Shown: piece after piece, positions 1-39,129 of the stretch | Numbering within the stretch: the first letter of the stretch is position 1 | How the letters are laid out: each line of letters begins with the position of its first letter | The notes under the pieces: generated by a model | What the model was told of the DNA's origin: nothing | The model's input: only the letters and a program-made list of their open reading frames with translations | Database searches by the model: none | NCBI RefSeq assembly: GCF_013823965.1 | Contig: NZ_PNNA01000040.1 | Location: forward strand, 1-39,129 | From: Flavobacterium sp. | Lineage (GTDB): Bacteria > Bacteroidota > Bacteroidia > Flavobacteriales > Flavobacteriaceae | Direction: 5' to 3' | Length of the DNA: 39,129 nucleotides | Position numbers and translations under genes: made by a program

Positions 1-1
1 A

Positions 2-2194
2 AGAAACGAAAACGATCCAACAACCAAGCTATTGAATAAAATGAAAATTGATTATGACATAGCTAAAGAACAATATCTAAACATGACACCGAGCGAAGAA
101 GATTTTATCGAAAACTTGCCAAGAAACGACGCTTACAACGAAGATTCAGGACAAGATGACAGTCTAAAAGAAGGCACTTTCAACAACCCGGCCAATAAAT
201 CCAACAAAAAATCAAAAACACCGGTTTTGGACAATTTTGGGAGAGATTTAACAGAAATGGCCGAAGAAGGAAAATTAGACCCAGTCGTGGGACGCGAAAA
301 AGAAATCGAACGTGTTTCCCAAATTTTAAGCCGTCGCAAAAAGAACAATCCATTACTTATAGGGGAACCTGGAGTAGGAAAATCTGCCATTGCCGAAGGA
401 TTGGCCTTGCGCATCATCCAGAAAAAAGTATCTCGCATTTTGTTCAATAAACGCGTGGTAACTCTTGATTTGGCAAGCCTTGTTGCTGGCACAAAATACC
501 GCGGACAATTTGAAGAACGAATGAAAGCCGTGATGAACGAATTGGAAAAAAATGACGACATCATTCTTTTCATTGACGAAATCCACACTATTGTTGGCGC
601 TGGTGGAGCCACAGGTTCGCTTGATGCTTCCAACATGTTTAAACCGGCTTTGTCCAGAGGCGAAATCCAATGTATTGGAGCAACGACTCTTGACGAATAC
701 CGACAATATATAGAAAAGGACGGAGCACTCGAAAGACGTTTTCAAAAGGTTATTATTGAACCAACATCCGTTACGGAAACCATTGCCATCTTGAATAACA
801 TAAAAGATAAATACGAAGACCACCACAATGTGACCTACACTCCAGAAGCGATTGAAGCCTGCGTAAAATTGACCGACAGATATATGTCTGAACGCTTCTT
901 GCCGGACAAAGCCATCGATGCCCTGGACGAAGCTGGTTCTCGAGTTCATATCGTAAACATTGATGTTCCCAAACAAATTTTGGAATTGGAACGTCAGTTG
1001 GAAGAGGTTCGTGAATTGAAAAATTCGGTAGTCAAAAAACAAAAATACGAAGAAGCCGCCAAACTTCGCGACGACGAAAAGCGTATCGAAAAAGAATTGG
1101 CCACAGCCCAAGAACAATGGGATGAAGATTCAAAAAACAATAGAATTAAAGTTACGGAAGACAATGTGGCCGACGTAGTTTCGATGATGACCGGAATTCC
1201 CGTAAATCGTATTGCACAAACTGAAAGCAACAAACTGGCCAAGTTACCGGAACTCATCGAAGGAAAAGTGATTGGACAAAAAGAAGCCGTGATGAAAATT
1301 GCGCGTTCCATACAAAGAAATCGTGCTGGATTAAAAGATCCAAACCGACCAATTGGTTCCTTTATTTTCTTGGGACAAACCGGTGTTGGTAAAACCCAAT
1401 TAGCCAAAGTTTTGGCCAAGGAATTGTTCGATTCTGAAGATGCCTTGATTCGAATTGACATGAGCGAATACATGGAAAAATTCGCTATTTCAAGATTGGT
1501 TGGAGCGCCTCCGGGATATGTTGGATACGAAGAAGGTGGACAATTAACCGAAAAAGTACGTCGCAAACCCTATTGTGTGGTACTTTTGGACGAGATTGAA
1601 AAAGCACATCCCGATGTATTCAACATGTTGTTGCAAGTGCTTGACGATGGTTTCTTGACAGACAGTTTGGGACGAAAAATCGATTTTAAGAACACCATTA
1701 TCATCATGACTTCGAATGTGGGTGCTCGCCAATTGAAAGATTTTGGTCAAGGCGTTGGTTTTGGAACTGCCGCCAAAATTGCCCAAGCCGACGACAATTC
1801 AAAAAGCATCATCGAAAGTGCCTTGAAGAAAACCTTTGCACCTGAATTCTTGAATAGAATTGACGATGTTATTGTGTTTAACGCATTGGAAAAACACGAT
1901 ATTGACTTGATTATCGAAATCGAATTGAAAAAATTATATGCTCGTATCAACGAATTGGGTTATCATTTAAATCTCTCCGATAAAGCAAAAGCCTTTATTG
2001 CAGACAAAGGTTTTGATAGACAATTTGGTGCTAGACCACTTAAAAGAGCCATCCAAAAATATGTTGAAGATGCTCTTGCCGAAGAAATAATTACTTCAAA
2101 AGTATCAGCTGGAGACGAGATATTTATGGATTTGGACGAAACTTCACAAGAATTGACCGTAACGGTTCATAAAGAAGAAAAACCAACTAATTAG
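2..2194 (+). CDS. clpC: ClpC-type AAA+ ATPase, 5'-truncated by window edge
   Basis: Regulatory ATPase and unfoldase that feeds substrates to the ClpP protease in the cytoplasm. The frame is open from base 2. The first visible residues (RNENDPTTKLLNK) match the second half of the Clp N-domain, so the TTG at 32 and the ATG at 41 are internal and the real start lies upstream; about 120-130 residues are missing relative to the usual 840-850. Visible in order: first AAA module with Walker A GEPGVGKS (nt ~362-385) and Walker B FIDEIH; a UVR-type coiled segment (KYEEAAKLRDDEKR, nt ~1040-1085) typical of ClpC rather than ClpA or ClpB; second AAA module with Walker A GQTGVGKT (nt ~1373-1396) and Walker B LLDEIE; then GVGFGT (nt ~1753-1770), which fits the VGF loop that docks on ClpP. 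The C-terminal D2 small domain is complete. Monocistronic here, followed by a strong hairpin. Confidence 0.95.
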   Translation, partial: RNENDPTTKLLNKMKIDYDIAKEQYLNMTPSEEDFIENLPRNDAYNEDSGQDDSLKEGTFNNPANKSNKKSKTPVLDNFGRDLTEMAEEGKLDPVVGREKEIERVSQILSRRKKNNPLLIGEPGVGKSAIAEGLALRIIQKKVSRILFNKRVVTLDLASLVAGTKYRGQFEERMKAVMNELEKNDDIILFIDEIHTIVGAGGATGSLDASNMFKPALSRGEIQCIGATTLDEYRQYIEKDGALERRFQKVIIEPTSVTETIAILNNIKDKYEDHHNVTYTPEAIEACVKLTDRYMSERFLPDKAIDALDEAGSRVHIVNIDVPKQILELERQLEEVRELKNSVVKKQKYEEAAKLRDDEKRIEKELATAQEQWDEDSKNNRIKVTEDNVADVVSMMTGIPVNRIAQTESNKLAKLPELIEGKVIGQKEAVMKIARSIQRNRAGLKDPNRPIGSFIFLGQTGVGKTQLAKVLAKELFDSEDALIRIDMSEYMEKFAISRLVGAPPGYVGYEEGGQLTEKVRRKPYCVVLLDEIEKAHPDVFNMLLQVLDDGFLTDSLGRKIDFKNTIIIMTSNVGARQLKDFGQGVGFGTAAKIAQADDNSKSIIESALKKTFAPEFLNRIDDVIVFNALEKHDIDLIIEIELKKLYARINELGYHLNLSDKAKAFIADKGFDRQFGARPLKRAIQKYVEDALAEEIITSKVSAGDEIFMDLDETSQELTVTVHKEEKPTN

Positions 2195-2218
2195 TCTAGT
2201 ATTCAAGAGATTTTTTAA

Positions 2219-2281
2219 GCCACGAATTCACTAATTTCACTAATTGATGGGTGAAATTAGTGAATTCGTGGCTACTTTTTT
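2219..2281 (+). terminator. Long perfect hairpin plus T-run after clpC
   Basis: Arms 2219-2240 and 2251-2272 are perfect reverse complements (22 bp) around a 10-base loop, followed by TACTTTTTT. It sits 25 bases past the clpC stop and can serve as its terminator. The left arm is made of repeated words CACGAATT and CACTAATTT, a third copy running into the loop, so it is also one of the word-iterated hairpins of this window. The rest of the 302-base spacer to 2496 shows nothing I can name; a short GC-richer patch at about 2296-2335 stands out from the AT-rich surroundings. Confidence 0.75.
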
Positions 2282-2496
2282 ATGAACCGTTACTGTCAAG
2301 TCGATCGCTGTCGAGGCGCAAAGACCAATCACCGTTGCACTCAATTTGAAAGTAGTTTATATTTTTACAACATTTCCAAGGAAATCATTATTTAAATCAT
2401 TATTTCGCATCTTGTTGATTTAACCGTAATTTAACATCCAAAGTTCTTTTATCGATATATATTTACATTGGATTAAGTCTATTTTAAAACTCATTT

Positions 2497-3864
2497 ATGT
2501 TACAAAACAAAATTATATTGGGCAGCGAGGAATGGTGTTCCCTCCCAGAATTAGGAATTCCAACCATTAAAGCACGTGTTGATTCAGGTGCAAAAACCTC
2601 GGCTTTGCACGCCATAAACATTGCTCCATTTAAAAAAGAAGGACAAAATTGGGTCAAATTTGACATCAATCCCATCCAGAACAACGTCAAAACGGTTATC
2701 CATTGTGAAGCGCCATTAGTCGACAAAAGGATCGTGAAAAGTTCCAGCGGATTTCGGGAAGAACGTTATGTCATTCAAACCAATTTGGAAATTGGAAACT
2801 CCAATTGGCACATCGAAATGACGTTGACCAATCGAGACTCCATGGGTTTTCGAATGCTGCTCGGACGTGAAGCCATGAGCGGAAGAGTTTTGGTAGATCC
2901 CGAACAACAGTATCTATTGGGACAACCTACAAACGACAGCTTAAAGGAAGTGTATAAAAATTCCGAAAAAGCAAGTTCCGGTTTGCGCATTGGCCTTTTG
3001 GCCAGCAATCCTGAATTGTACAGCAATAAGCGAATTATGGAAGCCGGTGAAATGCGCGGTCACGAAATGCACTTTTTGAACATCAAGGAATGCTACATGA
3101 AACTGGATGCCAAGACTCCCGAAATTCATTATCGTGGTGGAATAATTTTAAATCAATTTGACGCCATTATTCCAAGGATTCGTCCCAGCATTACCTTTTA
3201 TGGCTGCGCTTTGACAAGACAATTCGAGGCTTTGAACGTATATTGCCTCAATTCATCCACCGCAATTACGCAGTCACGCGATAAATTATTTTCACTACAA
3301 TTACTGTTGCAAAGCGGAATAGACATTCCCACTACAGGTTTTGCCAATTCTCCTTTGGACACCGACGATTTGATAAAAATGGTGGGCGGCTCTCCGCTAA
3401 TCGTGAAATTATTGGAAGGCACACAAGGAAAAGGAGTTGTTTTAGCCGAAACCAAAAAAGCAGCAGAGAGCGTTATAAATGCTTTTAAAAGTCTGAATGC
3501 CAATATTTTGGTACAAGAATTCATCAAAGAAGCCAACGGAAAAGACCTTCGTTTGTTTGTGATTGATGGCAAAGTCGTGGCAGCTATCCAGCGAGAAGCC
3601 TTGCCGGGAGAATTTCGTGCCAATATTCATCTTGGAGGAAGTGCTTCCGTGATAAAACCCACCGCCGAAGAGAAAAAAATTGCCATTCGCGCCGCAAAAG
3701 CAATGGATTTGAGAGTGGCCGGTGTCGATATTATTCGTTCCTCAAAAGGACCTTTGTTGCTGGAAGTAAACTCCTCGCCGGGACTCGAAGGAATCGAAAG
3801 TGCCACCAACAAAGACATTGCAGGCGAAATGATTCGAGCCATCGAGAAGAATTTTAAATTATAA
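2497..3864 (+). CDS. rimK: RimB-like retropepsin domain fused to RimK-type ATP-grasp glutamate ligase
   Basis: Two-domain cytoplasmic protein of 455 residues. Residues 1-145 resemble the RimB/ATP-dependent zinc protease family (COG4067, PF05618), a retropepsin-like fold: the active-site-type motif [11 protein letters not shown] is at 29-39 and LLGREAM at 121-127. Residues ~163-455 are a RimK-type ATP-grasp ligase: nucleotide-binding segment [11 protein letters not shown] (305-315), [17 protein letters not shown] (339-355) and the metal-binding end [10 protein letters not shown] (420-429). RimK adds glutamates to the C-terminus of ribosomal protein S6 in Escherichia coli; in other systems related ligases act on other acceptors, so the substrate here is open. 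RimB and RimK are separate proteins in proteobacteria. ATG at 2497 is the first start and the homology begins at once. The downstream YetF-type gene starts 10 bases after the stop, suggesting co-transcription. Confidence 0.88.
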
Positions 3865-3874
3865 ACCAAAAAAC

Positions 3875-4384
3875 ATGAATCCCTATCTTGACATCATCCT
3901 CCGAAGTGCTTCTGTTTATCTTTTTATGCTCATCGTTTTGCGGATTTTTGGCAAGAAGGAATTATCGCAACTCAACACCGCCGATGTCATCCTGATTTTA
4001 TTGATCAGCAACTCGGTTCAAAATGCGATGGTGGGAAGCGACACCAGTCTTTTGGGTGGTTTGGCCGCTGCGGCAGTACTTTTTGTCATCAATTTTACCC
4101 TAAAAAAACTGATGTTCAAGTTCCCGAAATTCAGTGATTTTTTACACCAAAAACCAGAAATCCTGATTCACGACGGCAAACTGGATTTCAAGACTCTGGG
4201 CAAATTAAACATCACTTCCGAAGAACTTCAGGAAGCCATTCGCGAACACGGGGTCGAACATTTTTCGGACGTAAAATTAGCGATGTTGGAAATCGATGGC
4301 AATATCAGCATCATTTCCGGCAATAAAAACCTTCGCCAAACGCATTACAAAAGAATCAAAAGAACCAAGAAGTCAGTCGTTTAG
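3875..4384 (+). CDS. YetF/DUF421-type membrane protein
   Basis: Protein of 169 residues with an N-terminal membrane part (about residues 8-24, 36-52 and 60-77) and a small cytoplasmic domain. The motif RIFGKKELSQLNTADVILILLISN is characteristic of the DUF421/YetF family (shown here only as the reason for the call, key residues G25-K26-K27-E28 and N33-D36); the C-terminal half carries the expected PEILIHDGKL and EELQEAIREHGV segments. In Bacillus, YetF-type proteins are spore or envelope proteins of unclear biochemical role, so no function is assigned. Shorter than the ~220-residue members but with both characteristic halves. It follows the RimB-RimK gene by 10 bases, so the two probably share a transcript that ends at the hairpin at 4393-4444. 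Confidence 0.85.
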   Translation: MNPYLDIILRSASVYLFMLIVLRIFGKKELSQLNTADVILILLISNSVQNAMVGSDTSLLGGLAAAAVLFVINFTLKKLMFKFPKFSDFLHQKPEILIHDGKLDFKTLGKLNITSEELQEAIREHGVEHFSDVKLAMLEIDGNISIISGNKNLRQTHYKRIKRTKKSVV

Positions 4385-4392
4385 ATTTTAAA

Positions 4393-4444
4393 CATATAAG
4401 TCATATAAGTATAATTGATACATAAAACTTATATGACTTATATG
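4393..4444. repeat. Perfect 18-bp hairpin between convergent genes, word CATATAAG
   Basis: Arms 4393-4410 and 4427-4444 are exact reverse complements with a 16-base loop. Each arm is two copies of the nine-base word CATATAAGT. It lies between the stop of the YetF-type gene and the stop of copA on the other strand, so it could end both transcripts, but neither side has a long T-run. The same word recurs on the other side of copA at 7106-7237. Confidence 0.8.
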
Positions 4445-4457
4445 GTAAAACCGTAAA

Positions 4458-6962
4458 TTAAATTTTGAAACGCCTCAATCGCAACGAATTCACGATTACC
4501 GAAACCGAGCTAAAACTCATTGCGGCGGCGGCAATCATTGGCGAGAGCAACAATCCAAAAACAGGATACAAGATTCCCGCTGCCACCGAAATCCCCAAAA
4601 CATTGTAGATAAACGCAAAAAACAAATTCTGTTTGATGTTTTGCATCACGGCCTGACTCAGTTTTTTAGCTTTCACGATGCCTTGCAAATCGCCTTTTAC
4701 CAAAGTGATTTTGGCACTTTCAATCGCCACATCAGTTCCGGTTCCCATCGCGATTCCGATATCGGCTTGCGCCAATGCCGGAGCGTCATTGATGCCGTCA
4801 CCCGCCATTGCCACGATTTTACCTTCGGCTTGCAGGCGTTTGATTTCGTTGAGTTTGTCTTCGGGCAAACAATTGGCAATGAAACGCCCCAGATGCAATT
4901 CGTCGGCTACGGCTTTTGCGGTGTTTTCATTGTCGCCCGTCAGCATGATGACTTCCACGCCTTGTTGGATCAATTCCTTGACGGCATTGGCGGTCGTGGC
5001 TTTTATTTTGTCCGAAATCGACACAAACCCCACCGCCATTCCATCAATTGAAATATAGGAAACCGTTTTTCCTTGTTTTTGCTCGGCATTGATTTTGGCT
5101 TCCAAATCCACGGAAACAATTGCGTTTACTTGTTCCATCAATTTTTTGTTGCCCAAAGCGACTTTCTTGTTGGCCACAGTTCCAATGACACCTTTACCGG
5201 AAATCGCTTCGAAATCCTTCACTTCAACCAAAGCAACATTTTGGTTTTTGGCATAATGCACCACGGCTTGCGCCAAAGGATGTTCGCTGTATTGGTTCAA
5301 GGAAGCGATGTTTTGCAATAGATTCTCTTCTTCATCATTCGAAGAAAATACTTTTTCCACCGATGGTTTTCCTTCGGTAATCGTTCCCGTTTTGTCAGTT
5401 ATCAGGACGTTTACTTTGTTCATATTTTCCAAGGCTTCGGCATTTTTGATCAAAACTCCCGATTGTGCGCCCTTGCCCACTCCCACCATCACCGACATGG
5501 GCGTGGCCAATCCCAAAGCGCAAGGGCAGGCAATTATCAATACCGCAACCGCATTGATAAAACCATAGACCATCGCGGGTTCGGGACCAAATTTTGCCCA
5601 AACAATAAAGGTTATTACCGAAATTCCTACCACGGTTGGCACAAAATATTTGGCAATGCTGTCGGCTAATTTTTGAATAGGTGCTCTTGAACGACTTGCA
5701 TCGTTGACCATTTGCACAATTTGCGAAAGCAGGGTTTCCGAACCCACTTTTTCAGCCAGCATCAGGAAGGATTTATTGCCGTTGATGGTTCCCGCAATTA
5801 CTGCATCACCAACCGTTTTGTCAACAGGAATGGGTTCTCCCGAAATCATCGATTCGTCAATGGTGCTTTCGCCATCGGTAATTTTTCCGTCCACTGGGAT
5901 TTTTTCTCCGGGTTTTACGCGCAATACATCGCCTTTTTTGATGTCATGAATGGAGATTATTTTGTCCACGCCATCAACAACCAAAGTGGCTTGGGTTGGA
6001 GCCAATTTCAATAATTCCTTGATGGCTTTGTTGGTTTGTCCGTGGGCTTTGGCTTCCATCAATTGTCCCAACAAAACCAAGGTCAATATCACAACCGAAG
6101 CTTCAAAATAAAGCGAAACCGTGCCGTGGTGCTTGAACTCTTCGGGGAAAAAATCGGGAAACAGCAATCCCAACACGCTAAACATAAAGGCAACTCCCGT
6201 ACCAATTCCTATCAACGTGAACATATTGAGATTCCAGGTCAATATGGATTTCCAGGCGCGTACAAAAAACATCCAACCGGCATAAAAAACCACGGGAAGC
6301 GAAAGAACAAACTGCACCCAATTCCATTTTTGGGTTTCCATCAGTTGCAACAGCGGATTTCCGTGTAGCATTTCCAGCATCGAAATGATGAAAACGGGAA
6401 CAGTAAACAACAAGGCTATTTTCATTTTGTGCAACAACTCCTTGTAGGCCTCGTTCTCTTCCTCTTTCTCTATTTGCATCGGTACCAAATCCATTCCGCA
6501 AATAGGACAATCTCCAGGTTCATCCTGCACAATTTCGGGGTGCATCGGACAAGTATAACTGGTTTTGGCAGCGACCAATTCAGGTGCTTTGACCAAATCC
6601 ATTCCGCAAACGGGACACCCCACTTGCTCGTCATAGACTTTGTCGCCTTCGCAAAACATCGGGCAATAGTATTTTCCAGCAGCGCTTTGGGGCAAATCGA
6701 CAGGCTTCATTTCGCTGGACATTGGCGTGGCATAAATGGAATTTTCATCGGAAGCACCGCTTTCGCTAATGATGAAGTTTCCTGCCGAATACAAGGCTTT
6801 TTGGAGTTTGAAAACGGAAACCGATTTTTCCGATGTAATCGTGGCTGTTGGCGGATCCAAAGTTACCACGGCTTCCACTCCATCGAGTTCATTCAAGGCT
6901 TTTTCCGCCTTGGTCCTACAGCCGTTGCAGGACATCCCGGTAATGGTATAAGTATGTGTCAT
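4458..6962 (-). CDS. copA: Copper-exporting P1B-type ATPase with HMA and two HMBD modules
   Basis: Inner-membrane pump expected to export Cu(I). The 834 residues begin with an HMA domain (GMSCNGC, C12 and C15), then two short heavy-metal-binding modules: CPMFCE...CPVCGMDL (100-123) and CPMHPE...CPICGMDL (138-160). The pump core has membrane helices from ~180, phosphatase-domain SGEP at 374-377, the ion-site motif CPC at 479-481, phosphorylated Asp in DKTGT at 523, HP at 561-562, and GDGINDAP near 700. The end carries the MSFSS/VNSLRL type sequence typical of Cu(I) pumps (P1B-1). ATG at 6962 is the natural start because the HMA strand follows immediately. The next gene upstream on the same strand encodes an AraC-type protein with a metal-binding-like N-terminus, a likely regulator. 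The promoter region 6963-7105 contains the 8-base palindrome TTGTACAA at 7019-7026; its role is unknown. Confidence 0.95.
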
Positions 6963-7105
6963 TTGATTGTTGTCTTAATTTTACACTGCAAATATCCGAA
7001 GGAAACTATTTTTGGTTGTTGTACAATTTTGGGAAAGTTTTGCATCATTTATAAAATGGAATTTGCCATATAAGCAATGAGAACAAAATAATGTCATATT
7101 TTTTT

Positions 7106-7237
7106 ACCATATAAGGCATATAAGGTCATATAAGACATACAGAAAAACTTAAAAATTCTTAGACAACCTTTGTATGGTAAAAAAATTACATACAAAACAA
7201 ACCTAAAACTTAAATGTTCTTATATGCCTTATATGGT
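7106..7237. repeat. 19-bp inverted repeat with 94-base interior, word CATATAAGG
   Basis: Arms 7106-7124 and 7219-7237 are exact reverse complements. The left side continues with a further copy (CATATAAGA, to about 7135), so the word is present three times in tandem on one side and twice on the other. It lies in the spacer between the AraC-type gene stop and the copA start. The word is the same as in the hairpin at the other end of copA. The interior also holds the pair TATGGTAAAA (from about 7173) and TTACATAC (from about 7186). No gene is visible in it. Confidence 0.75.
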
Positions 7238-7248
7238 GAAAAAAAAAC

Positions 7249-7815
7249 TCAACTGGTCAAGTCATCGATTTGCTTTCGCTTCACTTCCTTCAATTTCTTG
7301 AAATGGCTGGGCGTGAAACCCGTTACTTTCTTGAATTGGTTGCTCAGATGCGCCACGTTGCTGTAGTTGAGTTGAATGGCAATTTCGCTCAAGGTCAGTT
7401 CGTTGTACATTAACAATTCCTTTGTTTTTTCTATTTTTTGGGCGATGAAATAATGCTCGATGGTGATGCCTTCGGTTTCCGAGAAAAGATTGCTCAAAGT
7501 GCTGTAATCCTGCTTTAAATCCTCGGCCAAATAAGTAGATAAATTTATTTTCAGTTGCTCGTTTTGATAGTGAACCAAATCTATGATCAAGTTTTTGATG
7601 CGCTCGATGGTCTTGCTGATTTTGTCGTCGAGCAATTCGAAGCCGAGAGCGTTTAGGTTTTGGGCCAAGGTTTGCTTTTGGTGTTCGTCCAGATTTCCGG
7701 ACAGCTCCACTTCGCCCAATTGCATCGAGAGAACGGGAATTTGCAGTTGTTCCAATGCTGCTCTCATGGCCATTTCGCAACGACCACAAACCATATTTTT
7801 GATGTAAAGTTTCAT
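7249..7815 (-). CDS. AraC-family regulator with HMA-like N-terminus
   Basis: A 188-residue cytoplasmic DNA-binding protein. Residues 1-62 look like a short HMA fold (MKLYIKNMVCGRCEMAM, with C10 and C13 in the CxxC position, and the ending ALGFELLDD). Residues ~68-178 form an AraC-type DNA-binding domain with two helix-turn-helices: the second is clear in LTLSEIAIQLNYSNVAHLS (140-158) followed by the family signature FKKVTGFTPSHFKK (161-174). It lacks the usual AraC cupin sensor, so metal binding by the N-terminus is the obvious candidate input. It is upstream of copA on the same strand with 286 bases between, suggesting it controls copA, but direct metal sensing is inferred. ATG at 7815 directly begins the HMA strand. 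In the opposite reading frame there is nothing convincing. Confidence 0.87.
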   Translation of the reverse strand: MKLYIKNMVCGRCEMAMRAALEQLQIPVLSMQLGEVELSGNLDEHQKQTLAQNLNALGFELLDDKISKTIERIKNLIIDLVHYQNEQLKINLSTYLAEDLKQDYSTLSNLFSETEGITIEHYFIAQKIEKTKELLMYNELTLSEIAIQLNYSNVAHLSNQFKKVTGFTPSHFKKLKEVKRKQIDDLTS

Positions 7816-8338
7816 TGTGCTGTTTGAATTTCAGGAGATAAATTTAGGAAATTTTGGGGATGAAAATAGCTGAAGTTTCAATAACTTTTGGCATTGTCAT
7901 TGGAACTCATCAAATAAAAAAGATTGATCATGATGATAAATTAACTTCATAAGCACAAGGTTTTCAAAATTCCGCAACATAAATTTAATTTCTATACATC
8001 TTTTAAAAAATCATACGGCTGCTTCTAAAAAAAGAAACCAATGCAACCCAAATAGAATCTTGACAAGCAACTTTAACAGTAGAAAACAAATTCAAATACC
8101 ACCCAAACATTATGGACTAGTTGTGCCTAAATTAGAAATGCGCTAACAAACAAAAATCTAAAAACCTGATAAACAGAACTATTAAAAAAATAAAAAAACT
8201 TGTTTCAATAGACAAGAAACTGGTCAAAAATGAGAAGTCTCTTTAATCATCAATTTTACTAAACAAAATACAAATTCACATAAACAAATCTATTGTATAC
8301 TTACTATCTTAGCAAAAAAATAATTTTATTTGTAGAAA
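7816..8338. other. 523-base spacer, no gene seen
   Basis: AT-rich spacer between two divergently read genes (AraC-HMA on minus, PAS kinase on plus). No open frame above about 15 codons with family features, no strong hairpin, and no exact TAnnTTTG match correctly placed for either gene; TATCTTAG at about 8306 is a one-mismatch candidate for the kinase. Confidence 0.5.
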
Positions 8339-9427
8339 ATGACTGAAGAAAATATTTCAAATACAGGTAATCACGACATTTTCAAACATTTTTTTGAATT
8401 GTCTCCGGATTTGCTTTGCATAGCTGGATTTGATGGCTATTTTAAAAAAATAAACCCTTCTGTTTCTAAATTATTAGGATATACTGAAGAAGAATTATTT
8501 TCAAAACCCATTAGTGAATTTATTTATATAGATGATCGGAATATCACTGCGGCCTACAGAAATGAACTTGCAAAGAACAGCCCGCTGCAAAATTTTGAAA
8601 ATCGTTATGTAACAAAAGAAGGCGAAATTATTTGGCTGTCCTGGACATCGTTGCCTGTATTCGAGGAAAAACTGGTTTATGCCGTAGCTAAAAATGTCAC
8701 TCATAAAAAAATACTTGAGGAAGAACGAAATATACTTCTTTCCAATTTCGCGAAAATAAATAAAGATTTGAAAAAATTGGGGTACGCAAGTTCACACGAC
8801 TTGCGATCTCCAGTAAACAATTTGCTTTCTATTTTTAGTCTTTTGGATGTTTCCACAATCACCGACCCCGAAACTCTTCAATTTATAGAAATGCTGGAAT
8901 CTACCAGCGAAAGTTTGAGACAGGCCTTGAATGATTATCTGGATATCTTAATTCAAAAAGATGACATCAATGCCGAAATCGAGACCATAAAATTAAAAAA
9001 ATCCTTGAACATCGTTCTGCTTTCGATAAATTCGTTAGTACGAAACTCAAAAGTGACCATTAATGTCGACTTTTCTCAATTGAAAAAAATCAAATTCAAC
9101 AAAGCCTACATGGAAAGTATTTTTCTGAATTTAATAACAAATTCTATTAAATATGCCAAGCCGGGCATTTTACCAATTATTTCGATTTCTTCCAGAATAT
9201 TCAATGGAAAAAATCAATTATTATTTTCTGATAACGGTTTGGGTTTCGACATGGATGCCGTAAAAGGAAAGATTTTTGGCTTACACCAAAAGTTTCACAA
9301 TCATGTAGACAGCAAAGGCATTGGCCTCTATTTAGTTCACAACCACATCACCAGTTTGGGCGGTGAAATCACGGTGGAAAGCAAAATCAATGAAGGAAGT
9401 ACGTTTATAATCACGTTCAAAGATTAA
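8339..9427 (+). CDS. Soluble PAS-domain sensor histidine kinase
   Basis: A 362-residue kinase with no signal peptide or membrane helix, so it should act in the cytoplasm. Residues ~13-125 are a PAS domain with the PAC end (FFELSPDLLCIAGFDGYF, then RYVTKEGEIIWLSW). A HisKA dimerisation helix follows with the phospho-acceptor in SSHDLRSP (H153). The ATP-binding domain has the N box around N264-N268 (NLITNSIKYA), G1 in DNGLGF (298-303) and G2 in SKGIGLYLV (325-333). The stop is followed by 239 bases without a gene. No response regulator lies next to it, so its partner is unknown. It sits between copper-related genes, but nothing in the PAS domain itself indicates metal sensing. Confidence 0.9.
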   Translation: MTEENISNTGNHDIFKHFFELSPDLLCIAGFDGYFKKINPSVSKLLGYTEEELFSKPISEFIYIDDRNITAAYRNELAKNSPLQNFENRYVTKEGEIIWLSWTSLPVFEEKLVYAVAKNVTHKKILEEERNILLSNFAKINKDLKKLGYASSHDLRSPVNNLLSIFSLLDVSTITDPETLQFIEMLESTSESLRQALNDYLDILIQKDDINAEIETIKLKKSLNIVLLSINSLVRNSKVTINVDFSQLKKIKFNKAYMESIFLNLITNSIKYAKPGILPIISISSRIFNGKNQLLFSDNGLGFDMDAVKGKIFGLHQKFHNHVDSKGIGLYLVHNHITSLGGEITVESKINEGSTFIITFKD

Positions 9428-9611
9428 AATTGCAACTATTTTCGACTGAACTTGACAGCCTCAAGCTTATTAAAAAAATAAACTAGCTCTTCATTTTAAC
9501 TTCTTGTTACATTTTGTGTCCTTCCATTAGGATGAACAAACCTATTTCGCAATGAAATGGATATTATTTTTTGTTCTGAAGTACTTAACAAAGAATTACA
9601 TAGTTGTGAAA

Positions 9612-9642
9612 GACCTCAAAGATTTAAAAAACCTAAGAGGTC
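9612..9642. repeat. Degenerate hairpin GACCTC...GAGGTC
   Basis: GACCTC (9612-9617) and GAGGTC (9637-9642) flank an A-rich centre; extended pairing towards the middle has about three mismatches over 14 positions. It lies 25 bases before the stop of the small lipoprotein gene and could be a decayed member of the spacer hairpins. The rest of 9428-9666 shows nothing else. Confidence 0.4.
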
Positions 9643-9666
9643 ATTAAAGAAGCAATATTGATAGAT

Positions 9667-9873
9667 TTATTTAACTTGTTCAGTCAAATCCATTCCACAT
9701 TTAGAACATTTATCCGTCGATTTTCCTTGAACTTCCGGGTGCATCGGACAGGCATATTTTTGTTCAGCAACATCTGTTTTTACAGAATCACTTGTTTTGT
9801 CATTATTATTTTTCTGGTTACAAGAAACCGCTACAAAAACTATTACGAGAGCCGAAATGATTGATTTTTTCAT
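9667..9873 (-). CDS. Small lipoprotein with one HMBD metal-binding module
   Basis: A 68-residue exported protein. It has a lipoprotein signal (MKKSIISALVIVFVAVSC, lipobox VAVSC with C18), a short polar linker, and one module CPMHPEVQGK...CSKCGMDL. This pattern matches the heavy-metal-binding domain (HMBD) also found twice in CopA of this window, so periplasmic or membrane-anchored copper binding is the likely role. The product is probably a periplasm-facing or outer-membrane lipoprotein. It is 81 bases downstream of the triple-module protein on the same strand and may share its transcript. Confidence 0.88.
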   Translation of the reverse strand: MKKSIISALVIVFVAVSCNQKNNNDKTSDSVKTDVAEQKYACPMHPEVQGKSTDKCSKCGMDLTEQVK

Positions 9874-9954
9874 TGTTTGTATTTTTTAAAGAATTGCAAA
9901 TAAGCCTAAAAGTTATAAATCCCATAGCATCATTTATACTTGAAATTAATATTT

Positions 9955-10359
9955 TTATTTGTTTTTTTCTTCTTCAACTTTGGTCAATGCCATACCACAT
10001 TTTGAACAATCATCCCCTTTTTTTCCAGTTACCTTTGGATGCATTGGACAAGCATAAGTTGGTTTTGGAGTTTCAATTTTGGTCAATGCCATTCCACATT
10101 TTGAACAATCGTCACCTTTTTTTCCAGTTACCGTTGGATGCATTGGACAAGCATAAGTTGGTTTTGGAGTTTCAATTTTGGTCAATGCCATTCCACATTT
10201 TGAACAATCGTCACCTTGTTTCCCTATTTCTTTTGGGTGCATCGGACAGGAATAAGTCGTTTTTTGAACTGCTTCTTTTGAAGGTTTTGTGCTAGTTTGA
10301 GCTGCAGACAATGTACTCACTGCCAAGAACATGCTTAATGCGATTACTGAATTTTTCAT
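9955..10359 (-). CDS. Exported protein with three tandem HMBD modules
   Basis: A 134-residue protein with an ordinary signal peptide (MKNSVIALSMFLAVSTLSAAQ) followed by three near-identical modules of about 33 residues, each of the form CPMHPx(V/E)(T/I)GKxGDDCSKCGMALTK. Each module offers two thiols, a Met-His pair and a CxxC, as expected for a soft metal such as copper. After removal of the signal almost nothing is left but these modules, so the mature protein may be a periplasmic metal sponge or carrier. The modules are encoded by a tandem DNA repeat of exact 99-base period. Same orientation as the lipoprotein downstream and as copA. No catalytic domain is present. Confidence 0.88.
   Translation of the reverse strand: MKNSVIALSMFLAVSTLSAAQTSTKPSKEAVQKTTYSCPMHPKEIGKQGDDCSKCGMALTKIETPKPTYACPMHPTVTGKKGDDCSKCGMALTKIETPKPTYACPMHPKVTGKKGDDCSKCGMALTKVEEEKNK
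9982..10278 (-). repeat. Tandem 99-bp repeat encoding HMBD modules
   Basis: The same ten bases (GGTCAATGCC) start at 9982, 10081 and 10180, an exact 99-base period and so 33 codons. I count four differences between units one and two; unit three is identical over its first ~39 bases and then diverges. This indicates recent in-frame duplication of one module. Confidence 0.9.
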
Positions 10360-10787
10360 TTTTTTTGGATTTTTTTAAACAGTAAATGAACTTCCTCGAT
10401 TCTTCGATTTAGCAAATTACCATTTGAGGTTAATTTTTTAAATTGAATAGGATAAACATAATCAAATAATGGCAATAAAACTACACTTAATAATCCTTTA
10501 ATTAGCCGTGAGAACAAATAACTTTACAGCAAGAATTGCTTAAAATTTGACACAATTATGGCGGTCAAAACAAGATTTAGCCTATTTTTGGAATCAGCCA
10601 AATGAAATAGAAACCGGAAGAAAGATTGGTTTCTGAATTGAAATAATTTTGCGTTTTTTCTGAAAAATCAAAATTATTATTTTTGAATTTTATCTCAAAA
10701 AATGCAAACTCATAAAATTATTTAGTTTGTATCTTGTAATTTTTTGCCAAGATTCATTCGTTTCTTGAATCTTGGCAAAAAAATATT
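10360..10787. other. 428-base spacer, no gene seen
   Basis: AT-rich. It contains the hairpin 10740-10782 near the phosphate transporter stop. An ATG at about 10558 gives only 15 codons (MAVKTRF...), which I do not call. No convincing promoter element was found for the HMBD protein; GTAATTTGC on the minus strand near 10430 is one base short of the consensus spacing. Confidence 0.45.
10740..10782. terminator. 17-bp hairpin after the phosphate transporter
   Basis: Arms 10740-10756 and 10766-10782 are perfect reverse complements (T-run, GCCAAGATTCA and its complement, A-run) with a 9-base loop. It starts six bases past the PiT stop. In the minus-strand transcript the U-run lies at the foot of the left arm and pairs with A residues, so it is not a canonical intrinsic terminator, but position favours a 3'-end role. 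Confidence 0.6.
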
Positions 10788-12128
10788 TTAAACCAAGAAT
10801 ATACTTAAAAAATAATAAACGAAAGCTGCCAATAATGCTGAAACAGGAATCGTCAATACCCAAGCCCATAACAAGCTCACGGTAACACCCCAACGAACTG
10901 CTGAAACGCGTTTGGTCAAACCAACTCCAATGATGGAACCAGTTATCGTATGGGTTGTACTTACCGGAATTTTTAGATGCTCCGTAAAATAAAGAGTCAA
11001 AGCTCCTGCAGTTTCGGCAGCAACACCTTCAAATGAGGTAACCTTCGTGATTTTGGAACCCATTGTTTTTACAATTTTCCATCCACCACTCAAGGTTCCT
11101 GCCGCTATGGCAGAATAACAAGCCAAAGGAATCCAATCAGGCATTTTGAATGAGCCATCATCTTTTGGCAACACAACATCCAACCAACTTGGCAAACTTT
11201 CTTGGGCAACCCCACTAGTCTGGATATAAACGGCAACAGCCGCTGCAATGATACCCATCACTTTTTGCGAATCATTTCCACCATGTCCTAAACTAAAAGC
11301 TGCAGAAGACAACAATTGCATTTTTTTCAAAGCACCATCTGCTTGATGAAGATTTAGACTGCTAAATATCAAAGCAAAAGTTGAGACAGCCAATATGATG
11401 AAAGCAACCAAAAACCATTTTATATTGTGCGACTCTAATATTACACTCCAAAAATGGGAATCAAAACGTGGTTTTTCTATTTTCTCGTAGGGAACCATTT
11501 GGTAATAAACAAACAAAATAGTTAATACCATTATTGTAATTGTAAATAATTTTGGAAGAATACTTTTCTTGGAAGCATTCAACAACCAAATAGAAATTAA
11601 GTAAGAAGCCAACGCTCCTATAAGTGGCGCCAAAACAATAAAAGCGATAACAATTATGACACCAGATGGTATTCCCCCATCTTTACCTGCTTTGTACCAA
11701 CTAACAATGTTGTACCAATGCGAAGTTGTACCGTCAGCCAATACATAGCTGGAAAAACCGTGCATGGCAATGGCGTGGGCAAGTGCCGCCCCTGCAAAAC
11801 CACCTATTAAAGTATGGGAAGAACTCGAAGGAATTCCCAACCACCAGGTCAATAAATTCCAACAAATGGCAGCGATTACACCCGCAAGTATAACCACCAG
11901 ATTTATTTCCATTGTGTGGGCTGTTTTGGCTACGGTATCCGCGACTCCAAAACCAAAAACCCAATACGCCAGAAAGTTAAAAAAAGCAGCCCAAAGAACG
12001 GCTTGGAAAGGAGTAAGTACTTTTGTGGCAACAACTGTGGCAATGGCATTGGCAGCGTCATGAAAACCATTGATGTAATCAAAAATCAAAGCCAATACTA
12101 TGATAACTATAAGTAGCGTAAATTCCAT
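10788..12128 (-). CDS. pit: PiT-family inorganic phosphate transporter
   Basis: Inner-membrane low-affinity phosphate carrier of 446 residues with about ten hydrophobic segments. The PiT family repeats are visible: NGFHDAANAIATVVATKVL near the N-terminus (about residues 20-38), SSSHTLIGGFAGAAL near 100, GHGGNDSQKVMGII in the second half, and STTHTITGSIIGVGLTKR near the C-terminus, the last matching the second half of the inverted-topology repeat. The gene is 36 bases downstream of the DUF47 protein on the same strand, the standard pairing in which the PhoU-like partner modulates the transporter. Start ATG at 12128 is immediately followed by the first helix. Confidence 0.93.
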   Translation of the reverse strand: MEFTLLIVIIVLALIFDYINGFHDAANAIATVVATKVLTPFQAVLWAAFFNFLAYWVFGFGVADTVAKTAHTMEINLVVILAGVIAAICWNLLTWWLGIPSSSSHTLIGGFAGAALAHAIAMHGFSSYVLADGTTSHWYNIVSWYKAGKDGGIPSGVIIVIAFIVLAPLIGALASYLISIWLLNASKKSILPKLFTITIMVLTILFVYYQMVPYEKIEKPRFDSHFWSVILESHNIKWFLVAFIILAVSTFALIFSSLNLHQADGALKKMQLLSSAAFSLGHGGNDSQKVMGIIAAAVAVYIQTSGVAQESLPSWLDVVLPKDDGSFKMPDWIPLACYSAIAAGTLSGGWKIVKTMGSKITKVTSFEGVAAETAGALTLYFTEHLKIPVSTTHTITGSIIGVGLTKRVSAVRWGVTVSLLWAWVLTIPVSALLAAFVYYFLSIFLV

Positions 12129-12164
12129 AATTTTAATTGAAAGATTGAAAAATTGCTGAAATTT

Positions 12165-12809
12165 CTAGGAGTGTTTCACAGAAATAGATTCTAAAACACT
12201 GGCCACACCTTTACATTTATCGGCTGCAGATTCTAACACTGACAACACTTCTTTGTATTTGATAATATTTTTGGCATCAGTTTCGTTTTCAAAAAGATCA
12301 GCAACTGCTTTGTCATAAACGCTGTCTGATTTACTTTCTAATTTACTGATTCTGGAACAAGCGTCAGTTATTTTTTTCATTTTCTTCAAATCCCTCAATT
12401 CTCTAACGGCAACATCAATATTCTGACAAGCTTCAAGATTAATTTCGGTTAATTTTCTGATAGATTTGGTAATCTTGGCTACTTGATACAATCGCATTCT
12501 GCTTGATGCACCGTGAAGATAATCCGCAACATTGTCTATTGAAGTGATCAAGGAATGGATATCTTCCCTGTCAAAAGGAGTAATAAAATTCCTGCTCAAC
12601 TCGAGGTTTGTTAAGCGTGTAATATCTTCTCCTTTTTGTTCCAATTCATCGATTTTCGAAAAAAGTTCGTCTCTTTCCTTCAAAGGTAAATTGACCGCCT
12701 CATGTAAAATGGATGCTAATTGAACTAAATTTGCTGATGCTTCCTCAAAAAGCGGAAAGAATTTTTTGTCTTTTGGGACCAAAAACTGAAAAATACTATT
12801 TATTGACAT
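12165..12809 (-). CDS. DUF47/PhoU-like partner of the phosphate transporter
   Basis: A 214-residue all-helical cytoplasmic protein of the DUF47 (PhoU-like, TIGR00153-type) family: FFPLFEEASANLVQLASIL, KIDELEQKGEDITRLTNLEL, FITPFDREDIHSLITSIDNVADYLHGA and the C-terminal DKCKGVASVLESI are the usual segments. Such proteins occur beside PiT transporters and are thought to regulate them. A longer frame begins with TTG at 12830, but the ATG at 12809 (MSINSIFQF) is preferred: the TAATTTTG promoter element at 12828-12835 overlaps the longer start, and transcription should begin near 12821, downstream of it. It heads the two-gene operon with pit. Confidence 0.9.
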   Translation of the reverse strand: MSINSIFQFLVPKDKKFFPLFEEASANLVQLASILHEAVNLPLKERDELFSKIDELEQKGEDITRLTNLELSRNFITPFDREDIHSLITSIDNVADYLHGASSRMRLYQVAKITKSIRKLTEINLEACQNIDVAVRELRDLKKMKKITDACSRISKLESKSDSVYDKAVADLFENETDAKNIIKYKEVLSVLESAADKCKGVASVLESISVKHS

Positions 12810-12827
12810 TTTGTTAATTTTAGGGTA

Positions 12828-12835
12828 CAAAATTA
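12828..12835 (-). promoter_or_regulatory. -7 element TAATTTTG for DUF47-pit operon
   Basis: Exact match to TAnnTTTG on the minus strand, 19-26 bases before the ATG at 12809. No TTG at the usual -33 distance is seen. It decides the start of the DUF47 gene. Confidence 0.5.
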
Positions 12836-12856
12836 CTGCTTTATTTTATGCTAATG

Positions 12857-14371
12857 TTAAGTAATTGTTAACAAATCGTCTTCGATTTGAAAACTATTTA
12901 AAAAAGTTACTGTTTTCTGAATGTCATAATGTAAAATTCGATCCTCTTTTACCAAAGAAACTTCCTCACGATAAGCTTTTAAAAACATTTCTATAAAATC
13001 TCCAGATTCCAGAGGTCTTCTGTATTCAATGGCTTGCGAAGCATTCATTAATTCTATGGCTAAAATTCGCTCTAGGTTTTCCATTACTTTCAAGGCCTTC
13101 GTGGCGCCATTGGCTCCCATACTCACGTGATCTTCCTGCCCGTTGCTCGAGACAATACTGTCCACGCTCGAAGGAGTTGCCAATTGTTTGTTTTGGCTGG
13201 CAATGCTCGCGGCCGTGTATTGCGGAATCATCAAACCTGAATTCAAGCCGGGATTATCGACCAAAAATGCGGGAAGATTTCGCAAACCTGATATCAATTG
13301 AAAAGTTCTTCTTTCGGAAATGCTGCCTAATTCCGCCAAGGCAATGGCCATAAAATCCAAGGCTAAAGCCAATGGCTGTCCATGAAAATTTCCACCTGAA
13401 ATGATCTGGTCACTTTCGATAAAGATATTGGGATTATCAGTCACCGAATTAATTTCGGTCTTGAACACTTTTCCTACGTAATCAATGGCATCTTTCGAAG
13501 CACCGTGAACCTGTGGAATGCATCTGAAAGAATACGGATCCTGAACGTGTTTTTTTTCTTGACTGATGATTTCGCTTCCTTCCAGAAAACCTTTAACCCT
13601 ATTTGCCGTCACGATTTGTCCTTTGTGTGGACGAATAAAATGAATCAACTCGTGAAAAGGTTCTATCCTTCCGTCGAAAGCTTCCAAAGAAATGGTCGCA
13701 ATTAAATCCGCTAAATACGAAAACTTGTTGGCTTTCATCAAAACATGTGCGCCATAAGCACTCATAAATTGGGTTCCGTTAAGTAAAGCCAAGCCTTCCT
13801 TGGATTGCAAAACTATTGGTTCCCAATTAAATTGCTTCAAAATTACACTCGAATGCACCTTCTGTCCTTCAAAATTCACTTCACCCTCGCCCAACAAAGG
13901 CAACGATAAATGGGCCAACGGAGCCAAATCGCCCGAAGCGCCAAGCGAACCTTGGGTATATATTACGGGCAAAATATCATTGTTGTAAAAATCGACCAAG
14001 CGTTCGACCGTTTGCAACTGGATTCCGGAATGACCATAACTCAAGGATTGAATCTTTAGCAGCAACATCAATTTCACAATTTCCGTCGGTACTTCGTCAC
14101 CCGTTCCGCAAGAATGTGACTTGACCAAATTTTCTTGAAGTTTCGAAAGATTTTCTTTGGAAATTTTCACATTGCAAAGCGCACCAAAACCGGTATTGAT
14201 ACCATAAATAGGTTTCGATTTTGAAGCCATTTTCTTGTCCAGATAATCCCTGCATTTTTGAATACTGACTTTCACTTCATCAGATAAAGCCAGTGATTTA
14301 TGATGTGAAACGATTTCTTGTAAAGTTTCCAGGGTAAGCACTTCGGTGCTTATATAATGTGTGTTATCCAT
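12857..14371 (-). CDS. hutH: Histidine ammonia-lyase
   Basis: First enzyme of histidine breakdown, forming urocanate and ammonia, in the cytoplasm. The 504 residues carry the self-cyclising triad A145-S146-G147 (GSLGASGDLAPLAHLS) that makes the MIO cofactor, the catalytic Tyr in YGINTGFG (Y56), and the S-H pair in KSHSCGTG (H86). In this superfamily Ser-His at that selectivity site is typical of histidine lyases, whereas tyrosine and phenylalanine lyases carry other pairs. Also seen: GGNFHGQPLALALDFMAIALAELG and the C-terminal NGQEDHVSMGANGA. Usual length for the family (~500-510). No other hut genes are nearby, so the pathway genes are probably elsewhere. Transcribed away from the thr operon. 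Confidence 0.93.
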   Translation of the reverse strand: MDNTHYISTEVLTLETLQEIVSHHKSLALSDEVKVSIQKCRDYLDKKMASKSKPIYGINTGFGALCNVKISKENLSKLQENLVKSHSCGTGDEVPTEIVKLMLLLKIQSLSYGHSGIQLQTVERLVDFYNNDILPVIYTQGSLGASGDLAPLAHLSLPLLGEGEVNFEGQKVHSSVILKQFNWEPIVLQSKEGLALLNGTQFMSAYGAHVLMKANKFSYLADLIATISLEAFDGRIEPFHELIHFIRPHKGQIVTANRVKGFLEGSEIISQEKKHVQDPYSFRCIPQVHGASKDAIDYVGKVFKTEINSVTDNPNIFIESDQIISGGNFHGQPLALALDFMAIALAELGSISERRTFQLISGLRNLPAFLVDNPGLNSGLMIPQYTAASIASQNKQLATPSSVDSIVSSNGQEDHVSMGANGATKALKVMENLERILAIELMNASQAIEYRRPLESGDFIEMFLKAYREEVSLVKEDRILHYDIQKTVTFLNSFQIEDDLLTIT

Positions 14372-14380
14372 TTAGTTTTA

Positions 14381-14388
14381 TACTTTTG
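14381..14388 (+). promoter_or_regulatory. Possible upstream -7 element TACTTTTG
   Basis: Exact TAnnTTTG match just beyond the hutH start, pointing towards the threonine operon. No good -33 partner. If used, it would give a longer leader than the element at 14527. Confidence 0.3.
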
Positions 14389-14526
14389 AGAGACCAAAAT
14401 TCAATAAATCAATATTAAAAAACAAGATTTAACCCTTAAAAAAATTAATATTCTTTTTTTAGACTAGTGTTTTTTAAAATATTCGCAAAAACAGAATGAA
14501 AGGTTTTATTGTTTTATAAAAAAATG

Positions 14527-14534
14527 TACTTTTG
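14527..14534 (+). promoter_or_regulatory. -7 element TACTTTTG for threonine operon leader
   Basis: Exact TAnnTTTG match; TTG at 14509-14511 lies 15 bases upstream, shorter than the usual ~19. Transcription would begin near 14540, about 37 bases before the leader ATG at 14577 and about 207 before thrA. Confidence 0.5.
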
Positions 14535-14576
14535 AAAAATATAATGGTAAACAACAGTAAAACATATCACTCTTCG

Positions 14577-14645
14577 ATGGTAACCCAAATCTGGGCTGCT
14601 TGTTTTGTTACATCTACCACCACTACTACAACTACTACCCTTTAG
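14577..14645 (+). CDS. thrL: Threonine-rich leader peptide (attenuator) of the thr operon
   Basis: A 22-codon open frame, too short for routine calling, lying 102 bases before thrA. It reads MVTQIWAACFVTS, then eight consecutive threonines (codons 14-21, a mixture of ACC, ACT and ACA), Leu and a TAG stop at 14643-14645; ten of 22 residues are Thr. A Thr run directly before thrABC is the hallmark of ribosome-stalling attenuation, as in the Escherichia coli thr leader. The mixed codons argue against a simple DNA microsatellite. An in-frame ATG at 14544 would give 33 residues, but it lies only about four bases past the start site predicted from the promoter element at 14527, so 14577 is preferred. 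There is no obvious Shine-Dalgarno sequence, as is usual here. The name is by analogy of role, not by homology. Confidence 0.8.
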   Translation: MVTQIWAACFVTSTTTTTTTTL

Positions 14646-14690
14646 GGGTATACATTTTACATATAATCCAGTTTTCGTGCTTTTTTCTAA
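14636..14690 (+). promoter_or_regulatory. Candidate attenuator segment
   Basis: TACCC (14636-14640) can pair with GGGTA (14646-14650) across the leader stop codon, so a ribosome stalled in the Thr run would cover its left arm. A T-run follows at 14681-14686. I do not see a strong stem ending at that T-run, so the classical terminator/antiterminator pair is not demonstrated by eye; the mechanism may be longer-range pairing or Rho-dependent. Confidence 0.4.
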
Positions 14691-14747
14691 ATGAAGAGAG
14701 TTCATAGGTATATAAAAACCATTTGCATTTAAAATAAAAACAACACA

Positions 14748-17195
14748 ATGAAAGTATTAAAATTTGGCGGAACTTCGGTAGCCAATGCGCAAAATATAAA
14801 ACTCGTTTTAGATATAGTTCTCAACAAAGCCAAACAAGACAAACTGGTTGTAGTCGTTTCCGCTTTTACCAAAGTTACGGATTTATTGGTTCTTGCCTCG
14901 CAAAAAGCAGCTTCTAATGACGAAAGTTTTAAGGAAGTTGTGGCCGAAATCGAGAAAAAACATTTGGACGCCATCAAGGAATTAATTCCCGTTAGTGAGC
15001 AAAGCGGCTCTTTGAGCCACATCAAAAGAATCATCAATCACCTGGAAACCTTGTTGGACGGTTGTTTCCTTTTGGGCGAATTGTCCCCAAGAACTTCGGA
15101 CACGATTTTGAGTTTTGGCGAATTATTGTCGTCTTACATCATTGCCGAAGCCTTCAAACAACATCATAAAAATAGCGGTTACAAAGACAGTCGCGAATTG
15201 ATTAAAACCAATAATAATTTTGGCAAAGCTGCCGTAAACTTCGAAATAACCAATCCATTAATTGCTGATTATTTTGCTTCGAATGAGGCTCAAATTGTAA
15301 TAATGCCCGGTTTTATTGCCACTTCAATCGACGGAATTGGCACAACTCTAGGTCGGGGTGGTTCTGATTACACCGCTGCAATTTTGGCAGGAGCTTTGAA
15401 TGCAACCGAATTGGAAATTTGGACTGACGTCAACGGAATGTTTACCGCCAATCCAAAAATCGTGAAACAAGCCCAACCTATTGCCACAATTTCCTATCAA
15501 GAAGCCATGGAGTTGTCGCATTTTGGTGCCAAAGTGTTGTATCCGCCAACAATTCAGCCCGTTTTGAAGAAGAATATTCCAATTCTTATCAAAAACACTT
15601 TCGAACCAGAAGCCGAAGGAACTTATATTTCAAACCAAAATACTTCACATGCAAATCCCGTAAAAGGAATTAGCCATATAGACAATATTACGCTAATTAC
15701 GCTGGAAGGTTCCGGAATGATTGGCGTTGCCGGTTCATCCAAAAGACTTTTCGAAGTGTTGTCACACGAAAACATCAACGTGATTTTTATTACCCAAGCT
15801 TCTTCGGAACATTCGATTTGTATTGGAATCCTGAATTCCGATGCCGAGAAAGCCGAAAATGCCATCAACAAAGCCTTTCAACAAGAAATTTCCCAAAACA
15901 AAATCGATCCTTGCATTGTCGAAAAAGACCTTTGCATCATTGCTTTGGTGGGCGAAAACATGAAAAACCACCAAGGTTTGAGTGGTCGAATGTTCAGTAC
16001 TTTGGGTAAAAATAACGTGAATATCCGCGCCATTGCACAAGGCGCTTCCGAAAGAAACATTTCAGTTGTAATCAACGAAAGAGACGTCAAAAAAGCATTG
16101 AACACATTGCACGAAAATTTCTTCGAGGAAAACACCAAACAATTGAACTTGTTCGTGATGGGCGTTGGAAACGTGGGCGAAAAATTCATCGAGCAAATCA
16201 GCCAACAAAAGAAATTCCTCAAGGAAAACCTTAAAATAAATGTGAGAGTTGTGGCTGTGTCCAACTCCAGAAAAATGTATTTTGACGAAGACGGAATCCC
16301 TTTGAAAGAATGGAAATCCTTATTGGAAAATGGAGAACCAGCAGACAAAGATGCTTTTATTGCAAAAGTGAAAACACTCAATTTGCGCAACAGCATTTTC
16401 GTTGACATTACGGCCAACCAATCGGTTTCCGAAACTTATGGACAATACTTGAAACAAAACGTGGCCGTGGTGACTTGCAACAAAATCGCCTGTTCGTCCG
16501 CTTATGACAATTATAAAAAACTGAAAAATCTTTCCCGTCAATTCAATGCGCCTTTCTTGTTCGAAACCAATGTAGGAGCCGGTTTGCCAATTATTGACAC
16601 CTTGAAACACCTGATTGCTTCGGGGGATAAAGTGAACAAAATTCAGGCAGTTTTATCGGGAAGTTTGAACTTTATCTTCAACAATTTCGACGAAAACAAT
16701 TCGTTTCACGATGTGGTGAAAGAAGCAGGAGTTCAAGGATTCACTGAACCAGATCCGAAAATCGACTTGAGCGGTGTGGACGTGGCCAGAAAAATTTTGA
16801 TTCTAATTCGCGAAAGCGGCTACCAATTAGACATTGAAGACATTGCCAACCGATCTTTCTTGCCGGAAGAATGTTTGGCGACCACGAACAACGAAGATTT
16901 TTTCAAATCCTTGATAAAAAATGCGTCTCATTTCGAAGGTTTATTGGCTGAAGCCAAAGCCAAAGATTCCCGTTTGAAATATGTGGCCACTTTCGAAAAC
17001 GGAAAAGCCAGCGTTGGATTGGAATTCATCCCGAAAGAAAGTCCATTCTATAATTTGGAAGGAAAAGACAATATCGTGCAATTTTACACAGACCGATATA
17101 TCGACCAACCTTTATTGATAAAAGGTGCCGGTGCCGGTGCTGCCGTAACGGCTTCGGGAATTTTTGCCGACGTAATCCGTGTTGGAAATATATAA
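14748..17195 (+). CDS. thrA: Bifunctional aspartokinase / homoserine dehydrogenase
   Basis: Catalyses the first and third steps from aspartate to homoserine, feeding threonine (and methionine) synthesis. The 815 residues begin with the aspartokinase motif KFGGTSVANA (residues 4-13) and GRGGSDYTAAIL (~203-214), continue with two ACT-type allosteric segments (VKGISHIDNITLITLEGSG and LCIIALVGENMKNHQGLSGRMF region, ~300-460), and end in homoserine dehydrogenase with a Rossmann motif VMGVGNVGEKF (~469-479), the TCNKIA segment and the substrate-site stretch GFTEPDPKIDLSGVDVARK (~662-680). Length is normal for ThrA/MetL fusions (~810-820). First gene of thrABC, 60-75 bases before thrB, with the Thr-rich leader in front. 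Confidence 0.96.
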   Translation: MKVLKFGGTSVANAQNIKLVLDIVLNKAKQDKLVVVVSAFTKVTDLLVLASQKAASNDESFKEVVAEIEKKHLDAIKELIPVSEQSGSLSHIKRIINHLETLLDGCFLLGELSPRTSDTILSFGELLSSYIIAEAFKQHHKNSGYKDSRELIKTNNNFGKAAVNFEITNPLIADYFASNEAQIVIMPGFIATSIDGIGTTLGRGGSDYTAAILAGALNATELEIWTDVNGMFTANPKIVKQAQPIATISYQEAMELSHFGAKVLYPPTIQPVLKKNIPILIKNTFEPEAEGTYISNQNTSHANPVKGISHIDNITLITLEGSGMIGVAGSSKRLFEVLSHENINVIFITQASSEHSICIGILNSDAEKAENAINKAFQQEISQNKIDPCIVEKDLCIIALVGENMKNHQGLSGRMFSTLGKNNVNIRAIAQGASERNISVVINERDVKKALNTLHENFFEENTKQLNLFVMGVGNVGEKFIEQISQQKKFLKENLKINVRVVAVSNSRKMYFDEDGIPLKEWKSLLENGEPADKDAFIAKVKTLNLRNSIFVDITANQSVSETYGQYLKQNVAVVTCNKIACSSAYDNYKKLKNLSRQFNAPFLFETNVGAGLPIIDTLKHLIASGDKVNKIQAVLSGSLNFIFNNFDENNSFHDVVKEAGVQGFTEPDPKIDLSGVDVARKILILIRESGYQLDIEDIANRSFLPEECLATTNNEDFFKSLIKNASHFEGLLAEAKAKDSRLKYVATFENGKASVGLEFIPKESPFYNLEGKDNIVQFYTDRYIDQPLLIKGAGAGAAVTASGIFADVIRVGNI

Positions 17196-17200
17196 AATTA

Positions 17201-17262
17201 GTTTCAAGTTTAAAGTTTCAAGTTACGAGAGAACTTGAAACGTTAAACCTGAAACTTGAAAC
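17201..17262. repeat. Word-iterated hairpin between thrA and thrB (GTTTCAAGTT)
   Basis: The 24 bases 17201-17224 contain GTTTCAAGTT twice; the opposite strand copies are at 17232-17241 and 17251-17262 (AACTTGAAAC and GAAACTTGAAAC). The two sides can fold into a long stem with a small bulge, loop of about seven bases. This element fills nearly the whole spacer and overlaps the longer TTG start of thrB, which argues for the ATG at 17271. Confidence 0.75.
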
Positions 17263-17270
17263 AAAATACT

Positions 17271-18191
17271 ATGAATGAAATAAAAATATTTTGTCCTGCA
17301 ACCATAGCCAATCTTTCCTGTGGATTTGATGTCCTGGGACTTTGTTTAGCTACACAAGGTGACGAAATGATTATTCGAAAATCGGATGTAAAAGGTGTCC
17401 GCATTACTAAAATCGAAGGAGCAAATCTGCCATTGGAAACTGAAAACAACGTTTCTGGTGTGGCTGCTTTGGCGATGTTGGAAGAAGTGGAAACCGAATT
17501 TGGTTTCGAGATTGAAATCTACAAACACATCAAGGCGGGAAGTGGAATCGGAAGCAGTGCTGCCAGTTCGGCCGGAGCTGTTTTTGGAATCAACGAATTG
17601 TTGGGAAGACCGTTTACCCGAAAAGAATTGGTAAAATTTGCAATGCAGGGTGAGAAATTGGCCAGTGGAAATGCCCACGCCGACAACGTTGCTCCTTGCC
17701 TTTTGGGTGGATTTACTTTGGTAAGAAGTTCCAATCCTTTGGACATCATCAAAATTGACAGTCCATCGGAATTGTATGCGACTGTGGTTCATCCTCAAAT
17801 TGAGTTGAAAACTTCCGATGCCCGTTCGGTATTGAAGCAAACCGTTTCCCTGAAAAGCGCCATTACCCAATGGGGCAACGTGGGCGGATTAGTTGCCGGA
17901 TTATACACCAACGATTATGAATTGATTGGACGTTCGCTACACGACGAAATCATCGAACCGGTTCGCAGTATGTTGATTCCCGGTTTTGACTTGATCAAGA
18001 AAGTCGCTTACGAAAACGGAGCCTTGGGTTCAGGAATTTCGGGTTCAGGACCTTCTATTTTTGCATTGAGCAAAGGAAAAGAGACCGCCGACAAAATCGC
18101 CGCCGCCATGAGTGCCGTTTATGACGAAATCAATTTGCCTTATGAAATCCACGTTTCGAAAGTGAATGCGGATGGAGTAAGCATAATATAA
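17271..18191 (+). CDS. thrB: Homoserine kinase
   Basis: GHMP-family kinase of 306 residues that phosphorylates homoserine. The N-terminus MNEIKIFCPATIANLSCGFDVLG is typical of the family; the ATP-binding glycine loop is KAGSGIGSSAASSAGAVFG (about residues 84-102), and the C-terminal motif is ALGSGISGSGPSIFAL. A frame beginning with TTG at 17256 adds five residues, but those codons lie inside the spacer hairpin, so the ATG at 17271 is chosen. Middle gene of thrABC. Confidence 0.95.
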   Translation: MNEIKIFCPATIANLSCGFDVLGLCLATQGDEMIIRKSDVKGVRITKIEGANLPLETENNVSGVAALAMLEEVETEFGFEIEIYKHIKAGSGIGSSAASSAGAVFGINELLGRPFTRKELVKFAMQGEKLASGNAHADNVAPCLLGGFTLVRSSNPLDIIKIDSPSELYATVVHPQIELKTSDARSVLKQTVSLKSAITQWGNVGGLVAGLYTNDYELIGRSLHDEIIEPVRSMLIPGFDLIKKVAYENGALGSGISGSGPSIFALSKGKETADKIAAAMSAVYDEINLPYEIHVSKVNADGVSII

Positions 18192-18211
18192 GAAGAATAA
18201 AAATTATTTAA

Positions 18212-18296
18212 GATTTCAGATTAACGATTTTTGATTTCAGATGTAACTCAAGTTGCTAAAAAAATCAAAAATCGTTAATCGCTAATCTTCAATCTA
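18212..18296. repeat. Word-iterated hairpin between thrB and thrC (GATT words)
   Basis: Perfect 19-bp arms at 18219-18237 and 18262-18280 (left arm starts GATTAACGATTTTTG) with a 24-base loop; beyond them further AGATT/AATCT words (18212-18216, 18283-18287, 18291-18295) extend the symmetry with gaps. It fills most of the 112-base spacer. It has the same design as the thrA-thrB element but a different word, and no T-run, so it should not stop transcription fully. Confidence 0.75.
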
Positions 18297-18303
18297 AAAT
18301 CAA

Positions 18304-19593
18304 ATGAAATACTACAGTTTAAACCATAATGCCCCAAAAGTTTCTTTTCAAGAAGCCGTAATACAAGGATTGGCCACCGATAAAGGATTATATTTTCCGG
18401 AATCCATCACTCCATTGTCAAAAGAATTTTTCGAAAATATCGAAAATTTGAGCAATGAGGAAATTGCTTTCGAAGCCATTCAACAATTTGTGGGCGACGA
18501 AATTCCAGCCGAAACCCTGAAACAAATCATTGCAGAAACCTTGTGTTTTGAATTTCCGACTCCAAAAGTGGAAGAAGGAATTTATGCCCTCGAATTGTAT
18601 CACGGACCAACGATGGCGTTCAAAGACGTGGGAGCGCGTTTTATGTCGCGTTGTTTGGGTTATTTCAACAAAGACAAAAAAGACAATAAAAATACGGTTC
18701 TCGTGGCTACTTCCGGTGATACTGGAGGTGCTGTTGCCAGTGGTTTCTTGGGCGTTCAAGGCGTGGAAGTCGTGATTTTGTATCCTTCGGAAAAAGTGAG
18801 CGACATCCAGGAAAGACAATTGACCACCTTGGGACAAAACATCAAGGCATTGGAAGTGGACGGTGTTTTTGACGATTGCCAAGACATGGTCAAAAAAGCA
18901 TTTTTGGACGAAAGTTTGAACCACAAAAACCTGACTTCGGCCAACTCGATTAATATTGCTCGTTGGTTGCCGCAAATGTTTTATTTTTTCTTTGCTTACA
19001 AGCAATTGAAATCACAAAACAAAGCTTTGGTATTTTCGTGTCCAAGCGGGAATTTTGGAAATATTTGTGCCGGAATCATGGCCAAAAAATTAGGTTTGCC
19101 TATCGAACATTTCGTGGCTTCGACCAATGTGAACGATACCGTTCCAAGATTTTTGGAAAAAGGAAATTACGATCCAAAACCTTCCAAAGCGACGATTTCG
19201 AACGCGATGGATGTTGGAAATCCGAGTAACTTTATTCGTATTCAGGAAATGTACAACAACGATTTGGCAGAATTCAAAAAAGATTTCTCTTCGTTTTCTT
19301 ATACCGATGCCGAAACTTTGGAAGCGATGCAATCCATTTATAAAACCGATGGTTACGTTGCAGAACCGCATGGAGCAGTGGGCTATTTGGGCTTGAAAAA
19401 AGAATTGAAAAACCATCCAAATGCGATTGGAATTTTCTTGGAAACCGCTCATCCCATCAAATTCTTGGACGTGGTAGAACCGGCTTTGAATATCCAATTG
19501 CCTATTCCAACCCAAATTGAAAGCGTGTTGAACAAAGAAAAAGTAAGCACAAAAATCAAGACTTACGAGGAATTAAAAGCGTTTTTGGCGTAA
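18304..19593 (+). CDS. thrC: Threonine synthase
   Basis: PLP enzyme converting O-phosphohomoserine to threonine. The 429 residues show the cofactor lysine in HGPTMAFKDVGARF (K107), the phosphate-binding loop ATSGDTGGAVASGF (~138-151), NSINIARWLPQMFYFF, and the C-terminal EPHGAVGYLGL. The length and the AFKD motif correspond to the ~430-residue class. It is the last gene of thrABC; a canonical intrinsic terminator begins 28 bases after the stop. Confidence 0.96.
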   Translation: MKYYSLNHNAPKVSFQEAVIQGLATDKGLYFPESITPLSKEFFENIENLSNEEIAFEAIQQFVGDEIPAETLKQIIAETLCFEFPTPKVEEGIYALELYHGPTMAFKDVGARFMSRCLGYFNKDKKDNKNTVLVATSGDTGGAVASGFLGVQGVEVVILYPSEKVSDIQERQLTTLGQNIKALEVDGVFDDCQDMVKKAFLDESLNHKNLTSANSINIARWLPQMFYFFFAYKQLKSQNKALVFSCPSGNFGNICAGIMAKKLGLPIEHFVASTNVNDTVPRFLEKGNYDPKPSKATISNAMDVGNPSNFIRIQEMYNNDLAEFKKDFSSFSYTDAETLEAMQSIYKTDGYVAEPHGAVGYLGLKKELKNHPNAIGIFLETAHPIKFLDVVEPALNIQLPIPTQIESVLNKEKVSTKIKTYEELKAFLA

Positions 19594-19620
19594 TTACATA
19601 GCACAACAACTCTTGACATT

Positions 19621-19654
19621 AGCACTTTATTAAAGGATAAAGTGCTTTTTTTTT
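19621..19654 (+). terminator. Intrinsic terminator of thr operon
   Basis: Stem AGCACTTTAT (19621-19630) / ATAAAGTGCT (19637-19646), loop TAAAGG, followed by a run of nine T to 19654. Canonical form. Confidence 0.92.
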
Positions 19655-19799
19655 GCAGGTTTCCTATTACGTAATCCTAATTTACAAAGCCCGAAATACT
19701 TTCATAAACTGTAATCAAGTTAGATTTTATTTTGCCAGTTTAAAAAATAAACGACTAAATTTTCCATATTATAAAAAATCAATGCGAATTATATTTTTA

Positions 19800-19807
19800 T
19801 ATATTTG
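19800..19807 (+). promoter_or_regulatory. -7 element TATATTTG for the ECF sigma gene
   Basis: Exact TAnnTTTG match 79 bases before the ATG at 19886. No TTG at the usual -33 distance. Transcription from it would start near 19813, downstream of the longer TTG start at 19805, which supports the shorter sigma factor. Confidence 0.5.
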
Positions 19808-19885
19808 CCAATCCATACCCAATTCAATAGGCAAGAATTGATAGAGTCTTACTATTATTCCAAAAAACAGAGAGTAATTAAAATA

Positions 19886-20449
19886 ATGCCCGAAATTAAA
19901 GACTTTAGCGAACAATTATTGGTAAGTGAACTCAAAAATCACAACGAAAAAGCATTTCGTAAACTTTTTGATTTCTATTACCAAGACATCTATGGTTACA
20001 GCATCAGTATTCTTAAATCAAAAGAGCTTGCCGAAGAAAATGTTCAAGATGTTTTTTTGAAGGTTTGGTTGCATCGAGAAAATCTGAATTTGGAGCAATC
20101 TTTTAAATCATATCTATTCACCATAGCTCGAAACCAAGCGTTCAATTTATTGAATAAAGCTGCCAATGACGTACTTCTAAAAGAAGAAGTCTTCTATAAA
20201 AGCCAAAAATCATGTGATCAAACGGATTACTCGATTCGTGAAGCCGATTGCAAAAAATTAAAAAAACAAGCCATAAAACAATTGCCTCCCAAGCGGAAAA
20301 GGATTTTTAAAATGTCTCGCAAAAAAGGCATGACTTACGAAGAAATCAGTCTAGAATTAGGCATCTCCGTAAATACTGTCAAAAACCAAATGAGTAAAGC
20401 ACTGGAATCACTTCGGCTTTTTTTTCAGGAACATGATAAAATTTTATAA
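19886..20449 (+). CDS. ECF sigma factor of the SusC/FecR type
   Basis: A 187-residue ECF sigma factor, expected to direct RNA polymerase to the neighbouring glycan locus. Region 2 is visible in FRKLFDFYYQDIYGYSISI and ELAEENVQDVFLKVW (about residues 24-65), region 4 in LPPKRKRIFKMSRKKGMTYEEISLELGISVNTVKNQMSKAL (about 130-175, helix-turn-helix EEISLELGISVNTVKNQM). This is the Bacteroidetes-expanded group that pairs with FecR anti-sigma factors. The frame extends up to a TTG at 19805, but the family begins near the ATG at 19886 (MPEIKDFSEQLL). It is followed by its own terminator, then by the FecR gene. Confidence 0.93.
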   Translation: MPEIKDFSEQLLVSELKNHNEKAFRKLFDFYYQDIYGYSISILKSKELAEENVQDVFLKVWLHRENLNLEQSFKSYLFTIARNQAFNLLNKAANDVLLKEEVFYKSQKSCDQTDYSIREADCKKLKKQAIKQLPPKRKRIFKMSRKKGMTYEEISLELGISVNTVKNQMSKALESLRLFFQEHDKIL

Positions 20450-20473
20450 ATAGAAATCTCTTATTTTAACTTC

Positions 20474-20501
20474 AATCACTCTTCAAGGAGTGATTTTTTT
20501 T
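20474..20501 (+). terminator. Intrinsic terminator after the sigma gene
   Basis: AATCACTC (20474-20481) / GAGTGATT (20488-20495), loop TTCAAG, followed by eight T. It lies between the sigma and anti-sigma genes and should reduce readthrough. Confidence 0.9.
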
Positions 20502-20600
20502 GATTTTCTTGAAAATAATTTATTTCATAAATACTTGTAAATCAGTTTTATAATTACAAAATACAAATAATTCATGCAAAAAATCAAAAAAATTACAACG

Positions 20601-20636
20601 TTTGAGTAGTAGTCAACGCCTCCTCAACTGTATAAT
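20601..20636 (+). promoter_or_regulatory. Candidate promoter/operator before the anti-sigma gene
   Basis: TTGAG (20602-20606) and CTCAA (20623-20627) form a short dyad in an otherwise AT-rich spacer, followed by TATAAT at 20631-20636, 32 bases before the FecR start. No TAnnTTTG is present. It may be recognised by the ECF sigma factor, but that is inference. Confidence 0.3.
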
Positions 20637-20667
20637 ATAGAACAGAAACTAAAAAAAGCAATTCGCG

Positions 20668-21837
20668 ATGAATGAAAATTCAGAAATAAAAAAATTACTT
20701 CACCAGTTTATTTTGAACCAATGTTCCGTAGAGGAGACAAATAAAGTTGTCGAATATTATAGAAACAATAAACTTACTTCGGATTTTCCAGAAGTTGAAG
20801 ACATCAAATCATTGCTTGATGATATGCCTGAAATGGACGAAAGTACTGCCGACAGAATATTTTCCAATATTTTGATTAACGCAAAAGAAACCGAGGCAAT
20901 GGAGATTGTTCCAGAAAAAAATCCGTTCAGAAAATATATTGGAATTGCAGCTTCAATACTTGTTTTATTGACCATTGGATTATCTTATCAGCAAGGCTTT
21001 TTTAATCCGAAAGCAACTCCTGTTTCAAACAGCAACGAAATCACTTTACAATTAGAAAACGGCGAGATTCAAGTGATATCGGCAGGAAAAAAATCACAAA
21101 TAGCAGATGCTGAAGGAAATGTCATAGGAAATCAAAACGGAAATAAAATTATTTACGACACCAAAACTCCTGCAGAAAAACTAATATACAATACCCTAAA
21201 AATCCCTTATGGAAAACGATTTGAGTTGCAATTATCGGATGGTACCATTGTCCATTTAAATTCGGGTACCACTCTAAAATATCCGGTAAAATTTATTGCA
21301 GGCGAAAACAGGCAAGTTTTTCTGGACGGAGAAGCCTTTTTTGATGTAACCAAAGATAAAACACATCCTTTTGTCGTAAATGCCGATAATTTAAATGTTC
21401 GCGTTTTGGGAACTCATTTCAATGTTTCCAACTATCCCGAAGACAATTCCACGGATGTGGTTTTAGTGGAAGGTTCCGTTGGCTTATATACAGCAAAAGA
21501 ACAGTTTAATGCAGAAAAAAACACCATTCTTAAACCGGGATTCAAAGGAAGTTTTTCTAAAATAAACAATCAAATCAAGACCAAAGCTGTTGTTACAGAT
21601 GTATACACGGCTTGGATTAAAGGCGGATTAACCTTCAGGGACATGACTTTCAAGGACATCTCCAAGAAACTGGAAAGACACTACAACATCACCATTGTCA
21701 ATCAAAACGGCAAATTGTCCAATGAGAAATTTAATGCCAGTTTTGGGGATGAACCAATAGCAAAAGTATTGAGTTACTTTAATGAAATTCACGGAATCAA
21801 TTACACATTAAGAAACAACGAAGTACTAATTAAATAA
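20668..21837 (+). CDS. FecR-type anti-sigma factor
   Basis: Single-pass inner-membrane protein of 389 residues. The cytoplasmic N-terminus (1-~90) should hold the sigma factor; a membrane helix follows (KYIGIAASILVLLTIGLSY, ~89-107); the periplasmic part has the FecR domain (IPYGKRFELQLSDGTIVHLNSGT and RQVFLDGEAFFDV, ~175-235) and a C-terminal DUF4974/STN-like domain (FRDMTFKDISKKLERHYNI, ~325-343). It relays ligand status from the STN domain of the SusC-like transporter encoded next. The 128-base gap to that gene holds a 10-bp hairpin. Confidence 0.93.
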   Translation: MNENSEIKKLLHQFILNQCSVEETNKVVEYYRNNKLTSDFPEVEDIKSLLDDMPEMDESTADRIFSNILINAKETEAMEIVPEKNPFRKYIGIAASILVLLTIGLSYQQGFFNPKATPVSNSNEITLQLENGEIQVISAGKKSQIADAEGNVIGNQNGNKIIYDTKTPAEKLIYNTLKIPYGKRFELQLSDGTIVHLNSGTTLKYPVKFIAGENRQVFLDGEAFFDVTKDKTHPFVVNADNLNVRVLGTHFNVSNYPEDNSTDVVLVEGSVGLYTAKEQFNAEKNTILKPGFKGSFSKINNQIKTKAVVTDVYTAWIKGGLTFRDMTFKDISKKLERHYNITIVNQNGKLSNEKFNASFGDEPIAKVLSYFNEIHGINYTLRNNEVLIK

Positions 21838-21885
21838 CCACTAAAAACCAATGAAAAATGAAGAGTTAAATAAGCAGAAATAAAA

Positions 21886-21918
21886 AAATCGGAAAAAGCT
21901 ACCAACAATTTCCGATTT
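21886..21918. repeat. 10-bp hairpin between fecR-type and susC-type genes
   Basis: AAATCGGAAA (21886-21895) and TTTCCGATTT (21909-21918), exact complements with a 13-base loop. No real T-run follows. It could be a partial terminator or an RNA-processing structure. Confidence 0.6.
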
Positions 21919-21965
21919 AAGAAAAGATTGAACCTATCAAATTAAATACAATCAATTACAAAATT

Positions 21966-24900
21966 ATGAAAAAAAAACCAAAGAATAGTGGAATGTTTTT
22001 TCCATTGTTCCAAAACAACCTGAAATTGAAACTAACCACCTTGCTTCTTTTGGTCGCCATGTTTAATATTCGAGCCAATAGTTATGCCCAAACAAAGGTA
22101 AACTTGGAATTGAATAACACAACCGTGGAAACGGTTCTAGAGACGATCGAACAAAAAACAGATTTTAGATTTATATACAAATTGAATGATATTGACTTGA
22201 ATCGCGTCATTTCCATTAAATCAAAAAATGAAACCATTGATGTTGTTTTAAATAAACTATTCAAAGGAACGGCAACCGATTTTAAAGTTAGGGAGACACA
22301 AGTCATCTTGAAAAAACTGGCTGTTCAAAAAGAAGAAAGCATAAAAATTATAAAGCAAACCGTAAAAGGGAAAGTTATTGACGAAAACGGAATGCCATTG
22401 CCTGGTGCTTCGGTTATTGAAGTAGCCACCAACAAAGCAGTTAGTTCAGATGCAGATGGAAATTTTGAAATTACCGTGGAAAACAATGATTCCGAAATCA
22501 TGGTAAGTTATGTGGGATATAAAGAAAAACGATTCTTGGCAAACCTGCAAAACACGACAATTAAACTTTTTCCACAAACAGCTGATTTAAAAGAAGTGGT
22601 CGTTATTGGTTATGGAACTTCCACCAGAAAAGATGTTACGGGAGCAGTTTCTTCCCTTGCGGCAAAAGACATGAACCAAGGAGCAATCGTTAATCCGCTA
22701 CAACTGATTTCCGGAAAAATGGCTGGTGTAAACATCACCCAAACAGGAAGTGAACCAGGAGCTACACCTAATGTTAGAATTCGAGGAATATCTTCCTTGA
22801 TTGGAGGTAGCGATCCTTTAATCGTGGTTGATGGTGTTCAAGGTAACATGGATTTATTAAACCAAATTCCTCCAAGCGAAATCGCGTCAATGGACATATT
22901 AAAAGACGCTTCAGCAACAGCAATTTACGGTTCAAGAGGTGCTGCAGGTGTTATCATTGTGAGTACCAAGAAAAACAAGGCAGGCAAAACATCCATTGAA
23001 TATTCCGCTTCAACGGCAATGGATTATATTCCAAAAAAATTGAATATTTTAGACGCAAACCAATGGTGGGAACAAGCACAATTAGTAGGTGTTCCAGCTT
23101 CTGCCAATCACGGATCAAACACAGATTGGTATGGGATTTTGACTAAAAGCGGAGCGACACAAACCCATACTTTATCTTTTGGTGGAGGAACCGATACTTT
23201 TAGTTATAGAGCTTCCATCAGTGCCATTTTACAAGATGGTGTCGTTATTAATTCCAACAATAACAAATACATTGGCCGAATTTTGGCAACACAATCGGCC
23301 ATAGACAACAAACTAAAGCTGACATTCAATCTTAATACCGGAATTACCGAGTCTACCAATAGCATTGGAAGTATAGGAAGAGCAGCATTTACCTCCAATT
23401 TAATTACAAATGCTTATGTAATGCGTCCTACCGATCCTGTTTATAACACTGATGAAACCACTTATTACACAGACCCTAATGTTTTTCAATATTTAAATCC
23501 TTATGCAGCGGCACAAACAGTTACAAATGAAGGACAAAACGATAATTTGTTTGGAAGCCTTAAAGCCGATTTAGATTTATATGAAGGATTGACTGCAGGC
23601 TGGTTTGGAAGTTGGAGAAAAACAAACAGTACCTATGGCTATTATCTTCCAGCAGAATCAACCCTTGCTGCTGCAATTGACCAAAAAGGACAAGCCAATA
23701 TCAGCAACAACAGACAAAACGAAAAACTAATGAATATTAGTCTTTCCTATAAAAAAGTATTTGGCGACCATAGCATTAATGCATTAGGATTGTACGAATG
23801 GCAAAACCAGACCTATAAAGGGAATTATGCGCAAGCCAGAGGATTTATTAATGATATTGCCACTTATAATGCCTTACAATTGGGAGATTTGTCAAAAGTA
23901 CAACCAGGAGATATGTCTTCTTACAAAAACGACAGGACTTTGGTGTCCTTTTTGGGACGTGTCAATTATTCATTTTTAAGCAGGTATTTAGTTACCGCCA
24001 GTTATAGACGTGATGGTTCTTCTGTATTTGGAGTTAATAATAAATGGGGTGATTTTCCATCGGCTTCATTGGCTTGGCAAATCAACAAAGAATCTTTCAT
24101 GGCAGACCAAACCATTTTCAACGACTTAAAACTAAGAGTTGGGTATGGTGTTACGGGGAACCAACAAGGGTTGTATCCTCAAAATTCCATCTCATTGGTG
24201 GGTGGTTCCGGGGTAACTTATTTTGGAGGTTCACAAATTACTAATTTCAACGTGACCCAAAATGCCAATGCCGATTTGCGTTGGGAAACCAAAAAACAAA
24301 CCAATCTTGGAATTGATTTTGCCCTTTTAGATAGCAGATTAAGAGGAACCGTTGATGTGTATACAGCAACAACCGACAATCTTCTTTTTGATTATACCGT
24401 ACCTCAACCACCTTATCCTTACAATACCATCAAAGCAAATGTGGGAAGTATTTTGAACAAAGGATTGGAAATTTCTTTGGGTTACGATTTGATAAAAAAC
24501 GAAAATACAAACCTAACGCTCAACGGAAATGTATCTTTCCTTAAAAATGAAGTATTAAACTTGAGCGGAAGCATTAACGGAGTTCCCTTGAATACAAATT
24601 ATGTCCCTTGGGGGCCTAGTTCTTATTTGATAGAAGGACACCCTATTGGAACTTTCAATATTTTGCACCATACAGGAAAAGACAATGCGAATTCTGAAAC
24701 CGTACTTGATGTTGACGGAAATGGCATCATCGATCAAGGAAATACAAGCCCGGATCGTTTGTTGAGTGGTTCCGCTTTACCAACGTACACTTACTCCTTC
24801 AATCCTGTTTTCCAACATAAAAACTTGGATGTTTCCTTGTTATTCAGGGGTTCAGGTGGAAATAAAATATACAATGGTTTAAGATCAAGCTTAAGTTATA

Positions 24901-25229
24901 TGGAGAACATAGGAAAGGCCAATGTATTGGACAGCGCCATTCCATTAGGATTGTATACTTCTAAATATGGCTCTGATTTATGGCTTGAAGATGGTTCTTT
25001 TTTAAGATTGGAAAATGTAACTGCAGGCTATAATTTTCATTTTAAAACCGTTAAATACATTGAGTCGTTTCGACTTTCTCTTACCGGAAACAATTTATTT
25101 GTCATTACCCATTATTCTGGAATCGATCCAGAGTTGAACATGAGTGGCAGTAATGGCTTTGGAGGTGACAATGGTATTTATCCTCGCACCCGAAGTTTCG
25201 CATTAGGTTTGAATGTAAAATTTAAATAG
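21966..25229 (+). CDS. susC: SusC/RagA-type TonB-dependent transporter with STN domain
   Basis: Outer-membrane importer of 1087 residues for oligosaccharides handed over by SusD. In order: signal peptide (LKLTTLLLLVAMFNIRANSYAQ, ending ~41), STN signalling domain (~45-117, NLELNNTTVETVLETIEQ), carboxypeptidase-regulatory-like domain (~132-205, GKVIDENGMPLPGASV), TonB plug with EVVVIGYGTSTRKDVTGAVSSL (210-231) and AIYGSRGAAGVIIVSTKK, and the 22-strand barrel ending in LGLNVKFK. STN domains occur in transporters that signal to FecR, fitting the sigma/FecR pair just upstream. The susD-type gene begins nine bases after the stop. Confidence 0.95.
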   Translation: MKKKPKNSGMFFPLFQNNLKLKLTTLLLLVAMFNIRANSYAQTKVNLELNNTTVETVLETIEQKTDFRFIYKLNDIDLNRVISIKSKNETIDVVLNKLFKGTATDFKVRETQVILKKLAVQKEESIKIIKQTVKGKVIDENGMPLPGASVIEVATNKAVSSDADGNFEITVENNDSEIMVSYVGYKEKRFLANLQNTTIKLFPQTADLKEVVVIGYGTSTRKDVTGAVSSLAAKDMNQGAIVNPLQLISGKMAGVNITQTGSEPGATPNVRIRGISSLIGGSDPLIVVDGVQGNMDLLNQIPPSEIASMDILKDASATAIYGSRGAAGVIIVSTKKNKAGKTSIEYSASTAMDYIPKKLNILDANQWWEQAQLVGVPASANHGSNTDWYGILTKSGATQTHTLSFGGGTDTFSYRASISAILQDGVVINSNNNKYIGRILATQSAIDNKLKLTFNLNTGITESTNSIGSIGRAAFTSNLITNAYVMRPTDPVYNTDETTYYTDPNVFQYLNPYAAAQTVTNEGQNDNLFGSLKADLDLYEGLTAGWFGSWRKTNSTYGYYLPAESTLAAAIDQKGQANISNNRQNEKLMNISLSYKKVFGDHSINALGLYEWQNQTYKGNYAQARGFINDIATYNALQLGDLSKVQPGDMSSYKNDRTLVSFLGRVNYSFLSRYLVTASYRRDGSSVFGVNNKWGDFPSASLAWQINKESFMADQTIFNDLKLRVGYGVTGNQQGLYPQNSISLVGGSGVTYFGGSQITNFNVTQNANADLRWETKKQTNLGIDFALLDSRLRGTVDVYTATTDNLLFDYTVPQPPYPYNTIKANVGSILNKGLEISLGYDLIKNENTNLTLNGNVSFLKNEVLNLSGSINGVPLNTNYVPWGPSSYLIEGHPIGTFNILHHTGKDNANSETVLDVDGNGIIDQGNTSPDRLLSGSALPTYTYSFNPVFQHKNLDVSLLFRGSGGNKIYNGLRSSLSYMENIGKANVLDSAIPLGLYTSKYGSDLWLEDGSFLRLENVTAGYNFHFKTVKYIESFRLSLTGNNLFVITHYSGIDPELNMSGSNGFGGDNGIYPRTRSFALGLNVKFK

Positions 25230-25238
25230 TAAAAGAAA

Positions 25239-26732
25239 ATGAAAATCAAAAATATATTTATAACAGGAATCTTAAGTTTCTTGTTACTGGTTGGATGTAC
25301 CAATATTGACGAACATGTCTATGATAAATATCCGGCAAACGACTTTTATGGAACGGCTCAAGGTGCCGATGTGGCTCTTGCCAGTGTTTATGCACAAGTT
25401 GGCGGAAACTGGGATGGCGTTGGATATGCCGGAGCCGACAGAGGTTGGTATGACTTAAACTGCTTTAGTTCAGATGAACAAGTTATTCCCCACAGAACAA
25501 CCGGTGACTGGGAATTGGATTTTGCCCGTTTGTACAAACACGATTGGTTGCCTACAGATTCTTTCATAAACAACACTTGGAGATGGTTGTACAAATCCAT
25601 TTTCAATGCCAATTTAGCGGTAAATCAATTAGAAGCTTCCAATGCAGAAGCATCAAAAATCGCCGAGGCAAAAGTATTGAGAGCTTTTTTCTACTACTTA
25701 TTGATAGACGATTTTGGCGATGTCCCTTTTTACACGGACAACAACATCACTGTAGATAAAATTCCACAAGCCAGCCGTAAAGTAGTTTATGATTTCATCG
25801 TAAAAGAATTGACTGAAAATGTCGAAACTCTTTCGGCCACCAAAGGAGGAAGCTATTACGGACGATTCAACAAATGGGCAGGTTATGCTTTATTGGCAAA
25901 AGTCTATTTGAATGCCGAAGTCTATACAGGAACTGCAGAATGGGCGAAATGTCTAGCGGCTTGTGATAAAGTGAGCGAAGGCGGATTTTCACTTCATTCC
26001 GCTGCAGCCAATGCTTCCAGTCCAATGGGAAACAAATACTATGAGTTATTTGGAGACGTGCTTCCTGATGACGAAACCATTTTGGCCATGTTTGCCACTG
26101 CAAATGTAGTATCAAGAAATATTTTCACGGTTCGAAGCTTAAACGGCCCAGATGCCCAAGCTCTATTTGGTTATAGTGGATGGAATGGAACTATCGTGCC
26201 TAAAGATTTCTTTTTGAAATACGATGACAAAGACATTCGCAAAAAACAATTCCGTTATGGAGATCAAGGTGGTGGCGTGAACTATTCCATTGATGTTGCT
26301 TCTTTAGATAATCCGGGAGCTGCACCTCAGGCAGGTGTTCGCAATACTAAGTTTTATCCAGTTACCCCTTCAGACGGTGGTGGAGCATCAAACGATTTTC
26401 CAATTTACAGATATGCCGATATTTTGTTAATGAAAGCCGAATGTAATGTTAGACTTGCCAATGCCGCAGCCGCAAAACCTTTTATTGATGCTGTAAGACA
26501 ACGTGCAGGACTTGGAGTTTTAGCCGCAAATCCAACTTTGGACAATATTTATGATGAAAGAGGATTTGAATTAAATTGGGAAGGCCACAGAAGACAAGAC
26601 ATGATTCGTTTCAATAAATTCTTGTTGGCCAATGAATTCAGGGGAGCATCCGCAAATTTCAGAAAGTTGTTTCCTTTACCTACGGCAGCTTTGGACGCAA
26701 ACAAGGGACTAAAACAAAATCCAGGTTACTAA
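25239..26732 (+). CDS. susD: SusD/RagB-type surface glycan-binding lipoprotein
   Basis: A 497-residue lipoprotein that caps the SusC barrel and binds the sugar outside the cell. Signal with lipobox LLVGC (C20), then the SusD-like helical TPR scaffold (NLAVNQLEASNAEASKIAEAKVLRAFFYYLLIDDFGDVPFY) and the C-terminal RagB end with DILLMKAECNVRLANAAAAKPFIDAVRQRAG, ERGFELNWEGHRRQDMIRF and the final LKQNPGY, typical of the family. Gap of nine bases to susC and 13 to the next gene, so tightly co-transcribed. Confidence 0.94.
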   Translation: MKIKNIFITGILSFLLLVGCTNIDEHVYDKYPANDFYGTAQGADVALASVYAQVGGNWDGVGYAGADRGWYDLNCFSSDEQVIPHRTTGDWELDFARLYKHDWLPTDSFINNTWRWLYKSIFNANLAVNQLEASNAEASKIAEAKVLRAFFYYLLIDDFGDVPFYTDNNITVDKIPQASRKVVYDFIVKELTENVETLSATKGGSYYGRFNKWAGYALLAKVYLNAEVYTGTAEWAKCLAACDKVSEGGFSLHSAAANASSPMGNKYYELFGDVLPDDETILAMFATANVVSRNIFTVRSLNGPDAQALFGYSGWNGTIVPKDFFLKYDDKDIRKKQFRYGDQGGGVNYSIDVASLDNPGAAPQAGVRNTKFYPVTPSDGGGASNDFPIYRYADILLMKAECNVRLANAAAAKPFIDAVRQRAGLGVLAANPTLDNIYDERGFELNWEGHRRQDMIRFNKFLLANEFRGASANFRKLFPLPTAALDANKGLKQNPGY

Positions 26733-26745
26733 ATTTAGAACTATC

Positions 26746-27822
26746 ATGAAAAAATACATATACAAGTTATTCGCAATAAGCACTTTACTTTTCTTGAGTG
26801 CATCCTGTACAAACGATGCGGCACTTACCAGCTTGAAAGAGGTAAGTTTCAGCAGTGCTCTCGTGGCATCACCCAGCACAATCGTTCTTTCTACCGCAAC
26901 AGCAACTCAACCTGTGGTAGCTTTTTCTTGGCCAGCAGTTGTTTTCCCTATTCAAGCACCGGTAACTTACGCCTTGGAATTTGACATTCCATCAGATGTT
27001 TCAGGAAGTACTGCTTGGGGAAAAGCAGTAAGAGTTGAAGTGGGTGAAGATGTTTTAAGCAAATCACTTTTAGGTGATGACCTTAATAAAATGGCAATCA
27101 AATTAGGGCTTCCAGTAGATGTGGCCGGTAAAATAGTGGTTCGTGTAGAGTCGTATTTAGACCGCAAAATCTATTCAGAACCCATCACGATAACGGTTAC
27201 TCCTTATGCAAAACCTGTTGTCTTTGGAGAAATCTACGTGCCAGGATCTTACCAAGATTGGGTTATTGGCACAGCAGCTGCCCTTAAAGCAATTGATAGC
27301 GGGATTTATCAAGGATATGTAACTTTCCCGGCAACAAAAGGATTGGGATTCAAGTTTACCAATGAAAGAAACTGGAATCAATTTTACGGGGCTGATGCCA
27401 ACGGTAATATTTTAGATGGAAGTACAACTGATTTTGCAATTGCACAAGCCGGAACGTACCAAATGACAGTAAACCTGAACACTGCAAAATGGACAGCTGT
27501 TGCTTATTCTTGGGGAATAATTGGAACCGCAACTGCCGGTGGTTGGGATAATTCAACCAATATGACTTATGACCACCAACTAAATGTATGGAAATTCACG
27601 GGGGCATTAAACGCTGGAGCATTAAAATTCAGGCTCAATAATGCTTGGACCATAAATTACGGGCCAAAAAACAACGCAGAAGGCATCATATACCTAGACA
27701 ATCCAGGAGCTCATGACGTAAGTGAAGCGGGTAATTATGAAGTGACATTCTCTATAGCAGAGAAAAATCCAACAACGGGTATTTATCCTGCAACAGCTAC
27801 TTACACCATCAAAAAAATCTAA
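26746..27822 (+). CDS. SusE-like outer-membrane glucan-binding lipoprotein
   Basis: A 358-residue lipoprotein (lipobox FLSASC, C21) with a SusE-type N-terminal Ig-like domain (LSTATATQPVVAFSWPA...ALEFDIPSD) followed by two beta-sandwich modules: YVPGSYQDWVIG...GFKFTNERNW (about 162-250) and WGIIGTATAGGWD...ALKFRLNNAWTINYG (about 250-310). SusE and SusF of Bacteroides bind starch at the cell surface with such modules. The module with the KFRxxNxW pattern recurs in the large secreted protein at 31798-35235, linking the two. Same operon as SusD. Confidence 0.88.
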   Translation: MKKYIYKLFAISTLLFLSASCTNDAALTSLKEVSFSSALVASPSTIVLSTATATQPVVAFSWPAVVFPIQAPVTYALEFDIPSDVSGSTAWGKAVRVEVGEDVLSKSLLGDDLNKMAIKLGLPVDVAGKIVVRVESYLDRKIYSEPITITVTPYAKPVVFGEIYVPGSYQDWVIGTAAALKAIDSGIYQGYVTFPATKGLGFKFTNERNWNQFYGADANGNILDGSTTDFAIAQAGTYQMTVNLNTAKWTAVAYSWGIIGTATAGGWDNSTNMTYDHQLNVWKFTGALNAGALKFRLNNAWTINYGPKNNAEGIIYLDNPGAHDVSEAGNYEVTFSIAEKNPTTGIYPATATYTIKKI

Positions 27823-27869
27823 CAACAAAGTAATCGTTCAAAATAAAATAGTCAGGTTAGTATTCAAAA

Positions 27870-27901
27870 ACATCCCTCTTTTTTAAAAGATGGAGGGATG
27901 T
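27870..27901. terminator. 9-bp hairpin after the SusE gene
   Basis: ACATCCCTC (27870-27878) and GAGGGATGT (27893-27901), exact complements around a 14-base loop. No T-run follows, so it more likely tunes than ends transcription before the amylase gene. Confidence 0.55.
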
Positions 27902-27943
27902 CATACTGGCTAAATCGAACGTTTATTTATAAAAAATATAAAA

Positions 27944-29323
27944 ATGAAACTATTCTTCAACATTGTTTTTGCACTTCTCTTCACTTCAGTAGTGGCTTCG
28001 TGCAGTTCATCAGACAACAATCCGGAGCCAATTCCGGCTTATCCACAGTACGGAACGCCATTTGCCAATATGCCCAAAAAAGAAGATGCCATCATCTATC
28101 AAGTCAATCTTCGTGCTTTCAGCCAAGCTGGAACTTTAAAAGGGGTTCAAGACAAATTGGATTATATTCAAGAACTTGGCGTTAATGTAATTTATTTGAT
28201 GCCCATTTATCCAGTTGGAATAATGAGATCAGCTGGTGGGATGGGATCTCCTTATTCGGTTATGGATTACAAAGCGGTAAGCACCGAATTTGGAACTTTG
28301 GAAGACCTTCGTGTTTTAGTGGAAGAAGCCCACAAAAAAAATATGGCCGTAATTTTGGATTGGGTGGCCAACCATACTTCATGGGATAATGGATGGGTAA
28401 ACTCGCATCCTGAATGGTACCAAAAAGACTCTAGTGGAAACATCATCATTCCTCCCGGAACCAATTATAATGATGTGGCACAATTGGATTTCAATAATGT
28501 AAAAATGAAAAAAGCCATGATTGACGCCATGTCATACTGGGTTTACAATGCCAACATTGATGGTTTCAGATGCGATTATGCCGATGCAGTTCCCCAAAAT
28601 TTTTGGTCGGAAGCAACTACTGCTTTAGGAAAAATTAAAAATCAAGATATTTTGATGCTTGCCGAAGGAAAAAGAATGAATCATTTTACTTCCGGTTTTG
28701 ATTTTACTTTTGGTTTTGAATATTTTGGTGCATTGAAAAAAGTCTTCAATGAAAGCAAGCCTGCAACTGTAATTCAAGATGCAAACGCTTTAGAATATGC
28801 CAACAATTACGACAACTCCCAACGCATTGTAAGATATACCACGAATCATGACGTGAACCTAACCGATGGCACTCCTTTGGAATTGTTTGGTGGAAAAAAA
28901 GGATCCATTGCCACCTTTGTTGTGGCTGCTTACATGAAATCCATACCAATGATTTACAATGCTCAAGAAATTGGGTACGCCAAAAGAATCGATTATTTTA
29001 CTAAAAACCCTATCGATTGGAGCACTGCCGATGCCAATATGCTGGCAGAATATAAAAAGATAATTGCATTTAGAAACAGCAGTAGCGCCATTAAAACAGG
29101 AATTTACAAAGGTTTTAGCAGTGATGCAGTAAGTGCTTTTACTATGGAAACCAGCACGGATAAAGTCTTGGTTCTAGCCAACCTAACTGGTTTAACCACG
29201 AAATACATCGTTCCGGCAGCTTTGACAACCACAGCTTGGAAAGATGCATTTACAGGTGCTGCAACAACGGTTACTGCCGATATAACTTTGCAACCATACC
29301 AATATTTGGTATTAAAAAATTAA
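27944..29323 (+). CDS. GH13 alpha-amylase-type lipoprotein (SusG-like)
   Basis: Surface or periplasm-facing glycoside hydrolase of 459 residues for alpha-glucans. The lipobox is VVASC (C20). All four GH13 regions are visible: I in DWVANH (139-144), II GFRCDYAD with the nucleophile D211, III LMLAEG with acid/base E241, and IV TTNHD (299-303). A C-terminal beta-domain follows (VLVLANLTGLTTKYIV). The lipid anchor and position in a Sus-type operon indicate an endo-acting enzyme that cuts polymer for uptake, as SusG does; the exact bond specificity cannot be read from the sequence. Gap to SusE of 121 bases containing a hairpin. Confidence 0.92.
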   Translation: MKLFFNIVFALLFTSVVASCSSSDNNPEPIPAYPQYGTPFANMPKKEDAIIYQVNLRAFSQAGTLKGVQDKLDYIQELGVNVIYLMPIYPVGIMRSAGGMGSPYSVMDYKAVSTEFGTLEDLRVLVEEAHKKNMAVILDWVANHTSWDNGWVNSHPEWYQKDSSGNIIIPPGTNYNDVAQLDFNNVKMKKAMIDAMSYWVYNANIDGFRCDYADAVPQNFWSEATTALGKIKNQDILMLAEGKRMNHFTSGFDFTFGFEYFGALKKVFNESKPATVIQDANALEYANNYDNSQRIVRYTTNHDVNLTDGTPLELFGGKKGSIATFVVAAYMKSIPMIYNAQEIGYAKRIDYFTKNPIDWSTADANMLAEYKKIIAFRNSSSAIKTGIYKGFSSDAVSAFTMETSTDKVLVLANLTGLTTKYIVPAALTTTAWKDAFTGAATTVTADITLQPYQYLVLKN

Positions 29324-29332
29324 CAAAGATAA

Positions 29333-29354
29333 TAGGCCACGAGTCCGTGGCCTA
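29333..29354. terminator. 9-bp hairpin after the GH13 gene
   Basis: TAGGCCACG (29333-29341) and CGTGGCCTA (29346-29354), loop AGTC, ten bases after the GH13 stop, followed by a moderately T-rich stretch. Possible partial terminator. Confidence 0.6.
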
Positions 29355-29371
29355 AAATACCCTTTTATTTA

Positions 29372-31688
<2,317 letters not shown>

Positions 31689-31695
31689 GTTCCAA

Positions 31696-31732
31696 AATCC
31701 TATTATGAAAGTACGTCTTTCATAATAGGATT
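31696..31732. terminator. 16-bp hairpin after the GH97 gene
   Basis: AATCCTATTATGAAAG (31696-31711) and CTTTCATAATAGGATT (31717-31732), perfect complements with a 5-base loop. It lies seven bases after the stop. No T-run of length follows, so termination strength is uncertain. Confidence 0.65.
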
Positions 31733-31797
31733 CATCTAAAAATTTCACTCTATTAATAACCCAAAAAAACATTTATGAACAATTTAAAAGCAAAACC

Positions 31798-34700
31798 ATG
31801 AAAAATAAATTACACTTATTATTTGCATTTATCATTACGTTTGTTGGCTATGCGCAAACAGGTATTGGAGCTTATTCAGCTCATGATGGTGGATTTGAGA
31901 ATCATACAGGAACTCTAGCGGGAGGTAGTTCATCAGCTGCCAACCTCTCTACTACTCTCTGGACGGCAAACACTACAGCAAACAATGTAAAAACTTCTAT
32001 TGCAACTGGAGGACGTAGTGGTTCGAGATACGTTACATTAGGCTCAATTAATGGCACTGCAAAAAATTTCTATTCTCCTCAAATAGCTGGAGCATTTGCG
32101 CCAAATACTACATATCAAATCCAATTTTGGTACAAATCTGCTTCAACCACTCCTCTCGTTGCTAGTACAGTCGACCTATTTGTTGATAATACTTCAGCAA
32201 CTCAAACACCTCCAATCGGTACTAAACAGAGCTTTGCTGCAGGTTTATCAGCAAGTGTAGGATCTTGGACAAAAGTAGCGGTTGCGATTACTACTAACGG
32301 CACTCCTGCTGGGAATTTTGGTGTTGCAGGCTTTACAATTACCGCTGCTGCTACTGGATATTCGGCTGATTTTGATGATTTTGTAATTTATCAATCAAAT
32401 TCACCTGATACAACCGCACCAAATTTACCTGGGGTAATTACTGCTACTGGTGCTACAAATGGTGGCGCCAATGTGAGTTGGGCTGCAGCAAGTGGCGGTG
32501 TTGATGGAGGAGGTTATGTAGTAATTCGTTATGCTACAACTGCACCATCAATTTCTGATGATCCAATTCAAAATGGTATTTATAAATCAGGCAATACCGT
32601 TGGCAATGGCCTTGTAAGATACACAGGAGCAGGTACTTCATTTTTAGATAATGGCTTGACTCCCGGAGTAGATTATTATTATAAAGTATACACCGTAGAT
32701 AAAGCATTCAATTATTCTGACGAAAGTGTAACAAGTACTCCTGTCCAATTAATGGATGCGCAGTTCAACTCAATGGCTATTGTAGGTGACGGTGTGGGCG
32801 GATGGCCTACTAATACCGTCGGCGAAATAGATGCTCATCAAATGACCAGTACCGATGGTGTGCATTGGAGTATAGATAATTTAGTAACCTCTAGTGGATC
32901 TGTAAAATTTAGGGCTTTAAATTCATGGGTAAATAATTGGGGAGCGCCTGCAGGTTCTTTTCCTACGGGCATTGCAGTACTGAACGGAAGCAATATTACT
33001 GTACCGATAGGCATCTATAATGTAACATTTAATAGCACAACCCTAGCATTTAACTTTTCTCCTTCAAACTTATATCCTGTTGTTAGCCTTTCAGGTGCCG
33101 GTGTAGGAAATACGGATGTTGATTTAGGAACAAGTGATGGCGTTCACTATTCAGGCGTTGGCCTACCTGTAAATGGAGAGGTAAAATTTAGACAAAACCA
33201 TACGGACATTGTATCTTGGACTCCACCAACATTTCCATCAGGAACAGCTGTCGAAGGGACAGGGACGCTAAACGTATCCAATAATGTATACAATGTTTCT
33301 TTTAACCGTACTACCTTACAATACTCTTTTAACTACCCGAGCATTGCCATAGTAGGCAATAGTACGCCACAGGGCTGGCCGGTTGACCCACAGACTGATA
33401 CACATATATTGACCTCAGCCGACGGCATTCACTATGTTATAAACAGCATTACCCTAACAAGCGGTGCCGTTAAATTCCGCCAAGATAATAGTTGGACAAC
33501 ACAATGGGGCGGCGATGGTGGTTTTCCTAACGGAACAGGTTCACAAAATGGTATCGACATCAATATACCTGCAGGGACTTATAGCGTTACCCTTAACAGG
33601 ACGACGGGCGCTTACAGTTTTGGAAAACCCATTGGTGCATCTCCTGCACCGGATTGTACTCTTATACCTGTTGTTTCAGCTACCGCCACTACCGGAAATG
33701 CTACACTTGCTGCTGACGGCAATAGCGCTACACAATGGGAAAGCGCAGCGACTGACGAGCAAAGTTTAACAGTTGACCTTGGTACATTAAGTGCAATTAG
33801 TGCAGTAACCTTAACATGGGATACCTATAGTGCCAAAAATTATTTTGTGAGAGGATCTGTAGATGGTACCACATGGGTAACTATTGCCGAAAAAAACAAT
33901 ATGGAATATGGAGCCCGTATTGATGTTATTGAAAATATAGATGCGCAATACCGCTACATAAAAATGGATGGTGTAACACGCAACACCCAATATGGATATT
34001 CTATTTATGAGCTTAATGTGTGTGGTACCCCTATTGCACCCGATACGGCAAAACGCATACTTTTTATTGGCAATAGCTATACTTACTATAATAACCTGCC
34101 TACCATGGTAAAAAATATGGCAGCATCTACAGGTGATAAACTCAATGCTTCCAGCTTTACTGTGGGAGGCACAAGCCTTGAAGGGCATTTTGCAAATACG
34201 GGGACTACTGGCGCACTGCAACAAGGCGGATGGGATTACGTGGTTTTACAAGACCATAGCGAACGCCCAGCTCTTGAAAATACTTATGTACAAGAACATA
34301 CGTTTGCATTTGCTACCAAGCTTGCTAATATGGCACGTCAATACAGCCCGTGTACAGAATTGTTTTTTTACCAAACCTGGGGTCGTAAAAATGGTGATGC
34401 AACCTATTGCCCTACCATCCCTGAAATGTGTACTTATGAAGGTATGGATAACCGTTTAGCACTAAGTTACGCCCAGATGGCAAACGACAATGATGCCACC
34501 ATTTCGCCAGTAGGCAGTGTACGTCGCCAGATGAGGCAACTGCATCCGGAAATTGAGTTATATGATGCCGATGAAAGCCATCCTACATTAGCAGGGACTT
34601 ATGTTGCAGCAGTTACATTTTATACTGTGATATTCCGCAAAGACCCTACTTTAATTACCTATAATACCAGTATTTTAAGCGCTACGGTGGCTAACCAAAT

Positions 34701-35235
34701 TAAGGAAGTTGTAAAAACAATTGTATACAACAACCTTACCGCATGGAATGTTGGAGCTTACGATCCTACAGCAACATTTACATTTGTGGCAAATGGAAAT
34801 GCAGTTTCTTTTACTAACAACTCGGTGAATGCTCAATCTTACGTTTGGGATTTTGGAGATGGAACAACGTCTACTGAAGAAAATCCTCAGCATAATTATG
34901 CTAATGAAGGTCCATACACTATTACACTTACTGCCCTTAACTGTGATAAGCAAAGTGTATCAACACAAGTTAAAACTACACTTGGGACATCTCAATTCGA
35001 AAATAAAAACATTACTGCGTATCCAAATCCTGCTACAAGCACCTGGAATATAGCATCTACAAATGATATTATTACTAACATCAGCGTTGTAGACATAATG
35101 GGGAAAGTTGTACTAAATTTAAAACCGGAAAGCAGCACTGCCCAGATTGATACCACACAACTTAGTGCAGGTATTTATATTGCAAAAGTTGAAGCGGGAA
35201 ACACCTCATCAACATTAAAAATTGTGAAAAAGTAA
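31798..35235 (+). CDS. Type IX secreted multidomain protein: SusE/F-like modules, discoidin module, SGNH hydrolase-like domain
   Basis: A 1145-residue secreted protein. Order: signal peptide (1-~20, ending GYAQ); a beta-rich, CBM-like region (~21-200); a fibronectin-III-like domain (~204-318); three related modules (~322-420, 424-510, 513-608), each with a variant of VKFR followed by a W-rich stretch, resembling the SusE module of this operon; an F5/8 type C discoidin (CBM32-like) domain (~620-745); an SGNH/GDSL-like domain (~750-965) with GNSYT (candidate nucleophile S760), a glycine in VGGTS and DADESHPTLAG (D925, H928); a PKD domain (~985-1065, YVWDFGDGTTSTEENPQHNY); and a type IX sorting domain (~1075-1145, ITAYPNPATSTWNI...GIYIAKVEAG). 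The SGNH fold suggests an esterase or deacetylase, but activity is not shown by sequence. It is the last gene of the glucan locus, ending at the terminator 35371. Confidence 0.85.
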   Translation: MKNKLHLLFAFIITFVGYAQTGIGAYSAHDGGFENHTGTLAGGSSSAANLSTTLWTANTTANNVKTSIATGGRSGSRYVTLGSINGTAKNFYSPQIAGAFAPNTTYQIQFWYKSASTTPLVASTVDLFVDNTSATQTPPIGTKQSFAAGLSASVGSWTKVAVAITTNGTPAGNFGVAGFTITAAATGYSADFDDFVIYQSNSPDTTAPNLPGVITATGATNGGANVSWAAASGGVDGGGYVVIRYATTAPSISDDPIQNGIYKSGNTVGNGLVRYTGAGTSFLDNGLTPGVDYYYKVYTVDKAFNYSDESVTSTPVQLMDAQFNSMAIVGDGVGGWPTNTVGEIDAHQMTSTDGVHWSIDNLVTSSGSVKFRALNSWVNNWGAPAGSFPTGIAVLNGSNITVPIGIYNVTFNSTTLAFNFSPSNLYPVVSLSGAGVGNTDVDLGTSDGVHYSGVGLPVNGEVKFRQNHTDIVSWTPPTFPSGTAVEGTGTLNVSNNVYNVSFNRTTLQYSFNYPSIAIVGNSTPQGWPVDPQTDTHILTSADGIHYVINSITLTSGAVKFRQDNSWTTQWGGDGGFPNGTGSQNGIDINIPAGTYSVTLNRTTGAYSFGKPIGASPAPDCTLIPVVSATATTGNATLAADGNSATQWESAATDEQSLTVDLGTLSAISAVTLTWDTYSAKNYFVRGSVDGTTWVTIAEKNNMEYGARIDVIENIDAQYRYIKMDGVTRNTQYGYSIYELNVCGTPIAPDTAKRILFIGNSYTYYNNLPTMVKNMAASTGDKLNASSFTVGGTSLEGHFANTGTTGALQQGGWDYVVLQDHSERPALENTYVQEHTFAFATKLANMARQYSPCTELFFYQTWGRKNGDATYCPTIPEMCTYEGMDNRLALSYAQMANDNDATISPVGSVRRQMRQLHPEIELYDADESHPTLAGTYVAAVTFYTVIFRKDPTLITYNTSILSATVANQIKEVVKTIVYNNLTAWNVGAYDPTATFTFVANGNAVSFTNNSVNAQSYVWDFGDGTTSTEENPQHNYANEGPYTITLTALNCDKQSVSTQVKTTLGTSQFENKNITAYPNPATSTWNIASTNDIITNISVVDIMGKVVLNLKPESSTAQIDTTQLSAGIYIAKVEAGNTSSTLKIVKK

Positions 35236-35324
35236 TGATACAATTCAAGTCTACAATCTGTAAAGTCAAATTAAAAATTTGAGCATATCTTTACTATGCA
35301 AACGGTAAAGAACCGTTCCAAAAC

Positions 35325-35349
35325 TGGACTGCACTAAAATTTAGACAAA
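35325..35349. other. Possible relic of an IS3-family end
   Basis: The bases TGGACTGCACTAAAATTTAG, continuing ACAAA, resemble the terminal inverted repeats I recall for IS3-family elements (TGnACTGCAC followed by AAA and GACA). No transposase and no second end are nearby, so this would be a solo remnant. Just upstream, AACGGT and ACCGTT (35301-35306, 35312-35317) form a small hairpin. Confidence 0.25.
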
Positions 35350-35370
35350 TTTATAATCAATTTTGATGAC

Positions 35371-35406
35371 AATGAGCTCGATATTATTTCGAGCTCATTT
35401 TGTTTT
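35371..35406 (+). terminator. Intrinsic terminator of the glucan locus
   Basis: AATGAGCTCGA (35371-35381) and TCGAGCTCATT (35389-35399), 11-bp perfect stem, 7-base loop, then TTTGTTTT. It lies between two genes facing each other (the secreted protein on plus and the SYLF gene on minus) and can serve the former. Confidence 0.85.
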
Positions 35407-35480
35407 ATGCTTTTCATCCATTGGATTATGCGAAATGTAGTATTTTGTGCCAGTCATTGCTGGAATTTCACCAAAAAAAA

Positions 35481-36020
35481 TTACAACTTACTAAACTTAA
35501 ATTGCTGTCCGCCTACCGATGCCTCATACATAAGTCCGCCTTTTTGCATGGTAAACACCATAATGCCTTCAGTAAACTTAATATTTGCTGAGGCACCAGC
35601 TGTTACTGCCACTGCCGAAACTTGTGCCGAAAATTCGAATTGGCCATTTTTAAAACGTTCCAATTCCTTTTTTGATTCAAAAAATATTACTTCACGATAT
35701 GCTTGTCCACCAGCCTGGAATCCTATGCTCACTTGAGACAGTTTGGCCAAACCAATCACCTTGTTATTTTGATAGACAACTCCATTGCCAATTGCCCCTC
35801 CTATCCCCAGACCTCCTTTACCAACATTGGGAAAAATAACGTAACCATAAGCGTTATCAAAAAGTCCTTTCATAAGACCGTCAGCCGCAATGAACTCAGT
35901 CTTTGCTGTTTTGCTGTCAGCAATGATTTTATTCTTTTTAGAATCTGTTTGTCCAAATAAAGGCATTATGTTGATCAAACAAGCCATAACCATTAACCAA
36001 ATAACATTTAATTTTTTCAT
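35481..36020 (-). CDS. SYLF-domain (YSC84-like) exported protein
   Basis: A 179-residue protein with a signal peptide (MKKLNVIWLMVMACLINIMPLFGQ). The mature part is a SYLF domain: AYGYVIFPNVGKGGLGIGGAIGNGVVY and SQVSIGFQAGGQAYREVIFF are its characteristic segments, and it ends with GGLMYEASVGGQQFKF. SYLF proteins bind lipids in eukaryotes; the bacterial role is unknown, probably periplasmic or membrane-associated. Single gene with a well-formed promoter. Confidence 0.9.
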   Translation of the reverse strand: MKKLNVIWLMVMACLINIMPLFGQTDSKKNKIIADSKTAKTEFIAADGLMKGLFDNAYGYVIFPNVGKGGLGIGGAIGNGVVYQNNKVIGLAKLSQVSIGFQAGGQAYREVIFFESKKELERFKNGQFEFSAQVSAVAVTAGASANIKFTEGIMVFTMQKGGLMYEASVGGQQFKFSKL

Positions 36021-36057
36021 GATTATATATTTTAAATTGTTCTGAAAATCCTTTACT

Positions 36058-36088
36058 CAAAGATAAAAATAAAAAACCTGATTATCAA
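36058..36088 (-). promoter_or_regulatory. Promoter of the SYLF gene (TTG-N20-TATCTTTG)
   Basis: On the minus strand TTG (36088-36086) is followed after 20 bases by TATCTTTG (36065-36058), matching the Bacteroidota -33/-7 consensus (TTG, ~19, TAnnTTTG). The start codon is about 30 bases past the predicted start site. Confidence 0.65.
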
Positions 36089-36214
36089 CACAATAGCGTT
36101 TTCAAATAATCAATATTCAGCTTAATTATTTCTAAATGAATCAAGTGGAAAACAAACCTATAAAACAGCTTTTGTCCACAAAGAGGAAACGCAAACAACT
36201 GCTACCATGAGATG

Positions 36215-36243
36215 TTGTTTTGTCGTCCTTTTTTTTACCTTTG
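36215..36243 (+). promoter_or_regulatory. Promoter of the GNAT gene (TTG-N18-TACCTTTG)
   Basis: TTG at 36215-36217 and TACCTTTG at 36236-36243 with 18 bases between. Transcription should begin near 36250, so the longer open frame from 36207 cannot be translated from this transcript, which fixes the start at 36282. Confidence 0.65.
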
Positions 36244-36281
36244 AAAAATACAAAAACCACAAACCGGAATATTTAATATCC

Positions 36282-36791
36282 ATGATTACAAAAGCAACAA
36301 TAGAAGACGTTTCCTCTTTGAATAAATTAATCAATTCAGCCTATAGAGGGGAATCTTCTAAAAAAGGCTGGACTACCGAAGCCAACCTTTTGGAAGGAAG
36401 CAGGACAACTGAAAAAGAATTAACCGAAATCATTCAAGACAAGAAAAATACCATCCTAAAATTCACGAAGAACAACGACATCATGGGTTGTGTGTTGCTT
36501 ATCAAAAAAGAGCATCATTTGTATTTAGGAATGTTGACTGTTTTGCCTGAGTTGCAAAATAGTGGCGTTGGAAAAAAATTAATGCAACAGGCCGAAATAC
36601 ATGCTTCAGCATTGGGTTTGTCTAAAATTGTAATGACGGTGATTTCTATTCGGGAAGAACTAATTTCTTGGTACAAACGCAACGGTTATGTCGATACGGG
36701 AGCAAGGGAACCCTTTCCTGTTGGCGATGTTCATATTCCAATCTCCAACGAACCTTTGGAATTCATGGTATTGGAAAAAAAGATTTCATGA
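36282..36791 (+). CDS. GNAT-family N-acetyltransferase
   Basis: A 169-residue cytoplasmic acetyltransferase; acceptor unknown. The fold begins MITKATIEDVSSLNKLINSAYRG; the acetyl-CoA loop is in LTVLPELQNSGVGKKLMQQAEIHA (Q/RxxGxG type, QNSGVG at ~93-98); a late strand WYKRNGYVDTG follows, as in typical GNAT proteins. The ATG at 36282 is preferred over the ATG at 36207 because the family homology starts there and the promoter lies between. Convergent with the gene downstream. Confidence 0.9.
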   Translation: MITKATIEDVSSLNKLINSAYRGESSKKGWTTEANLLEGSRTTEKELTEIIQDKKNTILKFTKNNDIMGCVLLIKKEHHLYLGMLTVLPELQNSGVGKKLMQQAEIHASALGLSKIVMTVISIREELISWYKRNGYVDTGAREPFPVGDVHIPISNEPLEFMVLEKKIS

Positions 36792-36831
36792 TCTTGAGTT
36801 CTATTGTTACTGAATTTTTTGGTAAAAAGTC

Positions 36832-37680
36832 TTATTTCTCCAAACTCAAATACGCTTTTCCAATATGTTCAATACAATCCGAAGCGATAAACGCCTGATA
36901 ACCTGTTTCAGGCAAAGCAATGTCAGCGGTTAATCCGTGAAGGTAAACTCCTAGAATGGCAGCATCGACGGGTTCATAGGATTGTGCCAACAAACTCGTA
37001 ATCATTCCCGTCAAAACATCTCCAGTTCCGGCTGTGGCCAAGGCTGCGTTTCCGGTCGTGTTTTCATAGATGGTATCGCCGTCAATGATTTTGGTTGGCG
37101 CGCCTTTCAGCACCATTATAAGATTGTTTTGTTTGGAAAAAGTGATGGCTTTTTCAATTTTCTCTGTATCCGAATCCCAGGCTCCTATGAGTCGTTCCAG
37201 TTCTTTTTGGTGTGGGGTAAAAATGGTTTTCTCCGGTAAAAAAGTCAGCCATTGTTTGTTTTGTGACAAAATATTCAGCGCGTCGGCATCGATGACCAAG
37301 GGAATTTCATTGGTTTTCACGAAACGGTGCAAGGCTGTGTGCGTTTCAATATCTTGGCCAATTCCAGGCCCAATTCCAATGGCTTTGGGAACGAAATCAA
37401 AAACGATTTTGGTTATGTATTTTACCGAAATATCCGTCAAGACCATCACTTCCGGATTGGCAGTTTGCACGATTTTGTAACCACATCTGGGAATGAACAC
37501 CGTGACCAACCCGCAACCAGTTTTCAAACAGGCTTTGGAAGACAAAGTCATTGCTCCTATTTTGCCGTAACTGCCACCAACAATCAGAGCGTGACCTTGA
37601 AGACCTTTGTGGGTTTTAGGGTTCATGGGTTTGTATCTTTTGAGAATTTCGGACTTGTCGATGGGAATTACTGGTTTCAT
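36832..37680 (-). CDS. nnrD: ADP/ATP-dependent NAD(P)H-hydrate dehydratase
   Basis: Repair enzyme that converts damaged hydrated NAD(P)H back to NAD(P)H. The 282 residues form a ribokinase-like YjeF C-terminal domain: [33 protein letters not shown] (29-61), [34 protein letters not shown] and the nucleotide-site motif [17 protein letters not shown] (about 212-228). The N-terminal epimerase domain that is often fused to it (YjeF_N/NnrE) is absent, so the epimerase would be a separate protein. Stands alone between the GNAT gene and the acyltransferase gene. Confidence 0.92.
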
Positions 37681-37835
37681 TTAATAAAATTTGTTCGCTT
37701 AAAAATACAAAAATTAAATGATTCACCATAAAGAGTATTACAATAAAAAGAAAGAAGAAGGTGAAAACAAAATATTGATATTAAATAACATTCGATATAA
37801 AATTATCGGACGATTCATCCGGGACTTTTTTTAGA

Positions 37836-38972
37836 TTAAACCTTCTTTCTTCTGTCCGTTAAATACTTTCGAACGGGGATGTCATAAAAAATCATTGTTA
37901 AATAAGCGAGGCCAAGCAGAAGAATTGTTCCCATAATTATAATAAAAACCATTTGACCAGTTTCCGGTTGGTACTTCGCATAATAATTCGCAAAAATCCA
38001 CATTACTGCATAATGCGTCATGTATAAAGGATACGATATTTTCCCGAAGAAGACACACAGTTTCCTGAATCCCTGTGTGAGTGTGGCTCCGGCTCCCAAT
38101 GCAATCAATAAAGGGAAATAGAGCAATACCACAATAGGTTCTGTCAGCCAATTCCAATCAGAAAAAGGGAGCAAGAAAGCTAAAAATAGTAATCCGGACA
38201 GACCGATAAAACCCAGTTTCGATTGAATAATCCAATTGGAACGATATATCAACATACCCGCTAAAAAGGAAAACGAAATACGAGCACCTCCATCCCAAAA
38301 GGTTTCGCCACTCCATCCGCCCAATAAAGAACCTCCTGCACGGTTGCTGACAAAACAGATTCCTGCCGCAGCAAAAACAGTTAATAAAAACAGGGAACGG
38401 CGACTTAATTTATAAAGGAAAAGCGCATAAAGAACATTAGCTACATATTCCCAAAACAAAGACCAAGCAGGCGCATTTAAACCAAACAAGTTGAAATAAC
38501 GATCTGCCATTACTGGAAAAGGAATCAGAAAAATAGAACCCAGAAAAACAAGTATCAATTTACCCGTTTCGTAGGTTTCAGGACTACCACCAAAAGAATC
38601 AAAAAGAAAAGCCAACAAACCCAATACCGAACCAAAAATAACCAAAGGATGCAACCTAATTAACCTTAATTTAAAAAAATCGGTAATTTTCATTTTGCCA
38701 ATACGGTCATGATACGCATAGGCAATGACAAATCCGGAAAGACAAAAGAAAAAATCAACTGCCAAAAAACCATGGGCGATAAAATTTTCGCTGGGCTTGT
38801 ACACGATTTCCATAAAATGAAAAACTACAATGGACAAAGCGGCTATTCCTCTTAATCCATCAAGAATCTCAAAATGTTGTTTCGTCTTTAAAATTTCGGT
38901 ATCTATTTTTGTCTCATGCATTAATTCCATATTTCGATAGTGTGGTTCGTATTCAACAATACAGAACTTCAT
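37836..38972 (-). CDS. Acyltransferase-3 family membrane protein
   Basis: Inner-membrane O-acyltransferase-like protein of 378 residues with about ten hydrophobic segments. The family signatures are at the start: LDGLRGIAALSIVVFHF (38-54) with the catalytic-type His, DFFFCLSGFVIAYAY (73-87) and a loop FKLRLIRLHPLVI. Such enzymes transfer acetyl or other acyl groups to sugars or surface polymers; the substrate here is unknown. In-frame ATGs at 38930 and 38921 are possible alternative starts, since the first ~35 residues are not part of the fold; no exact promoter element was found to decide. Confidence 0.88.
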   Translation of the reverse strand: MKFCIVEYEPHYRNMELMHETKIDTEILKTKQHFEILDGLRGIAALSIVVFHFMEIVYKPSENFIAHGFLAVDFFFCLSGFVIAYAYHDRIGKMKITDFFKLRLIRLHPLVIFGSVLGLLAFLFDSFGGSPETYETGKLILVFLGSIFLIPFPVMADRYFNLFGLNAPAWSLFWEYVANVLYALFLYKLSRRSLFLLTVFAAAGICFVSNRAGGSLLGGWSGETFWDGGARISFSFLAGMLIYRSNWIIQSKLGFIGLSGLLFLAFLLPFSDWNWLTEPIVVLLYFPLLIALGAGATLTQGFRKLCVFFGKISYPLYMTHYAVMWIFANYYAKYQPETGQMVFIIIMGTILLLGLAYLTMIFYDIPVRKYLTDRRKKV

Positions 38973-39058
38973 TTTTTCCTACAAATTTGAAGTCACAAAT
39001 TAGGAATTAAAAATTGTATTAAAAAAGAAATCTTTAGAAGTTATGAACTGGACAGTTG

Positions 39059-39087
39059 TTTTGCCACAAAAACACCGAGACACAAAG
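39059..39087. repeat. Single copy of the GCCACAAA/CACAAAG word
   Basis: Reads TTTTGCCACAAAAACACCG followed by AGACACAAAG; related to the words in 29372-29482. The second arm, if any, lies beyond the window edge. The remaining sequence from 38973 shows no gene. Confidence 0.45.
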
Positions 39088-39129
39088 TTTTTCAAGATGT
39101 AATTATTTTTCTTTTATTTCGATGTTTGT

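Follow-up and report, generated by a model that had tools for sequence, protein, structure and literature searches.

How might a threonine operon be controlled by a leader peptide when no recognisable terminator lies between the two? In the textbook account, amino-acid attenuation selects between hairpins, one of which is an intrinsic terminator. The present locus lies in a 39,129-nt stretch of Flavobacterium sp. DNA (hereafter the window), from a genome of 3.07 Mb in 108 contigs, and it combines the sensing part of such a system with a downstream region of another kind. The context is the one named in the original prediction, which had been made from the letters of the window: a complete thrABC on the forward strand, with thrA at 14748..17195 (bifunctional aspartate kinase/homoserine dehydrogenase I; NF006959, 1063.7 bits for a cut-off of 726), thrB at 17271..18191 (homoserine kinase; TIGR00191, 234.5 bits, cut-off 168.25) and thrC at 18304..19593 (threonine synthase; TIGR00260, 302.9 bits, cut-off 167.1), all three above their NCBIfam cut-offs. 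The leader sits between thrA and a divergent histidine ammonia-lyase gene (12857-14371, minus strand). Elsewhere in the same genome (L002, C2:91008-93407) another full-length ORF resembles aspartokinase/homoserine dehydrogenase; it is 36% identical to ThrA, and no cognate leader peptide is visible upstream of it.

The frame first proposed, 22 codons at 14577-14645 (MVTQIWAACFVTSTTTTTTTTL and a stop), is present with its ten Thr codons and its TAG at 14643-14645, and the run of eight consecutive Thr codons can be read at 14616-14639 (+ strand). It is the start that has to be moved: an in-frame ATG at 14544 gives an ORF of 33 codons plus TAG (MVNNSKTYHSSMVTQIWAACFVTSTTTTTTTTL, 14544..14645, + strand), with eleven Thr, and it is the better start because most relatives share the N-terminal part, the added residues MVNNSKTYHSS matching theirs. 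This ATG is found 9 nt past a predicted -7 promoter box, TACTTTTG (14527..14534, + strand), which is the TAnnTTTG element already noticed upstream of the frame. From the stop (14645) to thrA (14748) the distance is 102 nt, as claimed, and the small stem that had been seen over the stop codon corresponds to a hairpin, H2 (14636..14650, + strand), which covers the last Thr, Leu and stop codons.

Conservation was assessed in what we call the Flavobacterium group, i.e. the window plus the best 80 of 207 confirmed related loci, 73 of the 80 being titled Flavobacterium. The thrA of the window is nearest to Flavobacterium; over its first 200 amino acids, identity ranges from 76 to 94% across the 80 loci. 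Two MAG contigs titled ‘Klebsiella pneumoniae’ (L004) and ‘Lentimicrobium’ (L010), whose thrA is 94 and 90% identical to that of the window over these 200 residues, carry the same leader, and their organism titles look wrong. The alignment upstream of thrA, suggested at the outset as a check, came out in favour of the leader: the box, the in-frame ORF with its Thr run and H2 are kept in 80/80 of these best 80 of 207 loci. Since the ATG lies 9–11 nt downstream of the box in 76 of the 81 sequences (the box itself being in 81/81), the 5′ end of the leader mRNA is predicted to fall a few bases before the ATG. A strict screen finds Thr runs of at least four in 72/80 relatives and runs of three in the remaining eight; the longest run varies from 3 to 10 across the 81 sequences, and all four Thr codons are used among the leaders. 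The peptides are otherwise variable, with 74 distinct ones among 81. In a codon-blind alignment of 47 non-redundant sequences, gap runs are multiples of three in 102/102 cases inside the ORF and in 10/212 outside, and by this measure of the aligned sequences the conservation of the frame exceeds chance and the ORF is translated-looking. Differences by codon position (13793, 16360 and 18562) are hardly informative, and the ATG-to-H2 length, always a multiple of three, was not used, as the argument would be circular, the ATG having been picked in that frame.

Of 120 genomes from the genus, 82 are matched by a covariance model of the leader, 95 positions long, with one match each; the 30 best of these 82 matches are all upstream of thrA, 98–190 nt separating H2 from the ATG. 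Among 20 examined of the 38 genomes with no match, 17 were without a thrA match at E 1e-80 and three had one; as to the genomes having thrA, L270 displays a diverged Thr leader, and in L268 no Thr leader was seen. At the level of the family, thrA is present in 248/299 Flavobacteriaceae genomes, from which we took 90 thrA upstream regions (30 returned as loci and 60 picked from the list, about 80 genera by hand count, with our own genome and a second one from its genus among them). The box-plus-H2 pattern is found in 75/90 (raw count). A looser look at the 15 misses revealed an H2-like hairpin in eight, six of which also have a Thr/Ile-rich ORF; the seven others (L102, L122, L132, L153, L157, L159 and L172) have no H2 at all. 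Given that the frame, the Thr richness and the position upstream of thrA are kept across the family, these sequence comparisons speak strongly for a Thr-codon leader peptide serving thrABC. The expectation that it senses mainly threonine suits the Flavobacterium group, where the final 12 codons contain a mean of 7.5 Thr and 0.8 Ile (n=81), but it suits the other genera less, with means of 4.5 Thr and 2.1 Ile (n=73). In E. coli, thrL also senses isoleucine and forms alternative hairpins that include an intrinsic terminator.

Three hairpins appear in the centroid fold of the leader RNA of the window, although the leader as a whole folds no better than shuffles (z -0.29). H1 (14580..14599, + strand) lies within the ORF and is followed by a U-rich stretch, TTGTTTTGTT (14600..14609, + strand), delimited in the terminator-detector scans; in sequence terms, this pair looks like a pause site or a weak terminator. 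The five-pair core of H1 is 95.7% paired in the 47 sequences, two of the five pairs being changed on both sides. H2, in which the end of the Thr run pairs with bases past the stop, is 98.6% paired (by cells) in the same 47 sequences, four of its six pairs being invariant and one changed on both sides. It persists where the stop codon shifts, so the shape of the RNA is kept while the end of the peptide varies (TTP-TAG 56, TTL-TAG 12, PLG-TAA 8, TTL-TAA 2, FGV-TAA 2, LYI-TAA 1). H2 is followed by a linker, TACATTTTACATATAATCC (14651..14669, + strand), which the alignments show to be strongly conserved in the Flavobacterium group, and then by H3 (14677..14703, + strand), with a U-rich 5′ arm and an A/G-rich 3′ arm. 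The T-run noted at 14681-14686 is there; it is the 5′ arm of H3 and not the tract of a terminator. In 15 genomes of other genera, the counterpart of H3 is 86.7% paired, 4/8 pairs being changed on both sides. Paired changes are seen in H1 and H3, H2 being mostly invariant. Covariation scores are above all 500 shuffles in both alignments, a comparison in which kinship alone can exceed shuffles without structure, and the count of doubly changed pairs is matched by 63/500 shuffles for the 47-sequence alignment and by 8/500 for that of the other genera. Local folds compared with shuffles give a mean z of -1.37 and -1.21 in the two sets for the H3 region, and of -1.41 in the Flavobacterium group and -0.57 in other genera for H1. 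RNAalifold returns H2 only for the pooled Flavobacterium group (region from H2 on), H2 only and no H1 for 27 other genomes, and H2 together with H3 for 15 others. H1 is thus weakly supported, by these models, outside the Flavobacterium group.

A textbook attenuator would also need mutually exclusive pairings. No clear signal of these emerged among 21 segment pairs compared with permuted partners, a method that is blind to invariant segments such as H2. One pairing signal, in the middle of the run in other genera (z -4.3), is confounded by segments that overlap by 9 nt. Two candidates that were good by eye, the GGGG arm of H2 with the conserved UCC of the linker (z +0.7 and -2.2) and ACGGACAUA, found in the ORF of some genera, with a downstream GUCCGU (z -2.4 and -0.6), rose little above permuted partners and may or may not be real; the same test established no pairing partner for the linker, and none of the pairings detected accounts for the exact part played by H2 and H3.

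The most striking feature is the lack of a recognisable intrinsic terminator after H2. We used a detector of intrinsic terminators that asks for a hairpin of at least 5 pairs and of -6 kcal/mol or lower, followed by at least 6 T in eight. Within the 110 nt after H2, it finds none in 81/81 sequences of the Flavobacterium group (shuffles 3/243) and none in 73/74 of the other genera (shuffles 0/222), the sole pass being L158, a weak one at -6.5. On this basis an intrinsic terminator downstream of H2 was rejected for the 155 sequences scanned, and the remark that no obvious terminator stem follows the leader extends to nearly the whole family. When the scan was prolonged by 200 nt into thrA, the count was still 0/81. 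Regions of 260 nt that include H2 and the ORF give passes in 14/90 and 15/81. Among those in the 90, four include H2 (L125, L130, L145 and L156, four genomes of other genera in which H2 is followed by T-rich DNA) and one is the pass of L158 after H2; the other passes lie upstream of H2, within the ORF (H1) or on the promoter side. Inside the ORF, H1 passes as terminator-like in 16/154 sequences, the window included, versus 2/616 shuffles. A weak intrinsic terminator, made by H1 or H2, may therefore be part of the thr leader.

The same detector performs as expected on positive controls. In our own genome it finds terminators after the leaders of hisG, pheA and ilvD, at -15.6, -10.8 and -13.7, respectively. 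These three cognate leaders (L202, L203 and L204) are MLSIQLHHHHLQYCSQAMC, His-rich, before hisG, MSSNRFYFSNSFYFFFRK, Phe/Tyr-rich, before pheA, and MQKKRQMKLFAIIPSIINVNVVITCAGGML, Ile/Val-rich, before ilvD, each being followed by a canonical terminator. In the family, a control set of 30 hisG loci among 55 genomes with a match gave 28 regions that could be scored, our own genome included; all 28 have a terminator, at -14.1 kcal/mol or lower, and 27 of them have a His-run leader. Twelve genomes of this set besides our own are also in the thr set (G001, G011, G019, G024, G029, G030, G032, G043, G050, G056, G071 and G075), and none of them has a terminator after H2. Like the thr leader, the his, phe and ilv leaders of our genome and the his leaders of the family are peptides with cognate codons placed before their operon, but they end in canonical intrinsic terminators where the thr leader has H1, H2 and H3 and none. 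The difference is seen again beyond the family. In a class-wide sample of 28 thrA upstream regions, including one same-genus and one same-family genome, seven pass the detector versus 2/84 shuffles, and four of these (L189, L192, L194 and L197) show strong terminators, from -15.7 to -21.2, behind Thr/Ile leaders. These Bacteroidia leaders are like ours in placing Thr/Ile codons before thrA; unlike the Flavobacteriaceae leader, they have a strong hairpin and a T-tract between leader and thrA, and they would suit a study of terminator loss or gain.

Comparison with known systems leads to the same point. The proteobacterial thrL (Rfam Thr_leader) is also a short Thr-rich ORF directly before thrABC, but it has an intrinsic terminator, whereas none was found after H2 in the Flavobacterium leader. 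The Rfam Thr_leader model gives no match at its gathering score in the window and none up to E 10 in 14380-14900; more generally, the leader matches nothing in Rfam 15, Pfam or NCBIfam, only seven weak unrelated families being reported by Rfam up to E 10. As far as its sequence goes, our leader has what defines classical his and thr attenuators at the sensing end, i.e. a short ORF with a cognate codon run directly upstream of the cognate operon, but not the intrinsic terminator between ORF and first gene (0/81 and 1/74, versus 28/28 in the control). Another precedent is tnaC of E. coli, one of several leader ORFs that govern Rho-dependent termination, which senses free tryptophan through the nascent peptide. 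The likeness is that the position of a ribosome on a leader ORF would decide on termination without any intrinsic terminator; the difference is that tnaC reads free tryptophan, whereas the run of codons in the thr leader would read charged tRNA-Thr, with Rho as the presumed factor. The genome does encode Rho, as a 595-aa open frame whose RNA-binding domain scores 115.6 bits. In the family, L158 apart, no intrinsic terminator was found past H2, but H1 inside the ORF does pass the detector in the 16 sequences mentioned above.

At the level of sequence, the comparisons establish the ORF, H1 in the Flavobacterium group, H2, H3 and the absence of a recognisable intrinsic terminator. How these elements would work together is a matter of graded likelihood. 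The thr leader is probably threonine-sensing, yet it is not a textbook attenuator: of the proposal of an attenuator for thrABC, the Thr leader peptide stands, and the textbook type, which calls for a terminator and a clear exclusive pairing, is not supported. That the leader senses charged tRNA-Thr by stalling, and in this way controls readthrough into thrABC with no intrinsic terminator found after it, seems to us about evenly balanced between true and false. As there is no terminator to switch after the leader, we infer that the position of the ribosome decides on factor-dependent termination before thrA. RNA polymerase would pause at H1, within the ORF, giving the first ribosome, which starts near the predicted 5′ end, time to catch up with it. 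When threonine is scarce, this ribosome would dwell on the Thr run, masking it together with the 5′ arm of H2, and the polymerase would continue into thrA. When threonine is plentiful, the ribosome would reach the stop codon within H2 and leave, H2 would close, and a factor, most probably Rho, would end transcription between H2 and thrA, where the RNA is untranslated. That thrABC expression would rise on threonine shortage is what the pathway leads one to expect. Extended to the family, the proposal becomes a terminatorless switch in which a ribosome slowed on Thr codons (Thr and Ile codons in other genera) prevents H2 from closing and averts termination by a factor, probably Rho; we hold this wider version more tentatively, somewhat below even chances. 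A second promoter before thrA was weighed by eye only.

The same elements can be read in other ways. One possibility is that termination is intrinsic after all, but weak: the terminator would be H2, or else H1 together with the U-rich stretch behind it, and a close-following or stalled ribosome would hold it open. Its best argument is the detector itself: H1 with the U-rich tract passes in 9/81 and 7/73 sequences, compared with 0/324 and 2/292 shuffles, the H1 of the window being among them at -7.5 kcal/mol, the 14 nt after H1 contain 44% T compared with 29% in the window, and hairpins that include H2 pass in the four genomes of other genera named above. But 138 of 154 sequences do not pass inside the ORF, H2 passes in 0/81 of the Flavobacterium group, and H1 precedes the Thr run, so that a polymerase having transcribed the run is already past H1. 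We regard this reading as unlikely. Control after transcription, with a stalled ribosome altering how stable the thrABC mRNA is or how it is processed, and with H2 and H3 stabilising it or guiding cleavage, is a slightly better candidate, though still an improbable one. It would accommodate both the keeping of H2 and H3 without a terminator and the lack of any clear competing fold in the segment-pair survey; against it, the Thr, His and Phe leader peptides that are known act on transcription, and the his, phe and ilv leaders of our own genome apparently do the same, having terminators.

The idea of a regulation at translation, by masking of the thrA start, was rejected as unlikely in view of the variable spacer: the distance from H2 to thrA is 98–108 nt in 54 of 81 sequences and 157–263 nt in 26, for a full range of 98 to 263 nt. 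Among the long-spacer sequences (L018, L021, L030, L063, L070 and others), several have related inserted DNA between H3 and thrA, which resembles a dispersed repeat. It could also be imagined that no threonine is sensed and that the Thr run is the by-product of a constraint on base composition or on RNA, such as the need for a G-free, unstructured spacer before H2. The G-free run that ends at H2 has indeed a median length of 24 nt, compared with 3 at random positions of the window, and the leader uses the codons ACG and ACC less (2.2 and 5.6%) than thrA does (8.3 and 17.4%). Nevertheless, the amino acid of the run suits the operon, the gaps respect the reading frame, all four Thr codons are in use, other genera combine Thr with Ile, which are the two end products, and hisG, pheA and ilvD of our genome are likewise preceded by leaders rich in His, Phe/Tyr and Ile/Val, respectively. 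We consider this explanation very improbable.

A study of F. psychrophilum published in 2021 reported strong clues that amino-acid biosynthesis operons are preceded by attenuators of the leader-peptide type, and its structured 5′ elements of pheA and hisG, in the same genus as our locus, resemble the thr leader in this respect (PMC9723704). Leader-peptide attenuation in Flavobacterium is thus already known as such; in the main text of that article, the word threonine does not occur and a thr leader is not named. Small ORFs reminiscent of leader peptides have also been mentioned in Bacteroides (PMC7366714). In the open-licence literature, judged by titles and the start of abstracts, no thr leader of Bacteroidota was recognised as the subject of a paper. 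Some of the older comparative work on attenuation, by Vitreschak (2004) and Lopatovskaya (2010), reportedly touches Bacteroidetes. As a probable sensor, the thr leader adds a member to a known kind; what is new is that no terminator was recognised after it.

What makes the case of wider interest is that, throughout a family, a leader keeps its sensing part and conserved hairpins yet shows no intrinsic terminator, a feature that these bacteria do have in their his leaders. The thr and his leaders offer a clean comparison, within one genome, of what ends transcription when there is no terminator. Screens based on premature intrinsic terminators would overlook a terminatorless class of leaders; PMC2965389 says of its own protocol that it would miss Rho-dependent cases. 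If the proposal is true, the Flavobacteriaceae would possess a class of amino-acid attenuators that dispenses with the intrinsic terminator on which their own his leaders, and the thr leaders of other Bacteroidia, still rely.
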